From Erysipelotrichaceae bacterium (GTDB lineage: Bacteria > Bacillota_I > Bacilli_A > Erysipelotrichales > Erysipelotrichaceae), in assembly GCA_017454765.1 (NCBI GenBank), contig JAFTCJ010000020.1, forward strand, positions 1 through 64,000: a stretch of DNA of 64,000 bases, read 5' to 3'. The position numbers were made by a program, and so were the translations under genes. The stretch's first letter is position 1. Every line of letters begins with the position of its first letter. The notes beneath the pieces are model-generated. The model was not told the origin of the DNA and searched no databases. It saw only the letters and a program-made list of their open reading frames with translations. This document shows positions 1 through 64,000 of the stretch, one piece after another.

Positions 1-86
1 AATAAGGGGATGGCTGACTGTTTGTCTTCGGGAGTGTCCTAAGATATCCCTATCGGAATTACGTCAGGCCATCTGTTTCCCTTATT
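1..86. other. Structured inverted-repeat element of unknown identity
   Basis: Bases 1-8 are perfectly complementary to 79-86. Bases 9-14 pair with 68-73 and 15-18 pair with 63-66, so about 18 pairs close a 44-base interior with only a 1-base bulge and a 5-base bulge. Inside, 30-33 can pair with 47-50. The element sits upstream of the first gene, so it may be a 5' leader RNA, but I could not match it to a riboswitch family I know. It could also be the end of something lying left of the window. The complementarity is seen; any function is inference. Confidence 0.45.
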
Positions 87-93
87 ATGAAAC

Positions 94-124
94 AAGCGCA
101 GATAATCATCCATTATCTACGCTT
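94..124 (+). other. Hairpin in the leader of the first gene
   Basis: Arms AAGCG-c-AGATAAT (94-106) and ATTATCT-a-CGCTT (112-124) form 12 pairs around a single C/A mismatch, with loop CATCC. No U-run follows, so it is not an obvious terminator. It lies between the structured element at 1-86 and the first coding sequence. Confidence 0.45.
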
Positions 125-160
125 CTATAGTACGAAATCGGTATTTAGAGGTAAATGACC

Positions 161-634
161 ATGGGATTATTTGATATGTTCAGGAAAGAAAAAACGGAAC
201 AGAAAAAGGCTGAAAGCAAGCCGAAAGTTTTTGAGGATGAATTCACAGATGTTCAGACCGGTCTCATCTCTCTGTGCATGGAATTAGCAAGAGAGAATGC
301 AGATAAGGTTTATGCCTATTGCAGTATCGAGGACAACAGTCAGATGTTCAATGCTTTCTTTGAGAAAGACGGCAGGATCCTTAAGAATAACCAGGTAGGT
401 GCAAGCAATGAAACCGTCATGGATTTTCTGAAGCTCGGTAGCCGGGATCTGGATGTATTAAGAGATGTCTGTGTTAGGTACGGAAAACCTGTTCCCCGGC
501 AGATCAAAATGGTTTATGATGCAAAAACGCATGGTTTTGATTCCAAGATATCATACGACTCGCTTCAAAAAGAAAATAAATCAGCCGGGCAGGCGTTTAT
601 GGATTGGCGCAGTGAAGTTGAAAACAGGAATTAA
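161..634 (+). CDS. YezG-like (DUF600) small protein, candidate immunity protein
   Basis: Cytosolic protein of about 157 residues with no signal peptide or membrane segment. The overall pattern recalls the YezG/DUF600 family, in which some members neutralise LXG-type polymorphic toxins: a charged N-terminus, a central region with 'KVYAYCSIEDNSQMFNAFF', then 'SYDSL' about 20 residues before a conserved-looking 'FMDWRSE' end. The match is by eye only. ATG occurs at 155 and 161; AGAGG at 147-151 is three bases from the first and nine from the second, so 161 is preferred. No toxin gene lies beside it. The next gene starts 35 bases downstream, probably in the same transcript. Confidence 0.6.
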   Translation: MGLFDMFRKEKTEQKKAESKPKVFEDEFTDVQTGLISLCMELARENADKVYAYCSIEDNSQMFNAFFEKDGRILKNNQVGASNETVMDFLKLGSRDLDVLRDVCVRYGKPVPRQIKMVYDAKTHGFDSKISYDSLQKENKSAGQAFMDWRSEVENRN

Positions 635-669
635 ACATGAGGTCCTGATTCGGAGGTAATTCATTCAGT

Positions 670-1095
670 ATGGCAGAAGATAATCAGAACAGAACAAACA
701 TCGCTCACCGCAATGACTGGAAAACAGAACCCATGCCGAAGCAGCATGAGACTTTTGTGCTTGACAGGTCTTTCAGCGACGAGGAAATGGATGCACTTCG
801 CCATGGCAATATTCCGCAGGCCATGGAAGACAAGTGGTTCTGGTATATGGAAGGATCAACTCTATGGGCACACCGCAGCTGGACAGGTTACTGCATTTAC
901 CGGATCGATTTCAAAGAAGATGATCATCATATCGTGACGGTTAACCGCGATTCCGAGCAGTACCAGTGCACCGGCATCGAAGAAGACATTGAATCATTAA
1001 ACAGACTTCTGGACTGGTGGACTCAGATCCCCTATGATCACTATGATGAGTGGCTTTCGGAAACATATGATGCATTGAAGAAAAAAGATCAGTGA
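670..1095 (+). CDS. Small hypothetical protein rich in Trp and acidic residues
   Basis: Soluble protein of 141 residues whose function I do not recognise. The core 'DKWFWYMEGSTLWAHRSWTGYCIYRIDF' region (roughly residues 52-80, quoted in parts) is unusually aromatic and looks like a conserved beta-sheet domain that may bind a small ligand or a partner. It ends in a lysine-rich tail. CGGAGG at 651-656 is the likely ribosome site, 13 bases before the ATG, which is long. Its place between a candidate immunity protein and a DUF3784-like membrane protein suggests an accessory gene cluster, but no function is claimed. Confidence 0.7.
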   Translation: MAEDNQNRTNIAHRNDWKTEPMPKQHETFVLDRSFSDEEMDALRHGNIPQAMEDKWFWYMEGSTLWAHRSWTGYCIYRIDFKEDDHHIVTVNRDSEQYQCTGIEEDIESLNRLLDWWTQIPYDHYDEWLSETYDALKKKDQ

Positions 1096-1117
1096 TGATT
1101 GAATCGGAGATGAATCC

Positions 1118-1432
1118 ATGTTCATAGGAATAGTGACAGAAATGACAGTCAGTGCAATATGCATTGTTATGGGACTTCTGATATGGAAAAAGCAGAAGAT
1201 CTCTCTTCTTCATGACTATCATTACAGAAACGTGAAGAAAGAGGACATTCCTGCATATGCACGGCAGATAGGGATAGGTCTGATCATAACGGGAGCAGGG
1301 ATCTTTTTCACAGGCCTGCTTGATCTTGCGGGTTCTTCTTTCTGGTGGGTCGCAATGATGACGGGTTTTATTCTGGGACTGGCCATCATATATAAAGCAC
1401 AGAAGAAATATAACGGATCGGTCATGAACTGA
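1118..1432 (+). CDS. DUF3784-like small membrane protein
   Basis: Protein of 104 residues with three predicted membrane segments: about residues 3-22, 48-67 and 72-91. A charged loop between the first and second contains 'EDIPAYARQIGIGLI'. Size and layout fit DUF3784, a family of small Firmicute inner-membrane proteins of unknown role. The frame opens with ATG at 1118 preceded by CGGAGATGAATCC, giving a plausible ribosome site. It follows the preceding gene by 22 bases and is probably co-transcribed with it. Confidence 0.7.
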   Translation: MFIGIVTEMTVSAICIVMGLLIWKKQKISLLHDYHYRNVKKEDIPAYARQIGIGLIITGAGIFFTGLLDLAGSSFWWVAMMTGFILGLAIIYKAQKKYNGSVMN

Positions 1433-1482
1433 TCGATTCCGAATCAGAAACGGGTATCTGATAAAAGAGGATCAAGCAACAA

Positions 1483-2074
1483 ATGAAAAACATTATCACA
1501 GTCCAGCATACGCAGTCCGTACACCATACTATCGGGATGGTGGGTTCATGGACGGACTGGGATCTGACGGAATCGGGAAAGAAACAAGCGGACAATATCG
1601 GAAAGAAACTGAATGAAGAACTTTCGGGCAGCGATGTGGTTTTGTATTCTTCAGATCTGAGGCGTGCCAGACAGACAGCTGATGAGATCGCAAAGTATCT
1701 GAATGTTGAGCCGATCTTCAGACAGGAATTAAGAGAGAGGAATCTCGGAAGATGCTGCGGAAAGTCCGTGGAATGGCTTCGTGAAAACAGGGAATGTGAG
1801 GAGAAGACGGTCGATGACAGACTTTTTTTCTGACAGCGAAAGCAGAAGAGATGCATGGAACCGTCTTCTGCCTTTTTACGAAGAAGTGATGGAAAATAGG
1901 GAAGAAAACATCATCATTGTTTCTCATGGTGATCTTCTCAGTATCTGGAACGCCATGTTTCTGAATCTTCCTGTTGAATCCTATGATCAGGTGAATATCC
2001 ACGGACCTGCCGGAGGAGTATCCCATATGATCATTACGGATGAGGGGGAAGCATCTTGTAAGGCATATCAGTGA
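1483..2074 (+). pseudogene. Histidine phosphatase family protein, frameshifted
   Basis: Two overlapping frames together encode one histidine phosphatase of about 196 residues. The first (1483-1833) opens with 'VQHTQSVHHT...GSWTDWDLTESGKKQA' and carries 'SSDLRRARQTA'. The second carries 'ESRRDAWNRLLPFYEE' and the distal catalytic 'IIIVSHGDLL'. The break lies in a run of seven T at 1823-1829; six T would restore one continuous frame. The usual RHG start motif is VQHT here, so the first catalytic Arg is Gln, a variant I recall from a Firmicute subgroup. It could be a true pseudogene, a phase-variable gene or a sequencing error. Confidence 0.75.
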
Positions 2075-2129
2075 TATGTCTTACATCCTGTGAGTTTTAA
2101 AAATGAATCATGTGCAAAGGAGAGCGAAT

Positions 2130-2807
2130 ATGGGTTTATATGACAGACTGATGGAAGTGAAAGACGATACATACAGGGACTTTCAGGCAAAACTGGTCCC
2201 GGATATTCCTTCAGAGACCATCCTGGGCGTCAGAACACCTGAGATGAGGAAGATCGCCAAGGAAGTTTTTGAGAGTCCTGACAGAGATGTGTTTCTAAGT
2301 GATCTTCCGCATCGGTACTACGAAGAGAATCTGATCCATTTTTTTGTGATCTCGATGATCAGGGATTTTGATGAATGTGTTAAGGAAACGGAAAGATTCC
2401 TGCCCTATGTCGACTGCTGGCCGGTATCGGATCAGGCGACTCCGAAAGCATTTAGGAAGAATCATGAGAAACTTTTGCCTTTCATCAGAAAATGGATCGA
2501 CAGCGATCATGTATATACCGCCAGATTCGGGATCCGCATGCTGATGAACGAATTTCTGGGTGATGATTTCAAAGAAGAGTATCTTAATCTTGTCGCAGAC
2601 AAGAAAGGTGAGGAGTATTATCTGAAGATGATGATCGCCTGGTATTTTGCCACGGCGCTTGCGAAGAGGTATGACGAGACCGTTCCTTATTTTGAAAAAC
2701 ACAGACTGGAGGAATGGGTGCACAGAAAAGCGATCCAGAAGGCGACAGAGAGCTACCGGGTCAGTGATGCACACAAGGAATACCTGAAGAGTCTCAGAAA
2801 AAAATGA
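2130..2807 (+). CDS. AlkD-type DNA alkylation repair glycosylase
   Basis: Protein of 225 residues made of HEAT-like helical repeats, matching the AlkD/DNA_alkylation family, which excises positively charged alkylated bases (N3-/N7-alkylpurines) from DNA. Family features visible are 'GVRTPEMRKIAKE' near the start, the acidic 'YVDCWPVSDQATPKAFRK' region and 'YTARFGIRMLMNEFLGDDF', which carries the Trp/Asp/Arg cluster lining the binding groove. An earlier ATG in frame exists at 2103, but AAAGGAGAG ends about six bases before 2130, so 2130 is chosen. It overlaps the start of the broken methyltransferase by 4 bases. Confidence 0.88.
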   Translation: MGLYDRLMEVKDDTYRDFQAKLVPDIPSETILGVRTPEMRKIAKEVFESPDRDVFLSDLPHRYYEENLIHFFVISMIRDFDECVKETERFLPYVDCWPVSDQATPKAFRKNHEKLLPFIRKWIDSDHVYTARFGIRMLMNEFLGDDFKEEYLNLVADKKGEEYYLKMMIAWYFATALAKRYDETVPYFEKHRLEEWVHRKAIQKATESYRVSDAHKEYLKSLRKK

Positions 2808-3524
2808 TGAATGATGAAAATATAAAACAGCAGTACAGCACTGCCGATAATCTGAATACCCGGATCTCGATCCATCAGAAGTATTCCGTGAACAGACAGG
2901 GCTTCGGCAACTGGATCTTTTCCAATTATCAGATCTATAAAGGGATGTCTGTTCTGGAACTGGGATGCGGTACCGGGGAGATGTGGCTGGGGAAGACGAT
3001 GCCATAGACCGCTGTTCCAGGCTGATCCTTTCGGATCTTTTTGAGGGCATGCTGGAAAGCGCAAAAGAAAAGCTCATGGATTATCCGAAAATCGAATATT
3101 GCATGATCGATATTGAGGACATTCCTTTTCCTGACAGTGAATTCGATGTCGTGATCGCAAACATGATGCTGTATCATGTCTCGGATCTTTCAAAAGCGTT
3201 GACAGAAGTGCAGAGAGTCCTAAAGGACAAGGGAACTTTTATTGTGCCACGTATGGGGAAAACGGGATGATGGAACATATTGAACTGATGTTTGATGATT
3301 TTCCCATCTGCAGTGCCTATAATTACAATTTCACCCTGCAGAACGGTGAAGGAAAACTGTTGAGATATTTCCCTGATGTCGAGAAGCTTCTGTATGAAGA
3401 TGCGCTGGAGGTCACTGACGTGGAAGATATGATCGACTACATCTGTTCTCTGCCGGGTTTTTCCGATATTCAGGATCTGCCCAGAGATGTCCTTCGCTCG
3501 GTACTGGAGAAGAATATGCGATGA
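2804..3524 (+). pseudogene. Class I SAM methyltransferase, broken by two frameshifts
   Basis: Three successive frames together make one methyltransferase. 2804-3007 has motif I 'LELGCGTGE'. 2965-3270 continues with 'CSRLILSDLFEGML', 'DIPFPDSEFDVVIANMMLYHV' and 'EVQRVLKDKGTF'. 3267-3524 continues with 'YGENGMMEHIELMF'. Both breaks sit in homopolymers: GGGG at 2989-2992 and TTTT at 3237-3240, each one base short of an open frame. The C-terminus is clipped, ending 'VLEKNMR' where the family normally continues. It was probably translationally coupled to the AlkD gene. Confidence 0.75.
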
Positions 3525-3774
3525 ATATGTGAAGGGCGGAAGATTCGATGAAGTATATGATCGCATCAGAAACCAGATCGATGAGCTGGTCGAAACGGAT
3601 CCCAATGCTCAAGGCGGAAACATGCCTGATATGGGCGGTTTCGGTTCAGCAACATTATCCGGTACTTCAAAGCTGATGACTCTGATCGTATACGGCCTGT
3701 GCCTGCTGTTCATGCTGGCGCTGCTGATCGGGGTGAGTCTCATCAGACGCAGAAGATTAGTATCCGTTTCATGA
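3520..3774 (+). pseudogene. Remnant tail of a membrane protein fused behind the methyltransferase
   Basis: Open frame without a start of its own. It reads 'DEYVKGGRFDEVYDRIRNQID', then a Gly/Asn-rich stretch, a single membrane segment 'SKLMTLIVYGLCLLFMLALL' and a basic RRRR end. The layout resembles the C-terminus of a TPM/YgcG-type membrane protein, but that is a weak guess. It begins exactly where the methyltransferase loses its own C-terminus, as if a deletion joined two genes. No ribosome site is visible upstream. Confidence 0.45.
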
Positions 3775-3788
3775 ATGAAATCAGATTT

Positions 3789-3816
3789 AAGGACCTGTTT
3801 CAGACAGGTCCTTTTC
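3789..3816 (+). terminator. Intrinsic terminator after the decayed genes
   Basis: Nine-base stem AAGGACCTG / CAGGTCCTT (3789-3797 with 3805-3813) followed by TTTTCT. It isolates pruA from the region upstream. Confidence 0.85.
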
Positions 3817-3849
3817 TGTGCCTGTTTTCAAGAAACTCGACATTTCCTG

Positions 3850-3855
3850 TATAAT
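3850..3855 (+). promoter_or_regulatory. Probable -10 box of pruA-rocD
   Basis: TATAAT at 3850-3855 lies 68 bases before the pruA ATG. No good -35 is seen 16-18 bases upstream. The leader contains TTGACC and T-rich sequence just before the AAAGGAGG ribosome site. Confidence 0.5.
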
Positions 3856-3923
3856 GAATTCAGATAACAGGTTTTTCATATGATGAGAGACTTGACCTTT
3901 TTTTTAATAATAAAGGAGGAATT

Positions 3924-5552
3924 ATGTCAAACGCTTATTTCACCATTACCCGTCCCGATAATGACGCTTTCCGCGGCTATCTGCCCGGATCAAAGGAACG
4001 CGCAGAACTGAAAGAAGAACTTGTACGTCAGTCGGCGCAGGTCGTTAAGATCCCGCTGATCATCGGCGGGAAAGAGATCTATACCGAGAAGACATTCAAG
4101 GTCACGATGCCGCATGATCACAAGCATGTGATCGCCGAGTGTTCGATCGCCGGCGAAAAGGAGCTGAAGATGGCTGTCGATGCGGCATTGGCTGCCAAGA
4201 AGGCCTGGGAAGAGATGCCCTGGGAACATCGTTCCGCGATCTTCCTGAAGGCTGCCGATCTGATCACCGGTCCTTACAGAAAAGTTCTCAATGCTGCGAC
4301 CATGCTGGGTCAGTCCAAGACCGTGTTCCAGGCCGAGATCGATATCGCCGAGCTGGCAGACTTTCTCCGTTTCGGTGTCTGGTCCGCTCAGGAGATCTTC
4401 AAGGATCAGCCGGCTTCCATTCCCGGTATCTGGGACAGACAGGATTACCGTGCTCTTGACGGATTCATCTGTGCCATCACGCCGTTCAACTTCACTTCGA
4501 TCGGCGGAAACCTCCCCACTGCACCGGCCATCGTCGGCAATGTTGCGGTCTGGAAACCATCCCGCACGGCGGTATTGGCAAATTATTACTACATGAGACT
4601 GCTGATGGACTGCGGTCTTCCGGCAGGTGTCATCAACTTCGTTCCGGCAAACGGTGCCGATATGGGCAAATATGTCATTTCCAGAAAAGAACTGGCAGGT
4701 TTCCATTTCACCGGTTCCACCGAAGTCTTCCAGGGCGTCTGGAAACAGATCGGCGAAAACATTTCTTCCTACCGCAACTATCCGCGTATCGTCGGAGAGA
4801 CCGGAGGAAAGGATTTCATCTTTGCGCACAAGAGCGCTCTGATCCGTCCGCTGGCAGCAGCACTGGTAAGGGGTTCCTTCGAATATCAGGGCCAGAAGTG
4901 TTCGGCCTGTTCCAGGGCTTTCATTCCTGAAAGCATCTGGCCGGATGTCCTTTCAGCCATGAAAGAGATGATGAAGGAAGTGAAGATGGGAGATGTACAG
5001 GATTTTGATACCTTCCTGGCTGCCGTCATCGACAAGGCTTCCTTCGAGCGCTGCAGAGATTATCTTGACCGCGCCAAGAAGAGTCCTGACTGTGAGATCG
5101 TCATCGGCGGAAACTGCGATGATTCCAAAGGCTGGTTTGTCGAACCGACCGTCATCGTCTGCAAGAAGCCGGATTACGAATCCATGGTGAAGGAGATCTT
5201 CGGACCGATCCTCTCCGTTTACGTCTATCCGGAAGAGAAACTGGAAGAAACACTGAAGATCTGTGATGAAGCTTCTCCGTACGCACTGACCGGAGCGATC
5301 TTCGCGCAGGACCGCGAGGCCATCGTTCTGATGGAAAAGGCACTCCTTCATGCGGAGGGCAACTTCTATATCAACGACAAGTGCACCGGTGCAGTCGTCG
5401 GACAGCAGCCGTTTGGCGGAGCACGTCAGTCAGGCACCAATGACAAGGCCGGTACAGCACTTAACATGATCCGCTGGATGAGTCCGCATTCCGTGAAGGA
5501 GACGTTCAATCCTTCGGAAGCGATCGTCTATCCTTATATGTCCGAGAAATAA
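3924..5552 (+). CDS. pruA: L-glutamate gamma-semialdehyde (1-pyrroline-5-carboxylate) dehydrogenase
   Basis: NAD-dependent aldehyde dehydrogenase of 542 residues that oxidises glutamate semialdehyde (open form of pyrroline-5-carboxylate) to glutamate. Size and motifs match the stand-alone ALDH4-type enzyme. The catalytic cysteine is Cys326 in 'GQKCSACSR', the general-base glutamate is about Glu292 in 'GETGGKDF', and cofactor-binding 'PFNFTSIGGNLP' and 'VWKPSRTAV' lie at about 187-217. A perfect AAAGGAGGAATT precedes the ATG. rocD follows after 33 bases, so ornithine aminotransferase makes the semialdehyde used here and the pair turns ornithine into glutamate. A -10 box upstream and a terminator after rocD bound the operon. 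Confidence 0.95.
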   Translation: MSNAYFTITRPDNDAFRGYLPGSKERAELKEELVRQSAQVVKIPLIIGGKEIYTEKTFKVTMPHDHKHVIAECSIAGEKELKMAVDAALAAKKAWEEMPWEHRSAIFLKAADLITGPYRKVLNAATMLGQSKTVFQAEIDIAELADFLRFGVWSAQEIFKDQPASIPGIWDRQDYRALDGFICAITPFNFTSIGGNLPTAPAIVGNVAVWKPSRTAVLANYYYMRLLMDCGLPAGVINFVPANGADMGKYVISRKELAGFHFTGSTEVFQGVWKQIGENISSYRNYPRIVGETGGKDFIFAHKSALIRPLAAALVRGSFEYQGQKCSACSRAFIPESIWPDVLSAMKEMMKEVKMGDVQDFDTFLAAVIDKASFERCRDYLDRAKKSPDCEIVIGGNCDDSKGWFVEPTVIVCKKPDYESMVKEIFGPILSVYVYPEEKLEETLKICDEASPYALTGAIFAQDREAIVLMEKALLHAEGNFYINDKCTGAVVGQQPFGGARQSGTNDKAGTALNMIRWMSPHSVKETFNPSEAIVYPYMSEK

Positions 5553-5585
5553 CGACAGAAAGCTTAAGAGCATCAGGAGAAAACC

Positions 5586-6779
5586 ATGCATAGTTCAAAA
5601 GAGATCATTGAAAAAACCAACAAGTACGGCGCTCACAACTATGCCCCGAAACCCGTTGTCATCGTAAAAGCCGAAGGTGCCATCGTCACCGATCCGGAAG
5701 GAAAAGAGTATTTTGATATGCTGTCGGCTTATTCGGCCCACAACTTCGGTCACCGTCATCCGGAGATCGTCGCTGCCGCAAAAGATCAGCTGGAAAAATG
5801 TACGCTGACGAGCCGTGCCTTCCATTGCGAGAATCTCGGTGAGTTCTACGAGAGCCTGTCAAAACTCACAGGCAAGGATATGGTACTGCCGATGAATACC
5901 GGTGCCGAAGCAGTCGAGACTGCCTTGAAGACGGCCCGTCTTTGGGGCACACGCGTCAAGGGCGTGGAAAACGGCAAACAGGAGATCATCACCTGCGCCA
6001 ACAACTTTCACGGTCGCACGATCACAATCATCAGTTTCTCGACCGATCCTCTGGCCAAGGACGGCTATGGTCCGTATACGCCGGGATTTGTGACGATCCC
6101 CTATGGCGATGCGCAGGCATTGAGAGATGCGATCACGCCCAATACGGTCGCTTTCCTGGCTGAACCCATTCAGGGTGAAGCCGGCATCATCCTTCCTCCT
6201 GAAGGATGGCTGAAAGAAGTCAGAGAGATCTGTACAGAGAATAACATCCTCTTCCTCGCGGATGAGGTCCAGACCGGTTTTGCCAGAACAGGAGACATGT
6301 TCGCCTGCTGGCATGAAGATGTGGTGCCCGATATCTACATCATGGGCAAGGCCCTGGGCGGCGGTGTCATGCCGTTATCGGCGATCGCAGCCAATGAGGA
6401 TATCCTCGGCTTATATACACCGGGTTCCCACGGTTCCACGTTCGGCGGCAATCCGCTGGCCTGTGCCTGCGGCATCAAGGCGCTTGAGATCCTGCAGCGT
6501 GACGACTATCCTAAGATGGCCAGAGAAAAAGGCGAATATTTCATGGAGGGTCTGAAGAAGATCCATAATCCGGAGATCAAGGAGATCCGCGGACGCGGAC
6601 TGCTGGTCGGTGTCGAGTTCTACGGCGATGCCTTCGACTATGTCAAGGCCTGCATCCATGAGGGCGTTCTGTGCAAGGAGACTCACGATCATACGATCCG
6701 TTTTGCACCGCCGATCCCCATCACTTACGAGCAGATGGATGAAGCGCTTGAGCGTATCACAAGGGCTTTGAGCAGATAG
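5586..6779 (+). CDS. rocD: Ornithine aminotransferase
   Basis: PLP-dependent class III aminotransferase of 397 residues that transfers the delta-amino group of ornithine to 2-oxoglutarate, giving glutamate semialdehyde and glutamate. The PLP lysine is Lys255 in 'YIMGKALGGGVMP', and the cofactor-binding 'FLADEVQTGFARTGDMFAC' lies at about 223-241. 'SAYSAHNFGHRHP' and 'HGSTFGGNPLACA' are typical of RocD rather than acetylornithine aminotransferase. AGGAGAAAACC precedes the ATG. It is the second gene of pruA-rocD and ends in an intrinsic terminator. No arginase or arginine deiminase gene is in the window, so the ornithine source is elsewhere. Confidence 0.95.
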   Translation: MHSSKEIIEKTNKYGAHNYAPKPVVIVKAEGAIVTDPEGKEYFDMLSAYSAHNFGHRHPEIVAAAKDQLEKCTLTSRAFHCENLGEFYESLSKLTGKDMVLPMNTGAEAVETALKTARLWGTRVKGVENGKQEIITCANNFHGRTITIISFSTDPLAKDGYGPYTPGFVTIPYGDAQALRDAITPNTVAFLAEPIQGEAGIILPPEGWLKEVREICTENNILFLADEVQTGFARTGDMFACWHEDVVPDIYIMGKALGGGVMPLSAIAANEDILGLYTPGSHGSTFGGNPLACACGIKALEILQRDDYPKMAREKGEYFMEGLKKIHNPEIKEIRGRGLLVGVEFYGDAFDYVKACIHEGVLCKETHDHTIRFAPPIPITYEQMDEALERITRALSR

Positions 6780-6786
6780 ATATCAG

Positions 6787-6810
6787 ACAGGACTGTAAAG
6801 TCCTGTTTTT
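6787..6810 (+). terminator. Terminator of the pruA-rocD operon
   Basis: Stem ACAGGACT / AGTCCTGT (6787-6794 with 6799-6806), loop GTAA, then TTTT. The following 180 bases to plsY hold a TATAAA-like box at 6815 and a possible 27-codon frame at 6838-6921 that I do not accept as a gene. Confidence 0.85.
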
Positions 6811-6989
6811 GATGATATAAAATATTATTGAAGGTATATGCGGATGAATCCGTCTGCAGCATTCAGATCAGCTGAGGATCACCTGGACAGAGTGATAGAA
6901 ATATCAATGAAGAACCGATAAAATAATGAATAGTGATCCATTCAGCGATTGGTAATGACATCATAAACTGACAGGAGGAATACAGGTCT

Positions 6990-7592
6990 ATGGAATATGT
7001 ATATACAGCACTGATTTCTTATTTGCTGGGTAGTTTCAATATCGCTTACTTCGTCGGGAAAGCGCATGGTTTTGATATCCGTGAAAGAGGCAGCAAGAAT
7101 GCCGGTGCCAGCAACATGAAGGTCAATTTCGGCTGGGGCGCCGCTGTTGCGACATGTCTGTGTGATATGGGCAAAGCAATCCTCGCCATATTCTTGTGCA
7201 GCTACCTCTTCCCGGGAAATGAGATCATTCCGTTTTTTGCGGGAGCCATGGCGATCGTCGGTCACATCTTCCCATTCTATCTGGGTTTCCGCGGCGGCAA
7301 GGGCTTTGCGAGCTATCTGGGCATGCTGCTGGCGATCAACTGGAAACTGGCACTTGTCATCATGACTCTGGTCGGGATCATCATGTACCTGAGCAACTAC
7401 ATCGTCGTAGCGACGCTGACGGTCATGGTGCTTGTTCCGCTTTACTACATCTACCAGCAGGCGGATATCAGTATCATCCTGATCCTGCTGGCTGTATCGG
7501 CACTGATTTTCTACAAGCACCGCATCAATATCAGAAGGATCATCAATCATGAGGAGATCCATGTCCTGGAAAAGAAGAAGAAAAAAGAATGA
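6990..7592 (+). CDS. plsY: Glycerol-3-phosphate acyltransferase (acyl-phosphate dependent)
   Basis: Integral membrane enzyme of 200 residues that acylates glycerol-3-phosphate from acyl-phosphate, the first committed step of phospholipid synthesis. It shows the three PlsY cytosolic motifs: 'SYLLGSFNIAY' near residue 10, 'RGSKNAGASN' near 32-41, and 'GHIFPFYLGFRGGKGFAS' near 91-108. Five membrane segments are evident and the C-terminus is lysine-rich. AGGAGG stands 11 bases before the ATG. It is monocistronic, between the rocD terminator and a hairpin at 7598. Confidence 0.95.
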   Translation: MEYVYTALISYLLGSFNIAYFVGKAHGFDIRERGSKNAGASNMKVNFGWGAAVATCLCDMGKAILAIFLCSYLFPGNEIIPFFAGAMAIVGHIFPFYLGFRGGKGFASYLGMLLAINWKLALVIMTLVGIIMYLSNYIVVATLTVMVLVPLYYIYQQADISIILILLAVSALIFYKHRINIRRIINHEEIHVLEKKKKKE

Positions 7593-7597
7593 CATTG

Positions 7598-7620
7598 ACA
7601 GGACGGAAGCGTCCTGTTTC
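7598..7620 (+). terminator. Hairpin after plsY, weak U-tail
   Basis: Perfect stem ACAGGACG / CGTCCTGT (7598-7605 with 7610-7617), loop GAAG, followed only by TTTC, so termination may be partial and the next operon may receive read-through. Confidence 0.65.
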
Positions 7621-7634
7621 TGAATCGGAAGAAA

Positions 7635-8207
7635 ATGAAAAAAGAACTGAAGATCGATGAAGTATTCATCAGATCACATCTGCCGAAAGAGACAGCTGAT
7701 CAGCCGATCGGCTTTTTCCATGGGATGTATCTTGACGGATTGAACGTCATGGCTGAAGGCGAGCGGGGAAGCCAGGATTATCTGATATTTGAAGCAGAGG
7801 ATGAAGAAGATCTCAAATACTGGCAGCTGGAAACCGTCTGCCGTTTTCTGAAAGAGATAGATCCGCCCGAAAGAAAGAAATGGCGCTATGAGCGGGATCA
7901 TGCGGAAAATGGTCAGTGGCTTTATATCGAACACCGTCATTATGACTACAACGCGATCGAAGATCAGAGGCTGTACAGTTTTGAGTCGTTTCTGCGTTAT
8001 CTGCACTTTGCCTTTCCTGAAGACAGATGGGAAAAGAAGGTCGAAGAATATGTCGGTCTCATGAACAGATGGTATGAGATCCCGCACTGGGATTATGACA
8101 GAGAAAATCTGTGTTTTACTGAGATCAGTGATTCCAGGGAACATGACAGGGATGACGAGATCGTTGAAGAGCCCAGAGAGGGTTCCGTCATTGCGGTAAT
8201 TGATTAG
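7635..8207 (+). CDS. Imm63-like hypothetical protein
   Basis: Soluble acidic protein of 190 residues. The order of features, 'EGERGSQDYLIF' then 'DEEDLKYWQLETVCRFL', an Arg/Asp/His-rich middle ('RYERDHAENGQW') and 'IEDQRLYSFESFLRYL', resembles the Imm63 immunity family of polymorphic toxin systems: an ERG motif, an acidic 'DE.L.YW' motif and a late 'D.R...FE..LL' motif. This is pattern recall, not a search. No toxin gene is adjacent. It stands first in a tight run with the RpiB-like gene (12 bases), two methyltransferases and ogt, which may indicate another cellular role. Confidence 0.6.
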   Translation: MKKELKIDEVFIRSHLPKETADQPIGFFHGMYLDGLNVMAEGERGSQDYLIFEAEDEEDLKYWQLETVCRFLKEIDPPERKKWRYERDHAENGQWLYIEHRHYDYNAIEDQRLYSFESFLRYLHFAFPEDRWEKKVEEYVGLMNRWYEIPHWDYDRENLCFTEISDSREHDRDDEIVEEPREGSVIAVID

Positions 8208-8219
8208 ATCGGAGAAAAG

Positions 8220-8843
8220 ATGAGAATCGGAGTCATTCAGGCAAGTTCGCAGGCTGGAAAAAACAGACTGATCTGTGAGACTGTAAGAGAATACGCAAAA
8301 GACTGTGAGGTCATCAATTTCGGCTGCACGGCAGAAGAAAAAAAGAAATATACCTATATCGAAATATCCATACTGATCGGTCTGCTTCTTAACAGCAAAG
8401 CAGTCGATTTCGTGGTGACGGGATGTTCCTCCGGACAGGGGATGATGCTGGCATGCAACAGTATGCCGGGCGTGATCTGCGGATATGCTCCGACAGCCAG
8501 GGACGCCTATCTTTTTGCCCAGATCAACAACGGCAACGCACTGTCACTTCCTTTGGGTGAAGACTATACCTGGACAGGAGAAGAGAATCTTAAGGAAACA
8601 ATCAGAGCGCTGTTCTTGGAACCGTTCGCTCAGGGATATCCAAAGAGTGAAGCGGACCGAAAACTGAAGGATACGGAATTACTGAAACAGATCAGAAAAC
8701 AGTCACAGATCAGTATGAAAGAACTGATGGAAAAACTCGACCGGAAACTGATCAGATCTGTCTTACGCAAACAGGATGTCATTGACTATATCCTGGAAAA
8801 AGGAAACAGGGAAGCTGCTGAACTGATAAAGGATCTCTTATGA
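8220..8843 (+). CDS. RpiB/LacA/LacB family sugar-phosphate isomerase-like protein
   Basis: Protein of 207 residues. The first 140 residues have the RpiB/LacAB fold: 'MRIGVIQASSQAGKN' start, 'VVTGCSSGQGMMLACNSMPGV' (the substrate loop, with the family Cys in 'TGCSSGQG') and 'TARDAYLFAQINNGNALSL'. Such enzymes interconvert aldose and ketose phosphates. The last 65 residues are a charged helical extension ('KQIRKQSQISMKELMEKL') not usual in RpiB. The substrate is unknown. SD-like GGAGAAAAG lies before the ATG at 8220. It overlaps the downstream methyltransferase by 4 bases, implying translational coupling. Confidence 0.82.
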   Translation: MRIGVIQASSQAGKNRLICETVREYAKDCEVINFGCTAEEKKKYTYIEISILIGLLLNSKAVDFVVTGCSSGQGMMLACNSMPGVICGYAPTARDAYLFAQINNGNALSLPLGEDYTWTGEENLKETIRALFLEPFAQGYPKSEADRKLKDTELLKQIRKQSQISMKELMEKLDRKLIRSVLRKQDVIDYILEKGNREAAELIKDLL

Positions 8844-9523
8844 GAAAAGATAAACGAAACTATTATGAGGCCTATGATGACAGGTATCGGACCGCCCATG
8901 AAAAAGGCGTTTCCTGGTCGAGCGATCAGAGTACCCCGATCGTCATAAAGATCATCCGGAAATATGGGATCGGACATGATGATAAACTGCTGGAGATCGG
9001 CTGCGGCGAAGGAAGAGACGCAAAGGCGGTATTGGATCTCGGATATGATCTGAACGCGACCGATATCTCTGAAGAAGCCGTTGCCTATTGCAAGAAAGTC
9101 ATGCCGGAATACGAAGATCGTTTTGCTGTCCTGGACTGTCTGAAAGATCATCCGGATCAGAAATATGATTTCATCTATGCGGTGGCCGTTGTTCACATGC
9201 TGGTAAGGGATGAAGACAGGGACGGTTTCTACCGCTTTATCCGTGAACATCTCAAACAAGGCGGAACTGCACTGATCTGTTCCATGGGAGACGGCGAGAT
9301 GCAGATGGAAAGCGATATCTCAGAAGCGTTCGATCTACAGGAAAGGGAACATGAATCCGGAAAGATGATGGTGGCTGCGACATCCTGCCGGATGGTGTCG
9401 TTCAGGACGTTTGTGGATGAACTAAAAAGAAACGGACTGGATATCATTGAAAAAGGCATCACAGGTTCTTTGCCGGATTTTGACAGCCTGATGTATGCAG
9501 TTGTGAAGAAGGAGGCAGAATGA
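8840..9523 (+). CDS. Class I SAM-dependent methyltransferase (TehB-like)
   Basis: Protein of 227 residues with a Rossmann-type methyltransferase core: motif I 'LLEIGCGEGRDAKAVLDLGYDL' near residues 48-70, acidic post-I 'ATDISEEAVAYCKK', motif II near 'KYDFIYAVAVVHML' and motif III 'HLKQGGTALICSMGDG'. It resembles small-molecule methyltransferases of the TehB/Methyltransf_25 type; the substrate is unknown. It sits in an operon with overlapping stops and starts on both sides (4 bases each), between the RpiB-like protein and a second methyltransferase. Confidence 0.85.
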   Translation: MRKDKRNYYEAYDDRYRTAHEKGVSWSSDQSTPIVIKIIRKYGIGHDDKLLEIGCGEGRDAKAVLDLGYDLNATDISEEAVAYCKKVMPEYEDRFAVLDCLKDHPDQKYDFIYAVAVVHMLVRDEDRDGFYRFIREHLKQGGTALICSMGDGEMQMESDISEAFDLQEREHESGKMMVAATSCRMVSFRTFVDELKRNGLDIIEKGITGSLPDFDSLMYAVVKKEAE

Positions 9524-10290
9524 ATCAGGAAAGAATCGATGCACTCAGGAAAGAGTGGGAAGAGGAAGAAAAGATCGCCCATATCCACGGATGGGATTTT
9601 TCCCATATCAATGACAGATATAACGAGGAAGAAGATCTGCCCTGGGATTATCAGACAGTCATTGAAGAATATCTGAAAGATGACATGAAGATACTGGATT
9701 ATGATACAGGCGGAGGAGAATTCCTTCTGTCTCTGCATCATCCTTACCGCAACACCGCCGCCACAGAAGGCTATCCGCCCAATGTGGAATTATGTAAGGA
9801 AGTATTGCTGCCTCTGGGAATCGATTTCAGGCAATGTCATGATGCTTCCGATATTCCGTTTGAAGATGCTTCCTTTGACATGATGATCAACAGACACGGA
9901 GATTTCGATCCGAAGGAATGCTACAGACTGCTGAAACCCGAAGGTCTGTTCATCACCCAGCAGGTGGGTTCGGAAAACGACAGGGATCTTGTGGAAATGG
10001 TCCTGCCGGATCAGCCCAAACCTTTCCCCGATCTGAATCTGAAAATACAGAGAAAGAAGTTTGAAGATGCCGGTTTTGAAATACTGAGAGCACAAGAGGT
10101 CTTCAGACCGATCTGTTTTTATGATATCGGTGCCTTTGTATGGTTCGCCCATATCATCGAATGGGAATTCCCGGGTTTCTTGGTAGAGCGCTGTTTTGAC
10201 AGACTGCTGAAGATGCAGGAAGAACTTGACAGAAACGGAAAGATAGCAGGAACGATCCACCGGTATCTGATCGCTGTCCGCAAACATTAA
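9520..10290 (+). CDS. Class I SAM-dependent methyltransferase
   Basis: Protein of 256 residues. Motif I is 'KILDYDTGGGEFLLSL', with Gly-Gly-Gly in place of the usual GCGxG, followed by 'DIPFEDASFDMMINRHGDF' and 'YRLLKPEGLFITQQVG', which complete a methyltransferase fold. The C-terminal third ('FYDIGAFVWFAHIIEWEFPGF') is typical of a Firmicute subgroup annotated only as methyltransferase. Substrate unknown. The start overlaps the upstream methyltransferase stop by 4 bases, and ogt begins one base after the stop, so the chain is co-translated. Confidence 0.85.
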   Translation: MNQERIDALRKEWEEEEKIAHIHGWDFSHINDRYNEEEDLPWDYQTVIEEYLKDDMKILDYDTGGGEFLLSLHHPYRNTAATEGYPPNVELCKEVLLPLGIDFRQCHDASDIPFEDASFDMMINRHGDFDPKECYRLLKPEGLFITQQVGSENDRDLVEMVLPDQPKPFPDLNLKIQRKKFEDAGFEILRAQEVFRPICFYDIGAFVWFAHIIEWEFPGFLVERCFDRLLKMQEELDRNGKIAGTIHRYLIAVRKH

Positions 10291-10291
10291 G

Positions 10292-10792
10292 ATGGAGTAT
10301 ATTTTTCGCTATGATTCACCGCTAGGCCCCATCACTCTGGCAAGTGACGGAGAGGCTCTGACAGGTCTCTGGTTTGATGATCAGAGGTTTTTCGGGGATA
10401 CGCTGGAAGAAGAACACGAAGAAAAAGATCTTCCGGTCTTTGAAGAAACAGTCAGATGGCTTGATCTGTATTTCTCCGGTGAGGATCCCGGTTTCAGGCC
10501 GCCGTTAAAATTCAGGGGCAGTTCTTTCCGCCGGGAAGTATGGAAGATCCTTTCTGACATTCCGTATGGGAAGACAAGATCCTACGGTGAGATCGCCGCG
10601 ATCGTCGGCAGAAGAAGAGGGATGAGTTCAATGTCATCACAGGCAGTCGGTTCGGCGATCGGCCATAATCCGATCAGTCTGATCGTTCCCTGTCACCGGG
10701 TCATCAAAGCAGACGGCGGTATCGGGGAATATGCCGGCGGTACAGAAAGAAAGATTGCGCTGCTGGAGCTGGAAAAAGGCACAAAACAGTGA
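10292..10792 (+). CDS. ogt: Methylated-DNA-[protein]-cysteine S-methyltransferase
   Basis: Suicide repair protein of 166 residues that moves the alkyl group of O6-alkylguanine in DNA to its own cysteine. The acceptor is Cys134 in 'IVPCHRVIKADGGIGEYAGG', with the DNA-binding 'IPYGKTRSYGEIA' helix region near 90-102 and 'AVGSAIGHNP' at about 118-127. It has the stand-alone Ogt length and no Ada domain. It is last in the chain from 7635 or 8220. With the AlkD gene at 2.1 kb it gives two alkylation-damage functions in this segment. Confidence 0.93.
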   Translation: MEYIFRYDSPLGPITLASDGEALTGLWFDDQRFFGDTLEEEHEEKDLPVFEETVRWLDLYFSGEDPGFRPPLKFRGSSFRREVWKILSDIPYGKTRSYGEIAAIVGRRRGMSSMSSQAVGSAIGHNPISLIVPCHRVIKADGGIGEYAGGTERKIALLELEKGTKQ

Positions 10793-10802
10793 AAGGAACA
10801 CA

Positions 10803-10808
10803 TATAAT
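10803..10808 (+). promoter_or_regulatory. Probable -10 box
   Basis: TATAAT lies 41 bases before the ATG at 10849, between ogt and the truncated SpoIIE-type gene. The -35 is not clear. Confidence 0.4.
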
Positions 10809-10848
10809 AAATCTGTAGAGTATTAATCATCGATTCAGGGAGAACGTT

Positions 10849-11304
10849 ATGCAGGATCATTTGGGTAAAAAAGTCGAAATAAAGAGATCAGATTCCCTGT
10901 CTTATTCAACAGTCATGGTCGCAGGAGTCAGCTGCATCATGCTGGGAGTGATCGCGCTGGTCTTGGGCCTGGGGCTGTATGGAAAGGCTGTCGCCGATCA
11001 GTATATCACCAGAGCTTTTGATCTGGCCAAGACCGCTTCTGTTTCCGCGACCCACGGAGCGAATTCGATACAGCTCAAACCCGGCGATTCCATCTTCCTT
11101 TACACGGATGGCATCCCTGAGGCAAACGATCCGGATCAGAAGTTCTTCGGTATGGACAGACTGAAGGAAGCGCTCAACAGAAGACCGGACGCATCCTGTG
11201 AAGAGACGGTTTCCATCGTCAAGGAAGTTGTGGATGAATTTGTGAAAGACGCAGATCAGTTTGATGATCAGACGATGCTGTGTTTCAGATATTACGGAAA
11301 ATAG
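10849..11304 (+). pseudogene. Internally deleted SpoIIE-family (PP2C-type) phosphatase
   Basis: Open frame of 151 residues that looks like two ends of a much larger protein joined in frame. Residues 1-65 hold a cytosolic start and one membrane segment ('VAGVSCIMLGVIALVLGLGL') followed by 'ADQYITRAFDLAKTAS', as at the start of a sensor-type phosphatase. Residues about 75-151 are the last quarter of a SpoIIE domain: 'LKPGDSIFLYTDGIPEAND', then 'DDQTMLCFRYYGK'. The sensor region, second membrane segment and most catalytic aspartates are missing. The ribosome site (AGGGAGA) and -10 box are intact, so it is probably expressed but cannot be an active phosphatase. Confidence 0.7.
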
Positions 11305-11313
11305 GAGAACGAT

Positions 11314-12159
11314 ATGATCAGAGCGATCATACTGGATATTGACGGTACGCTGGTCAATGATGAAAAGATCATCACGCCGGAGACAAAAAAAGCCCTGCTG
11401 AAGGCTCAGGATATGGGCATCCGTCTGGCCATCGCTTCCGCAAGAAGCGACAACGGCTTGAGAAGATTCGGCAGATGGCTGGATTTTGAGAAGCATCACG
11501 GCATTTTCATCTGCTACAACGGCGGACTGATCTTAGACAGTCAGAGCAATGAAGTGTATTTTGAAAAATCGATGCCCAGGCAACTGGCAAAGGAGATCCT
11601 GAATCATCTCAAGCAGTTCAAATGCATCCCGATGGTCAATAAAGATGAATACATGTATCTTTATGATGCCTATGACGGGATCATCAATGTCAACGGAGAA
11701 GAAAGAGACATCATACGCTATGAGACCAGGACCAATGAATTCCTGATCTGTGAGAAGAAGGATCTGGCTGAGTTCATCGACTTCGATGTGCCAAAGATCC
11801 TGGTCGCAGCCGATACCGATTATCTGGCGAAGCATCATGAGGAGATGGGAGCACCGTTCTTGGACAGAGCCAAGTGCACGCTGACGGCACCGTTCTTCTA
11901 TGAGTTCAATGCCAAGGGCGTCGACAAGGCAAAGGCGATCAGCGATGCCTTTGACAGGATGGGCATATCAGAGGATGAGATGATGGCGTTCGGCGATGCA
12001 CAGAATGACATCTCGATGCTGACACATGTGAAATACGGCATCGCCATGGGCAATGGTGTCGATGAGGTGAAAAAAGTGGCCTTCGATGTCACCGATGACA
12101 ACAATCATGACGGGATCGCGAAGGCGCTGTATAAATATATTCCTGAGTTATGTGAGTAA
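11314..12159 (+). CDS. Cof-type HAD-IIB phosphatase
   Basis: Protein of 281 residues in the HAD superfamily, Cof subgroup, which hydrolyses small phosphates such as sugar phosphates or flavin mononucleotide. Motif I 'DIDGTLVNDE' (nucleophile Asp near residue 8) starts the protein; the C2-type cap lies in the middle; 'KAISDAFDRMGI' and motif IV 'MMAFGDAQNDISML' close the core. The substrate cannot be told from sequence. AGGAGA is eight bases before the ATG, and the gene follows the truncated SpoIIE-type gene by nine bases. It ends at a terminator shared with copA. Confidence 0.9.
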   Translation: MIRAIILDIDGTLVNDEKIITPETKKALLKAQDMGIRLAIASARSDNGLRRFGRWLDFEKHHGIFICYNGGLILDSQSNEVYFEKSMPRQLAKEILNHLKQFKCIPMVNKDEYMYLYDAYDGIINVNGEERDIIRYETRTNEFLICEKKDLAEFIDFDVPKILVAADTDYLAKHHEEMGAPFLDRAKCTLTAPFFYEFNAKGVDKAKAISDAFDRMGISEDEMMAFGDAQNDISMLTHVKYGIAMGNGVDEVKKVAFDVTDDNNHDGIAKALYKYIPELCE

Positions 12160-12160
12160 G

Positions 12161-12188
12161 AAAAAGAACGGGGAACCCGTTCTTTCAT
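12161..12188. terminator. Bidirectional terminator between HAD gene and copA
   Basis: Ten-base stem AAAGAACGGG / CCCGTTCTTT (12163-12172 with 12176-12185), loop GAA. The minus strand ends in TTTTTCTT, so it mainly serves copA, whose stop lies at 12190. Confidence 0.85.
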
Positions 12189-12189
12189 T

Positions 12190-12399
12190 CTACTCAACGC
12201 CGTTGTACTGATAATCTTTTGCTTCGATGGCTTGCTTCACAGCTGCTTCATCAAATTCTCCGCAGACAGTGATGACGCAGTTGTTTTCCTTGTGGGAAGG
12301 TCTTGCTTCTTCGATGAAGTCCAGAGCTTCCAGTGCTTTCTTGACGTTTGCTTCGCAGTGTTCACACATCATGCCTTCGATTTTCAGAGTTTTTTCCAT
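12190..12399 (-). other. Possible internal start making a free CopZ-like chaperone from the copA message
   Basis: Within copA, in the same frame, an ATG at 12399 is preceded by AAAGGAAAG eight or nine bases upstream, a good ribosome site in the middle of a coding region. Translation from it would give a 69-residue protein that is exactly one HMA domain: '[15 protein letters not shown]' to 'YNGVE'. This is the usual size of CopZ, the cytosolic Cu(I) carrier that normally has its own gene beside copA but is absent here. The sequence and site are seen; internal initiation is inference. Confidence 0.4.
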
Positions 12400-14718
12400 A
12401 TTGTCTTTCCTTTCTGTTTCGATCTCAAGATCGATCTGATCTTTGGGTGCTTTATCGTGTTTTGTATCGTGGATATTGAACAGATTGAGTCTCAGTGCGT
12501 TCATGCATACCGTGAAGCTGGAAAGGCTCATGGCAGCGGCACCGATCATCGGATTCATTTTATAGGAGAAGAGTCCTGCTGCCAAGGGGATGCAGATGAG
12601 ATTGTAGAAGAAGGCCCAGAAGAGGTTTTCATGGATGTTCTTCAGAGTCTGTCTGCTTAAACGGATGGCAGCTGCAACATCGCTTAACGAGGAGTTCATC
12701 AGGACGATGTCTGCCGAGTCGATCGCGACATCGGTCCCGGCACCGATGGCGATGCCGATATCCGCTCTGGTCAGTGCCGGTGCATCGTTGATGCCGTCTC
12801 CGACCATGGCGGTTTTTCCGTATTTCTGGAGTTTGCGTATGACTTCTTCCTTGCCGTCGGGCAGCACACCGGCGATCGTTTCATCGACACCGGCTTCAGC
12901 GCCTATGGCTCTGGCGGTCTGTTCATTGTCTCCTGTCAGCATGACCACTTTCATGCCCTGTTTCCTCAGCTGGGCGATCGCCTCGGGAGAGTCTTCCTTG
13001 ATCGTATCGGCGACAGCGATGATGCCCAAGAGTTTTCCTTCTTCTTCAAAGAAGAGCGGTGTCTTGCCCTGTTTCGAGAGTTCTTCCGCTGTTTTCAGTA
13101 CATCATCTGACAGTTTCAGTATCGTTGATATGTATTTGCCGCTTCCGGCATGCAGGAGTTTTCCGCCGATCTTTCCCTGCAGTCCGTTGCCCGGAAGGAT
13201 GGTGAATTCCTTTGTATCCAGATTCCTGATCGTTTCTTCTTCCGCTTTGGCGGCGACAGCTCTGGCCAGAGGATGTTCGCTCTTGGCTTCCAGCGATGAG
13301 GCTTTCTGCAGAAGCTGTGTATCACTGATGCCGCCGCAAGGGATCATATCGGTCACTTTCGGTTCTCCCGAAGTGATGGTTCCGGTCTTGTCGAGAACGA
13401 CGATCTGTGTCCTGCCGGCGTTCTCCAGAGCTTCGGATGTCTTGAAGAGGATGCCGTTTCTGGCGCCGATCCCGTTGCCGACCATGATGGCGACCGGTGT
13501 TGCCAGTCCCAGAGCACAGGGGCAGGAGATGACCAGGACGGAAATGCCCCTGGCCAGTGCGAAGCTCAGACTCTTTCCGGCGATCAGCCAGCCGATGATG
13601 ACCAGTGCCGATATGGTGATGACGGCAGGAACGAATACGCCGGATACCTTGTCGGCGATCCTGGCGATCGGTGCCTTGGTTGCAGCGGCATCCGACACCA
13701 TGTGTATGATCTGGGAGAGCGTCGTGTCTTCTCCGACTCTTGTCGCCTGACAGCGGATGAAGCCGGACTGGTTGGTCGTGGCAGCCGATACCTTGTCACC
13801 CGGTGCTTTATCGACCGGGATCGATTCACCGGTCAGAGCCGATTCATTGACGGCACTTTCTCCTTCCAGGACGATGCCGTCGACAGGGATGTTTTCACCC
13901 GGCCTGACCACGAAGATATCACCGGTATTGACTTCATCGATATTCACTTCGACTTCTGCACCGTCTCTGTAGAGGGTCGCTGTTTTAGGAGCGAGCTTCA
14001 TCAGACTTTTCAAGGCATCTGTCGTTCTTCCCTTGGACATCGCTTCCAGCATCTTGCCGATCGTGATGAGTGCCGGGATCATGGCTGCGGATTCGAAGTA
14101 GAGTTCATTGTGATAGGTCTCCATCAGATCCATGTTGGAGGCGCCATTCGTGATCATGCAGCACATCTTGTAGAAGACGATGACCGACCAGAACAGCGAT
14201 ACCGATGATCCCAGTGCCACCAGTGTATCCATATTGGGAGCACCGTGGAGAAGGGAGGAGAATCCGCTGGTGAAGAATTTATGATTGATGATCATGACGA
14301 TGATCGCCAGCAGCAGCTGGGTCAGGGCAAGTGCGAGATGATTGTGCGTGAAGAAAGCAGGCAGAGGCCAGCCCCACATGTTGTGGCCCATCGTGATATA
14401 CATGAGGACCGCAAGAAAGAAGGCGGACAGGAGCAGACGTTTTTTCAGTTTCGGTGTTTCCCTGTCTTTGCGTGCCTCTTCTTCCGCAGAAAGAGACGAT
14501 GTTTTCTCCTGTGACTGTTTCCCTTTGAGCGAAGCGCCGTAGCCGGCATCTTCGACCGCTTTGATGATGTCACAAGACTGTGCCGTTCCTTCCACGCCCA
14601 TCGAGTTTGTCAGCAGAGACACCGATACCGAAGAAACACCCGGTACTTTGCCTACGGCTTTTTCGACTCTGGCCTGACAGGCGGCACAGCTCATTCCTGT
14701 TACGATATACTGTTCCAT
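12190..14718 (-). CDS. copA: Copper-exporting P-type ATPase with HMA domains at both ends
   Basis: P1B ATPase of 842 residues that pumps Cu(I) out of the cell. The N-terminal metal-binding HMA domain has 'GMSCAAC' (Cys11, Cys14). The membrane 'CPC' ion motif is at 399-401, the phosphorylation site is 'DKTGT' (Asp443), followed by the HP motif 'SEHPLARA', the hinge '[10 protein letters not shown]', and copper-type 'YN' and 'MSLSS' in the last two membrane helices. Unusually a second HMA domain (774-842, Cys785/Cys788 in 'GMMCEHC') is joined to the C-terminus after a charged linker and resembles a free CopZ chaperone. It lies nine bases behind csoR and is presumably copper-induced through the operator at 15034. 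Confidence 0.95.
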
Positions 14719-14727
14719 ATGTTTCTC

Positions 14728-15012
14728 CTATTTCATGAGTTTCTGAAGCGTTCTGACAAATTCATCGATCGCTTCCTCATCATTGTTCTGAATGTCTTCC
14801 CTGACACAGCTTCTGATGTGGCAGGTCAGCAGTTCCTTGTTGAAGCTGTTGAGAGCTGCACTGACAGCCGATACCTGCGTCAGGATCTCAGGACAGTAGG
14901 CATCGTTTTCGATCATGTTCTGTATGCCTCTGATCTGACCTTCTGCCAGTTTCAGACGTTTGATCAGCTTTTTCTTTTCTTCTTCGCTGCGTATCTTTTT
15001 TCGTTCCGTCAT
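14728..15012 (-). CDS. csoR: Copper-sensing repressor CsoR
   Basis: All-helical DUF156 repressor of 94 residues that binds its operator when copper-free and leaves it on binding Cu(I). The ligand set is present with canonical spacing: Cys40 ('AYCPEI'), His65 and Cys69 ('CHIRSC'). 'EGQIRGIQNMIE' is the family signature. An upstream in-frame ATG at 15024 overlaps the operator, but GAGG stands six bases before 15012, which is chosen. It is first gene of csoR-copA, with the operator immediately upstream. Confidence 0.93.
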   Translation of the reverse strand: MTERKKIRSEEEKKKLIKRLKLAEGQIRGIQNMIENDAYCPEILTQVSAVSAALNSFNKELLTCHIRSCVREDIQNNDEEAIDEFVRTLQKLMK

Positions 15013-15023
15013 AGTTAACCTCA

Positions 15024-15044
15024 TATACCCCCTGGGGGTATATT
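15024..15044. promoter_or_regulatory. CsoR operator
   Basis: Perfect palindrome of ten-base arms, ATATACCCCC and GGGGGTATAT, around one central base at 15034. This is the ATACCCCC/GGGGGTAT architecture of known CsoR sites. It covers the expected transcription start of csoR-copA, so bound CsoR would block initiation. Confidence 0.9.
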
Positions 15045-15046
15045 TA

Positions 15047-15074
15047 ATGTAACACAGGAAAGATGATTCGTCAA
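15047..15074 (-). promoter_or_regulatory. Promoter of csoR-copA
   Basis: On the minus strand, TTGACG (15069-15074) and TACATT (15047-15052) are separated by 16 bases. The start point would fall at the edge of the CsoR palindrome. A TATAAT at 15097-15102 on the plus strand probably serves the divergent oxidoreductase gene. Confidence 0.7.
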
Positions 15075-15148
15075 CAAAAACGATGTGTACGGATTGTATA
15101 ATGAAGAAAAGAAGGATATCGGATCATATCAGAAAAGGGGGATAGGAA

Positions 15149-16138
15149 ATGAAACGGATGAATCTGGCTGTCGTCGGTACCGGACCGATCGCCGCATCGA
15201 TGGTACAGGCTGCCCATGAGGTTGACGGAGCAGCGGCTTATGCCGTGTATTCGCGTTCTTATGAAAAGGGCAGAGCATTTGCGGAAAAGAATCAGATCGA
15301 CTGGGTCTATACCGATTTTGAGGAGATGCTGAAGGACGAGAATGTCGATTTCGTCTATCTTGCTTCTCCCAACTCTCTTCATTATTCCCAGGCAAAGGAT
15401 GTGATCAAGGCCCGCAAGAACGTCATCGTCGAAAAACCGTTCTGTTCCAACAGGAAACAGGCTGCCGATCTGATCGCCAGGGCAAAAAGAAACAATGTCT
15501 GGATCTTCGAAGCGATCACGGTCCCTCACAAGAAAAACTATCAGCTTCTGAAAGAAAAGATCAGAGAGCTGGGAAAGATCAAGGAAGTCCAGTGTACCTA
15601 TCTGCAGTACTCCCGCAAGTATCAGGAATTATTGGAAGGCAAGCAGCCCAATGTTTTCACGCTTCAGTATTCGGGCGGTTCTCTGATGGATCTGAATATC
15701 TATAACATTCATTTTGTGATCGGTCTGTTCGGAAAACCGGACAGGGTGTCATACATCTGCCGCAAATACAAGAACGGTGTCGATCTGGGGGGAACGGTTT
15801 CCATGGAATATGACGGGATGAATGTATCGGCTCTGGCAGGAAAGGATCTGAGCGGAGAGAACCGAGTTCTGATCTCGGGAGAAAACGGCTACATCGTCGT
15901 TCACGGCGGCAGCAACGGTCCCAAGCCGTTTACGGTATGTATCGACGGAAATGAGGAGTTCTTCGATGAAGACAGCGGTACTTCCTGGCTTTATGACGAA
16001 CTGAATGATTTCTATCATTATTATGATGAGGATAACCGGGAAATGATGAAGAGCCTGCTGGATCTAAGTGATCTGGCGATGTGGGTGGTCGATGAGGCAA
16101 AGAGATCTGCCGGCATCGTATTTGAGGAGGACAAATGA
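15149..16138 (+). CDS. Gfo/Idh/MocA family oxidoreductase
   Basis: NAD(P)-dependent oxidoreductase of 329 residues. N-terminal Rossmann motif is 'VVGTGPIAASM' (residues 8-18), the catalytic 'EKP' lies at 95-97 in 'NVIVEKPFCSN', and a C-terminal beta-sheet substrate domain carries 'GGSLMDLNIYNIHFVIGLFG'. Members oxidise or reduce sugars, inositols or dihydrodiols; the substrate here is unknown. Its stop overlaps the start of a nucleoside hydrolase by 4 bases, so the two are coupled and may act on the sugar released from a nucleoside. AAAAGGGGGATAGGAA supplies the ribosome site. Confidence 0.9.
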   Translation: MKRMNLAVVGTGPIAASMVQAAHEVDGAAAYAVYSRSYEKGRAFAEKNQIDWVYTDFEEMLKDENVDFVYLASPNSLHYSQAKDVIKARKNVIVEKPFCSNRKQAADLIARAKRNNVWIFEAITVPHKKNYQLLKEKIRELGKIKEVQCTYLQYSRKYQELLEGKQPNVFTLQYSGGSLMDLNIYNIHFVIGLFGKPDRVSYICRKYKNGVDLGGTVSMEYDGMNVSALAGKDLSGENRVLISGENGYIVVHGGSNGPKPFTVCIDGNEEFFDEDSGTSWLYDELNDFYHYYDEDNREMMKSLLDLSDLAMWVVDEAKRSAGIVFEEDK

Positions 16139-17037
16139 AGAGGATACCGATCATAGTCGATACCGACCCCGGTGTGGATGACTTTTTCTGTCTGGCGATC
16201 GCTGCAGCCTATGACGATCTGTTTGACTTCAGAGCTGTCACGACGATCGGCGGCAACAATACGACCGATGTGACGACCGGGAATGCGCTGGATATCCTGA
16301 AACTGTTTCACAGGGAAGATGTTCCCGTTGCCAGAGGTGCGGATTCCTATCTGAAAGAGGAATTCGGTGAACCGGTCGCAAAATTCCACGGTGAAAACGG
16401 CATCGGCAATGTCGAACTGGAACACAGTGACAGGCAGATCGATCCTTTATGTGCCTGCGACAAAATCTATGAAGAAGCAAAGAAGTGCGGCGGTGAACTG
16501 GTCCTGGTGACGGTCGGACCGGAGACCAACCTGGCGCTGGCTTTTCAGAAACATCCTGATCTGAGGGACATGATCGCAAAGATCACAGTCATGGGAGGTT
16601 CACTGGATACAGGCAATGTGACTGAGTATGGCGAAGCCAATCTCTGGCATGATGCATACGCCGCAAAGATCGTTTTTGAAACGGGCATCCCGATCGATAT
16701 GATCGGTCTCAATACGACAAGGAAGGCTCCGCTTAGAAAAGACATCTTTGACGGACTGGATGCGGATGAGAAGATCAAAAATGTGATGCTGAAACTGATA
16801 CGGTTCCGCAACGAGGAGCCGATGCATGATGCGATCGCGATCTCCAGCCTGGTCAATGAAAAAGCGATCCTGTTCAGGGACGCTTATACCTATATCATCG
16901 AAGACGGTGAAAGAAGGGGAATGAGTGTTGCCGAATATGACAGGCCGCCCAATTCCAGAGTCGCCGTCGATATCGATAACGAAGAATACTATAAGGTCAT
17001 CAGAGATACGATCTGCCGTCTTTCTGCCTACAGATAG
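16135..17037 (+). CDS. Nucleoside hydrolase (inosine/uridine-preferring type)
   Basis: Ca2+-dependent ribohydrolase of 300 residues that splits nucleosides to base and free ribose. The family signature 'VDTDPGVDDFF' (Asp9, Asp11, Asp15, Asp16) opens the protein. 'VTVGPETNLALAF' and 'ITVMGGSLDTGNVTEYGEANLWHDAYAA' hold further metal and substrate residues, and 'PMHDAIAI' supplies the late aspartate. Specificity cannot be read from sequence. It is translationally coupled to the oxidoreductase upstream and overlaps the 3' end of the convergent HAD gene by ten bases. Confidence 0.93.
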   Translation: MKRIPIIVDTDPGVDDFFCLAIAAAYDDLFDFRAVTTIGGNNTTDVTTGNALDILKLFHREDVPVARGADSYLKEEFGEPVAKFHGENGIGNVELEHSDRQIDPLCACDKIYEEAKKCGGELVLVTVGPETNLALAFQKHPDLRDMIAKITVMGGSLDTGNVTEYGEANLWHDAYAAKIVFETGIPIDMIGLNTTRKAPLRKDIFDGLDADEKIKNVMLKLIRFRNEEPMHDAIAISSLVNEKAILFRDAYTYIIEDGERRGMSVAEYDRPPNSRVAVDIDNEEYYKVIRDTICRLSAYR

Positions 17038-17867
17038 TCCGGGAAACATTCCCTGATGGCTTTGCTCAGCGGTGAATCATTATTATCGCTTGTGATATAG
17101 AAGGCGAGTTTTTTCATGTCTTCTTCGCCGTTTTCCGGTACGATCGGATATCCGGCTTTTTTCAGCATCATTTCATCATTGAAGTTGTCGCCCAGGACGA
17201 TCGTATTGCGAAGGTCAAAACCGACAGTCTTTGCGAGCTCTTCGACCGCATGGCCCTTGTTGGTGCCGACAGCGTTGATGTCCAAAAGATTTTTCTCGGA
17301 GAAGACGATCTCATATCTGTTTTCTTTGTTGAAGAGATGCCTTACGTTTTCGGCATCTTCTTTTGTGACATAGCACAGCAGTATCTTGACGAAATGGAGG
17401 CTGCTGAAATCGAGATCTTCACTGTCATAGCGGAAAACGATCTTGTTTGCTTGACTGAAGTGTTCCTCAGACTGCTGTTTCCAGAAGAGCGTCCTTCTGG
17501 AGTCGGGACGGTCAAAGAACACTCCTTCCAGGGAATAGATCAGATAGGAGATCCCGTGGCTGATACAGTAATTGCGGATGCTCAGGACATCTCTGGAGTC
17601 AAGCAGCTGTCCGTGACAGACGATCTCTTCTTTTGAAAAGTCATAGATGTAGCCGCCGTTGCAGCAGCTGACCAGGGAATCAAAGCCGATCTCATCGGCG
17701 TTCTGCCTGCAGAAAGCGGCAGCCCGGCCGCTGACGATGTGGACATGGACGCCGTTTTCTTTCAGGCGGTGTATCGTCCCAAGATCTTCATCTGAGATCA
17801 GTTTATCGGAATTTAGAAGACTTCCGTCAAGATCGCACAACACCGCTTCCAGTTTTCTCTTCATCAT
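17028..17867 (-). CDS. Cof-type HAD-IIB phosphatase
   Basis: Protein of 279 residues. Motif I 'VLCDLDGSLLNSDK' has Ser in the DxDGT position usually held by Thr, which is tolerated in the superfamily. The C2 cap is in the middle, and 'NTIVLGDNFNDEMML' is motif IV. It is probably a sugar-phosphate or nucleotide phosphatase. The open frame extends to 17891, but AGAGGAAAC stands immediately before the ATG at 17867, which is chosen. It converges on the nucleoside hydrolase with a ten-base overlap and no visible terminator between them. Confidence 0.88.
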   Translation of the reverse strand: MMKRKLEAVLCDLDGSLLNSDKLISDEDLGTIHRLKENGVHVHIVSGRAAAFCRQNADEIGFDSLVSCCNGGYIYDFSKEEIVCHGQLLDSRDVLSIRNYCISHGISYLIYSLEGVFFDRPDSRRTLFWKQQSEEHFSQANKIVFRYDSEDLDFSSLHFVKILLCYVTKEDAENVRHLFNKENRYEIVFSEKNLLDINAVGTNKGHAVEELAKTVGFDLRNTIVLGDNFNDEMMLKKAGYPIVPENGEEDMKKLAFYITSDNNDSPLSKAIRECFPDYL

Positions 17868-17952
17868 GTTTCCTCTGTTTTCATTATCCATACGCAGGCC
17901 TCATTAATCAATGACGGACATAGTGTTTCATCTTTCCGCTGCCGCTTTGTAT

Positions 17953-17958
17953 TACAAT
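17953..17958 (+). promoter_or_regulatory. -10 box of a probably leaderless gene
   Basis: TACAAT, seven bases before the ATG at 17966. No Shine-Dalgarno sequence lies between them, so the expected start of transcription is at or next to the A of AUG. Confidence 0.5.
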
Positions 17959-17965
17959 ATCCTTG

Positions 17966-18520
17966 ATGGAACAGACGGCTGTCTATATCAATATCCTTAT
18001 CATCATACTGGAACTGTGCGGTTTTTATATCAGTTTCAAAGATTTCAGGTGGCGCATCTTCATCTTCTATACGGAGATCTCCAATCTGATCGCACTGCTG
18101 GCTGCACTCATGATCGTGGCTCGTCTTCCTTTTGCGCCTCTATGGCGCTATTGTGCCGTGGTGATGCTGGTGATGACTTTCCTGATCACTTTGTTCATAC
18201 TGGTACCGACGTTTGAAAACGGCATGAAGATCCTGATGCTTTCAGGCAACGGGCTCTTCCATCATCTGCTGGTGCCTCTCCTGTCGTTTTTCTCCTATCT
18301 GTTTCTGGAAGCACACGATAGCAGGTGGTATGTGCCGGTCATCATTTCCCTGATCTACGGTCTGGGAATGTTTTATCTGAATTACCTGAACAAGATGGAC
18401 GGTCCTTATCCGTTTTTCAGAGTTCATAAACTGGGATTAAAAAAATCCATTGAATGGATCTTTGTTCTGTTTGCGATCATTTCAACGATTGCCTTATCAG
18501 TCATGGCGATTGCGGGATAG
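17966..18520 (+). CDS. Pr6Pr-like integral membrane protein
   Basis: Protein of 184 residues with about six membrane helices and almost no soluble part. 'FYTEISNLIALLAALM' and 'HHLLVPLLSFFSYLF' match the Pr6Pr/FAR-17a-like family layout (T.xSN motif in helix 2, His-His-Leu-x-x-Pro in the middle). The function of bacterial members is unknown. TTG at 17963 also reads in frame, but ATG at 17966 is taken. No ribosome site is visible. It converges on the next gene with a single base between stop codons. Confidence 0.72.
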   Translation: MEQTAVYINILIIILELCGFYISFKDFRWRIFIFYTEISNLIALLAALMIVARLPFAPLWRYCAVVMLVMTFLITLFILVPTFENGMKILMLSGNGLFHHLLVPLLSFFSYLFLEAHDSRWYVPVIISLIYGLGMFYLNYLNKMDGPYPFFRVHKLGLKKSIEWIFVLFAIISTIALSVMAIAG

Positions 18521-18521
18521 T

Positions 18522-19268
18522 TTATTTTCTGAAGAACTTTTGTTCGATGATAAACAGCAGATAAGAAAACGCAGTGATCAGGGACAGATAGATCACGATC
18601 TCTGTGAAGATACCACATCTAACGGCGATCTCATGAAAGACGGGCTGGGTCGTCGGATAGGAAAAGGTGATGTAGAACATATTCGGTTCGACATAGATGT
18701 TGTTGAAGATGATATGGGAGACCGTGTTGATGATCACGGCAACGCCGGCCATGGCAAGAAAGAGGGATACGCTTGGAAGAAAGCGTATTTTATTTCGCTT
18801 AGAAAGGATGAACATCGCAGTCAGTGACTGGGCGATGATGAGCCCGTGATAGGCAAAAGAATGGGCAGTCAGTACGATCTGATCCCTCAGCATGTCGTAA
18901 GGCAGGACCAGGGCAATGATGTCTGCCAGCAGGGAGTAGGTCGCCAGAAAGACCAGGAAGGTATTCTGTCTTTCTTTTTTCAGATAGGTGATCAGGAAGC
19001 TGCAGTACATGGCCATGGAACAAAGCTGCCAGGGGAAAAACCAGAGATTGACGCTCCTGTCAAAGACGTAGACATAGCAGAAATACTGTTTGAAGAGTTC
19101 CGCCAGCAGCATGACCAGGCCGGTAAGATGCAGAAAAGAAAGGAGTTCGTCTTCTTTTCTGTGTTTCAGAGATCGGAATAAGATGACATTGGCAAGTATG
19201 ATCAGTATCAGTGCACTGATGTGGACGATTCCGAAGAGCTGCGGTGTATTGCGAAACGTGATTCCCAT
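18522..19268 (-). CDS. YwaF/TIGR02206-type integral membrane protein
   Basis: Protein of about 248 residues with seven predicted membrane helices. 'LWFFPWQLCSMAMYCSFLI' and 'RDQIVLTAHSFAYHG' are typical of the YwaF/TIGR02206 family, of unknown role. Two ATGs lie in tandem (19271, 19268). The -10 box TATACT (19276-19281, minus) lies four and seven bases before them, preceded by TTGAAT 18 bases upstream, with no Shine-Dalgarno, so the message is probably leaderless. Confidence 0.75.
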   Translation of the reverse strand: MGITFRNTPQLFGIVHISALILIILANVILFRSLKHRKEDELLSFLHLTGLVMLLAELFKQYFCYVYVFDRSVNLWFFPWQLCSMAMYCSFLITYLKKERQNTFLVFLATYSLLADIIALVLPYDMLRDQIVLTAHSFAYHGLIIAQSLTAMFILSKRNKIRFLPSVSLFLAMAGVAVIINTVSHIIFNNIYVEPNMFYITFSYPTTQPVFHEIAVRCGIFTEIVIYLSLITAFSYLLFIIEQKFFRK

Positions 19269-19346
19269 CATTTTCAGTATAACCGTTAGGACTGCCGGAA
19301 TTCAAAGGTCTTTCTTTTGCGGAAATGATATATAATATGGATATAC

Positions 19347-19422
19347 GGAGGATTAGCTCAGTCGGGAGAGCGTGCTCTTCACAGGGGTGAGGTCGCAGGT
19401 TCGAGCCCTGTATCCTCCACCA
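19347..19422 (+). tRNA. tRNA-Val (anticodon CAC)
   Basis: Cloverleaf with acceptor GGAGGAT/ATCCTCC, D arm GCTC/GAGC, T arm GCAGG/CCTGT with TTCGAGC loop and an encoded CCA end. The anticodon loop TTCACAG puts CAC at 19380-19382, decoding GUG. The anticodon stem TGCTC/GGGTG relies on three G-U type pairs, which is weak. A TATAAT at 19331-19336 lies just upstream and a terminator follows. Confidence 0.9.
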
Positions 19423-19430
19423 TTGAAAAC

Positions 19431-19454
19431 AAGGCCGCGGAAACGTGGCTTTTT
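19431..19454 (+). terminator. Terminator of tRNA-Val
   Basis: Nine-pair stem with two G-U pairs: AAGGCCGCG (19431-19439) with CGTGGCTTT (19444-19452), loop GAAA, T-run. Confidence 0.75.
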
Positions 19455-19502
19455 GAATGCATTCATGAAATAATAGAATTAACTTAACGGAGGCATAAGA
19501 AT

Positions 19503-20780
19503 ATGAAGAAAAGAATCGTTTCGGCCATTTTTGTGTTATTGCTTTTAGTGATCGGAATGACGGGCTGTTCCAAGAAGGAGTACACCGTCAACTTCAATAC
19601 GGACGGCGGTTCATTCATTGAGGCTGTCGTCGTTGAAGGAGACGGGCAGAAGATCAGCAAGCCGGAGGATCCTGTCAAGGAGGGCTATGTCTTCAAGGAG
19701 TGGCAGCTTGACGGCCAGCCTTATGATTTCAATACGCCTCTGACACAGAACATCACGCTGAAGGCCGTCTATGAAAAGACCAATACGGCTACGGTCATCA
19801 TCGGCGATCAGTCATACACCGTATCTTTCAAAGACGGCGAGATCCCCAACATCCAGACACCGAAGGCTCCGGAAGGCAAGTCTTTCAAGGGCTGGAAGAT
19901 CGACGGCGTGATCGGACAGCTTTCCGATATCAAGGACGGTTCCAAGGTGGAAGCGGTCTTTGAGGATAATTTTGTGAGAGTGCCCTGTACCGGCATCAAG
20001 ACCCAGTACAACAACTACTGGACGATCGAAGGGACCAAGGCCTGGAACCTGGATGCGGAGTTCACTCCGTCCAATACGACCGATGAACCGTCCTACTATT
20101 CCGAGGACGAAAAGATCGTAACCGTTGATCAGAAGGGCAACGTCACGGCAAAGGAAGTCGGTACCACCAAGATCCACATCAAGTGCGGCGATCAGGAGAA
20201 AGTCATCGGCTTTGAGACCAGGGCCAAGAGCGTCGGGGCGACCGAGGTCAAGCTCGACAGCAAGACGATCACGATCTGGATGCACAACAGCGATACGATC
20301 AAAGCTTCTGTCGAACCGGAGAAGACGACGGACAAGACGCTGAAATATGAATCCATGGACAAGAGTATCGCCACCGTTGATTCTAACGGCACGGTGACCG
20401 GCAAGTTCCCGGGCGTCACGACGATCAGGGTGACGGCTGCCAGCGGTGTCTATGCCGACTGCAAGGTCATCGTAGAAGGCGAGGATGTCATTTTCGAAAT
20501 GCAGAACAACGTTTCGGTCAAGGCCGGCAGCGGTGAGAAGATCCCTTACAAGGCGACTTATGTGACCTGTTATGAAGGCGATGTCAACAAGCAGGATGTC
20601 ACGACGGAATGTGATTTCCATACGGCATACACTTCCGCTCTGGATATTGACAGTTCCGGCAACGTCTATGCCAAGGGCGCTGTCTATGAGACGGTCGACA
20701 TCGATGTCTATTTCACCTGGTCAGACGGCAGTTCTCTCTACTGCACTTCACCGACATTCGTCGTCCATGTTGAAAAATAA
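19503..20780 (+). CDS. Surface lipoprotein with InlB-type B-repeat and BIG2 domains
   Basis: Secreted lipoprotein of 425 residues. Signal peptide 1-21 ends in lipobox 'GMTGC' (lipidated Cys22). Two List_Bact_rpt-like units follow: 'YTVNFNTDGG...PEDPVKEGYVFKEWQ' at about 27-92 and 'YTVSFKDGE...APEGKSFKGWK' at about 102-156. Then come two BIG2 Ig-like repeats, recognised by 'EKIVTVDQKGNVTAKEVGTTKIHIK' (quoted in parts) and 'SIATVDSNGTVTGKFPGVTTIRV'. The C-terminal 110 residues are also beta-rich. Such proteins sit on the outer face of the membrane and often mediate adhesion; no ligand can be named. CGGAGG precedes the ATG. It is transcribed toward nudC, 31 bases away. Confidence 0.88.
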   Translation: MKKRIVSAIFVLLLLVIGMTGCSKKEYTVNFNTDGGSFIEAVVVEGDGQKISKPEDPVKEGYVFKEWQLDGQPYDFNTPLTQNITLKAVYEKTNTATVIIGDQSYTVSFKDGEIPNIQTPKAPEGKSFKGWKIDGVIGQLSDIKDGSKVEAVFEDNFVRVPCTGIKTQYNNYWTIEGTKAWNLDAEFTPSNTTDEPSYYSEDEKIVTVDQKGNVTAKEVGTTKIHIKCGDQEKVIGFETRAKSVGATEVKLDSKTITIWMHNSDTIKASVEPEKTTDKTLKYESMDKSIATVDSNGTVTGKFPGVTTIRVTAASGVYADCKVIVEGEDVIFEMQNNVSVKAGSGEKIPYKATYVTCYEGDVNKQDVTTECDFHTAYTSALDIDSSGNVYAKGAVYETVDIDVYFTWSDGSSLYCTSPTFVVHVEK

Positions 20781-20811
20781 GACCTGATCGCAGGATAAAA
20801 GAGGTTCATTT

Positions 20812-21645
20812 ATGATACAGGATATTCAGCCTCATCGCTTTGACAATACCTATCGGCCTTGCGAACCGGACGAAAGCAGTATCGCTCTGAGTCTGAATGA
20901 CGAAGGGATCCTTGCTTTCTATGATGAAGAGAAAAGAAGGCTGTCTTTTCCTCTGTGCAGCAGGATCAGCAGAAAACCGTTTGTCTATCTGTTTTCCGTA
21001 GACGGAAGAGCTTATTTCCTGTATTCGGAAAAGACAGAGGCTGAAGGCTTTGAACGCATCTCCATGAAAGATGTCAGGGCTCTTGATCTGGATGACCGCA
21101 TGGATCCGTTTATCTGTTTCTGCGCCTTCCATCTGTGGAAGTGGTACAGAAGCAACATCTACTGCGGCAGCTGCGGCAGGAATATGATGATCGATGAAAA
21201 GGAAAGGGCTTTGAGATGTCCTGACTGCGGCAATGTCGTCTATCCGCGCATCAATCCGGCGGTCATCGTCGGTGTCATCAACGGGGATCAGATCCTTCTG
21301 ACGAAGTATAAACGTAATTTTGCCTACAACGCTCTGGTCGCGGGTTTCTGCGAGTTCGGGGAAACGCTGGAAGAAACGGTGAGAAGAGAAGTGAAGGAAG
21401 AGACCGGACTGGATGTGAAGAATATCCGTTATTACCGCTCTCAGCCCTGGGGCATTGCCCTGGATCTGCTGGCAGGTTTCTATTGCGATGTGGACGGGGA
21501 TGATATGATCATCATGGATGACAGCGAACTCAAATCCGCCGTGTGGGTGAAGCGTGAGGACATCGAACTGCAGCCCAAGCCATATTCCCTGACCAACGAG
21601 ATGATGCAAAGGTTCAAGGAAGGAAAAGAAAACGAAACGATATGA
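20812..21645 (+). CDS. nudC: NAD(+) diphosphatase / RNA NAD-cap hydrolase
   Basis: Nudix enzyme of 277 residues that hydrolyses NAD(H) to NMN and AMP and, in characterised relatives, removes NAD caps from RNA. It has a four-cysteine zinc ribbon ('YCGSCGRNM' and 'LRCPDCGNVVYPR') at about 118-143, then the Nudix box 'GFCEFGETLEETVRREVKEETG' spread over about residues 178-199, then 'SQPWGIALDLLAGF', the NudC-specific SQPW motif with Gly-Ile in place of the usual Pro-Phe-Pro. AGAGG supplies the ribosome site. It ends at a terminator shared with the convergent transpeptidase. Confidence 0.93.
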   Translation: MIQDIQPHRFDNTYRPCEPDESSIALSLNDEGILAFYDEEKRRLSFPLCSRISRKPFVYLFSVDGRAYFLYSEKTEAEGFERISMKDVRALDLDDRMDPFICFCAFHLWKWYRSNIYCGSCGRNMMIDEKERALRCPDCGNVVYPRINPAVIVGVINGDQILLTKYKRNFAYNALVAGFCEFGETLEETVRREVKEETGLDVKNIRYYRSQPWGIALDLLAGFYCDVDGDDMIIMDDSELKSAVWVKREDIELQPKPYSLTNEMMQRFKEGKENETI

Positions 21646-21666
21646 AAAGGCGGTAACCGCCTTTAT
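21645..21666. terminator. Short hairpin shared by nudC and the L,D-transpeptidase gene
   Basis: AAAGGCGG / CCGCCTTT (21646-21653 with 21657-21664), loop TAA, with T or A bases on either flank; it overlaps the transpeptidase stop codon. Confidence 0.65.
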
Positions 21667-22988
21667 TCGTGTATATAGACCTGTGTGCCGATATCGACGT
21701 AGTCCCACAGCTGGGAGATCTTTGATAGAGGCATATTGACACAGCCTCTGGAAGGATCCGACAGCCAGATGTCACCGCCGAATTCATCACGCCAGGAGGC
21801 ATCATGGAAGCCGTAGACTCTTCCGGTCTCATCGAAGCCGATCCAGTAATCGACATGTTCCTCATAGTCTTTTCCGACCAGCCAGGAATCCTGTTTCATC
21901 TTCCTGACTTCGAAATAGCCTGTCGGTGTTGCATCGGTGATGTTTCCGTTGCCGGTGACGACCGGGGAAGTCAGGATCAGGACATCGTTCTCATAGTACC
22001 AGAGCGTCTGTTCGGAGATGTCGACTTCGATCAGCGAACTTCCTTCCTCGATGATCCAGTTGACATCGATATCCGCATCTTCCTTTGACAGGAGCGCTTT
22101 TTCAAGTGCCGTCTTGAGGGATGATTTTTCGATGTATTCGTAATCGGAGACATTGTATTTCCTGCAGAAGGAAGCAATGTATTCGCTCAAGGCATCTTCA
22201 TCGATGGCCAGCTGACTGCCGTCGATCTTCAACAGGGAGACCATCTCCGTTCCTTTCAGATCGGCTTCCTGATAGGAATCGATATTGAAATGGATCTTTT
22301 TGTCCAGAGCTTTCTGGATCGGATCGATCAGGGCTTGCAAAGCTGAGGTATCACTGGAGGCAGGCCTTTCATAGGACGATGTCAGATCAAGGGTGTCTGA
22401 ACCGCCTTCAAGATAATGGTTCAGTGCTTCCGTTACCAGGGAAACGACATTTTCCTGTCTGATGAAGGAGCCTTCGATTGCTTCTTTCACGACAGCCTTT
22501 CCGTTTTCGATGGCGATCGCAGCATCCTTGGGCCTGACGATGTTTTCTTCCTTCAGACAGTAGAGATCCCTGATCAGATCGGCGATCTTTGAAGGATCGA
22601 AGGATCCGCTGATCTTGTTGCAGGAAAGATCTTTCCGTGAGAACAGCGATGTGAGCCAGCCCAGTCTGTTCTGGGAAGAAAGAAGAGATGAACTGTCATA
22701 GGCAATATCGCTGCTGAGCCTGCTCAGAATCAGTTTTTCGCTGATCGTATCGTTTCCTTCCCTGTTTCTTTCGATGACATTGAGACAGGGATCAAGCTGC
22801 TTCAGTTTCAGATCTGCCGTTTCGCTGTTCAGATTCGATACTTCGATATCATTGATATAGGTCTTGGGCAGGAAATGTCCGGAAAAATAAAGGACGCCTG
22901 CCAGATAGATCAGAGCACTTAAGAGTATCACTCCCAGGGCGGCGATGAGCCTTACCTGGGTTTTCTTTTTCAGTTTCATCTTTTTCAT
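21663..22988 (-). CDS. L,D-transpeptidase (YkuD domain) with N-terminal anchor
   Basis: Cell-wall enzyme of 441 residues forming 3-3 peptidoglycan cross-links or attaching proteins to peptide stems. There is a basic N-terminus and one membrane anchor (about residues 12-31). A region of about 240 residues resembles the PG-binding_4 repeats found in front of Firmicute YkuD domains, and the YkuD domain covers about 325-441. Catalytic residues lie in 'YGFHDASW' (His) and 'SDPSRGCVNMP' (Cys). TATAAT on the minus strand (23000-23005) is 11 bases before the ATG and no Shine-Dalgarno is seen, so the leader is only a few bases. Confidence 0.92.
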   Translation of the reverse strand: MKKMKLKKKTQVRLIAALGVILLSALIYLAGVLYFSGHFLPKTYINDIEVSNLNSETADLKLKQLDPCLNVIERNREGNDTISEKLILSRLSSDIAYDSSSLLSSQNRLGWLTSLFSRKDLSCNKISGSFDPSKIADLIRDLYCLKEENIVRPKDAAIAIENGKAVVKEAIEGSFIRQENVVSLVTEALNHYLEGGSDTLDLTSSYERPASSDTSALQALIDPIQKALDKKIHFNIDSYQEADLKGTEMVSLLKIDGSQLAIDEDALSEYIASFCRKYNVSDYEYIEKSSLKTALEKALLSKEDADIDVNWIIEEGSSLIEVDISEQTLWYYENDVLILTSPVVTGNGNITDATPTGYFEVRKMKQDSWLVGKDYEEHVDYWIGFDETGRVYGFHDASWRDEFGGDIWLSDPSRGCVNMPLSKISQLWDYVDIGTQVYIHE

Positions 22989-23077
22989 GATCCAAAACTA
23001 TTATACCTGTTTGCCGTATTTTTGGCTTTTCTTTATATACAAAAGAAAGAAAATAGCTTATAGTAATATCTGTAAAA

Positions 23078-23153
23078 GGGGTTTTAGCGCAGTTGGAAGC
23101 GCGCATCGCTGGCAGCGATGAGGTCACGGGTTCGAATCCCGTAAGCTCCACCA
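23078..23153 (+). tRNA. tRNA-Ala (anticodon GGC)
   Basis: Cloverleaf with acceptor GGGGTTT/AAGCTCC (two wobble pairs), D arm GCGC, anticodon stem CATCG/CGATG with loop CTGGCAG (GGC at 23111-23113), T arm ACGGG/CCCGT and encoded CCA. Confidence 0.92.
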
Positions 23154-23163
23154 GGTAAGAATT

Positions 23164-23196
23164 AAGAATCTATTTTAGGTAAATAGATTCTTTTTT
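23164..23196 (+). terminator. Strong terminator of tRNA-Ala
   Basis: Twelve-pair stem AAGAATCTATTT / AAATAGATTCTT (23164-23175 with 23181-23192), loop TAGGT, then TTTT. Confidence 0.9.
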
Positions 23197-23260
23197 ATAA
23201 TGAATCATGTTTTGTATAATAAATGAAATAGATAAACCGGGATCTGTGGAGAAATAATAG

Positions 23261-23851
23261 ATGGAAATACACTACAGAAATATTATCCTGCGCGACATGG
23301 TGGCTGCGGATATCGAAGATGAGATCCGCTGGAATACCATAGAAACCGAATGGGGACTTTGGGATGCCCCGTGGGAAGATTTTTCGGACTTTGACCCGGA
23401 TGTGTTCAGGGAAGAAACACTGAAAAAACTGCAGGCACCGGAAGACGGGTTTCGCTGGAGACTTCAGGTGGATCATGCCGATGGCACGCATATCGGCAAT
23501 GTAAGCAGCTACCTGATAGACGACAATTATGAATGGATCGCGAAGAAAAGCCTGCAGCCGGGTCAGCACCGTTTCTATGCGGTAGGTGTCGACATCAAAG
23601 AGCCCCCATACTGGGGCCGGGGTCTCGGGGCTGAGGCGCTTGCCGCATACATCCGATACCACCTGGAACTGGGGCATACCTACATCTGCACGCAGACATG
23701 GTCCGGGAACCTCAGGATGATCAGGTGCGCGGAAAAGCTTGGCTTTTATGAATGCGACCGAAAACCGGGCTATCAGACTGTACGCGAGGAAACAGTGGAC
23801 GGTCTGACCTTTCGACTGGATACCGATCAATTCCGCAGGTCATATGAGTGA
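23261..23851 (+). CDS. GNAT family N-acetyltransferase (RimJ/RimL-like)
   Basis: Protein of 196 residues with an acetyltransferase_3 layout: 'NIILRDMVAADIED' start, central strands, acetyl-CoA loop 'PPYWGRGLGAEALAAYIRYHL' near residues 112-132 and 'NLRMIRCAEKLGFYECDRKPGYQ' near 150-172. The N-terminal half has an unusual Trp-rich insert ('EWGLWDAPWEDF') that may shape the acceptor site. The substrate is unknown. GGAG stands about nine bases before the ATG. It is a single-gene unit, followed by about 280 noncoding bases. Confidence 0.88.
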   Translation: MEIHYRNIILRDMVAADIEDEIRWNTIETEWGLWDAPWEDFSDFDPDVFREETLKKLQAPEDGFRWRLQVDHADGTHIGNVSSYLIDDNYEWIAKKSLQPGQHRFYAVGVDIKEPPYWGRGLGAEALAAYIRYHLELGHTYICTQTWSGNLRMIRCAEKLGFYECDRKPGYQTVREETVDGLTFRLDTDQFRRSYE

Positions 23852-23970
23852 AGCAGATAAGGAAGATATAGAAAACTCAGATCTGTCTGATTTACACCGC
23901 TGCTGTAAAGCGGCCGCAATCAAACAATAGGGTCCGTTTATTCCGGCAACAGTTCCGCCATTTAGTGGAT

Positions 23971-23996
23971 AAGTCACGGAAACATGACTTTTCTGT
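23971..23996 (+). terminator. Candidate terminator downstream of the acetyltransferase
   Basis: AAGTCACG / CATGACTT (23971-23978 with 23983-23990), loop GAAA, one C/A mismatch, followed by TTCTGTTTC. It is 120 bases past the stop codon, so its link to the gene is uncertain. Confidence 0.45.
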
Positions 23997-24024
23997 TTCT
24001 TTGAAAAAAAGCAGAAAATGTATA

Positions 24025-24045
24025 CCAGGAAAACATATTTCCTGG
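24025..24045. promoter_or_regulatory. Perfect palindrome upstream of the RpiR gene, candidate operator
   Basis: CCAGGAAA / TTTCCTGG (24025-24032 with 24038-24045) around ACATA. No U-run follows, so a DNA-binding site is more likely than a terminator. RpiR-type regulators bind such palindromes and often control themselves; this link is inference. Confidence 0.4.
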
Positions 24046-24131
24046 ATTTGTTGATTTCTTTTACTTTTGGTACATAAACAACTTGTGATTCTCTTCACGA
24101 TGTCGTTTTTTAGTATATTTTATGGTAAAGG

Positions 24132-24959
24132 ATGGTGGGGATTTTGGAAGATCTGAATGTACTTGAACAGTTGAAGAAAAAAGAGGGTTTCACTTCGGCG
24201 GAGTCATCTCTGGCCGATTATATCATCGGCAATGTCGATAAGGTATACAGGATGTCTTTGCAGGAACTGGCAAAGAATTCCTATGTATCAAAACCGAGTG
24301 TGATCCGTCTTTACCGCAAGATCGGCTGCAAGAGTTACCGTGATTTTTCCATCGCCCTGCAGCTGGAAAAGATCAGGACCGACGGCAGCAGCGTGATCGA
24401 GAGCGGCGATGCTTTCACCGGTTCGAAGTCCATGCGCGAATTTGCCGAGATCATCGGTCTGCTTTCCAAACAGATCATCGACAACTGCATCATGGCGATC
24501 AACAACGAAGAACTGGATGATATCATCCATGTCCTGGATGAGGCAAACAGGATCTTTGTCTATGCCAGCGGCGATATCGAGACCGAAGTGCGGTCTTTCA
24601 ACAACCGCATGAGCATGATGAGTGTCGAGCCGATCATGATCAATGATGACGCCGATCAGCAGAAGCTGATCGCTTCGATACAGGAAGACGATGTCGTGAT
24701 CATCGTTTCTTCTCTGGCGGATAATGAGACTTACGACAAGACGATCGAATTTATTTATGAGACCAATGCTCTGAAGATTCTGATCACGACCTATGAGGAT
24801 CCCAACAAGAGATTCCAGCCGGATTATGCTTTCTATACCTATCCCAACGGCAACGAATTCATCCGCAACAGCGTCTCCATTTCGCAGATGTCTCTGCTGC
24901 TGGGAATGAACATCATACAGACCTGCCTGCTCAAGCTCCGCTCGGAGAAGAGAGGCTGA
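24132..24959 (+). CDS. MurR/RpiR family transcriptional regulator
   Basis: Protein of 275 residues: an N-terminal HTH_6 domain (about 12-85, 'SLQELAKNSYVSKPSVIRLYRKIGCKSYRDF') and a C-terminal SIS sugar-phosphate-binding domain (about 110-255). The SIS domain is degenerate: 'IFVYASGDIETEVRSFNNRM' replaces the typical G.G.S stretch and 'VIIVSSLADN' replaces 'ISxSGxT', so the ligand may be unusual. ATG 24132 follows GGTAAAGG; TTG 24144 after GGTGGGG is an alternative start. No sugar genes lie beside it, and a palindrome 87-107 bases upstream may be its operator. Confidence 0.88.
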   Translation: MVGILEDLNVLEQLKKKEGFTSAESSLADYIIGNVDKVYRMSLQELAKNSYVSKPSVIRLYRKIGCKSYRDFSIALQLEKIRTDGSSVIESGDAFTGSKSMREFAEIIGLLSKQIIDNCIMAINNEELDDIIHVLDEANRIFVYASGDIETEVRSFNNRMSMMSVEPIMINDDADQQKLIASIQEDDVVIIVSSLADNETYDKTIEFIYETNALKILITTYEDPNKRFQPDYAFYTYPNGNEFIRNSVSISQMSLLLGMNIIQTCLLKLRSEKRG

Positions 24960-24975
24960 ATCATTTTTTATGAAG

Positions 24976-25002
24976 ATCTTCGCTGATGCGGAGATTTTTT
25001 TC
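24976..25002 (+). terminator. Terminator of the RpiR gene
   Basis: ATCTTCGC / GCGGAGAT (24976-24983 with 24988-24995), loop TGAT, one T-G pair, then seven T residues. Confidence 0.85.
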
Positions 25003-25033
25003 TTATAATGAAATTAAGGATGGGTTTTACTAT

Positions 25034-25687
25034 ATGATCAATCAGATGAAGGAGGACTGTGAGAGTCTTCTGAAACATTACGGAGCGGGAAAGATCGAAG
25101 ATGTCAGATATGCGCATATGAAGTATCCGAAACTGATCCCGCTGATGGATTTTTATGTGGACCGTTACCGGATCGACGGATTCGGCATGGTCATGGTCAT
25201 GCACACAAAGACAAAGATGGGAATGGAACTGCTGACAATGTCATTCATGCCTGACGGTATGAGTCTTCCGTATCTGCTGGCCGATGCCATGTCGATGAAG
25301 AAGAAGAGATGTGTCTTTGTCGAGTATTACGGATGCGGCTATGAGGATCTGAATGATGAGAAACTGTATGAGGTCTTTGAGAAATACCGTGATCTTGAGG
25401 ATTATGAGGAAAAGCCAAACTGGTACGTGAAGGAGAGAAGGCCTTATTCCCTGATCAAGACAGGAAGTAAAGAAGAGCTTCTGGCCATGACACACGACAG
25501 TCTGAAGGCATATCTTGGCAGCATTGCCGGTGCAGTCTACGATGAGGACTACAAACGGAAACTGATGGATTTCCGTGACCGGATGATCACGGAAGGCAAT
25601 CCTTCTTCCAAGACATTGGAGATGCTTCTGAAGAAAGACAAGGCGGTCCGTTTCATGGAAGATGTCGTTATGGGTTTCAATAACTGA
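25034..25687 (+). CDS. Hypothetical cytosolic protein
   Basis: Protein of 217 residues with no family I recognise. It is alpha/beta in appearance, without signal peptide or membrane segment. 'YRIDGFGMVMVMHTKTKMGMELLTMSFMP' and 'RCVFVEYYGCGYEDLNDEKLYEVFEKY' look like buried strands and amphipathic helices, and 'ERRPYSLIKTG' is a basic loop. The open frame extends back to 24986, but that codon lies inside the upstream terminator. ATG at 25034 follows AAGGATGGG by nine bases and is chosen, with TATAAT at 25004-25009 as the -10. It is a single-gene unit between two terminators. Confidence 0.78.
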   Translation: MINQMKEDCESLLKHYGAGKIEDVRYAHMKYPKLIPLMDFYVDRYRIDGFGMVMVMHTKTKMGMELLTMSFMPDGMSLPYLLADAMSMKKKRCVFVEYYGCGYEDLNDEKLYEVFEKYRDLEDYEEKPNWYVKERRPYSLIKTGSKEELLAMTHDSLKAYLGSIAGAVYDEDYKRKLMDFRDRMITEGNPSSKTLEMLLKKDKAVRFMEDVVMGFNN

Positions 25688-25689
25688 AC

Positions 25690-25713
25690 AAGGTGTGAAA
25701 ACACCTTTTCTTT
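25690..25713 (+). terminator. Terminator upstream of mgtE
   Basis: AAGGTGT / ACACCTT (25690-25696 with 25701-25707), loop GAAA, then TTCTTT. Confidence 0.8.
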
Positions 25714-25721
25714 AGCCGTTG

Positions 25722-25767
25722 TATAATAATATCACATGAACAGGAAACGGGTTTTTCGTTTTCCTGA
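25722..25767 (+). promoter_or_regulatory. mgtE promoter -10 and short leader hairpin
   Basis: TATAAT at 25722-25727, then a hairpin of CAGGAAACG against CGTTTTCCTG (25741-25766, one bulged base) before the AAGGGG ribosome site. The leader is about 60 bases, too short for the Mg2+ M-box riboswitch found in front of many mgtE genes. The hairpin could tune expression, but no mechanism is visible. Confidence 0.5.
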
Positions 25768-25790
25768 ATGATGAAAAGGGGATATCGATT

Positions 25791-27185
25791 ATGTTGGAAA
25801 TGGAATTCAGGCAGGAGGATTATGTCGGCAAGATCGTCGAACTGATCAAAGGTGATGCCGATGACAGCGGATTAAGAAAAACACTGAAGGATTTTCATGA
25901 CAGGGACATTGCCCAGGCTCTGGCACTGCTGAACAGGCAGCAGAGAAAGAAGCTGTATGACGCCATGGGGCAGAAAAGGACAGGCGATGTTTTTTCTTAT
26001 CTGAAGGAGAATATCGAATCATTCATCAGCGAGATCGGTCTTGATGAGGCTGCCGCCATCCTGGAAAAGATGGATACCGATGATGCGGTCGATCTTTTGG
26101 AACAGCTCGATGCATCACTGCAGTCGAAGCTTCTGGAGAAGATGAACGGCAAAGTGGGCGATGAGATCCGCATGATCCGCTCTTTCCCGTCAGACGAACT
26201 GGGTTCCCTGATGACGACCAACTACATCAGGCTCAATCTGTTCCATACCGTCAAAGAGGCGATCAAGGAACTGGTCAGACAGTCCGATGCCAATGACAAT
26301 ATCGATATGCTGTATGTGGTCGATGATGACAATCACTACTGCGGTGCGATCGATCTGAGGGATCTGATCAGAGCCAGGGACGATGACAGTTTTGTGAACC
26401 TGATCATCACCTCCTATCCGGTCGTTTTCGGACATGACAAGATCGCCGATACGCTGAAAGATATCAGGGAATATTCCGAGAACTCACTGCCGGTCCTGGA
26501 TGAGGATCAGCATCTTCTGGGTGTCATCACTTCAACGGATATCATCGAAACAGTCGATGAAGAGATATCGGACGACTACGCCAAACTCGGCGGTCTTTCC
26601 TGTGAGGAAGATCTGCGTGAGCCTCTGTTTGAAAGCATGAAGAAGCGTCTGCCCTGGCTGGCAGCATTGCTGGTGCTGGGTATCGGTGTTTCGGCTGTCG
26701 TAGGCATTTTCGAGAATGTCGTCAAGGAGATCGCCATCATCGTCTGTTTCCAGTCACTGGTACTGGATATGGCCGGCAACGTGGGAACGCAGTCACTGGC
26801 TGTCACGATCAGAGTACTGATGGATGAAAGAGTCTCGACAAAAGAAAAGCTGCAGCTGATCTTCAAGGAAGTCAGAGTCGGTTTCTCCAACGGTCTGCTT
26901 CTGGGACTGGCTTCTTTTGTCTTTATCGGACTCTATATCTTCCTGCTGAAAGGCTATCCGGCCGCCTTCTCTTTTGCGGTCTCAGCCTGTGTGGGCATTG
27001 CCTTGTTATGTGCAATGATCGTATCATCCCTGGTCGGTACGACGGTACCGATCCTGTTTGACAAGATCCATGTCGATCCGGCTGTCGCTTCAGGTCCTTT
27101 CATCACGACAATCAATGACCTGATCGCTGTCGTATCCTATTACGGTCTGGCCTGGATCCTCTTACTGAAAGTAATGCATATCTGA
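25791..27185 (+). CDS. mgtE: Magnesium transporter MgtE
   Basis: Mg2+ channel of 464 residues. Domains in order: MgtE_N superhelical domain (about 35-135, 'DDAVDLLEQLDASLQSKLLEKM'), paired CBS domains that sense cytosolic Mg2+ (about 140-265, with 'NSLPVLDEDQHLLGVITSTDI'), a plug helix, then five membrane helices (about 285-462). The conserved pore region 'GNVGTQSLAVTIR' and the late 'HVDPAVASGPFITTINDL' are intact. AGGGGA lies eight bases before the ATG. feoB starts two bases after the stop, so the two metal transporters share a transcript. Confidence 0.95.
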   Translation: MLEMEFRQEDYVGKIVELIKGDADDSGLRKTLKDFHDRDIAQALALLNRQQRKKLYDAMGQKRTGDVFSYLKENIESFISEIGLDEAAAILEKMDTDDAVDLLEQLDASLQSKLLEKMNGKVGDEIRMIRSFPSDELGSLMTTNYIRLNLFHTVKEAIKELVRQSDANDNIDMLYVVDDDNHYCGAIDLRDLIRARDDDSFVNLIITSYPVVFGHDKIADTLKDIREYSENSLPVLDEDQHLLGVITSTDIIETVDEEISDDYAKLGGLSCEEDLREPLFESMKKRLPWLAALLVLGIGVSAVVGIFENVVKEIAIIVCFQSLVLDMAGNVGTQSLAVTIRVLMDERVSTKEKLQLIFKEVRVGFSNGLLLGLASFVFIGLYIFLLKGYPAAFSFAVSACVGIALLCAMIVSSLVGTTVPILFDKIHVDPAVASGPFITTINDLIAVVSYYGLAWILLLKVMHI

Positions 27186-27187
27186 TT

Positions 27188-29539
27188 ATGAAAGAACTGA
27201 CATTAAAAGATCTCAAGATCAATGAAAACGGACGCATCCTGAAGGTGGGCGGCGAAGGCGCTCTCCGTCAGCATTTTCTGGATATGGGCGTCATACCCGG
27301 TGCGGAAGTAACGATCGTCAAATTCGCTCCTTTGGGCGACCCGGTGGAGATGCAGATACACGGCTATGAACTGACACTGCGTCTGGAGGATATGGAGAAG
27401 ATCACGGTCGAAAGGATCGAAAAAAGAAAGAATCCTCATCAGCGGGTAGAATCGTTCATGAAGAGCGAACACCCCGGTCTGGGCGAAGACGGAAAATATC
27501 ATGACCGGAAAAACGAAGATCCGCTGCCTGATGATGAAGTCCTGATTTATGCGCTGGTGGGAAATCAGAACTCCGGCAAAACGACGCTCTTCAATCAGCT
27601 GACCGGTGCCAACCAGCATGTCGGCAATTTCCCGGGCGTGACCGTGGACCGCAAGGACGGTGTGATCAGGGGCTATCCCAATACGCTGATCACCGATCTG
27701 CCGGGCATTTATTCGATGTCTCCCTATACCAGTGAGGAGATCGTTTCCCGCAACTTTGTTCTGAATGAAAAGCCAAAAGCGATCATCAACATCGTCGATG
27801 CGACCAATATCGAACGCAATCTCTATCTGAGCATGCAGCTGCTGGAGATGAACATGCCGATGGTCATCGCCTTAAACATGATGGATGAATTTTCAGGCAA
27901 CCACGGTGCCGTCGATATCAACGGCATGGAAGAACTGCTGGGCGTACCGGTCATTCCGATCTCGGCGGCAAAGAACGAAGGTGTGGATGAGCTGGTCTCC
28001 CATGCGATCCACATCGCGAAATATCAGGAACGGCCTGAAAAGCAGGATCTGTGCTCCCCAGAGGATCATGACGGTGCCGTGCACAGAGCCATCCATACGG
28101 TGGAATCCCTGATCGAGGATCATGCGTTCAGAGCCGGTCTGCCTCTGCGTTTTGCGGCGACCAAGGTCATTGAAAACGATGAGCTGATTTTAAAGCAGCT
28201 CAAGCTGGACAAAAACGAAGAAGAAACGATCGAACACGTGATCATTCAGATGGAGAAGGAAAGCGGCATGGACCGTTCGGCGGCGATCGCCGACATGCGT
28301 TTCGATTTCATCGAAAGAGTCTGCGAACAGACGATCATCAAGCCGAAAGAAAGTAAGGAAAGGATCCGCTCGGAAAAGATCGATCAGATCCTGACCGGCA
28401 AATGGACGGCGATCCCCTGTTTTATTCTGATCATGGGTGCTGTCTTTATTCTGACGTTCAATGTCATCGGTGCTTTCTTCCAGGGCATCCTGGAATCAGC
28501 GATCGATGTCCTGACGGGCTATGCGGAAGTATTCATGGATTCCGTCCATGTCAACGATACGATCCGTTCCCTGATCTCGGAAGGTATCTTCCAGGGGGTG
28601 GGAAGTGTCTTGAGTTTCTTCCCGATCGTCGTGACACTGTTCTTTTTCCTGTCATTAATGGAAGACAGCGGCTATATTGCCAGAGTCGCTTTCTTCATGG
28701 ATAAACTGTTGAGAAAGATCGGACTGTCAGGCCGCAGCATCGTGCCGATGCTGATCGGTTTCGGCTGCACGGTCCCGGCGGTCATGGCGACCAGGACGCT
28801 TCCCAGCAAGCGCGACCGTTATATGACGATCCTGCTGACGCCGTTCATGAGTTGTTCGGCAAAGTTGCCGATCTATGCGTTTTTCGTCAATGCCTTCTTC
28901 CCGGGCAAGGCCGGTTTCATCATGACAGGCCTCTATGTCTTAGGAATGATCATGGCTGTCATCATGGCACTCATCATGAAGAACACGGTCTTTGCGGGCA
29001 ATGCCGTTCCTTTCGTCATGGAACTGCCCAACTACCGCATGCCTTCCGCCAAGAACGTACTGCGTCTGTTATGGGAGAAATCCAAGGATTTCATCACCAG
29101 GGCTTTCTCAGTCATCCTCATAGCGACGATCGCTGTCTGGTTTCTGCAGCGTTTCGATATCAGACTCAATCCGGTAAGCGAGGCTTCCGAATCGATCATG
29201 GCGTCTTTTGCGGGATTGTTTGTGCCTTTGTTCAGACCGCTGGGCCTTGGCGACTGGCGTATCGTGACCTCCCTGATCAGCGGTTTCATGGCCAAGGAGA
29301 GCGTCGTAGCTACACTGGAAGTATCTTTCGGCAGCAGCATCTCAGAAACGTTCAATTCGGTCACGGCAGCTGTCATCCTTGTTTTCTCACTGCTTTATAC
29401 GCCCTGCGTTGCGGCGATTGCGGCAATGAAGAGGGAACTGGGCAGAGGATGGGCTATCGGGGTCGTTTTCTGGCAATGTCTGATCGCCTGGATTGTGGCT
29501 TTCCTGACAAAGCTCATCTGTATCGCAGCCGGTTTATAA
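27188..29539 (+). CDS. feoB: Ferrous iron transporter, FeoA-FeoB fusion
   Basis: Fe2+ transporter of 783 residues. Residues 1-75 form an SH3-like FeoA domain ('LRQHFLDMGVIPGAEVTIVKFAPLGDPV'), normally a separate protein, joined by a charged 45-residue linker to FeoB. G-domain motifs are G1 'GNQNSGKTT' (125-133), G2 'VGNFPGVTVD', G3 'DLPGIYSM' and G4 'NMMDE'. The membrane part has both Gate motifs, including 'IGFGCTVPAVMATRTL' and 'LTPFMSCSAKLPIY', and a helical C-terminus. No fur gene or FeoC is nearby. It follows mgtE by two bases with no site of its own beyond weak purines, which suggests coupling. Confidence 0.95.
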   Translation: MKELTLKDLKINENGRILKVGGEGALRQHFLDMGVIPGAEVTIVKFAPLGDPVEMQIHGYELTLRLEDMEKITVERIEKRKNPHQRVESFMKSEHPGLGEDGKYHDRKNEDPLPDDEVLIYALVGNQNSGKTTLFNQLTGANQHVGNFPGVTVDRKDGVIRGYPNTLITDLPGIYSMSPYTSEEIVSRNFVLNEKPKAIINIVDATNIERNLYLSMQLLEMNMPMVIALNMMDEFSGNHGAVDINGMEELLGVPVIPISAAKNEGVDELVSHAIHIAKYQERPEKQDLCSPEDHDGAVHRAIHTVESLIEDHAFRAGLPLRFAATKVIENDELILKQLKLDKNEEETIEHVIIQMEKESGMDRSAAIADMRFDFIERVCEQTIIKPKESKERIRSEKIDQILTGKWTAIPCFILIMGAVFILTFNVIGAFFQGILESAIDVLTGYAEVFMDSVHVNDTIRSLISEGIFQGVGSVLSFFPIVVTLFFFLSLMEDSGYIARVAFFMDKLLRKIGLSGRSIVPMLIGFGCTVPAVMATRTLPSKRDRYMTILLTPFMSCSAKLPIYAFFVNAFFPGKAGFIMTGLYVLGMIMAVIMALIMKNTVFAGNAVPFVMELPNYRMPSAKNVLRLLWEKSKDFITRAFSVILIATIAVWFLQRFDIRLNPVSEASESIMASFAGLFVPLFRPLGLGDWRIVTSLISGFMAKESVVATLEVSFGSSISETFNSVTAAVILVFSLLYTPCVAAIAAMKRELGRGWAIGVVFWQCLIAWIVAFLTKLICIAAGL

Positions 29540-29594
29540 GATAAGGTATAATAAAGATATAAAAAGAAATCATACAATGAAAGAGAGTGATCGC

Positions 29595-30416
29595 ATGAAA
29601 CTCATTTTTCTGGATATTGACGGTACTCTGACCGAAGCAGGAGAAAATACGCCGCCGGATTCAGCTTTAAGAGCGATTGAAAAAGCCCGTCAGCAGGGAA
29701 ACAAGGTTTTTCTCTGCTCGGGAAGGAATATCGGCATGGCAAAGCCGGTCCTGGACTACGGCTTTGACGGCATCATCGCTCTGGCCGGTGCTTATGTGAT
29801 AGCTGAAAAAGAAGTGATCTATGATCAGCCGATGGATCCTGCAGACTTTGATGATCTGCTGAAGATCCTGCATGAGGACGGCGTTTTCTGCACGGCCGAA
29901 ACGAAAGACAGGACATACGGCGATGAGAATCTATCGGATTTCCTGAGTACTGCCGATAGTGACAATTCGGAGATCGAAAGATGGAGGAAGGCCCTGCAGT
30001 CACAGCTGGGCATTCAGCCGATGAAAAACTACGACGGATCCCCGGCATACAAGATCGTCATCATGTGCAATCGTGCTTCCCAGCTGGCAAGAGCGAGAGA
30101 ACTCTATGAAAAGGACTATGACTTCGTGATACAGGAAGTGAAGGAACACGGCAACTGCATCAACGGAGAACTGATCCACCGCAGTTTCGACAAAGGCAAG
30201 GCGATCCGTCTGGTCGCTGCTCATTACGGCGTCGATATCGCCGATACCGTCGGCTTCGGTGATTCGATGAACGATCTGACGATGATCGAGACTGTGGGCA
30301 CTTCCCTGTGCATGGGCAACGGGGCACAGGCATTGAAAGATATCAGCGATTTCATCCTGCCATCCGTGAAAGAAGACGGACTGGCAAAGGGATTTGAATT
30401 GCTGGGACTGATATAG
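29595..30416 (+). CDS. Cof-type HAD-IIB phosphatase linked to a PTS permease
   Basis: Protein of 273 residues with 'FLDIDGTLTEAGEN' (nucleophile Asp near 6), a C2 cap in the middle, 'KGKAIRLVAAHYGV' and motif IV 'TVGFGDSMNDLTMI'. Its likely substrates are sugar phosphates. The frame opens at 29577, but AAAGAGAGTG precedes 29595, where the protein aligns with the family start. TATAAT at 29547-29552 provides the promoter. The PTS gene starts 25 bases downstream in the same unit, so the enzyme may dephosphorylate the imported sugar phosphate or relieve sugar-phosphate stress. Confidence 0.9.
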   Translation: MKLIFLDIDGTLTEAGENTPPDSALRAIEKARQQGNKVFLCSGRNIGMAKPVLDYGFDGIIALAGAYVIAEKEVIYDQPMDPADFDDLLKILHEDGVFCTAETKDRTYGDENLSDFLSTADSDNSEIERWRKALQSQLGIQPMKNYDGSPAYKIVIMCNRASQLARARELYEKDYDFVIQEVKEHGNCINGELIHRSFDKGKAIRLVAAHYGVDIADTVGFGDSMNDLTMIETVGTSLCMGNGAQALKDISDFILPSVKEDGLAKGFELLGLI

Positions 30417-30441
30417 GTGCGAAAGCTAAAGGAGAAAGAAA

Positions 30442-32280
30442 ATGGCACTGGATTATCGTAAATGTGCTGAGGAGATCTTTGCCTGCCTGGGCGGCAAGGA
30501 CAACATCATCAGCGCTGCTCACTGTGCGACGCGTTTACGTCTGGTGATTGCCGATAACAGCAAACTGGATATTGAAAAGCTGGAAAATGTCGAGGGAGTG
30601 CAGGGACTGTTTGATTCCAACGGTCAGCTGCAGCTGATCATCGGCACCGGTACGGTCAACAAGGTCTATGATGAGTTTATCGCCGTCAGCGGAGTTACCG
30701 CCGCCACCAAAGAGGAAGTCAAGGCTGCCGCTGCTGCGAAACAGCCGCTGCCCAAGCGTCTGGTAAAGGCACTGGGAGATGTCTTTGTGCCGATCCTGCC
30801 GGCGATCGTCGCTTCCGGCCTGATGATGGGTCTGGTCGAATCGCTGGCCAAGGCTATTCCGAGTTTCGGCGCTTCCGACTGGTTCTCTTATCTGGATATG
30901 ATCGCCAATGCAGCTTTCGTATTCCTGCCGGGCATCATCGCGATGTCGGCTGCCAGAGTCTTCGGCGGCAACGTCTACCTGGGTGCGGTCATCGGTCTGC
31001 TGATGATACACCCGAGTCTGATCAACGCCTGGAACGTCGGCAATTACGAAGTGCTTCCGAGCTGGAAACTGCTTTTCTTCAATGTCGCGCAGACCGGCTA
31101 TCAGGGACACGTCATCCCGGTCATCATAGCCGTATGGGTCATGTGCACGATCGAGAAATGGCTGCACAAACACGTACCGGAGATGATCGACCTCTTCGTC
31201 ACGCCGTTAGTCACGGTATTCGTCACGGCTTTCCTGACGTTCACGATCATCGGTCCGGTCTTCTCGACCGCTGAATCTTATGTGCTGCGTTTTGCGCAAT
31301 GGCTGATCACTGTCGGCTACGGCATCGGTTCCCTGGCTATGGGTGCAGTCTATCCCTGGACGGTCGTCATGGGTCTGCACCATATGTACAACGCCATCGA
31401 GGCCGGACTGCTGTCATCCAAGGAGTTCGGCAATCTGAATATCTGGATGCCGATCGCTTCGGCTGCCAACTTCGCCCAGTTCGGTTCCTGTCTGGCTGTC
31501 GGTCTCAAGACGAAGAATGCCAAGACAAAGGCAGTGGCGATCCCTTCGTCCCTGTCGGCTGCTTTAGGCATCACGGAACCGGCGATCTTCGGTATCAACT
31601 TCCGTTACATGAAGCCTTTCATCTTCGGCATGATCGGCGGTGCCATCGGTGCGATGTTCGGATCCTGGATGGGCTTGGGTGCCACTTCCTACGGTGTGAC
31701 CGGTCTGCCAGGCTATCTGATCATCAACAAGGCACTTCCTTATACGATCCTGCTGGCGATCTCCGGCGGCATCGCTTTTGTCCTGACTTTCTTCTTCTGG
31801 CATGAGGAAGTCAAGAAGACGGAGACCGTCGCAAAGAAAGCGCCTGAAGAAGTTGTCATCACCACCGAAAAAGGACAGATCCTCTCTCCGGTCAGCGGCA
31901 GAGTCATATCTGCCAGCGAGATCCCCGATGCGGCATTTGCCGGGGAAATGATGGGACCTTCCGTCGGTATCGAACCGGATGATGGTATCGTGCATGCGCC
32001 GTTTGACGGTGAAGTCGTCATGGTCTTCCCGACAAAGCACGCCATGGGCCTCAAGGCCGATGAAGGCGGGATGGAACTGCTGATCCATGTCGGTGTCGAT
32101 ACGGTCACGATGAACGGCGAAGGTTTTGAAACATTCGTCGATTCCGGATCGAAGTTCAAGAAGGGCGACAAGCTCATGAGTTTCGACCGCAAGACGATCG
32201 CCGATGCCGGACATCCGGACACTGTCATCGTCGCTTTGACCAATGCAGCTGACTATGCGGAAGTGAAGAAATCCGTCTGA
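30442..32280 (+). CDS. PTS permease EIIBCA, glucose/sucrose/beta-glucoside superfamily
   Basis: Three-domain sugar phosphotransferase permease of 612 residues. EIIB is at 1-85 with phosphorylated Cys28 ('SAAHCATRLRL'). EIIC is at about 105-455, ten-helix type, with 'GITEPAIFGINFRYMKPF', close to sucrose/trehalose-type transporters. EIIA is at about 470-612, with active His549 in 'LLIHVGVDTV' and supporting His533. The sugar is most likely a disaccharide such as sucrose or trehalose, but no phospho-glycosidase or antiterminator lies beside it, so this remains open. AAAGGAGAAAG precedes the ATG and a strong terminator follows. Confidence 0.9.
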   Translation: MALDYRKCAEEIFACLGGKDNIISAAHCATRLRLVIADNSKLDIEKLENVEGVQGLFDSNGQLQLIIGTGTVNKVYDEFIAVSGVTAATKEEVKAAAAAKQPLPKRLVKALGDVFVPILPAIVASGLMMGLVESLAKAIPSFGASDWFSYLDMIANAAFVFLPGIIAMSAARVFGGNVYLGAVIGLLMIHPSLINAWNVGNYEVLPSWKLLFFNVAQTGYQGHVIPVIIAVWVMCTIEKWLHKHVPEMIDLFVTPLVTVFVTAFLTFTIIGPVFSTAESYVLRFAQWLITVGYGIGSLAMGAVYPWTVVMGLHHMYNAIEAGLLSSKEFGNLNIWMPIASAANFAQFGSCLAVGLKTKNAKTKAVAIPSSLSAALGITEPAIFGINFRYMKPFIFGMIGGAIGAMFGSWMGLGATSYGVTGLPGYLIINKALPYTILLAISGGIAFVLTFFFWHEEVKKTETVAKKAPEEVVITTEKGQILSPVSGRVISASEIPDAAFAGEMMGPSVGIEPDDGIVHAPFDGEVVMVFPTKHAMGLKADEGGMELLIHVGVDTVTMNGEGFETFVDSGSKFKKGDKLMSFDRKTIADAGHPDTVIVALTNAADYAEVKKSV

Positions 32281-32300
32281 TCATTGTCTGAATATCTGTG

Positions 32301-32328
32301 AACCGCTCCGGCAACGGAGCGGTTTTTG
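32301..32328 (+). terminator. Terminator of the HAD-PTS operon
   Basis: Ten-base stem AACCGCTCCG / CGGAGCGGTT (32301-32310 with 32315-32324), loop GCAA, T-run. Confidence 0.9.
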
Positions 32329-32443
32329 TATGTCTGTATATCAATGTATTTTCCTTATCAGACCGATATATCTGAAACTTTTTTCATGATCGGAAAAAAG
32401 TGTTGTTTATTTGAAAAAAGATGTACAAAAGAAACAGAATTTA

Positions 32444-32470
32444 CCGTTTCATGATGCTATAATGAAACGG
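32444..32470 (+). promoter_or_regulatory. pckA promoter -10 inside a perfect inverted repeat
   Basis: TATAAT (32458-32463) lies between, and partly inside, perfect nine-base arms CCGTTTCAT (32444-32452) and ATGAAACGG (32462-32470). A regulator bound here would cover the -10 region. The arms could also pair in RNA only if transcription started upstream. The regulator is unknown; the RpiR palindrome at 24025 has a different sequence. Confidence 0.55.
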
Positions 32471-32506
32471 AATGCTGTTTTTGAACATATAAAGAAAGGA
32501 GATCTT

Positions 32507-34111
32507 ATGAAACAGATCGATCTTGCGCAATATGGCATTACAGATGTAAAGGAAATCATCTATAATCCGTCTTATGAATTCCTCTTTGAAGAAGAGATGA
32601 AACCCGGTCTTGAGGGCTATGAAAAGGGTCAGCTGACTGAACTTGATGCGGTGAATGTCATGACCGGTATTTATACCGGACGTTCGCCCAAGGATAAATA
32701 TATCGTCATGGATGAGAAGTCGAAGGATACCGTCTGGTGGACAAAAGAGTCTTATCCCAATGACAATCACCCGATGTCGGAAGAAGTCTGGGAAAAAGTC
32801 AGGGATCTTGCCAGAAAACAGCTGAGCGGCAAGAGACTGTTTGTCGTGGATGCGTATTGCGGTGCCAACAAAGATACGAGGATGGCTGTGCGTTTCATCA
32901 TGGAAGTCGCATGGCAGGCTCACTTTGTCCGCAACATGTTCATCAAGCCGGGTGAAGAGGAACTGGAAGGATTCAAGCCCGATTTCATCGTATACTGCGC
33001 ATCCAAGGCGGAGGTCGAAGACTACAAGGACTTAGGTCTTAATTCCAGCACCTGTGTAGCTTTCAATATTACATCCAGGGAACAGGTGATCCTGAATACC
33101 TGGTACGGCGGCGAGATGAAGAAAGGCATGTTCTCAATGATGAACTACTACCTGCCTTTAAAAGGTATTGCATCGATGCATTGTTCCGCCAATACAGACA
33201 TGAACGGCGAGAATACGGCGATCTTCTTCGGACTTTCCGGTACAGGAAAAACGACCCTTTCTACCGATCCGAAGAGACTGCTGATTGGCGATGATGAGCA
33301 CGGCTGGGATGACAACGGCGTCTTTAACCTGGAAGGGGGATGCTATGCCAAGGTCATCAATCTTGATAAGGAATCTGAGCCGGATATCTACAACGCGATC
33401 AGAAGAGACGCATTATTGGAAAATGTAACGGTCGATGAAAACGGAATGATCGATTTTGCGGATAAATCAGTGACTGAGAACACGAGAGTTTCCTATCCGA
33501 TCGATCATATCGAAAAGATCGTGAGACCGGTATCGAGTGCTCCGGCTGCAGACAATGTCATCTTCTTATCGGCAGATGCTTTCGGCGTGCTTCCTCCTGT
33601 TTCGATCCTGACGCCTGAACAGACCCAGTATTATTTCCTGTCGGGCTTCACTGCCAAACTGGCGGGTACGGAAAGAGGCATCACCGAACCTACACCGACT
33701 TTCTCTGCCTGTTTCGGTCAGGCTTTCCTGGAGCTCCCTCCGGTCAAGTACGCTGAAGAACTGGTCAAGAGGATGAAGGCTTCCGGTGCCAGGGCATATC
33801 TGGTGAATACCGGCTGGAACGGCACAGGAAAGAGAATATCGATCAAAGACACCAGAGGCATCATCGATGCGATCCTGGGCGGTGCCATCAGCAGGTCTGA
33901 AACGAAAAAGATCCCGTATTTCGATTTTGAAGTACCGGTAGAGCTGGAAGGCGTCGATACGGGCATCCTGGATCCCAGAGATACCTATGAAAACAAAGGG
34001 GAATGGGACGAAAAGGCGAAGGATCTCGCTTCCCGTTTCATTCAGAATTTCCATAAATATGAAGACAACGAGGCAGGAAAGGCTCTGGTAAATGCCGGAC
34101 CGAAACTGTGA
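32507..34111 (+). CDS. pckA: Phosphoenolpyruvate carboxykinase (ATP)
   Basis: Enzyme of 534 residues interconverting PEP + CO2 + ADP and oxaloacetate + ATP. In fermenters it usually runs toward oxaloacetate, making ATP. The ATP-type P-loop is '[12 protein letters not shown]' (about 241-252), with metal site '[24 protein letters not shown]' and 'TGRSPKDKY' near 57-65. The frame opens at 32411, but AAAGAAAGGAGATCTT precedes the ATG at 32507, where the family sequence begins. The carboxyltransferase that removes CO2 from oxaloacetate starts 21 bases downstream, so product is handed directly to the Na+ pump. Confidence 0.95.
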
Positions 34112-34132
34112 TCGTTTCTGTGAGGGGATGAT

Positions 34133-35506
34133 ATGGTAAGGATTGTTGAGACCTCGGTGCGTGACGGACATCAGTCACTGCTGGCGACGAGAATGACGAC
34201 GGAAGAAGTCGTACGTCTGTGCAGCATTTTTGATGATGTCGGCTATCACGCGATCGAGATGTGGGGCGGTGCGACTTTCGATGCCGCCATGCGTTTTCTG
34301 AACGAAGACCCCTGGGACAGACTCAGGGAGGTCAAGAAGGTCTGCCGCAAGACAAAACTGCAGATGCTGTTCAGGGGACAGAATATTCTTGGTTACAGGC
34401 ATTATTCCGATGATGTCGTGGACATGTTCTGCAAGAAGTCGATCGAAAACGGCATCGACATCATCCGTGTTTTTGATGCTTTAAACGATATCAGGAATCT
34501 GAAACAGGCCGTGGAGTCGACCAAGAAGTACGGCGGAGAGTGTCAGATCGCTCTTTCCTATACGACTTCGCCCGTGCATACGATCGAGTATTTTGTCAAT
34601 CTGGCAAAGGATATCGAAAAGCTCGGTGCCGATTCTTTGTGCATCAAGGACATGGCCGGCATCCTGCTTCCGGAAGATGCGACGGAACTGGTCAGTGTCC
34701 TGAAAAGGGAGATCTCGATCCCTCTGGAGCTGCATTCCCACGCAACGGCCGGTGTTTCTGAGATGACTTATCTGGCTGCCATCAGAGCAGGCGTAGATAT
34801 CGTCGATACTTCGCTGTCGCCTTTGTCCGGCGGTACGGCCCAGCCTTCGACACAGGCTCTGGCTGCCGGGCTGAAGGGAACCAAATACGACCCGAAACTT
34901 GATTTCGATGTCCTGCATGAGGCAGAACCGGAGATGACGAAGATCGTAGACAAATACATCAGAAACGGTCTGCTCATCCCCAAATCAATGGAAGTCAATC
35001 CCAATATCCTGACTTATCAGGTACCGGGCGGCATGCTTTCAAACATGATCCGTCAGCTTTCCGATCAGGGAGCCATGGACCGCTACGACGAAGTCCTCAA
35101 TGAGATCCCGCGGGTCAGAAAGGATCTGGGTTATCCGCCGCTGGTCACACCGATGTCGCAGATGGTGGGCACGCAGGCAGTGCTCAATGTCCTCAACGGC
35201 GAGCGTTACAAGATGTGCACCAGAGAGGTCAGGGATTATCTGCACGGAAAATACGGCAAGCCTGCTGCTCCGGTCAACAAGGTGGTGAGGAAAAAGATCA
35301 TCGGTTTCGATGATGTCATCACCTGCCGTCCGGCCGATCTGCTGGAACCGGAATTCGAAAAACTGAAGAAGCGCTATGCCGATATCGCCAAGAGCGATGA
35401 GGACGTGCTGTCACTGGCGCTGTTTGAGAACGTTGCCTCTGATTTTCTCAAGAGAAAGTACGGAAAGCAAGACAACGAATATGACGAATTTGAGATGTAT
35501 ATCTAG
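34133..35506 (+). CDS. oadA: Oxaloacetate decarboxylase alpha chain (carboxyltransferase, no biotin domain)
   Basis: Cytosolic carboxyltransferase of 457 residues that moves the carboxyl group of oxaloacetate to biotin, releasing pyruvate. The TIM-barrel metal site is 'ETSVRDGHQSLLATRM' at about 5-20, with the carboxylated lysine in 'SLCIKDMAGIL' and His residues in 'LELHSHATAG'. 'DTSLSPLSGGTAQPSTQ' is typical of OadA/5S subunits. A post-barrel helical domain follows, but the biotin domain usually fused to OadA is missing and encoded separately at 35770. A GAGGGGATGAT site precedes the ATG. Confidence 0.93.
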   Translation: MVRIVETSVRDGHQSLLATRMTTEEVVRLCSIFDDVGYHAIEMWGGATFDAAMRFLNEDPWDRLREVKKVCRKTKLQMLFRGQNILGYRHYSDDVVDMFCKKSIENGIDIIRVFDALNDIRNLKQAVESTKKYGGECQIALSYTTSPVHTIEYFVNLAKDIEKLGADSLCIKDMAGILLPEDATELVSVLKREISIPLELHSHATAGVSEMTYLAAIRAGVDIVDTSLSPLSGGTAQPSTQALAAGLKGTKYDPKLDFDVLHEAEPEMTKIVDKYIRNGLLIPKSMEVNPNILTYQVPGGMLSNMIRQLSDQGAMDRYDEVLNEIPRVRKDLGYPPLVTPMSQMVGTQAVLNVLNGERYKMCTREVRDYLHGKYGKPAAPVNKVVRKKIIGFDDVITCRPADLLEPEFEKLKKRYADIAKSDEDVLSLALFENVASDFLKRKYGKQDNEYDEFEMYI

Positions 35507-35515
35507 GAGGATGAT

Positions 35516-35770
35516 ATGGAACTGATCAGCAGATATTCCGGTATTATCGCCATCATCGTTTATTCGCTCATACTGGCGCTGATACTGAAGTTTTCCGGAA
35601 AGAAGGAAAAGAAGAAAGACATCAAAGAAACATTGATCAGAAAGAAGAATGATACACCGTTGGATCCTGATGACGAGGATGCGACGATCGCCTGCCTGGT
35701 GGCAGCGATCGAATGCCGCAATGAAACAAAGAAGAATGTCAGGATCGTCAGTGTAAGGGAGGTCAGATAA
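35516..35770 (+). CDS. oadG: OadG-like small membrane subunit
   Basis: Protein of 84 residues with one N-terminal membrane helix ('SGIIAIIVYSLILALILKF', about 7-25) followed by a lysine-rich cytosolic segment and an acidic tail. Position and shape fit the gamma/delta chain that fixes the carboxyltransferase and biotin carrier to the membrane pump. TCTAGGAGG precedes the ATG by a few bases. Its stop overlaps the carrier start by one base. The symbol is given by analogy; similarity beyond architecture is low, as is usual for this subunit. Confidence 0.75.
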   Translation: MELISRYSGIIAIIVYSLILALILKFSGKKEKKKDIKETLIRKKNDTPLDPDDEDATIACLVAAIECRNETKKNVRIVSVREVR

Positions 35771-36108
35771 TGAAGATCTATAAAGTCAAGGTCAACGGCA
35801 AGGTCTACGAAGTGGAAGTGGAAGCTGTTGATGAAGTCAAGGGGAGCGTCGAGGCTCCGGTAAAAAAAGAAGTGAAAGAGACTGTATCCGAAGGAAAGAA
35901 GCAGATACAGGCTCCGATCGCCGGCAAGATCCTGGATGTCACTGTGAATGTCGGTGATATGGTCAAGGAAGGACAGACGGTCGCCCGTATCGAGGCCATG
36001 AAACTGGAAAACGAGATCCAGTCGGCCTTTGACGGCAGGGTCGCGCAGATTCTGGTCAAGACCGGAGATGACGTCCGCAACAAGGATGTACTGATCATCC
36101 TGGAGTGA
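35770..36108 (+). CDS. Biotin carboxyl carrier protein of the decarboxylase
   Basis: Protein of 112 residues: an N-terminal OadA-like strand region, an Ala/Pro/Lys/Val linker (about 25-45) and a biotinyl domain (about 46-112) with biotin on Lys78 in 'IEAMKLENEI'. It shuttles CO2 from the carboxyltransferase to the OadB pump, where decarboxylation drives Na+ export. The biotin ligase gene begins at its stop codon (TGATG overlap), so carrier and modifying enzyme are co-translated. Confidence 0.93.
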   Translation: MKIYKVKVNGKVYEVEVEAVDEVKGSVEAPVKKEVKETVSEGKKQIQAPIAGKILDVTVNVGDMVKEGQTVARIEAMKLENEIQSAFDGRVAQILVKTGDDVRNKDVLIILE

Positions 36109-36821
36109 TGAAAGAGCTTTTCTTTGAAACGATCGATTCGACTAACTCTTATCTGAAGGATCATTATCGGGATCTCGATGATATGACCTTCGTGTCTGCG
36201 GATTATCAGTCAGAAGGAAAAGGAAGAGGTTCTAGGAAGTGGCTGTCTGATAAGGGAGCCAATCTCATGTTTTCGTTCCTGGTAAAGGATGAAGAGGTAA
36301 TGAAACGTTACCCTGAACTCTCGCTTCTGTGTGCCTTCAGTGTGCTGGAAGTTTTGAATTCCTTTGGAATCAGCGATCTGATGATCAAGTGGCCCAACGA
36401 CGTCTATGTGAAGGATGCCAAGATCTGCGGGATCCTATTGGAAGGAATATCCCGTGAGAAGCCCGACTGCATCGTCTGCGGCATCGGGATCAATGTGAAT
36501 CAGACGGATTTTGAAGAGGAATTTGCGACAGAAGCGGTCTCCATGAGGATGCTTCTGAAAGAAAACGTTGAGATCGGCGAATTAAGAAAAAAAGTTTATC
36601 GGAAGATAAACGAAAATATTGAACAACTGAAACGCGGATATGATTTTCATAAGCAGATCGATGCTTATGATTATCTGCGGGGAAAGACTGCTTATGCTTT
36701 GATCGGAAATGAAAGAAAGCAGGTCGATATCCTGGGGATCGATCATGACTGTTCCCTGAAGGTCAGGGATGGTGACAGTATCATGAATCTGAATTCCTCG
36801 GAGATCACTTTCCATTTGTAA
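36108..36821 (+). CDS. birA: Biotin-protein ligase (no DNA-binding domain)
   Basis: Class I biotin ligase of 237 residues that activates biotin as biotinyl-AMP and joins it to a lysine. Motifs are 'GKGRGSRKWLS' (about 39-49, binding biotinyl-AMP) and 'KWPNDVYVKDAKICGILLEG' (about 93-112), plus an SH3-like C-terminus. The helix-turn-helix of bifunctional BirA is absent, so it does not repress transcription. GTG 36105 is in frame, but ATG 36108, overlapping the carrier stop, is preferred. Its placement inside the Na+-pump operon implies that it serves this carrier. Confidence 0.92.
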   Translation: MKELFFETIDSTNSYLKDHYRDLDDMTFVSADYQSEGKGRGSRKWLSDKGANLMFSFLVKDEEVMKRYPELSLLCAFSVLEVLNSFGISDLMIKWPNDVYVKDAKICGILLEGISREKPDCIVCGIGINVNQTDFEEEFATEAVSMRMLLKENVEIGELRKKVYRKINENIEQLKRGYDFHKQIDAYDYLRGKTAYALIGNERKQVDILGIDHDCSLKVRDGDSIMNLNSSEITFHL

Positions 36822-36832
36822 GGGGGATATCT

Positions 36833-37951
36833 ATGAGTTTTCTGTATGAGAATCTGCTTGCCCTGACCTGGCAGCAGGTAACGATGTGGGTGATAGGAGG
36901 TGTCCTGATCTATCTGGCGATCGCCAAAGACATGGAACCTTCACTGCTGCTGCCGATCGGTTTCGGAGCGATATTGGTCAATCTGCCTCTGTCGGGAGCT
37001 GTCAATCAGTTTATCAACGGCATTTTTCAGGAAGGTCCGCTGTCATCGCTCTATGATGCGGGTATTGCCAACGAGCTGTTCCCGCTGCTGCTGTTTATCG
37101 GTATCGGTGCGATGTGTGATTTCGGTCCGCTGCTGACAAATCCGGCCCTGATGATGTTTGGAGCGGCAGCACAGTTCGGTATCTTCTTTACCTTCTGTCT
37201 GGCTTCGATGTTTTTCCCGGTCAACGATGCGGCTTCGATCGCAACGATCGGTGCGGCCGACGGTCCCACAGCCATCGTCGTGGCTCAGAAGCTGCATTCC
37301 ACCTATCTGGGTCCGATCATGGTCGCGGCCTATTCCTACATGGCACTGGTCCCGATCATCCAGCCGCCGGTCATCCGTCTGCTGACAAGCAGGAAAGAGC
37401 GCATGATCCGCATGGACTATGAACCCAAGGATGTCTCCAGGACGACCAGGATCCTGTTCCCGATCATCATCACGGTCATTGCCGGCCTGATCTCTCCGGC
37501 ATCGGTATCACTGGTCGGTTTCCTGATGTTCGGCAATCTTTTGAAAGAATGCGGTGTCCTCAACGGACTTTCCGATACGGCACAGGGTGCCATGGCCAAC
37601 ATGATCACCCTGTTACTTGGCATCACGGTCGCATCACAGATGCAGGCGGAGAACTTCCTGCAGGTCGATACGCTGATGATCCTGGGCATGGGTCTGTTCG
37701 CCTTCGTCTTCGATACGGCAGGCGGCGTCATGTTTGCGAAGCTGCTGAATCTGTTCTTAAAGAAAAAGGTCAATCCGATGATCGGCGCTGCCGGTATCTC
37801 GGCCTTCCCGATGTCGGGCAGGATCATCCACAAGATGGGTCTTGAGGAAGACAATCAGAACTTCCTGCTGATGCATTCGATGGGCGTCAATGTTTCCGGA
37901 CAGATCGCTTCGGTCATCGCCGGCGGTCTGATCATGAGTTTCTTCATGTAA
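36833..37951 (+). CDS. oadB: Na+-translocating decarboxylase beta subunit
   Basis: Membrane pump of 372 residues that decarboxylates carboxybiotin and uses the energy to export Na+. Multiple helices and the family core 'PLLLFIGIGAMCDFGPLL', 'AATFG'-like 'AAAQFGIFFTFCLA' and 'IATIGAADGPTAIVVA' (the conserved region near Asp203 of characterised OadB) are present. 'GRIIHKMG' and 'GVNVSGQIASVIAGG' fit the late helices. AAGGGGGATATCT precedes the ATG. A 47-codon gene follows after nine bases. Confidence 0.94.
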   Translation: MSFLYENLLALTWQQVTMWVIGGVLIYLAIAKDMEPSLLLPIGFGAILVNLPLSGAVNQFINGIFQEGPLSSLYDAGIANELFPLLLFIGIGAMCDFGPLLTNPALMMFGAAAQFGIFFTFCLASMFFPVNDAASIATIGAADGPTAIVVAQKLHSTYLGPIMVAAYSYMALVPIIQPPVIRLLTSRKERMIRMDYEPKDVSRTTRILFPIIITVIAGLISPASVSLVGFLMFGNLLKECGVLNGLSDTAQGAMANMITLLLGITVASQMQAENFLQVDTLMILGMGLFAFVFDTAGGVMFAKLLNLFLKKKVNPMIGAAGISAFPMSGRIIHKMGLEEDNQNFLLMHSMGVNVSGQIASVIAGGLIMSFFM

Positions 37952-37960
37952 GGAGGATCT

Positions 37961-38104
37961 ATGAGTTTCACACCGATGAATTTTGTGTACAATCTGGTCT
38001 ATATCTTCAAAGGGGAACTGGGTCTCTTCTTTGCCTTAGGCATCATCGCCTTGTCGACGATTGTGCTCAACAGGATTTTTACGGATCATGATCAAAAGGA
38101 ATGA
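37961..38104 (+). CDS. 47-residue membrane protein ending the pckA-oad operon
   Basis: Small gene easily missed by length cut-offs. A perfect AGGAGG lies four bases before ATG 37961, and the stop codon TGA (38102-38104) sits inside the operon terminator. It reads 'MSFTPMNFVYNLVY' (amphipathic), then one membrane helix 'GLFFALGIIALSTIVL', then a polar 'DHDQKE' tail. It could be a small stabilising subunit of the pump, comparable in size to the epsilon chain of methylmalonyl-CoA decarboxylase, but I cannot show homology. Confidence 0.8.
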   Translation: MSFTPMNFVYNLVYIFKGELGLFFALGIIALSTIVLNRIFTDHDQKE

Positions 38105-38121
38105 GGTTTCATTCCTTTTTT
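38094..38121 (+). terminator. Terminator of the pckA-oad operon
   Basis: Eleven-pair stem AAAAGGAATGA / TCATTCCTTTT (38094-38104 with 38109-38119), loop GGTT, T-tail. The 47-codon gene ends within the left arm. Confidence 0.9.
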
Positions 38122-38138
38122 CATATAATGAAAGCAGT

Positions 38139-38978
38139 ATGAACAAAAAAAAGATCGTTGCCAGCATCATGCTGATCCTGGCTCCGCTGCTGTGGGGCCT
38201 GTCTTATTCATTTCAGTCGATGTCGACCGAATCACTGGGTTCTTTTTCGATCGTGTTTTTCAAGGGCATCGGTTCGATCGTTCTGCTGCCGATCCTGATC
38301 TTTCAGAAAAGGAGATTTAATTTCAGATCTGTCAGAGGGGGCATCCTGATCGGTCTCTTTGTGTTTCTGGGCTGTTTCTTTCAGCAGCTGGGCATCAAGT
38401 ATTCCACGATCTCCAAAGCCAGTTTCATCACGGCGCTTTATATATTGTTTGTGCCTCTGATCCAGATCTTCATGGGGAAAAAGGTGTCTGTGAAGATATG
38501 GATTTCTGTCCTGGTGGCAGCGATCGGTCTTTATTTTCTGTGCATGCATTCCGATACCGGCATCAACAAGGGGGATTTCTTCCTGCTTGCCGGATCGGTC
38601 ATGTTCGCATTGCAGATCATCGCCATCGATTATTATGTGAAGGACTGCGATCCTCTGGTCCTGACTTTTGTCTATGAATTTTCCCTGTCGGTGTTTGCGC
38701 TGATCGCTGTGTTCTTCTTTGAAAAGATCGATCTTTCAGCGGTGAAAGAGGCCCTGCTGCCTTTGCTTTATCTGGTCTTTGTCAGCGGCATTCTGGCGCA
38801 GTATCTGCAGACCCGTTATCAGAAGGATCTGGATCCTTCGCTGGCTTCCTTGCTGATGAGTTTTGAATCGGTCTTCGGTGCGTTTTTCGGCTGGCTGATC
38901 ATGCATCAGACACTGAGTTTCAAGGAGATCTTCGGCTGTATCCTGGTCTTTCTCGCCATTCTGCTGGCGGAATCATAA
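38139..38978 (+). CDS. EamA/DMT family transporter
   Basis: Drug/metabolite-type exporter of 279 residues with ten membrane helices in two EamA repeats. 'PLLWGLSYSFQS' opens helix 1, 'SFITALYILFVPLIQIFMGKK' lies near the end of the first repeat, and 'SLLMSFESVFGAFFGWLIMHQTLS' ends the second. The substrate is unknown; members export amino acids or metabolites. The frame extends back to 38061, but TATAAT (38124-38129) is nine bases before ATG 38139 and there is no Shine-Dalgarno, so the message is probably leaderless. Confidence 0.9.
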   Translation: MNKKKIVASIMLILAPLLWGLSYSFQSMSTESLGSFSIVFFKGIGSIVLLPILIFQKRRFNFRSVRGGILIGLFVFLGCFFQQLGIKYSTISKASFITALYILFVPLIQIFMGKKVSVKIWISVLVAAIGLYFLCMHSDTGINKGDFFLLAGSVMFALQIIAIDYYVKDCDPLVLTFVYEFSLSVFALIAVFFFEKIDLSAVKEALLPLLYLVFVSGILAQYLQTRYQKDLDPSLASLLMSFESVFGAFFGWLIMHQTLSFKEIFGCILVFLAILLAES

Positions 38979-38982
38979 ATAC

Positions 38983-39010
38983 TTGTTTTTCAGAAATAAT
39001 GAGATATAAT
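38983..39010 (+). promoter_or_regulatory. Promoter of the MarR-ABC operon
   Basis: TTGTTT (38983-38988), 16-base spacer, TATAAT (39005-39010). The palindrome at 39014-39039 begins three bases after the -10. Confidence 0.7.
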
Positions 39011-39013
39011 AGA

Positions 39014-39039
39014 AATAGTTAGTTTCCAAACTAATTATT
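39014..39039. promoter_or_regulatory. Probable MarR operator
   Basis: Palindrome AATAGTTAGTTT-CC-AAACTAATTATT with one mismatch between the twelve-base arms; the inner TTAGTTT/AAACTAA arms are perfect. It spans the predicted start of transcription of the MarR gene, the usual place for autorepression by this family. Confidence 0.75.
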
Positions 39040-39055
39040 TTTTTGAGGAAGATTT

Positions 39056-39502
39056 ATGGACAGAAGTTTAACGAAAGAGATCGGATATCTGAATCATATG
39101 ATCAGAAAGTATATGTCCGGAGATCATGAGCCGCATAAGGAATTCAACTTTACGCAGTTTCAGGTCATCGGCTATCTTTTCAGACACCAGGATGAGGATA
39201 TCTGCCAGAAGGATCTGGAAGTTGAGACCGGTCTGAAGAAGGCTTCGATGACCGGCTGTCTGGATGCTTTGGAGAAAAAGGGCGCCATCATCCGGGAAAC
39301 AGCAAAGGATGACAGACGCCGGAATTATATCCGCATGACGGACCGGATGAGAAAAGTTGAAAAGGATTTCCGGGAAAGAAACAGCAGACTTGACTCTCTG
39401 ATCACAAAGAACATCAGTGAAAGTGATCTGGAAGTTTTTCTGAAAGTGATGGACCAGATCAGGGAGAACATCAGGGAGGCGGAACATGAAACTGATATTT
39501 AA
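39056..39502 (+). CDS. MarR family transcriptional regulator
   Basis: Winged-helix repressor of 148 residues: 'FTQFQVIGYLFRHQDEDICQKDLEVETGLKKASMTGCLDALEKKG' (quoted in segments) is the HTH, and 'DDRRRNYIRMTD' is the wing with its family-typical Asp-Arg-Arg. It most likely represses its own operon, releasing DNA on binding a small toxic compound. GAGGAAGA precedes the ATG. Its 3' end overlaps the first ABC gene by 17 bases, so exporter and regulator are made together. Confidence 0.92.
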   Translation: MDRSLTKEIGYLNHMIRKYMSGDHEPHKEFNFTQFQVIGYLFRHQDEDICQKDLEVETGLKKASMTGCLDALEKKGAIIRETAKDDRRRNYIRMTDRMRKVEKDFRERNSRLDSLITKNISESDLEVFLKVMDQIRENIREAEHETDI

Positions 39503-41606
39503 ATATCTGAAGCCTTATCTGCTGGTCGTTGCGGCAGTAGTCGCACTGACATTCATTCAGGTCCAGACGGAACTGACTTTGCCTGACTACATGTCATCGA
39601 TCGTCACTGACGGTATCCAGTACGGCGGCATCAGTGAAGAGGCGCCGTTGGTGCTGACAGCGGAAGATATGGAACTGATACAGAGATTCATGTCTGACGA
39701 TGACAAAGCCGTTATACAGAAACAGTATCAGCTGATCAGTGCCGGAGCTACAGCAGTTGTCGATCATGAACAGATCAGATTCGAAAGCGATGTCTGGCTT
39801 TTGAAGGACTCTGATGAGAAGCTTGTTTCGATCATGAAAGAACCGCTGGTCTATACCTATATGGCGAAGCTGAATGATATCGATCTGAATCAGGAAAACG
39901 ATGTGCTCAAGGCACAGATCGCAAAGGATCTGGAAGGCCTTGAGGATAACTATGTCTCCATGGTCAGACTTTATATCAGGGATCTTTATAAGAATGTCGG
40001 CATGTCCGTTGAAAACATTCAGACGGATTATATCCTTTCAGCCGGACTCAAGATGCTGGGGATCGCTGCGATCGGTGTTGCCGTGCAGCTTTTGTCGACT
40101 TATCTTTCAACCAAGACGGCTGCCAGAGTGGCCGCGAAGATGCGCAAGGATGTCTTTGAAAAAGTCGAATCCTTCTCTTCAAGCGAATTTTCAAGGTTTT
40201 CGACCTCTTCGCTGATCACCAGGAGCGGCAACGACATCACCAAGATACAGCAGCTGATCCAGCTGATGATGCGGATGATGCTGATGTCGCCGATCATGGG
40301 CATCACGGCCGTTTTCAAGGTCCTGCGTTATCCTAATATCTCCTGGCTGCTGATCGTGGCGATCGGTGTGATCATTTCCGCCATGGTCGTGCTGGCTGTC
40401 TTTGCGGTGCCCAAGTTTGAGGTCATCCAGAAACTGACCGACAGACTTAACAATGTCATGAGGGAATTCCTTGACGGAATGCCCGTCATCCGGGCTTTCA
40501 ATTCACAGAAGACCGAAGAGGAGAAATTCGACGAGATCAATACGGAATTCCGCAGAGTCGACCGTTTCGTATCCAATGTCATGAACATCATGGGACCGAT
40601 CATGACCTTTGTCATGAACGGACTGACGGTGGCCATCACCTGGTTTGCGGCAAAGCAGATCGATATCGATGCGATGAGCATCGGCGATATGATGGCTTTC
40701 TCGCAATATGCGATCCATGTCGTCATGTCCTTCATGATGGTGACGGTCATGTTTTTCATGATCCCGCGTTCGCTGGTATCGGTCAGACGTGTGAAAGAAG
40801 TACTGGATACGGAAAACACGATCTTCGATCCCGAAGAACCCAAAGAGCTGCCTGAAGAGAACGGGACCCTGGCTTTTGAACATGTGAGTTTCCGTTATCC
40901 GGGTGCGGAGGAATCCGTTCTGGAAGACATCAGCTTTGAAGCAAAGCCGGGCGAAACTGTCGCTCTGATCGGTTCGACCGGTTCAGGCAAATCGACGATC
41001 ATCAAACTGATCCCGCGTCTGTTTGACGTGAGCGAAGGAAGGATCACGTACTGCGGTCTGGATATCAGGGATGTCGCCCAGAAGCAGCTGCATGACAAGA
41101 TCGGTCTGGCGACCCAGAAGGCGATCTTGTTCAGCGGAAACATACGTTCCAATATCGAATTCGGCAGACAGATCTCCAAAGAGGATCTGGAAGAAGCCAT
41201 CCGGATCTCACAGTCGGAAAACATCATCGCTGAAAAGGAAGAAGGTCTTGAAGCGCCGATCACCCAGGGAGGCACCAATGTTTCCGGAGGACAGAAACAG
41301 CGTCTTTCCATTGCCAGGGCTCTGGCGGAAAAGCGCAATATCTATATTTTCGATGACAGTTTTTCGGCTCTGGATTATGAGACCGACAGGAAACTGAGAA
41401 GGGCTCTCAAAAAACTGATCGATGCCAGCAAGTCTACAGTGCTCATCGTTGCCCAGAGGATCTCGACGATCCGTCATGCCGACAAGATCATCGTTCTGGA
41501 TGAAGGAAGGATCGTCGGAGAAGGAAAGCATGAGGATCTGCTGCAGAACTGCGAAGTTTACAGACAGATCGCCTACTCGCAGCTTTCAAAGGAGGAACTT
41601 GCCTGA
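39486..41606 (+). CDS. Heterodimeric ABC exporter, degenerate-site half (pair 1)
   Basis: Type IV exporter half-transporter of 706 residues. Between membrane helices 1 and 2 there is an extra domain of about 145 residues (about 35-180), predicted outside the membrane. The ATPase domain has Walker A 'GSTGSGKSTII', signature 'VSGGQ' and Walker B 'IYIFDDSFSALD', with Asp in place of the catalytic Glu. It overlaps the MarR gene at the front and abuts its partner at 41606, so the two form one efflux pump, presumably for the compound sensed by MarR. Confidence 0.93.
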   Translation: MKLIFKYLKPYLLVVAAVVALTFIQVQTELTLPDYMSSIVTDGIQYGGISEEAPLVLTAEDMELIQRFMSDDDKAVIQKQYQLISAGATAVVDHEQIRFESDVWLLKDSDEKLVSIMKEPLVYTYMAKLNDIDLNQENDVLKAQIAKDLEGLEDNYVSMVRLYIRDLYKNVGMSVENIQTDYILSAGLKMLGIAAIGVAVQLLSTYLSTKTAARVAAKMRKDVFEKVESFSSSEFSRFSTSSLITRSGNDITKIQQLIQLMMRMMLMSPIMGITAVFKVLRYPNISWLLIVAIGVIISAMVVLAVFAVPKFEVIQKLTDRLNNVMREFLDGMPVIRAFNSQKTEEEKFDEINTEFRRVDRFVSNVMNIMGPIMTFVMNGLTVAITWFAAKQIDIDAMSIGDMMAFSQYAIHVVMSFMMVTVMFFMIPRSLVSVRRVKEVLDTENTIFDPEEPKELPEENGTLAFEHVSFRYPGAEESVLEDISFEAKPGETVALIGSTGSGKSTIIKLIPRLFDVSEGRITYCGLDIRDVAQKQLHDKIGLATQKAILFSGNIRSNIEFGRQISKEDLEEAIRISQSENIIAEKEEGLEAPITQGGTNVSGGQKQRLSIARALAEKRNIYIFDDSFSALDYETDRKLRRALKKLIDASKSTVLIVAQRISTIRHADKIIVLDEGRIVGEGKHEDLLQNCEVYRQIAYSQLSKEELA

Positions 41607-43414
41607 TGCCACCGATGAGATTAGTAGAAAAACCAAAGGATTTCAAAGGCACTTTGAAACAGCTGGCTTCCTATGTGAGGCCCTATTACGGCAGGATCAT
41701 TCTATCGCTTGTTTTGATGGTCATTTCGACTGTCATGTGCATCTACGGTCCCAGACTGATCGGAAATGTGACGACCCTGATCTCTGAGGGCATCGTTTCC
41801 AAGTATATGGGAGGAGAAGGCATTGACTTCAATGTGATCGGAAAACTGGTCATCACGATACTGATCATCTATGGTGTTTCGGCATTGATCGATTATCTGG
41901 TCAATACGCTTCATGTCAATATCGCAGTCAATGTTTCCTATAAGCTGAGAGATGATATCTCCAAGAAGATTAATAAGCTTCCGCTGAAGTATTTTGATTC
42001 CAAGACGCATGGCGATGTTCTGTCGAGAGTCACCAATGATGTCGACAATATCGCCAACAACCTGACTTCGACGATCTCCCAGGTATTGAATTCCCTGGTC
42101 AACATCGTCGGCGTCCTGTTCATGATGCTGGCGATCTCCTGGAAACTGACGCTGGTATCGCTGGTCGTCATACCGCTTTCGGGAATCATTGCGGCACTGA
42201 CCGTGAAGAAGTCTCAGAAACACTTCTCGGCCCACTCAAAATATCTCGGTGAGATCAACGGTCATATCGAGGAGATGTATTCGGCTCACCTCTTGGTCAA
42301 GACGTATAACTATGAGGATAAGTCCATCGAGCGTTTTGATGAGCTCAACGACAAGCTTTTCAATGCGGCGTACAAGTCGCAGTTCTATTCCGGACTCATG
42401 CATCCGCTGACCGGATTCCTGCAGAACATCGGCTATGTGGCCGTCTGTCTGATCGGAGGTTTCGAGGTCATTCAGGGAACGATGGCCATCGGTGATATCC
42501 AGGCTTTCACAACTTACGTCAGAAGGCTTCAACATCCGATCTCTTCGATCGCCCAGCTGATGAATACGATCCAGACGATGATCGCCGCTGCCGAAAGGAT
42601 CTTCGAGATGCTCAATGAGATGGAAGAGGAACCTGACTGTGAAGATCCGGTCAATATCCATGATGAAAACGGTGAGATCGATATTCAAGGCAACGTGACG
42701 TTTGAGAATGTCAGATTCGGTTACGATCCCGATAAGATCATCATCAATGACTTCTCAATGTATGTCGCTCCGGGCAAGGATGTGGCCATCGTCGGTCCGA
42801 CCGGTGCCGGCAAGACGACACTGGTCAAGCTGCTGATGCGTTTCTATGAACTCAACGGCGGAACGATCTATGTCGACGGAAAAGATATCCGTGATTATAC
42901 CCGTTCGGATCTCAGATCGATCTTCGGCATGGTTTTGCAGGATGCGTGGCTCTTTGACGGAACGATCAGGGAGAACATCCGTTTCGGCAAGCCCGATGCG
43001 AGCGATGAGGAGATCTATGAAGCCTGCAGACTGGCTCATGTCGACCGTTTCATCAAGACGCTGGAAAACGGCTATGATACGGTGATCTCCGAGGATACCA
43101 GCGGTATTTCTCAGGGTCAGAAGCAGCTGCTGACGATCGCCAGGGCCTTCCTGAAAAATCCCAGGATCCTGATCCTGGATGAAGCGACATCTTCCGTCGA
43201 TACCCGTACCGAACAGCTGATACAGGATTCGATGGAGGAGCTGCGCAAGGGCAGGACAGCCTTCACGATCGCCCATCGTCTCTCGACGATACGCAATGCC
43301 GATATCATCATTGTTCTGGACAAGGGCGATGTCGTTGAAGTCGGTGACCACGAATCGCTGATGGAAAAGAAGAACTTTTATTACAATCTGTATAATTCCC
43401 AGTTCGAAAGCTGA
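41606..43414 (+). CDS. Heterodimeric ABC exporter, canonical half (pair 1)
   Basis: Half-transporter of 602 residues: six membrane helices (about 30-330), then an ATPase with Walker A 'GPTGAGKTTLVK', signature 'ISQGQ' and Walker B 'ILILDEATSSVD' with the catalytic Glu. It therefore supplies the Walker motifs of the hydrolysing site, completed by the SGGQ of its partner. Start and upstream stop share one base (TGATGCC), implying coupled translation in equal amounts. A terminator follows. Confidence 0.93.
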   Translation: MPPMRLVEKPKDFKGTLKQLASYVRPYYGRIILSLVLMVISTVMCIYGPRLIGNVTTLISEGIVSKYMGGEGIDFNVIGKLVITILIIYGVSALIDYLVNTLHVNIAVNVSYKLRDDISKKINKLPLKYFDSKTHGDVLSRVTNDVDNIANNLTSTISQVLNSLVNIVGVLFMMLAISWKLTLVSLVVIPLSGIIAALTVKKSQKHFSAHSKYLGEINGHIEEMYSAHLLVKTYNYEDKSIERFDELNDKLFNAAYKSQFYSGLMHPLTGFLQNIGYVAVCLIGGFEVIQGTMAIGDIQAFTTYVRRLQHPISSIAQLMNTIQTMIAAAERIFEMLNEMEEEPDCEDPVNIHDENGEIDIQGNVTFENVRFGYDPDKIIINDFSMYVAPGKDVAIVGPTGAGKTTLVKLLMRFYELNGGTIYVDGKDIRDYTRSDLRSIFGMVLQDAWLFDGTIRENIRFGKPDASDEEIYEACRLAHVDRFIKTLENGYDTVISEDTSGISQGQKQLLTIARAFLKNPRILILDEATSSVDTRTEQLIQDSMEELRKGRTAFTIAHRLSTIRNADIIIVLDKGDVVEVGDHESLMEKKNFYYNLYNSQFES

Positions 43415-43424
43415 GAGATTGATG

Positions 43425-43465
43425 TATAATCATATCAGACGAAAGCCAACGTTGTTGGCTTTTTG
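43425..43465 (+). terminator. Hairpin terminator lying between a -10 box and the second ABC pair
   Basis: AAAGCCAAC / GTTGGCTTT (43442-43450 with 43454-43462), loop GTT, then TT. It ends the MarR operon. A TATAAT at 43425-43430 lies upstream of the hairpin and ATG 43476 downstream, so transcripts starting there must pass the terminator, a possible attenuation point. Confidence 0.7.
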
Positions 43466-43475
43466 TAACAGTGTT

Positions 43476-45251
43476 ATGAAAAAGAAGACAGTATGGGATT
43501 ATTACCGCAGATATATCGGCTTGTTCCTTATAGGTATTTTAGCCGATATCATGGTCGATATGGCCGAAACGTATGTTCCGGAGTTTTTGGGTGGCATCGT
43601 TGAGATCGTTTCCGGAAATCCCGATGTGGTCTTTGCGGATATTTCTCTCATCGTCAGAAACATCATCCTGATCGCAACGATCCTGATGATCGGCAGAGCG
43701 GTCCTTCGTTTTACGATCATGCGGGCTTCCGGTCTGATCGAGGCCGGTATCCGTCATGAAATGTTTCTGAAGGCTGAGAGGCTCTCGCAGCGTTATTATC
43801 ATGAAAACAAGATCGGTACCATCATGTCCTGGTTCTCTTCCGATGTGGAAGCAGTGGAAGAATTTGTCGGCTGGGGCACGATCATGGCTGTCGATGCTTT
43901 GTTTCTGTCAGTGATATCGCTGTTCAAGATGCTGAGACTGGATCCGGTGCTGTCGATGATCGCTCTGATTCCGATGCTGACACTGGTCATCTGGGGAAAC
44001 AAGGTCGAAAAGATCATGTCCGAGAAATGGGAGGACAGACAGAAGCAGTTTGACAGGCTCTATGATTTCACTCAGGAGACATTCACCGGTATCAGAGTCA
44101 TCAAGGCGTTTGTAAAAGAAGCCCAGGAACTGAAAGCTTTCTCAAAGGTCGCTGAAGAGAATAAGGAAAAGAACCTGGATTTCGTGAAGATGTCGATCCG
44201 TTTCGATGTCTATATCGAAATGATCATCGGTGTGACGATCTCTCTTCTGCTGGGTGTCGGTTCCTATTTTGTCTACCGTTATATGAACGGATCGCCGGTC
44301 GTGCTGTTCTCGCATGCCGTAAGCCTGTCTCCGGGCAGACTGATCACTTTCATCGGCTATGTCGATACGCTGATCTGGCCGATGATCGCCATGGGCCAGA
44401 TCCTGCAGATGTATTCCCGTTTCCGGACTTCGGCTGACCGTATCTATGCCTTCCTGGATCAGGAAGAGGAGATCCACAACAGTGAGAATGCCGTGAAGCT
44501 CGATGACTGCAAAGGCAAGATCACGTTCAGAGATTTCTCGTTTGCCTATCCGGACGGCGACCGTCATTCCCTGAAGAATGTATCCTTTGAGATACAGCCG
44601 GGAGAGATGGTCGGTCTAGTCGGCAAGATCGGTTCGGGAAAGACGACACTGGTCAATTCCCTGCTGAGGCTTTACAACATCGAAAGAGGAAAGATCTTCA
44701 TCGATGATGTCGATCTGATGGATATCGATATCACGAGTCTGAGGGATGCGATCGCCTATGTGCCGCAGGATAATTTCCTGTTTTCGGACAATATCCGCAA
44801 CAATATTTCTTTTGCCAACAACAAGGCCGATCTGGATCAGATCCGCAAGGCAGCCATATTTGCCGATGTGGATGAGAACATACAGGGTTTCTCCCAGGGC
44901 TATGAGACTGTGACCGGAGAAAGAGGCGTGACGCTTTCGGGCGGTCAGAAACAGCGTATCTCGATTGCCCGTGCCTATATGAAGAACTCCCCGATCATGA
45001 TCATGGACGATTCGGTCTCCGCTGTCGACATGAAGACCGAAGAGACGATCTTGAACAACATCAATGAAAAGAGAAAGGGAAAGACAACGATCATCATCGC
45101 TTCCCGTGTTTCGACGGTTGCCCATATGGACAAGATACTGGTCCTCAATGACGGCAGGGTCGAGGCTTTTGATACACCGGCCAATCTGATGGAGACTTCC
45201 CGTACCTACCAGAAAATGGTCTATCTGCAGAAACTGGAGAGTGAACTTTAG
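43476..45251 (+). CDS. Heterodimeric ABC exporter, degenerate-site half (pair 2)
   Basis: Half-transporter of 591 residues starting 'MKKKTVWDYYRRYIG'; upstream ATGs in frame lie before the terminator and are rejected. Six membrane helices are followed by an ATPase with Walker A 'GKIGSGKTTLV', signature 'LSGGQ' and Walker B 'IMIMDDSVSAVD', again with Asp for the catalytic Glu. No clear Shine-Dalgarno precedes the ATG. The partner gene begins one base after its stop. The substrate is unknown, and no regulator gene is adjacent. Confidence 0.92.
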   Translation: MKKKTVWDYYRRYIGLFLIGILADIMVDMAETYVPEFLGGIVEIVSGNPDVVFADISLIVRNIILIATILMIGRAVLRFTIMRASGLIEAGIRHEMFLKAERLSQRYYHENKIGTIMSWFSSDVEAVEEFVGWGTIMAVDALFLSVISLFKMLRLDPVLSMIALIPMLTLVIWGNKVEKIMSEKWEDRQKQFDRLYDFTQETFTGIRVIKAFVKEAQELKAFSKVAEENKEKNLDFVKMSIRFDVYIEMIIGVTISLLLGVGSYFVYRYMNGSPVVLFSHAVSLSPGRLITFIGYVDTLIWPMIAMGQILQMYSRFRTSADRIYAFLDQEEEIHNSENAVKLDDCKGKITFRDFSFAYPDGDRHSLKNVSFEIQPGEMVGLVGKIGSGKTTLVNSLLRLYNIERGKIFIDDVDLMDIDITSLRDAIAYVPQDNFLFSDNIRNNISFANNKADLDQIRKAAIFADVDENIQGFSQGYETVTGERGVTLSGGQKQRISIARAYMKNSPIMIMDDSVSAVDMKTEETILNNINEKRKGKTTIIIASRVSTVAHMDKILVLNDGRVEAFDTPANLMETSRTYQKMVYLQKLESEL

Positions 45252-45252
45252 T

Positions 45253-47013
45253 ATGAATGATGAACTGGAAAAACTGAAGGGTGACGTCAAGCTTCCGCTG
45301 GGCGTCATCATCAGAAGAACGCTTCATTACATCAGCTCTGAGAAGGGCGGTTTCATACTGTCTTTGCTTCTTTTGCTGCTGAATGTCGTTCTGGATTCGA
45401 TCTCTCCTTTGTTCACTTCAAAGATCACGGATGAGCTGGTCAAAGACAACATCAATATCAGACTGATCCTGAATCTGGCGATCCTGTCTTTTGTGATCAT
45501 GTGCATCAACCAGTTCTTCCTTTACACCGAATCGATGATCCTGCAGAACTGCGGCCAGAGGATCATCTACCGTCTGCGAAGAGAGATCTTCGAACATATC
45601 GAAAACATGTCGCTGAACCAGTTCAACGAGATGCCGGTCGGATCGCTGGTGACCAGGGTCACTTCCTATACCGCTTCGATGTCCGATCTGTTTACGGGCG
45701 TCCTGGTCAGGATCCTGCGTGACATGACGACACTGGTCGGTGTCTATGTGATCATGTTTTTCATCTCGCCGTCGCTGTCGTTTGCGATGCTGGGGGTGGT
45801 GGCGCTCGTCTTCTTCATCTCCTACTTCTTCTCCAAGACGGTGAGAGAGATCTTCCGCAAGGAAAGAGCCTGTATCTCCGATGTCAACACCTTCCTTTCG
45901 GAGAACCTGGCCGGCATGAAGCTGACACAGGTCTTCAATCAGGAAGGGACCAAGGAAGAACAGTTCAATGAGAAGAATGAGGCTTTGAGAAAACAGCGTT
46001 TCAACGTCATCAAGGCCTTCGGTGTATACCGTCCTCTGATCTCGTTCATCTATAACTGTTCCATTGCCCTGTGCTTTGCCGGAGGCGTTGTCTTGCATCT
46101 GTCAGCCGGCGAGATCGTGGCTTTCTATATGTATCTGTCAAAGTTCTTCCATCCGATACAGAACCTGGCCGATCAGCTCAATGCTTTGCAGAAGGCACTG
46201 ACAGCTTCGGAAAGGATCTTCAATCTGCTGGATGTCAAGCCTGATGTCATCGACAGGGAAGATGCACTGGAGATCGATCATTTCGAAGGAAAGATCGAAT
46301 TCAAAAATGTCTGGTTCGCCTATACGGATGAAAACTGGATCCTGAAGGATGTGTCCTTTGTGATCGAGCCCAAGCAGACCTGCGCCTTTGTCGGTGCGAC
46401 CGGTGCCGGCAAGACGACGATCCTGTCGCTGATCGTCAGGAACTATGAAGTGCAGAAGGGCGAGATCCTGATCGACGGCATCAATATCAATGACATCAGG
46501 ATCTCCTGTCTGAGAAAGGCGATCGGTCAGATGCTTCAGGATGTCTTCCTGTTCTCGGGAACGATCAGGGACAATATCACCCTGCATGATGATGCCTTTA
46601 CGGAAGATGAGATCCATGAAGCCTGCGTATATGTCAATGCAGACAGCTTCATCGACAGACTGCCCAAGGGCATCGATGAGGAGATCATCGAAAAGGGTGA
46701 GAACCTCTCCCAGGGCCAAAGACAGCTTCTGTCATTTGCCCGTACGGTCATTCACAAGCCGCAGATCCTGATCCTTGATGAGGCGACAGCCAACATCGAT
46801 ACGGAGACGGAAGTGCTGATCCAGCAGTCTCTGGAGAAGATGAAGTCGATAGGAACGATGCTGGTGGTAGCTCACCGTTTGTCTACCATCCAGCATGCCG
46901 ATCAGATCATCGTCCTGCAGAACGGGGAGATCGTCGAAAGAGGAAATCACCAGCAGCTTCTGAAGAACAGGGGCTACTACTACAAGCTTTATCAGCTGCA
47001 GTTTGATAATTAA
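45253..47013 (+). CDS. Heterodimeric ABC exporter, canonical half (pair 2)
   Basis: Half-transporter of 586 residues: six membrane helices, Walker A 'GATGAGKTTIL', signature 'LSQGQ' and Walker B 'ILILDEATANID' with catalytic Glu. The frame also opens with GTG at 45241 inside the previous gene. ATG 45253, with GGAGAG about eleven bases upstream, is preferred. It ends at a strong bidirectional terminator before the convergent cyclophilin gene. Confidence 0.92.
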   Translation: MNDELEKLKGDVKLPLGVIIRRTLHYISSEKGGFILSLLLLLLNVVLDSISPLFTSKITDELVKDNINIRLILNLAILSFVIMCINQFFLYTESMILQNCGQRIIYRLRREIFEHIENMSLNQFNEMPVGSLVTRVTSYTASMSDLFTGVLVRILRDMTTLVGVYVIMFFISPSLSFAMLGVVALVFFISYFFSKTVREIFRKERACISDVNTFLSENLAGMKLTQVFNQEGTKEEQFNEKNEALRKQRFNVIKAFGVYRPLISFIYNCSIALCFAGGVVLHLSAGEIVAFYMYLSKFFHPIQNLADQLNALQKALTASERIFNLLDVKPDVIDREDALEIDHFEGKIEFKNVWFAYTDENWILKDVSFVIEPKQTCAFVGATGAGKTTILSLIVRNYEVQKGEILIDGININDIRISCLRKAIGQMLQDVFLFSGTIRDNITLHDDAFTEDEIHEACVYVNADSFIDRLPKGIDEEIIEKGENLSQGQRQLLSFARTVIHKPQILILDEATANIDTETEVLIQQSLEKMKSIGTMLVVAHRLSTIQHADQIIVLQNGEIVERGNHQQLLKNRGYYYKLYQLQFDN

Positions 47014-47040
47014 AAAAAACGCCTGATCGGCGTTTTTTAG
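47014..47040. terminator. Bidirectional terminator between ABC pair 2 and ppiB
   Basis: AAAAAACGCC / GGCGTTTTTT (47014-47023 with 47029-47038), loop TGATC, with U-runs on both strands; it overlaps the ppiB stop codon. Confidence 0.9.
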
Positions 47041-47519
47041 ATGATCCCGATGGTTCTGATCTTCTGTTCTTCCAACGGCTTGTCGCGGAAGTCGGTTGCG
47101 ACCGAAGCGATCTCGTCGACGACTTCGATGCCTTTGGTGATCTTTCCGAAGGCAGCGTACTGGCCGTCGAGATGCGGTGCATCTTCATGCATGATGAAAA
47201 ACTGGGAAGATGCGGAGTTTGGATCCATGGTCCTGGCTATGGAAAGGACACCTCTGGTATGTTTCAGCTCATTATTGAAACCGTTGGATGCGAATTCTCC
47301 CTTGACAGTCTTTTCCGAACCGCCCATGCCGGTGCCCGTGGGGTCTCCGCCCTGGATCATGAAGCCTTTGATGACCCTGTGGAAGATGATGCCGTTAAAG
47401 AATTTCTCATTGATCAGGGAAACGAAATTCTCAACGGTAGCAGGTGCGATATCGGGATAAAGCTCCGCTTCCATCTGTTTTCCGTTTTCCATTGTGATTC
47501 TGATTCTGATGTTTTCCAT
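47037..47519 (-). CDS. ppiB: Peptidyl-prolyl cis-trans isomerase, cyclophilin type
   Basis: Cytosolic cyclophilin of 160 residues that speeds proline isomerisation in folding proteins. The family core is present: 'FFNGIIFHRVIKGFMIQGGDPTGTGMGG' (quoted in parts; catalytic Arg in FHRV), 'SSQFFIMHEDAPHLDGQYAAFGKI' with Gln-Phe-Phe and the His of 'PHLDG'. It has no signal peptide. GAGGAAAG lies six bases before the ATG on the minus strand. It is a single gene, divergent from gdhA. Confidence 0.94.
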   Translation of the reverse strand: MENIRIRITMENGKQMEAELYPDIAPATVENFVSLINEKFFNGIIFHRVIKGFMIQGGDPTGTGMGGSEKTVKGEFASNGFNNELKHTRGVLSIARTMDPNSASSQFFIMHEDAPHLDGQYAAFGKITKGIEVVDEIASVATDFRDKPLEEQKIRTIGII

Positions 47520-47556
47520 TTTTCTTTCCTCGCATCATCATTCTATCATTTTACGA

Positions 47557-47562
47557 TATAAT
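47557..47562 (+). promoter_or_regulatory. -10 box of gdhA
   Basis: TATAAT, 28 bases before the ATG at 47591, in the short region divergent to ppiB. The -35 is unclear. Confidence 0.45.
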
Positions 47563-47590
47563 ATTGACGTAATAATCGGGAGGTTTCATG

Positions 47591-48940
47591 ATGAACAAGT
47601 ATGTTGAAAAAGTGATCGCTTACGTGAAAGAGAAGTATCAGGATCAGCCGGAATTCGTTCAGACGGTGGAGGAGGTCTATACTTCGATCGCACCGGTCAT
47701 GGATGCCCATCCCGAATACGAAGAAGCGGATCTGCTGATGAGGATGGCCGAACCGGAGAGGATATTCCGTTTCCGTGTCACCTGGATGGATGATCAGGGA
47801 AAGGTCCAGACCAATGTCGGATACCGCTGTCAGTTCAACGGAGCGATCGGTCCCTATAAGGGAGGACTGCGCTTCCGTAACAATGTCAATGAAAGTGTCA
47901 TCAAGTTCCTGGGTTTTGAACAGACGTTCAAGAATTCCCTGACGGGACTGCCGATCGGCGGTGCCAAAGGCGGAAGCGACTTTGACCCGGCCGGGAAAAG
48001 CGACGCCGAGATCATGCGTTTCTGTCAGAGTTTCATGACGGCATTATACCGCTACATCGGTCCGGATATCGATGTTCCGGCAGGCGATATCGGTGTCGGC
48101 AGCAGGGAGATCGGCTATCTCTTCGGCCAGTACAGAAGGCTGAAGGGCAATTTTGAAAACGGTGTTCTGACCGGCAAGGATCTGACATTCGGCGGTTCCC
48201 TGATCCGTCCCGAGGCGACGGGCTACGGAGCTGTCTATTATCTGCAGGAGGTCCTGAAACACGAAGGCGATTCCATCGAGGGCAAGAAGATCGCCGTTTC
48301 CGGTTACGGAAATGTTTCCTGGGGCATCATGAAGAAAGCTGCGCAGCTCGGTGCCAAGGTCACTTACATGTCCGGTTCTGCCGGCTATATCCACGATGAG
48401 GCAGGCATTGATACAGATGAGAAACTGGATTTCATCCTGGATCTCAGAGTGAAAAACTCAAAGGATCTGAAATCTTATGCGGACCGTTTCGGATGCGAAT
48501 TCTATCCCAAGGCAAAATTCTGGGGCGTCGATGATGTCGATATCTACATGCCGGCGGCAACACAGAACGAAGTCAGGATCGAAGAAGCAGAAAAGATCGT
48601 CCGCTCGGGCGTGAAGTATTATATGGAAGTATCCAATATGCCGACATCTTCCGAAGCGATCGCCTATCTGAGAGAAAACGGTGTCATCGTCGCTCCTTCC
48701 AAGGCGGTCAATGCCGGCGGCGTCGGTGTTTCCGCTCTGGAAATGTCACAGAACTCCGAACGTCTGGAATGGACGGCGGAGGAAGTCGATCAGCGTCTGA
48801 AGACAATGATGAAGGACATCTATGACAAATCACTGGATGCGGCACAGCGTTATGGTCTGGGCTATGACCTGATCGCCGGAGCCAATATCGCCGGTTTTGA
48901 AAAAGTCGCGGAAGCGATGATGAAGCAGGGTATCTTCTGA
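47591..48940 (+). CDS. gdhA: NADP-specific glutamate dehydrogenase
   Basis: Hexameric-type GDH of 449 residues that aminates 2-oxoglutarate to glutamate. 'GAIGPYKGGLRF' and 'GLPIGGAKGGSDFDPAGKSD' carry the substrate-binding and catalytic lysines, and 'VPAGDIGVGSREIGYLFGQYRR' the catalytic Asp. The Rossmann region is 'AVSGYGNVSWG', with Ser where NAD enzymes usually have a third Gly. Tandem ATGs occur at 47588 and 47591; GGGAGG is four and seven bases away, so the second fits better. It produces the glutamate also fed by pruA-rocD. Confidence 0.94.
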   Translation: MNKYVEKVIAYVKEKYQDQPEFVQTVEEVYTSIAPVMDAHPEYEEADLLMRMAEPERIFRFRVTWMDDQGKVQTNVGYRCQFNGAIGPYKGGLRFRNNVNESVIKFLGFEQTFKNSLTGLPIGGAKGGSDFDPAGKSDAEIMRFCQSFMTALYRYIGPDIDVPAGDIGVGSREIGYLFGQYRRLKGNFENGVLTGKDLTFGGSLIRPEATGYGAVYYLQEVLKHEGDSIEGKKIAVSGYGNVSWGIMKKAAQLGAKVTYMSGSAGYIHDEAGIDTDEKLDFILDLRVKNSKDLKSYADRFGCEFYPKAKFWGVDDVDIYMPAATQNEVRIEEAEKIVRSGVKYYMEVSNMPTSSEAIAYLRENGVIVAPSKAVNAGGVGVSALEMSQNSERLEWTAEEVDQRLKTMMKDIYDKSLDAAQRYGLGYDLIAGANIAGFEKVAEAMMKQGIF

Positions 48941-49368
48941 TGAGTGAGTTTCTGGAAAAAGTCAGATATTATTATCAGGATGAATACTGCAACTGTTCGG
49001 AAGCCATCATCAGAGCAGCGAATGAGCATTATTCTCTGAATATCAGTGATGATGATCTGAAGATGTTCGGAGCTTACGGAGGAGGCATGTTTTCCGGACT
49101 GACCTGCGGAGTGATCAGCGCATCGGCGGCTGTTCTGGGGAAGATGATCATCGATGAGAACGCCCGCAAGGAACAGGCAGAGATCAGGCCCAAGTTCCAG
49201 AAACTGGTCAGGAATCTGATCCAGGAACTGGGCGGAAGCAGCTGTGCACAGATCAAGCCGCGTTTCTTCACTAAGGAAACGGTATGCTGGGTGACGGTGG
49301 AACATGCTGCCAAGGTACTGGAAAAGACGATTGAAGAGATCAGAGAAAAAGAAAGCATCTTCGAATGA
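48940..49368 (+). CDS. C_GCAxxG_C_C-type redox family protein
   Basis: Protein of 142 residues with conserved cysteines in the pattern of the C-GCAxxG-C-C family: 'YCNCSEAII', 'GAYGGGMFSGLTCGVISASAAVLGKM', 'GSSCAQIKPRF' and 'ETVCWVTVEHAA'. Members are small redox-linked proteins, often beside oxidoreductases; their reaction is unknown. The ATG overlaps the gdhA stop by one base (TGATGAG), so it is made with GDH. It ends in a terminator shared with the convergent Nudix-GtrA gene. Confidence 0.82.
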   Translation: MSEFLEKVRYYYQDEYCNCSEAIIRAANEHYSLNISDDDLKMFGAYGGGMFSGLTCGVISASAAVLGKMIIDENARKEQAEIRPKFQKLVRNLIQELGGSSCAQIKPRFFTKETVCWVTVEHAAKVLEKTIEEIREKESIFE

Positions 49369-49378
49369 AGATGCTTTT
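49352..49378. terminator. Bidirectional terminator
   Basis: Eleven-base stem AAAGCATCTTC / GAAGATGCTTT (49352-49362 with 49367-49377), loop GAAT. Both flanking genes end within or beside the stem. Confidence 0.85.
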
Positions 49379-50181
49379 CAGTTTTTATGAAGCGTATCTT
49401 TGAACACGTAGTATTTCTGATATAGGAATTCCGTTACCAGATTCACCAGCATGTTGCCCAGCGTGACCAGATAATCATTGATATGAAGGACTGAGGTCAG
49501 GTAGTTGCCGATATAAGTGCTCAACGGTGTGAAGACGCAGTAGTAGGCGAACACTTTTGCCATGGCGACGGGAACGTTCGATGCCGACTGGAAGGTGAAG
49601 TTTCTGTTCAGGGTGAAGTTCCACAATACCGACAGGATCAGCGAGATCAGATAGGACGGCCACCATCCCAGTTTCAGGATCTCATGAAGCAGGGCAAAGC
49701 TGCCCAGCTGTATGGCACCGGCTGAAACGGAGAACAGGGTGAACTTGATTGTCTGAATGAGGTCCTTGCTGATGCCTTTTTTCTGTTTCAGATAGGCGTC
49801 TGCCTTGACCAGTGTTTCTTTCATGTTGTCAAAGGTGATGAGGTCCATCGCTTCTTCATAAGGAAGAAGGCGGATCTCCTGTACTTCTTCCGGCTGGGGA
49901 GAAGGATCCTGATGTTCAAAAGATCCCAGGAAATAGACTGAGGTCTTGTCGATGCCGTTAGGCATGACGTAGCTGAGATCTTCCCTGAAGGAAGTATCCA
50001 GAAGGATGTCGATACCCGCTTCTTCACGGATCTCGCGGACAGCCGCTTCCTTTAAAGTTTCATCGTTTTCCAGATGACCCTTGGGGAAGCCCCAGTTTCC
50101 GTGAAAATCCCTGATCAGCAGATATCTGATCTCATTGTTTTCTTTTGTATAGACGATAGCGCCGGCACTGATTTCTGACAT
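49378..50181 (-). CDS. Nudix hydrolase fused to a GtrA-type membrane domain
   Basis: Protein of 267 residues. Residues 1-135 form an Ap4A-hydrolase-like Nudix domain: 'GNWGFPKGHLENDETLKEAAVREIREEAGI' (Nudix box, quoted in parts; catalytic REIREEAG). Residues about 143-262 form a GtrA domain with four membrane helices ('IKFTLFSVSAGAIQLGSFALLHEIL', 'WNFTLNRNFTFQS'). GtrA proteins are linked to moving lipid-linked sugars across the membrane. The fusion places a nucleotide-diphosphate hydrolase at the inner face beside such a carrier. The join is in a continuous frame with no homopolymer at the junction. Confidence 0.88.
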   Translation of the reverse strand: MSEISAGAIVYTKENNEIRYLLIRDFHGNWGFPKGHLENDETLKEAAVREIREEAGIDILLDTSFREDLSYVMPNGIDKTSVYFLGSFEHQDPSPQPEEVQEIRLLPYEEAMDLITFDNMKETLVKADAYLKQKKGISKDLIQTIKFTLFSVSAGAIQLGSFALLHEILKLGWWPSYLISLILSVLWNFTLNRNFTFQSASNVPVAMAKVFAYYCVFTPLSTYIGNYLTSVLHINDYLVTLGNMLVNLVTEFLYQKYYVFKDTLHKN

Positions 50182-50263
50182 ACCTTGATTATATGTTGAA
50201 TTACAGAAGAAGTGAAGAATAAGTGTTTGTTTTATCGGCGGGATTGTTTAAAATGAATATTGT

Positions 50264-51133
50264 ATGAAACTTCTGATGCTGATCAATGCAAAAAGCGGTA
50301 TGAAGAATTCCAAATCAAACCTTTTGAGTGTGATGGATATTTTCTGCCGCAATGGCTATACGGTGAGCGTCTATGTCACCCAGAAGGCGAACGATGCCTA
50401 TGAGTATCTGATGAAAAACAGGGTCCGTTACGATGTGATCTGTGTTTTCGGCGGCGACGGAACGATGAACGAGGTCACCAATGCTTTGATGCGCAGGGAT
50501 GACAAACCTCTTCTGGGTTACTTCCCCAGCGGGACGATGAATGATTTCGGATCCAACTTCGATCTGGGAAATGATTTCAAAAAGATCGCCGAGCGGATCT
50601 GCGAAGGCAATGTACGGGAATTCGATGTCGGCAGATTCAACGACCGTTACTTCAATTATGTGGCGGCGTTCGGTGCCATGTGCGATGTGCCGTTTACGAC
50701 GGACAGAGAGTCCAAGGAGACCTGGGGCAATATCGCCTATATCCTGGAGGGCATCTCCAAGCTTCCGGAAGTCAGAGAACACAAAGTGAAGTATACGGTC
50801 AACGGGAAAGAGTATAAGAAGAACGTACTGTTCGGTCTGATCTATTCCGGCAACAGAGTCGCTGGGATGGAACTGGAGGACAAGAAGAATTCAAGGATCG
50901 ATGACGGTGTCTTCAATGTGCTGATCGTGGATTATGTGCCGACGGTGTTCAATGCGCCGGACCTGCTTTCTACGATCCTGCAGCAGAAGCGCTACATCCA
51001 CCGCTTCCATACCGACCGGATCTCACTGGAATTTGAAGACGATGTCATCTGGACGCTGGACGGTGAAGAGGCGAAAGTCAAAAACAAAGCGGAAATAACG
51101 ATCACAAACAAAGCACTCAGGATACTTGCCTGA
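50264..51133 (+). CDS. Diacylglycerol/lipid kinase of the YegS/DgkB family
   Basis: Cytosolic lipid kinase of 289 residues. The nucleotide loop is 'VFGGDGTMNEVTNAL' at about 62-76, preceded by 'NAKSGMKNSK' and followed by 'GYFPSGTMNDFGSNF', which fit the DAGK catalytic domain. The C-terminal beta-sandwich ends 'ISLEFEDDVIWTLDGEEA'. It may phosphorylate diacylglycerol for return to phospholipid synthesis. TTGTTT (50227-50232), 16 bases, TAAAAT (50249-50254), then nine bases to ATG with no Shine-Dalgarno: a leaderless message is likely. Confidence 0.9.
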   Translation: MKLLMLINAKSGMKNSKSNLLSVMDIFCRNGYTVSVYVTQKANDAYEYLMKNRVRYDVICVFGGDGTMNEVTNALMRRDDKPLLGYFPSGTMNDFGSNFDLGNDFKKIAERICEGNVREFDVGRFNDRYFNYVAAFGAMCDVPFTTDRESKETWGNIAYILEGISKLPEVREHKVKYTVNGKEYKKNVLFGLIYSGNRVAGMELEDKKNSRIDDGVFNVLIVDYVPTVFNAPDLLSTILQQKRYIHRFHTDRISLEFEDDVIWTLDGEEAKVKNKAEITITNKALRILA

Positions 51134-51143
51134 GTGCTTTTTC
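51110..51143. terminator. Bidirectional terminator
   Basis: Twelve-base stem AAAGCACTCAGG / CCTGAGTGCTTT (51110-51121 with 51129-51140), loop ATACTTG, U-runs on both sides. It overlaps the stop codons of the lipid kinase and the acetyltransferase. Confidence 0.85.
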
Positions 51144-51552
51144 AGATAACGATGTCGTAGTAATCATAATCGTCATGATCAGAAAAGCCTTCCTTCTTCC
51201 AGAAGGAGAGTCCTATCTCGTTGTTTCTGTAGACAAAGAGTCCGGCTTTGCCGATGCCTTCTTCTTTCAGGGCTCCCATGGCTTTTTCGCACAGTGCTGT
51301 GCCGATGCCTCTTCGCCGGTATTGCCTGTCCACGGCAAGATGGTGCAGAGTCCCTCTTCTGCCGTCATGTCCGGCCATGATAACGCCGACGATCTTACCG
51401 TCTCTTTCTTCGACAAAACAGGTGGAAGGATTGCGCTGCAGGTATTTTTCAATGCCTTCACGGGATTCATCGATATCGTTGATATCCACTCCTTCACAGC
51501 TTTTCCACAGGCGGTAGATCTGAGGATAGTCCTCGATTCTTAACGGGCGCAT
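51142..51552 (-). CDS. GNAT family N-acetyltransferase
   Basis: Compact acetyltransferase of 136 residues. 'LRIEDYPQIYRLWKS' starts the fold, 'TLHHLAVDRQYRRRGIGTALCEKAM' (quoted in parts) holds the acetyl-CoA loop QYRRRGIG at about 80-87, and 'NNEIGLSFWKKEGF' closes it. The acceptor is unknown. GAGGAGACATC gives a good ribosome site. A 16-codon upstream frame overlaps its start (see the entry at 51540). Confidence 0.9.
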   Translation of the reverse strand: MRPLRIEDYPQIYRLWKSCEGVDINDIDESREGIEKYLQRNPSTCFVEERDGKIVGVIMAGHDGRRGTLHHLAVDRQYRRRGIGTALCEKAMGALKEEGIGKAGLFVYRNNEIGLSFWKKEGFSDHDDYDYYDIVI

Positions 51553-51590
51553 GATGTCTCCTCATCAACGAAAAAAACAAGTGTTCTCAT
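51540..51590 (-). CDS. Possible 16-residue upstream peptide overlapping the acetyltransferase start
   Basis: On the minus strand, AAAGGATGAATT precedes ATG 51590. The frame reads 'MRTLVFFVDEETSCAR' and stops at TAA eleven bases inside the acetyltransferase gene. The ribosome site and overlap are those of a translationally coupled leader peptide, and the peptide's own codons contain the acetyltransferase ribosome site. Expression is inferred. Confidence 0.35.
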   Translation of the reverse strand: MRTLVFFVDEETSCAR

Positions 51591-51705
51591 AATTCATCCT
51601 TTCAAACAAATAACAAGATCACCAAATGTCTGTATGATAAGCTTACTGCTTTGGCACTTCTATGCATCTATTGTATCATTTTTGTTTTTTGTAAGACAGG
51701 TATAC

Positions 51706-51732
51706 AAAAAGAAGGACTTTACGTCCTTCTTT
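51706..51732 (-). terminator. Terminator of the DUF937 gene
   Basis: AAAGAAGGAC / GTCCTTCTTT (51708-51717 with 51723-51732), loop TTTAC; the minus-strand product ends in a U-run. Confidence 0.8.
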
Positions 51733-51755
51733 CGTGAAATATCTTTTGTTTACGA

Positions 51756-52454
51756 TTATTTCATCAGAGCCGTCAGCAGGCTTAACAGTTCTGTACCGTT
51801 GGACTGCTGAGCTGTCGGCTTCTTGCCGGAAGTGCCGGCACCGAGCAGAGAGCCCAAGAGGTCCAGACCGGTGTTGGAAGACTGCTGCTGTGTTGCACCT
51901 GTTAAGAGCGAACCGAGCAGACCTGCAGCCGGGTTGGAGTTGACATTGGATACGCTTCCGCCGCCGAGCAGACCGGCCAGGTCGGAGAGGTCGATGCCGT
52001 CAGAGAGGTCGACTTTCGGTGACTGCTGGGGTTTCGGTTTTGCAGCAGTGGCTGTCGTAGCTGTGCTTAATGAGTTGAGCAGAGCCGGAGCAATGCTGTT
52101 GAGGACAGCGTTGACTTCCTTGGAGGACAGACCTGTTTCATTAGCCAGGTTGCTGATGACAGATTTCTGATCGGAACCCAGGATGTGGGCGATAATCTTG
52201 GCACCGTCAGTGGAGTCGCCGTTCTTGATCTGCTGGGAAACTGTCTGTGTGCTGGTATGCTGTGTCAGAGCGGAAAGCAGGGAAGAAGCGCCGTCTTTCT
52301 TGGATGCATTCTTTGTCATATAAGTGATCAGAAGAGGTACAGCCATCATCAGAAGCTTGGAAATACCGTTTGAAGATACGCCAGTCTTCTTGGAAGTAGC
52401 GTTAATGGACTCATTTGAAGTCAATGTACCTAATAATAATTGCAATAGATTCAT
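51756..52454 (-). CDS. DUF937 domain protein
   Basis: Protein of 232 residues matching the DUF937 pattern in its first 130: 'LLGTLTSNESINATSKKTGVSSNGISKLLMMAVPLLI', then 'ILGSDQKSVISNLANETGLSSKEVNAVLNSIAPALLNSL', all quoted as family pattern in short parts here. The C-terminal 95 residues are low-complexity, rich in Gly, Ser, Gln and Leu, with the repeated phrase 'GLLGSLLTGA / DLLGSLLGAG' and 'LLGGGS'. The cell function of DUF937 proteins is unknown. AAGGAGAATAATGA precedes the ATG. It has its own terminator. Confidence 0.82.
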   Translation of the reverse strand: MNLLQLLLGTLTSNESINATSKKTGVSSNGISKLLMMAVPLLITYMTKNASKKDGASSLLSALTQHTSTQTVSQQIKNGDSTDGAKIIAHILGSDQKSVISNLANETGLSSKEVNAVLNSIAPALLNSLSTATTATAAKPKPQQSPKVDLSDGIDLSDLAGLLGGGSVSNVNSNPAAGLLGSLLTGATQQQSSNTGLDLLGSLLGAGTSGKKPTAQQSNGTELLSLLTALMK

Positions 52455-52581
52455 TCATTATTCTCCTTACTATTGATAATATTATTTTAAACCTTTTTTA
52501 TTTCAGTGGGAATATTTTGATTCTCATGAGAAAGATAATGCTTTTTTTGAGCAATCCGGACCGCTATGAATGGCTAAATTA

Positions 52582-52590
52582 TGGTAATAT
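52582..52590 (+). promoter_or_regulatory. Extended -10 of the third ABC pair
   Basis: TG-G-TAATAT at 52582-52590, six bases before ATG 52597. An extended -10 needs no strong -35, and none is seen. The message would begin at the A of AUG. Confidence 0.5.
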
Positions 52591-52596
52591 TTTAGT

Positions 52597-54333
52597 ATGT
52601 TCAAACTGCTGAAGAAATATACACAGGACGGATGGTGGGCTACATTGTTAGGCCCGTTTTTTACAGTGCTGGAGGTATATGTCGCTGCCAGGATCCCTTT
52701 AGTCATGTCAGACATCATCGACCAGGGCATCTACGGCCTGAACGGTGACATGGATTATATCTGGAACAAGGGTCTGCAGATGGTGGAACTGGCGCTTTTG
52801 GGCGTGGTCTTCGGTGCCAGTTCTGGTCTGTTTTCATCGATCGCTTCGACCAGGTTCATCAGGAATATCCGCTATGCGATGTTTTCAAAGATACAGGAAT
52901 ACAGCTTTGAGAATATCGAGAAATATCCGGTCCCGACAGTCGTCATGCGTCTGACAACAGATATGAGGATGTTAAGAATGGCATATGTCAGTATCGTCAG
53001 GATGCTGATCAGGGCGCCTTTCAACCTGGTACTGAGCGCATATTTTGTTTTTACGCTGAATCCCAGACTGGCGATGATCTTCGCACTGGCGATTCCGATC
53101 CTGCTGATCGGTCTGGTGGTGATCCATCAGAAGGCGCATCCGCGTTTCCGCCAGATGATGTACAAATTCGATGCGCTGGATGCCAATCTGGAAGAGAATA
53201 TCGACGGCATCCGTGTGGTCAAGACTTTTGTCAGGGAAGACTATGAGAACGGCAAGTTCATCGATTCTTCCGACGGTGTCATGAAGGCGCAGCGTCATGC
53301 CGAGAATATCGTCATCCTCAACAGACCTTTCTTTGAACTGGTCATGTATGCCTGCATGATCGCGATCGCCTGGTTCGGCGGACGCGATGTCATTGCCGGA
53401 GAGATGACGACCGGCAATTTCATGGCTTATCTCTCCTATATCAGAGCTATCCTGTTCTCACTGCTGATGATCTCCAATGTCTATCTGCAGATCGTCATGG
53501 CCCAGACTTCGGTCGACCGTGCAAACGAGATCCTGGATGAAGAGCCAAAGGTCAGGGACAATGATGCGGACGAGGATCTTCAGGTGGAAGAGGGAAGCAT
53601 CGAATTCAGGAACGTTTCTTTCAAGTACTCCGATGATGCGCAGAACAATGTACTGAGCGACATCGATCTGAAGATCGAAGCCGGTGAAGTCATCGGCATC
53701 CTGGGTCCGACGGGTTCTTCAAAGACGACACTGGTTCAGCTGATCCCGCGTCTTTACGATGTCAGTCAGGGTGAAGTTCTGGTCAGCGGCCACAACGTAA
53801 AGGAATACAAGCTGCACAACCTGCGCGAAGCTGTCGCCATGGTCTTACAGAAGAATACGCTGTTCTCCGGAACGATCGAGGAGAATATGAAGTGGGGCAA
53901 TCCCGATGCGAGCCACGAAGAGGTCGTCGAAGCCTGTAAATATGCACAGGCCGATGATTTCATCGAGGCGATGCCGAAGAAATATGAGACCGAACTGGGT
54001 CAGGGCGGCGTCAATGTTTCCGGCGGTCAGAAGCAGAGGCTGTGTATCGCCAGAGCGCTGATGAAGCATCCCAAGATCATCATCCTGGATGACTCGACCA
54101 GTGCGGTCGATACCGATACCGACCACAGGATACAGCTGGCTTTGAAAGAGAAGCTCGGCGGCATGACGACGATCATCATCGCCCAGCGTGTCGCTTCGGT
54201 CAAGGAAGCCAACAGGATCATCATCATGAATGACGGCAGGATCGAAGATATCGGCAATCATGACGAGCTGATGAAACGCAACGAGGTCTATCGCGATCTT
54301 TACAATACACAGATGGAAGGAGCGCTGGAATAA
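52597..54333 (+). CDS. Heterodimeric ABC exporter, degenerate-site half (pair 3)
   Basis: Half-transporter of 578 residues: six membrane helices, then Walker A 'GPTGSSKTTLV' in which the Gly before the catalytic Lys is Ser, signature 'VSGGQ', and Walker B 'IIILDDSTSAVD' with Asp in place of catalytic Glu. Both Walker changes point to a site that binds but barely hydrolyses ATP. No Shine-Dalgarno precedes the ATG. Stop and partner start overlap by one base. No regulator is beside it, and the substrate is unknown. Confidence 0.92.
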   Translation: MFKLLKKYTQDGWWATLLGPFFTVLEVYVAARIPLVMSDIIDQGIYGLNGDMDYIWNKGLQMVELALLGVVFGASSGLFSSIASTRFIRNIRYAMFSKIQEYSFENIEKYPVPTVVMRLTTDMRMLRMAYVSIVRMLIRAPFNLVLSAYFVFTLNPRLAMIFALAIPILLIGLVVIHQKAHPRFRQMMYKFDALDANLEENIDGIRVVKTFVREDYENGKFIDSSDGVMKAQRHAENIVILNRPFFELVMYACMIAIAWFGGRDVIAGEMTTGNFMAYLSYIRAILFSLLMISNVYLQIVMAQTSVDRANEILDEEPKVRDNDADEDLQVEEGSIEFRNVSFKYSDDAQNNVLSDIDLKIEAGEVIGILGPTGSSKTTLVQLIPRLYDVSQGEVLVSGHNVKEYKLHNLREAVAMVLQKNTLFSGTIEENMKWGNPDASHEEVVEACKYAQADDFIEAMPKKYETELGQGGVNVSGGQKQRLCIARALMKHPKIIILDDSTSAVDTDTDHRIQLALKEKLGGMTTIIIAQRVASVKEANRIIIMNDGRIEDIGNHDELMKRNEVYRDLYNTQMEGALE

Positions 54334-56222
54334 TGGCAGACACAGGATACAGACAGCTCAGGACTTCCAGAGCCAACGACGTTCTGGGAACGATCGCCAA
54401 GACGTTCTCCTATATCTCCGGACGCTTCAGATGGCAGTTCATCTTTGCAATCCTTTTCACGATGCTTTCATCTCTGACGGGTGTCATCAGTTCCTATCTG
54501 TTCACCCCGATCATCAATAACTACATCGTTCCTTACATCGGTCAGGAGAACCCCGATCTGAGCGGATTCATCGGCATGCTGGGAGTGATGATCGCCGTAT
54601 ACGGCGGCGGACTGATCGCTTCCTATGCCTTCTCCAAGCTGATTTCGGTCGTTTCCACCGGCATGCTCAACAACATGAGACAGGATCTGTTCAGGGTCAT
54701 GGAAAAACTGCCGGTGAGATTCTTCGATTCCAGGACACACGGCGAGGTCATGAACTACTATACCAACGACATCGATACAATACGTCCGATGATCGCCGAC
54801 GGTTTCCCGACACTGATCACGACGATGATCACGATCATCGGCTGCTTCGCTTTCATGTTTGCGCTGAATCTGCGTCTGGCGCTGGTCATGCTGGGATTCC
54901 TCATCGTCACGTTCTTTGTGACCTACTTCCTGGCAAAAGGATCAAGATCAACTTTTGCCGATCTGCAAAGACAGATCTCCAACATCAACGGCTACACGCA
55001 GGAGATGTTCTCGGGCCAGAAGGTCATCAAGGTCTTCAATCACGAGAAGGAGACACTGGACGGTTTCGTCGATTTCAACAATAAACTTTATGATTATTCG
55101 CTCAAGACTAATGCCTATGCATCGGTGCTGATGCCGATCAATGCCAACCTGGCTTACATCGCCTATGCGATCGTTTCGGTCATCGGCGGCAGGATGTGCA
55201 TCAACGGCACCATGCGGATAGGCGATCTGGCTTCCTTCCTGCTGTTTGTCAGGCAGTTTGCCGGACCGATCTCCAATCTCTCGCAGCAGTTCAACGGCAT
55301 CATGATGTCGCTGGCCGGTGCGGAAAGAGTCTTCGATCTCATGGACAAGGAGAGCGAGCTGGATTACGGCATCATCGAGCTGGTCAATGTCAGAAAGGAC
55401 AGCGAAGAGCTGATCGAGACAGATGAGAAGACCGACCGCTGGGCCTGGAAGATCCCTATCGAACCGCCCAAGTATGTCGAACTTAAGGGCGATATCCGTC
55501 TGAATAATGTCACTTTCCGCTATGAGGAAGGAAAGGATATCCTTAAGAATATCTCTCTGTATGCCAAGCCGGGTCAGAAGATCGCTTTCGTCGGTTCCAC
55601 CGGTGCCGGCAAGACAACGATCACCAACCTGATCAACCGTTTCTATGACGTGGAGGATCAGGAAGGCATGATCACTTTCGACGGCATTCCGATCAAGGAG
55701 ATCAGAAAGGATGATCTCAGAAGATCGGTCGGCGTGGTCTTGCAGGATACGAACCTGTTCTCCGGAACGATCATGGACAATATCCGTTACGGCAGACTGA
55801 ATGCGAGTGATGAAGACTGCATCGCCGCCGCCAGGATCGCCAATGCGGATTCTTTCATCGAAAGACTTCCGCAGGGATACCAGACGGTACTCAGTTCCAA
55901 CGGTTCCAACCTTTCCCAGGGCCAGAGACAGCTTTTGAACATCGCCAGATGTGCAGTTGCCGATCCTCCGGTCATGGTGCTGGACGAAGCGACGTCATCC
56001 ATCGATACCCATACCGAGAAGATGATCGAGAAGGGCATGGATGAACTGATGAGGGGTCGTACGACTTTCGTCATCGCCCACAGGCTTTCAACGGTCAGGA
56101 ATGCGGATGCGATCATCGTTCTGGAACACGGCGAGATCATCGAGAGAGGAAACCATGATGATCTGATCGCCCAGAAGGGCCGTTATTATCAGCTTTATAC
56201 AGGTAAAGCGGAGCTGGATTAA
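54333..56222 (+). CDS. Heterodimeric ABC exporter, canonical half (pair 3)
   Basis: Half-transporter of 629 residues: six membrane helices (about 35-330), an extra linker of about 40 residues before the ATPase ('EELIETDEKTDRWAWKIP'), then Walker A 'GSTGAGKTTIT', signature 'LSQGQ' and Walker B 'VMVLDEATSSID' with catalytic Glu. Its length exceeds the usual 580-600 because of that linker. It forms a pump with the preceding gene, whose stop overlaps its start. Confidence 0.92.
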   Translation: MADTGYRQLRTSRANDVLGTIAKTFSYISGRFRWQFIFAILFTMLSSLTGVISSYLFTPIINNYIVPYIGQENPDLSGFIGMLGVMIAVYGGGLIASYAFSKLISVVSTGMLNNMRQDLFRVMEKLPVRFFDSRTHGEVMNYYTNDIDTIRPMIADGFPTLITTMITIIGCFAFMFALNLRLALVMLGFLIVTFFVTYFLAKGSRSTFADLQRQISNINGYTQEMFSGQKVIKVFNHEKETLDGFVDFNNKLYDYSLKTNAYASVLMPINANLAYIAYAIVSVIGGRMCINGTMRIGDLASFLLFVRQFAGPISNLSQQFNGIMMSLAGAERVFDLMDKESELDYGIIELVNVRKDSEELIETDEKTDRWAWKIPIEPPKYVELKGDIRLNNVTFRYEEGKDILKNISLYAKPGQKIAFVGSTGAGKTTITNLINRFYDVEDQEGMITFDGIPIKEIRKDDLRRSVGVVLQDTNLFSGTIMDNIRYGRLNASDEDCIAAARIANADSFIERLPQGYQTVLSSNGSNLSQGQRQLLNIARCAVADPPVMVLDEATSSIDTHTEKMIEKGMDELMRGRTTFVIAHRLSTVRNADAIIVLEHGEIIERGNHDDLIAQKGRYYQLYTGKAELD

Positions 56223-56284
56223 AAAATACTTTACTTTACGTAAAAAAGCTGTAAAATAAAGAAGCAATCAAAAGGATATGTTAT

Positions 56285-56361
56285 CAGGGTGTAGCTCAGC
56301 TTGGTAGAGCGCTTGCTTCGGGTGTAAGAGGCCAAGAGTTCGAATCTCTTCACCCTGACCA
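56285..56361 (+). tRNA. tRNA-Pro (anticodon CGG)
   Basis: Cloverleaf with acceptor CAGGGTG/CACCCTG, D arm AGCTC/GAGC, anticodon stem CTTGC/GTAAG with loop TTCGGGT (CGG at 56319-56321), T arm AAGAG/CTCTT and encoded CCA. A TTTACT-16-TAAAAT promoter lies at 56230-56257. It is flanked by 11-base inverted arms AAAAGGATATG (56270-56280) and CATATCCTTTT (56360-56370). Confidence 0.92.
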
Positions 56362-56404
56362 TATCCTTTTTGTTTTGTTCTATAATATAGGATGGGAGAT
56401 TGAA

Positions 56405-57250
56405 ATGGCGAAAACAGGACTGGTCATGGAAGGGGGAGGGCTGCGCGGCGTATTCACTGCCGGCGCTGTCGACTGCTTCCTTGATAAAAACATCGTGTTC
56501 GATTATGTGATCGGAGTTTCAGCGGGTGCCTGCAACGCTTTTTCCTATGTCGGAAACAAGAGAGGCTATGTCCGTTCCTGCATGATACAGAAGGATCCCT
56601 TCAATGCCTTCTGGGGCGTTCCGCAGATGGTGGAGTCCCACAAGTTCGTCGATCTGGATAAGGTCTTCTATGAGTATACGCAGCAGTACGGTTTTGACTA
56701 CAATCAGTTTGTTGCCAGCCCGATGGAGTGGGAGATGGTCGTTTCCAACATCGAGACCGGCAAGCCGGAATACATGTCCACGCATGTGGTCGAGGAAGCG
56801 CAGATCTTAGGCAAGGCATCCTGTTCGATGCCCGGCTTCACTGATCCGGTCGATATCAACGGACATCTGTATCTGGACGGCGGTATCTGCGATTCGATCC
56901 CGGTGGAAAGAGCCTTGGACAAGGGCTGTGACCGGCTGGTCATCGTCCTGACCAGGAAGAAGGGCAATTACTCAAAGATCAACGATGCGGCAATGGCGAT
57001 CTTCCGCAGGATCTACAGCGCCTATCCCGAATTCGTCAAAGCACTGGAACAGCGCAGCGATCTTTATAAGGAACAGGTCGCACTTGCGGAAAAGCTGGAA
57101 GAGGAAGGCAAAGCTCTCATCATCCGTCCCACCATGCAGGAGATCAGCAGGTTTGAGTCCAAAGAGGATGAACTGCTGATGTCTTACTACCACGGCTATA
57201 CCAAGGCAAAGGAATATATCGAGACGATAAAGTCTTACCTGTCAAGATAG
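56405..57250 (+). CDS. Patatin-like phospholipase
   Basis: Cytosolic lipid acyl hydrolase of 281 residues, bacterial YjjU/RssA-type. The oxyanion loop is 'EGGGLRGVFTAG' (9-20), nucleophile Ser39 is in 'GVSAG', and the catalytic Asp is in 'YLDGGICDSIPV' at about 156-158. The frame opens at 56375, but GGGAG precedes ATG 56405, where the family begins. Likely substrates are phospholipids or lysolipids. The XpaC-like gene follows after ten bases, suggesting a joint role at the membrane. Confidence 0.92.
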   Translation: MAKTGLVMEGGGLRGVFTAGAVDCFLDKNIVFDYVIGVSAGACNAFSYVGNKRGYVRSCMIQKDPFNAFWGVPQMVESHKFVDLDKVFYEYTQQYGFDYNQFVASPMEWEMVVSNIETGKPEYMSTHVVEEAQILGKASCSMPGFTDPVDINGHLYLDGGICDSIPVERALDKGCDRLVIVLTRKKGNYSKINDAAMAIFRRIYSAYPEFVKALEQRSDLYKEQVALAEKLEEEGKALIIRPTMQEISRFESKEDELLMSYYHGYTKAKEYIETIKSYLSR

Positions 57251-57260
57251 AGGAAACAGT

Positions 57261-58244
57261 ATGAACGAAGAAAGAAACAAGAGTTCGGGTACATTATCCT
57301 TATTTATCAAAGCGGCGTTTTTCATGATCACACTGCTTCTGATCCTGGCACTGCTTACTTCAGCCAAGACCGGCATCAGTCTCTTTGACAGTCAGATCAG
57401 GTCTTTCCTGACGACGATCCTGATCATGTCGTTAGTCATACTCGGCGTTCTGGCGCTGGGTGTGATCACGGCAGCTCTGGTCATGGGAAAGAATACGCCG
57501 GTCAGCAGCAGGAGCACACTGATCAAAGACAATACCCTGAAATATGATGTGACTGATGAAAAAGGCAAAAAGAGGAAGAAGACGATCGATATCCGCAAGA
57601 TCGATGATTTCTTAAGTCAGTATTCCGAGCTTTACATGGTCAAAGATACCAGGATGCACAAAGAGGATAAAAAGGGCAAGTCCAATGCCAATACCCTGAT
57701 CGTCACAAAGTCTGACGGTTCCGAGCTTTCCATGAGAAAACTCAACAACGAGGATCCTGTCCTGTATGATCAGATCTGTGCGTTCTTAGACAAGATCAAG
57801 GACAAGGATGCGATCAATCTCTCGTTCCGCATGCGCACATATGCAGTGGAAGAAAATCTGCTGATCGAAGGAAATGAAGCGATCACTTCCATGAAATCAC
57901 TGAGAAGACAGGTAAGCGACAGGGAAGTCAAGGCAAAGATCGATACGACGATCGAAAAGATCAGAGAAGGCGAGACCAGGATCGAGGGCAATGTCGATAA
58001 GCTCAGAAGGCTCTACGATCATTATCTGCCGATGCTCAACGGGATCATTTCCAATTTCATCACCCTGGAGTCCCATGACAAGAAGATCGTCAGCATCTTG
58101 CAGGCAAAGAATCAGCTTCTGGAGACTTTCGATCTGATTAATGCAGCTTTTGATTCGATCGGATCAAAAGAAGAGACATTCGAGCAGCTGGAGGCCAGCG
58201 TGCAGACAGCGAATGCCTATCTGAACAAAGAGAGTACACAATAA
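57261..58244 (+). CDS. XpaC-like membrane protein
   Basis: Protein of 327 residues with two membrane helices near the N-terminus (about 15-33 and 48-72) and a long helical cytosolic domain. The C-terminal half, 'VDKLRRLYDHYLPMLNGIISNFI' and regularly spaced charged helices, matches the XpaC/5-bromo-4-chloroindolyl-phosphate-hydrolysis family, whose members often stand beside TelA-like proteins; no TelA is here. Its function is unknown. It lies between patatin (10 bases) and pyruvate kinase (12 bases), all co-oriented. Confidence 0.78.
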   Translation: MNEERNKSSGTLSLFIKAAFFMITLLLILALLTSAKTGISLFDSQIRSFLTTILIMSLVILGVLALGVITAALVMGKNTPVSSRSTLIKDNTLKYDVTDEKGKKRKKTIDIRKIDDFLSQYSELYMVKDTRMHKEDKKGKSNANTLIVTKSDGSELSMRKLNNEDPVLYDQICAFLDKIKDKDAINLSFRMRTYAVEENLLIEGNEAITSMKSLRRQVSDREVKAKIDTTIEKIREGETRIEGNVDKLRRLYDHYLPMLNGIISNFITLESHDKKIVSILQAKNQLLETFDLINAAFDSIGSKEETFEQLEASVQTANAYLNKESTQ

Positions 58245-58256
58245 AGGAGATAGATT

Positions 58257-59675
58257 ATGATAGATAAACAGACAACGATCATCTGTACACTGGGTCCGGC
58301 TTCGGACTCATATGAGACGATCCTGAAGATGGCGAATGCCGGCATGAATATCGTGAGACTGAATTTCTCTCACGGTACCCATGAGGAGCATCTGGCCAGG
58401 ATCAATACAGTGAGAAAAGTGGAAAAAGAAAACGGTGTCAACCTGGGCATCATGCTGGACACAAAGGGTCCGGAGATCAGGCTGGGCACATTCAAGAACG
58501 ACAGCGAGAATTACCAGAAGGGTGAGATCGTCACCATTCAGAAGGAAGATATCGAAGGAACGCATGATCGTTTCACGATCCAGTGCAAGGAACTGTTCAA
58601 CGACATCAAGAAGGATGACTACATCCTGGTCAACGACGGCAAGCAGAAGCTGACGATCTTAGAGAATGACGGCAACGAGATCAAGGCCAGAGTGGAAGTC
58701 AACGGTCCGCTGGCTTCCAGAAAGGGCTGCAATGTCCCGGGCGTCAAACTGTCGATGCCTTTCGTTTCCCTGAAAGATGATGAGGATATCCGTTTCGGAT
58801 GCAACAACGATGTCGATTTCATCGCCGCTTCTTTCGTCAGAAGAGCGGAAGATGTCATGAAGATCCGCAAGATCATCACCGAGATGGGCAAGCCGAAGAT
58901 CCAGATCATCGCCAAGATCGAAAACCAGGAAGGTTTCGACAATCTGGAAGAGATCCTGGATGCGGCCGACGGTGTCATGGTCGCCAGAGGCGATCTGGGT
59001 GTCGAGATCGATACGGCTTTCGTTCCGATCTACCAGAAGAAGATCATCGAAGTCGCCAACAAGAAGGGCAAGGCCGTCATCACGGCAACGCATATGCTGG
59101 ACTCGATGACCAGCAATCCCAGATGTACCAGAGCCGAAGCGGCCGATGTTTCCAACGCCGTACTGGACGGTTCCGATGCGGTAATGCTTTCGGCAGAGAC
59201 AGCTGCCGGTGAATATCCGGTGGAAGCCGTCGAGACGATGGCCAGGATCGCCGAAGCAAGCGAGAAGATCATTCCTTACAGAGAGCGTCTGGAACATGCC
59301 AAGATGACCAACAACAAGACCATTCAGGATGCGATCGGTATCGCGATCTCCGATGCGACGCTGACGCTGGATATCGCAGCGATCGTCGTATTCACCCAGG
59401 GCGGCACGACAGCCAGAAGGATCTCCAAATACCGTCCGCCGGTTCCTATCTTTGCGGTCACTTTCACCAAGTCGACGCAGGGCAAGCTGGAACTTTACTG
59501 GGGCGTCAAGCCGATCTTCTCCTATGTGCAGAATAACATGACCAACGACGACGAACTGGCTTCCAGTGTCGTCAAGTCCTACGGCATCCAGCCGGGTTCG
59601 CAGATCATCCTGTCAGCCGGTTATCCGACAGGAGAGGGTTCTGCCAACTTCATGAAGATCATCACGGTCAAGTAG
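58257..59675 (+). CDS. pyk: Pyruvate kinase
   Basis: Glycolytic enzyme of 472 residues that converts PEP + ADP to pyruvate + ATP. 'TLGPASDSYETILKMANAGMNIVRLNFSHG' (quoted in parts), 'IMLDTKGPEIRLG', 'KIENQEGFDNLEEIL', 'VMVARGDLGVEI' and 'MLDSMTSNPRCTRAEAADVSNAVLDGSDAVMLSAETAAG' cover the barrel, the Mg2+/K+ site and the active lysine region. It has no extra PEP-utiliser domain. AAAGGAGATAGATT precedes the ATG. It offers the ordinary PEP-to-pyruvate route against the pckA-oad route at 32-38 kb. Confidence 0.96.
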   Translation: MIDKQTTIICTLGPASDSYETILKMANAGMNIVRLNFSHGTHEEHLARINTVRKVEKENGVNLGIMLDTKGPEIRLGTFKNDSENYQKGEIVTIQKEDIEGTHDRFTIQCKELFNDIKKDDYILVNDGKQKLTILENDGNEIKARVEVNGPLASRKGCNVPGVKLSMPFVSLKDDEDIRFGCNNDVDFIAASFVRRAEDVMKIRKIITEMGKPKIQIIAKIENQEGFDNLEEILDAADGVMVARGDLGVEIDTAFVPIYQKKIIEVANKKGKAVITATHMLDSMTSNPRCTRAEAADVSNAVLDGSDAVMLSAETAAGEYPVEAVETMARIAEASEKIIPYRERLEHAKMTNNKTIQDAIGIAISDATLTLDIAAIVVFTQGGTTARRISKYRPPVPIFAVTFTKSTQGKLELYWGVKPIFSYVQNNMTNDDELASSVVKSYGIQPGSQIILSAGYPTGEGSANFMKIITVK

Positions 59676-60011
59676 ATGAAGGCGTTTCTGTCGGACCACT
59701 TTGAACTGATCCTTGGTATCATCGCCGTTTCTGTGTTTGCCTTTCAGGCTTTCAGGATATTGAAGAAGGCAAAGAAGATCGATGAGCAGGGGATCGTGAC
59801 AGATGCAGTCGTATCCAGGATCGAGGAGATCTACGATCCGGATGCCGCTTCTTCCTCTTATGTGACTTATGTAGAGTACCGTGATGAGAATCATGAGCTG
59901 AGAGAAACACCGATGTCTCTTGATGCGTATACGCAATATGCGGAAGGTACGAAAGTGAAGATCCGTTTCATTCCCGGCGATCATGAACTGGTGCGGATCG
60001 CAGACAAGTAA
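59676..60011 (+). CDS. DUF3592-like small membrane protein
   Basis: Protein of 111 residues with one N-terminal membrane helix (about 9-27) and a beta-rich domain outside it: 'GIVTDAVVSRIEEIY', 'YVTYVEYRDENHELRET' and 'YAEGTKVKIRFIPGDHELV'. This matches the SH3-like fold of DUF3592. Function unknown. Its ATG follows the pyruvate kinase stop with no gap, so it depends on coupled translation. A terminator ends the transcript. Confidence 0.78.
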   Translation: MKAFLSDHFELILGIIAVSVFAFQAFRILKKAKKIDEQGIVTDAVVSRIEEIYDPDAASSSYVTYVEYRDENHELRETPMSLDAYTQYAEGTKVKIRFIPGDHELVRIADK

Positions 60012-60014
60012 AAC

Positions 60015-60041
60015 AAAAGCATTCCTGAGGGAATGCTTTTT
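60015..60041. terminator. Terminator of the patatin-pyk transcript
   Basis: Eleven-base stem AAAAGCATTCC / GGAATGCTTTT (60015-60025 with 60030-60040), loop TGAG, T-run; it may also serve the convergent MFS gene. Confidence 0.88.
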
Positions 60042-60062
60042 CATATCTGATTTTGACTGAGA

Positions 60063-61397
60063 TCAGTCATCCATGTCTTCGAAGGCTTCAAGACCTTTCT
60101 TGGCCTCGACCTTCTGGTCACCGTGTCTGACCTGTGTCATGGTCAGGAAAGAACACAGGACGAAGAAGGCGGCATAGATGAACAGAATCTTGTAGGAGAT
60201 GACTCTCATCAAAGTGCCGGCCAGGATCGGGGTGACGATCTGGGCTGCCATGGAGGCAGTGTAGTAGTAGCCGGTGAACTTGCCGATATCGGAGCCCTTG
60301 CACATTTCGACCACCATCGGCAGTGAGTTGACATTGATCGCTGCCCAGGCCAGACCGACCAGAGCGAAGCTGATGAACATGATCGTATTGATGGAATCGA
60401 ATACCGATGTCAGGACGAAGCCTGCCGCAAACATTGCCGACAAAAGAATGATGCCGGCCATGATCGTCTTCTTGCGTCCGATCTTGGAGGCGATGATGCC
60501 GATCGGGATGTAGGATACGATGGCTCCGGCTGTCGCTACCAGCAGACAGGTGCTCGCTCCGCCAAGTCCCTGTCCCATGACCACGGATACGTAGGTCGTG
60601 AACCAGGTCGTGACGGCGTTGTAGCCGATGAACCATAAGGCGATGGATGCCAGCAGGAAGCCTAAAGAGCGTTTGACTTCTTTGGGCAGTTTCTCATTGC
60701 CGGAACCGTCATCTTCAGCCAGGTTCCATTCGGGATGTTCTTCTTCCAGTTTTTTGTTGGCGGCTGTAAGCTTCGGTTCTTTGACAAAGAGATAAAGAAG
60801 GGCGACAGCTGTAAACATGATGGCGGATACGACGATGAACAGGATCTGGTAGTTGACGTGCTCAAGTCCCTTGATCTTGGAGTTGGGATAGAGAACGGCC
60901 GCGACGCCCAGATAGATGATGCCGCCGACAGCGCCCATCAGGTTGATGATGGCGTTGGCTTTGGAACGTAGAGGTTTGGGTGTGACATCCGGCATCAGGG
61001 CAACGGCCGGTGAACGGTAGGTGCCCATGGAGATCAGCAGCAGTCCCAGTACGATGACAAAGGCAATGACCTTGAAGCTGCTTGCCGCCTTGTAGTAGGA
61101 ATTGTCCAGGATCGGCAGGATGTTCATCAGGATCAGAGCTGCCAGCGTTCCGAAAAGGATGAAGGGCATGCGCTTGCCGATCTTGGTCTCACATTTGTCG
61201 GAAAGGGATCCGAATAAAGGAAGCAAGAACAGGGCGAGCACATTGTCGGCTGCCATGATGGCACCGGAATAGGTCTCATTGAGATGGAAGGTATTGGTCA
61301 ATATCAGCGGAATGACGTTGTCATACATCTGCCAGAATGCGCAGATGGACAGAAATGCCAGTCCGACGAGCAGTGTGCGTCCGTAATTGAATTTCAT
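60063..61397 (-). CDS. MFS transporter, SLC45/GPH-like
   Basis: Twelve-helix major facilitator protein of 444 residues. 'QMYDNVIPLILTNTFHL' in helix 1, 'PLFGSLSDKCETKIGKRMPFILFG' (loop 2-3 with the family Asp and Arg) and 'SPAVALMPDVTPKPLRSKANAIINLMG' are typical of the SLC45/GPH-type sugar-cation symporters of Firmicutes. The substrate is probably a sugar or glycoside. GAGGAAAAATG lies before the start on the minus strand. It is divergent from the fucose-isomerase-like operon, so the two may share control. Confidence 0.88.
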   Translation of the reverse strand: MKFNYGRTLLVGLAFLSICAFWQMYDNVIPLILTNTFHLNETYSGAIMAADNVLALFLLPLFGSLSDKCETKIGKRMPFILFGTLAALILMNILPILDNSYYKAASSFKVIAFVIVLGLLLISMGTYRSPAVALMPDVTPKPLRSKANAIINLMGAVGGIIYLGVAAVLYPNSKIKGLEHVNYQILFIVVSAIMFTAVALLYLFVKEPKLTAANKKLEEEHPEWNLAEDDGSGNEKLPKEVKRSLGFLLASIALWFIGYNAVTTWFTTYVSVVMGQGLGGASTCLLVATAGAIVSYIPIGIIASKIGRKKTIMAGIILLSAMFAAGFVLTSVFDSINTIMFISFALVGLAWAAINVNSLPMVVEMCKGSDIGKFTGYYYTASMAAQIVTPILAGTLMRVISYKILFIYAAFFVLCSFLTMTQVRHGDQKVEAKKGLEAFEDMDD

Positions 61398-61492
61398 ATC
61401 ATTTTTCCTCTTTGATTCTATTTTAATATAAGACCTTTGTGTTTTGTACGGTCAGGGAAATGTTAAAATGAAATTAACAGGAGACTGATAAT

Positions 61493-62686
61493 ATGAAAAT
61501 AGGTGTTTACTATGTTGTTTCAGCGACAGCAGCTGCGGCGATCGCCAATGACGGCAATTTCCCCTGGCTGAAAAAGCTGAGTGAACTGACAGGCTTTGAT
61601 TTTGAAGTGACCGATGTCGAACATATCAATGACTATGACATGGTCGTTGATTTCATCGGCGGCGGCGGAACGGAAGGCATATTCCTGAAAGACATGGACA
61701 AGCTTCCGCAGCCTTATTTCCTGCTGACGACCGGAGCCAACAACTCCCTGGCCGCTTCGATGGAGATCCTTTCCTATCTGCGCCAGCATGAACTGCCCGG
61801 CGAGATCATTCACGGAACGGATGACTTCGTAGCGCAAAGGCTGAAAGATCTGGCCCAGGTGTTCAAGACCAAGAAGAGACTTGACGGTTTCCGTATCGCC
61901 CGTGTCGGCAAGCCTTCCGACTGGCTGATCTCTTCCGATGTCGATGCCAGAGAATCCAAGGACTACAACAATATCGAGATCGTCGATGTCACGATGGAAG
62001 AATTCTTCGATGAGATCGCCAAGAAGACTTATGAAGACAATCAGTATACACAACTGATCAAATCCAAGGGCTATGACGAGAAAGAGATCAATGAGGCTTT
62101 GTGCATCTATGGTGCACTCAGAAGGATCGTCAACAGGTACGAACTTGACGGTGTGACCGTGAGATGTTTCGATCTGCTGGATACCGTTCATTCCACAGGC
62201 TGTGCCGCTCTGGCCATCCTGAATGCGGAAGGCATCTATGCATCCTGTGAGGGCGATGTTCCGGCACTGATCTCTATGGCGGTACTGGGAGAGCTCAGCG
62301 GCAAGCCGGTCTTCATGGCCAATCCGAGCCGTATCGATACCGACAGGAACGAGATCATTTTTGCGCACTGCACTCTTCCGATCAACATGCCTCAGAATTT
62401 TGAGATCATGACACACTTTGAATCACAGCTGGGTGTCGCTTTCCGCGGCAAGCTGAAGGAAGGTCCGGTCACGGTCTTCAAGTGCGACGGTCTGATGAAC
62501 GAGTATTTTGTCAGCAGAGCTGAACTGCTGAACAACTTATGCGAATTCAATCTGTGCCGTACCCAGATTCAGCTGAAGATGGATCGTCCGGTGACTTATT
62601 TCTTAAGAGAGTCGATCGGCAACCACCATCTGATCATTGAAGGCGATTATACGCACATCGTCGATGAATTCTTCAAGTGGTTATAG
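61493..62686 (+). CDS. L-fucose/L-arabinose isomerase-like protein in a nucleoside operon
   Basis: Protein of 397 residues. 'GVTVRCFDLLDTVHSTGCAALAILNAEGIYASCEGDVPALISM' (quoted in short parts; about 222-264) and 'NEIIFAHCTLPINM' match the second half of the FucI/COG2407 fold, where Glu and Asp of 'CEGD' and His of 'AHCT' would bind metal. The first half has the alpha/beta 'VVDFIGGGGTEGIF' region. It is shorter than true FucI. CAGGAGACTGATA precedes the ATG. It starts an operon with cytidine deaminase (4 bases away) and uridine phosphorylase, so its substrate may be a pentose from nucleosides. Confidence 0.85.
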   Translation: MKIGVYYVVSATAAAAIANDGNFPWLKKLSELTGFDFEVTDVEHINDYDMVVDFIGGGGTEGIFLKDMDKLPQPYFLLTTGANNSLAASMEILSYLRQHELPGEIIHGTDDFVAQRLKDLAQVFKTKKRLDGFRIARVGKPSDWLISSDVDARESKDYNNIEIVDVTMEEFFDEIAKKTYEDNQYTQLIKSKGYDEKEINEALCIYGALRRIVNRYELDGVTVRCFDLLDTVHSTGCAALAILNAEGIYASCEGDVPALISMAVLGELSGKPVFMANPSRIDTDRNEIIFAHCTLPINMPQNFEIMTHFESQLGVAFRGKLKEGPVTVFKCDGLMNEYFVSRAELLNNLCEFNLCRTQIQLKMDRPVTYFLRESIGNHHLIIEGDYTHIVDEFFKWL

Positions 62687-62690
62687 AGCT

Positions 62691-63125
62691 ATGACATACG
62701 AGGAACTGGTAAGACTGGCGTTTGAAGCCAGGGAAAAAGCATACGCACCGTATTCCAACTGGAAGGTCGGTGCTGCCCTGCTGACAAAGCAGGGAAAGGT
62801 CTATCTGGGCTGCAACATTGAAAACAGCGGTTTCACGGCGACTGTCTGCGCCGAGCGCTGTGCGTTCTTTAAGGCGATATCAGAAGGAGAATATGACTTC
62901 GACAAAATCGCGATCGTCGGCGGCGATGCGCAAGAGGGTTCAAAGGGCTACTGCACACCATGCGGCGTCTGCCGTCAGGTGATGTCCGAATTCTGCAGTC
63001 CGGATGAGTTTAAGGTCATCTGCGGTAAATCAGAAACGGAATACAAGGTATTCACACTGAGACAGATGATCCCGGAATGTAACTTCGTCGTAGAGAATGA
63101 CGGCTACGGCTTCAAGGGGAACTGA
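62691..63125 (+). CDS. cdd: Cytidine deaminase
   Basis: Zinc enzyme of 144 residues that converts (deoxy)cytidine to (deoxy)uridine. Zn ligands are Cys53, Cys91 and Cys94 with catalytic Glu55: 'VCAERCAFF' and 'CTPCGVCRQVM'. 'GAALLTKQGKVYLGCNIENSGF' is the substrate strand. The homotetrameric type uses three cysteines, as here. ATG 62691 is chosen because it matches the family start; the frame opens at 62637 inside the previous gene. The next gene starts one base after its stop and uses its uridine product. Confidence 0.96.
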   Translation: MTYEELVRLAFEAREKAYAPYSNWKVGAALLTKQGKVYLGCNIENSGFTATVCAERCAFFKAISEGEYDFDKIAIVGGDAQEGSKGYCTPCGVCRQVMSEFCSPDEFKVICGKSETEYKVFTLRQMIPECNFVVENDGYGFKGN

Positions 63126-63126
63126 T

Positions 63127-63873
63127 ATGACAAGACATGTATTCGACAAGGAAGCGGAGCTTCAGTATCATACACAGATCAGACCCGGTGATGTGGGAAA
63201 ATATGTCCTGCTGCCGGGAGATCCTTTCCGTACGGATCTGATCGCCACTTATTTCGACGATGCGAAACTGATCGCCCATAACCGGGAACACAAGACCTGG
63301 ACCGGCTATCTGGATGGCGTGAAAGTTTCCGTCACTTCCACCGGTATGGGCTGTCCTTCCACAGCCATCGCCCTGGAAGAGCTGATCAAGTGCGGAGCGG
63401 ATACTTTCATCCGTGTCGGTACGGCCGGAAGAGTCTGTGATGAATCCTATGACGAGAGCCTGGACGGCGTCATCAACAACGCGGCCGTCAGAGACGAAGG
63501 GACTACGATCCACTACATCCCGATCGAGTATCCGGCGGTTGCGGACAGACATGTCACAAAAGCGCTGGCGGATGCGGCTGAAAAGCTCGGCTACAATTTC
63601 CTGGAAGGCATCACCCAGTCCAAGGATTCTTTCTACGGTCAGCATTCTCCGGAAACGATGCCGGCGGAAGCGAGACTGAAAGAGCGCTGGGAAGCCTGGA
63701 GAAGAGGCCATGTCGTCTCATCGGAAATGGAATGTGCTGCCCTGTTTGTCATCTCTTCGATCAGAAGATGCAGAGCCGGTGCCATCATGGCTTTTACCGA
63801 GATGGAGAAATCGGTGGAAGTTGCCTGTGAGGCGATCAGGACCCTGATCAGGGAAGACAGTCAGAAACAGTAA
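63127..63873 (+). CDS. udp: Uridine phosphorylase
   Basis: Phosphorylase of 248 residues that splits uridine with phosphate to uracil and ribose-1-phosphate. 'LLPGDPFRTDLIATYFD' (phosphate loop), 'VTSTGMGCPSTAIALEELI', 'RVGTAGRV' and 'SSEMECAALFVISS' (ribose-binding Glu/Met/Glu) are the NP-I family marks. AAGGGGAACTGAT precedes ATG 63127; the frame opens at 63097 inside cdd. It is the last gene of the operon, with a terminator 19 bases on. Confidence 0.95.
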   Translation: MTRHVFDKEAELQYHTQIRPGDVGKYVLLPGDPFRTDLIATYFDDAKLIAHNREHKTWTGYLDGVKVSVTSTGMGCPSTAIALEELIKCGADTFIRVGTAGRVCDESYDESLDGVINNAAVRDEGTTIHYIPIEYPAVADRHVTKALADAAEKLGYNFLEGITQSKDSFYGQHSPETMPAEARLKERWEAWRRGHVVSSEMECAALFVISSIRRCRAGAIMAFTEMEKSVEVACEAIRTLIREDSQKQ

Positions 63874-63891
63874 ACATTAAGGAGAAATAAA

Positions 63892-63924
63892 AAAACGCAT
63901 CAGCTTTCGGGCTGATGCGTTTTC
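63892..63924. terminator. Bidirectional terminator after udp
   Basis: Thirteen-base stem AAAACGCATCAGC / GCTGATGCGTTTT (63892-63904 with 63911-63923), loop TTTCGG; the minus strand also ends in U-rich sequence. Confidence 0.92.
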
Positions 63925-63925
63925 A

Positions 63926-64000
63926 TTAATGGAAGTTTCTTAATTCATGTAACAGGATCTTCCGGATCTTTTCAGGATCGACGTGGTAGATCACTTCTGT
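63926..64000 (-). CDS. C-terminal end of a gene continuing beyond the window
   Basis: On the minus strand, 24 codons stay open from the window edge to TAA (63926-63928), reading 'TEVIYHVDPEKIRKILLHEL' and ending 'RNFH'. Codon use looks coding, and the stop sits directly beside the shared terminator, as at other convergent gene ends here. It is too short to name. Confidence 0.6.
   Translation of the reverse strand, partial: TEVIYHVDPEKIRKILLHELRNFH

Follow-up and report, generated by a model that had tools for sequence, protein, structure and literature searches.

The open reading frame at 37961 to 38104 on the forward strand of the window, by which we mean the whole 64,000-nucleotide stretch of Erysipelotrichaceae DNA analyzed here, is a real gene under purifying selection. 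Its 47-residue product is, with fair confidence, a minimal subunit of the gamma type in a biotin-dependent decarboxylase Na+ pump, replacing the N-terminal helix of OadG on the beta subunit OadB through a cassette swap that probably split the roles of gamma. Most likely, the small protein does the membrane-anchoring half of OadG's job. We see in it a divergent form of a familiar component (gamma) and not a new kind, from a diverged clade of the named and apparently unstudied family OadG_rel_small. New here are its strict tie to one OadB lineage, an operon swap within a genus, and a complementary decay of OadG.

The gene closes a cluster in the order pck-oadA-oadG1-bccp-birA-oadB-small, its neighboring genes being separated by about 20 nucleotides at most. 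Its conserved position behind oadB bears out the preliminary description, which had made it the last gene of a Na+ pump operon. The features of this region are as follows.

32507 to 34111, forward strand: pck, which we take to encode PEP carboxykinase (ATP); first conserved gene of the cluster, with an inferred start and with synteny in relatives.
34133 to 35506, forward strand: oadA/pycB carboxyltransferase, the alpha subunit without a biotin domain (NF008985, NF006761; PF00682 plus PF02436).
35516 to 35770, forward strand: OadG1, a degenerate OadG of 84 residues (PF04277 at 19.9 bits, cut-off 27), with the gamma C-terminal tail kept and the conserved helix motif lost.
35770 to 36108, forward strand: bccp, biotin carboxyl carrier protein (PF00364, E 4.2e-18).
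36108 to 36821, forward strand: birA, BirA-like biotin protein ligase, between bccp and oadB (PF03099, E 2.5e-21).
36833 to 37951, forward strand: oadB, type B carboxybiotin decarboxylase/Na+ pump beta subunit of 372 residues (PF03977, E 2.4e-149; type assigned by tree), in the same frame as the small gene.
37951 to 37956, forward strand: Shine-Dalgarno sequence AGGAGG, 4 nucleotides ahead of the small-gene ATG and sharing one base with the oadB stop codon.
37961 to 38104, forward strand: small gene for an OadG-related, 47-residue, single-helix protein, identified by sequence, orthologs, profile and selection; motif G18-x4-F23 (G-x-x-x-[VIL]-F).
38094 to 38119, forward strand: intrinsic terminator hairpin, an 11-bp stem followed by T's (-14.8 kcal/mol, z -3.3).

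A structure search with the predicted OadB structure matched 6iww_A (Z 45.6, rmsd 2.6 over 365 residues). The small reading frame has an ATG start, 47 codons, a single hydrophobic stretch and a TGA stop at 38102 to 38104 that forms the end of the 5' arm of the terminator hairpin, and it translates as MSFTPMNFVYNLVYIFKGELGLFFALGIIALSTIVLNRIFTDHDQKE. Sequence inspection and hairpin folding confirmed the AGGAGG, the ATG, the one membrane helix and the stop inside the operon terminator, all of which had been pointed out before. A simple consensus terminator scan did not pick up the hairpin at 38094 to 38119. About 20 nucleotides past the terminator begins a gene (38139 to 38978) that we presume to encode an EamA-like transporter; a mechanical list of open reading frames puts its start at a TTG at 38061, within the small gene.

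A six-frame search of 61 related genomes recovered close homologs in 16 congeners and the window genome, in open frames of 46 to 68 residues. We also read the DNA 3' of oadB at 80 loci in GTDB genomes. At nearly all of them, a short open reading frame with a ribosome site encodes a related single-helix protein, mostly within 35 nucleotides of the oadB stop, and most of the few loci missed by a simple open reading frame filter carry the same protein when inspected. The motif columns are kept at the same spacing, G18 in all 80 family members and F23 in 75 of 80, and the motif persists in relatives of 38 to 106 residues with differing spacers and signal-like extensions. In an alignment of 34 core sequences, pairwise dN/dS has a median of 0.19 where dS is below 2, and of 0.17 in comparisons with the window. 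Fifteen disjoint pairs contain 224 nonsynonymous and 185 synonymous changes, where neutrality predicts that about three-quarters would be nonsynonymous (binomial p of 1.5e-20). The orthologs in 16 congeners, the occurrence 3' of nearly every close oadB and the purifying selection together argue that the open reading frame is more than a product of chance. The earlier judgment of a convincing small gene therefore held up: the frame is conserved in relatives that keep oadB, and the codon substitutions carry the signature of purifying selection. At one locus (L071, 6116 to 6350), oadB extends beyond its usual stop and the small protein follows close behind in another frame, a possible frameshift or overlap.

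To relate the small gene to its neighbor, we constructed a phylogeny of 127 distinct OadBs from the genus, a wider sample of the phylum and the 34 genomes behind the clostridial loci. The tree divides at a single branch (support 1.0, length 0.99) into 82 OadBs with the small gene, here called type B, and 45 without it, called type A. The small gene lies directly downstream of oadB in 82 of 82 type B and 0 of 45 type A loci, in a sample whose type B members were collected by similarity to the window OadB and in which small-gene presence was scored with a profile trained on the same family. One further OadB, at a locus (L141) truncated on its 3' side by the end of the contig, grouped with the small-gene OadBs in the first tree, was scored as lacking the gene and was excluded from the second tree. 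On average, two type B OadBs are 76% identical, two type A OadBs 63%, and a pair of one each 49%. The type B lineage occurs in Clostridia, Erysipelotrichia and some Halanaerobiales. In many Clostridia, the type B oadB and the small gene form an isolated pair among unrelated genes, away from other pump genes, which indicates that the small gene is tied to oadB itself and not to the remainder of the pump. Two loci (L102, 4608 to 10253, and L106) hold tandem clusters, in which a type B oadB with its small gene is accompanied by a type A oadB a few kilobases further on.

Both operon versions occur within the window's genus, in which OadB is present in 23 of 36 genomes. Seventeen have type B, all with the small gene; five have type A, with no small gene and with an OadG above the PF04277 cut-off; and the remaining one (G026) is truncated by a contig end. 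The small gene was not found in any of the 13 genus genomes without OadB. Type A operons read pck-oadA-oadG-bccp-oadB-birA and type B operons pck-oadA-oadG1-bccp-birA-oadB-small, such that pck-oadA-oadG-bccp is common to both and the difference is limited to oadB and what comes after it. The birA gene lies inside the operon ahead of oadB in the window and after oadB in the same-genus type A operons. Identity to the window oadA is 76 to 78% for type A genomes and similar (from 76%) for some type B genomes, whereas identity to the window oadB is 47 to 49% for type A and 81 to 98% for type B. Moreover, the Erysipelotrichia type B OadBs form one clade (0.997) nested within clostridial sequences. 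We infer that a clostridial-type oadB-small cassette was inserted behind birA and that the old type A oadB was then lost.

Pfam and NCBIfam scans with the window protein alone returned chance matches only, such as the helix of a CPBP protein at E 0.008, and a PDB sequence search with the small protein gave nothing meaningful. The earlier impression of no direct similarity thus stands for single-sequence scans but not for the family profile. With hhalign, the small-protein family aligns to 47 columns of the canonical OadG N-terminal helix (91.8% probability, E 7.5e-7), and the G and F of the motif are in register; this helix-to-helix homology draws on few informative columns. Membrane-protein controls, in the form of overlapping 60-residue OadB windows, reach about 10% at most. 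The OadG-type N-terminal helix motif, G/A-x3-V-F, is likewise found in the small-protein family. As in OadG (PF04277; Salmonella beta3gamma3, 6IWW), a single helix with G-x3-[VI]-F in register is encoded together with OadB and probably runs from an outer N-terminus to an inner C-terminus. In contrast to OadG, the small protein has 47 residues, ends a few residues past the helix and lacks the alpha-binding C-terminal tail; its gene lies 3' of oadB, and a separate, tail-bearing OadG1 is encoded in the same operon.

The family also touches a curated model, NF040909 (OadG_rel_small, "OadG-related small transporter subunit," 37 positions), which shares with it a very short length (about 37 to 50 residues), a single membrane helix and likeness to OadG. 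A protein behind a type B oadB (L096) passes this model with 38.8 bits against a cut-off of 25, and other relatives score 17 to 23 bits. Altogether, 12 of 35 family members matched NF040909, and PF04277 was the commonest weak Pfam match, also in 12 of 35 (best E 0.0037, gathering score 27 bits); in the 35-member alignment behind these counts, one row has one wrong letter (MFKNF, correct MFQNF), and hhalign was run on the exact sequences. The window protein matched neither NF040909 (cut-off 25 bits) nor PF04277 (27 bits), two closely related Erysipelotrichia small proteins gave no match to NF040909, and a scan of 120 genomes of the phylum with NF040909 found none, its controls being equally silent. 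Since a syntenic relative passes the model and the window protein does not, the latter belongs to the same conserved neighborhood family while lying outside the curated NF040909. The suggestion of a new subunit type is not supported, as family members reach this existing model. A literature search found no paper on OadG-related small subunits.

The OadG1 of type B operons is the complement of the small protein. With hhalign, it aligns to canonical OadG with 98.2% probability over tail columns 72 to 112 only, whereas its alignment to the small protein spans 3 columns. The alignments of both proteins place the two halves of gamma in two different proteins. The conserved V-F of the gamma helix is lost from OadG1, and a membrane helix is still present. 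A loose regular expression for the helix motif separated the groups poorly, matching 23 of 23 canonical OadGs and 10 of 30 OadG1s as well as the OadG of one clostridial genome (G370), and aligned columns and hhalign were used instead. A second OadB place exists in 26 of the 34 clostridial genomes (in G364 only as a fragment at a contig end); a PF04277 gene is present in 25 of these 26 and shares a contig with the type A oadB in 23. The single OadB place of the other eight is always type B. No PF04277 match was found in six of these eight, and the remaining two (G354 and G370) have weak matches in which the helix is missing the glycine of the motif. Canonical OadG is a companion of type A OadB. 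In two genomes with type B OadB only (G368, at L226, and G369, at L225), we observed that OadA and BCCP are fused, and we saw no OadG gene adjacent to the fusion.

In the Salmonella structure, gamma residues 2 to 43 form one helix packed on beta T4, T6 and T10, and the cytoplasmic gamma tail binds alpha and is dispensable for beta (PMC7274780). We modeled OadB read through into the in-frame small gene with AlphaFold (oadB TAA read as Q, linker QGGS), the fusion serving as a tether only. The model has a mean pLDDT of 86 and a confident helix at 388 to 420, whose pLDDT is 92 to 94 in the core and drops toward the C-terminal end; it does not count as evidence of docking, and a structure search of the models matched the OadB part only. 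Covariation between OadB and the small protein was weak, in an alignment too shallow to decide (Neff 34), and put 10 of the top 30 pairs on T4, T6 or T10 against 18% expected, with a slight lean to T4 and T10. The small protein probably has its N-terminus outside and its C-terminus inside, as in OadG, an orientation that fits the signal-peptide-like N-termini of some relatives. Three of these (L072, 6090 to 6401; L075, downstream of 6119; and L081) have such an N-terminus followed, ahead of the helix, by a polar segment that is long and rich in Thr, Ala and Glu.

Our proposal of a divided gamma follows from the Salmonella structure and from the small protein having the length and motif of the gamma helix without a tail, and OadG1 having the tail along with a helix that lacks the motif. 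The single helix of the small protein would pack on and stabilize OadB in place of the canonical OadG N-terminal helix. It belongs to type B OadB and would move with it as a two-gene oadB-small cassette, which in the lineage of the window would have taken the place of the earlier type A oadB. The OadG already present would then have lost its beta-binding helix motif while retaining its cytoplasmic tail, the part that recruits the carboxyltransferase. Where present, OadG1 would tether OadA, with the degenerate OadG supplying at most the tail, and the roles of gamma would probably be split over two proteins. The full course of events, in which a mobile cassette of clostridial-type oadB and helix-only gamma displaced the resident oadB, the 47-residue helix binds OadB, and OadG decayed to a tethered, carboxyltransferase-recruiting tail, we put forward tentatively, at slightly less than even chances. 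The solved beta-gamma structure of such pumps is enterobacterial, with one two-part gamma subunit, and a whole OadB lineage is accompanied by a helix-only protein that, in most cases, protein-family models fail to recognize because of its shortness and divergence. If the proposal is true, it reveals which half of gamma OadB really needs and explains orphan oadB genes, and the two operon versions in one genus provide a natural experiment on subunit-interface swapping in a primary Na+ pump.

The small protein could instead be an extra subunit on top of the normal beta-gamma complex, with OadG1 filling the gamma site and the small protein attached to another place, perhaps the trimer interface, or stabilizing OadB insertion. 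Window-type operons do keep an OadG with a membrane helix beside the small gene, and OadG1 could still occupy the gamma site. However, the conserved V-F is missing from OadG1 and G-x3-[VIL]-F is carried by the small protein, it is the small protein and not OadG1 that aligns with the OadG helix, and the clostridial genomes with type B OadB only mostly have no PF04277 match or, in two cases, a weak OadG without the motif glycine. We consider an extra subunit unlikely. Far less probable still is a cotranslated element that is no subunit, for instance a translational coupler or a peptide associated with the terminator. The small-gene stop codon within the terminator hairpin would suit such an element, but it is the amino acid sequence that is under purifying selection, and the motif outlasts changes of length, spacer and N-terminal extension among relatives.

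The preliminary description had called the product a structural subunit, which it almost certainly is, namely one that goes with OadB, and had likened it to the epsilon chain of methylmalonyl-CoA decarboxylase (MmdE). MmdE has about 55 residues and is similar to the delta chain in its C-terminal part. Like the small protein, it is a short accessory subunit in a Na+ pump of the decarboxylase type, the resemblance being one of size; the small protein, in contrast, aligns with the OadG N-terminal helix, and the partner carboxyltransferase here is OadA-type, not MmdA-type. We rejected the epsilon idea, to which we assign a very low probability, with nothing beyond size in its support; a literature search found no paper on mmdD/mmdE. 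The membrane oxaloacetate decarboxylase of Enterococcus faecalis has a non-canonical subunit, OadH, proposed as a functional homolog of OadG (PMC6193673). Likened here to the small protein by description only, OadH is described with the cytoplasmic OadAHD complex and is perhaps nearer to the tail half of gamma.
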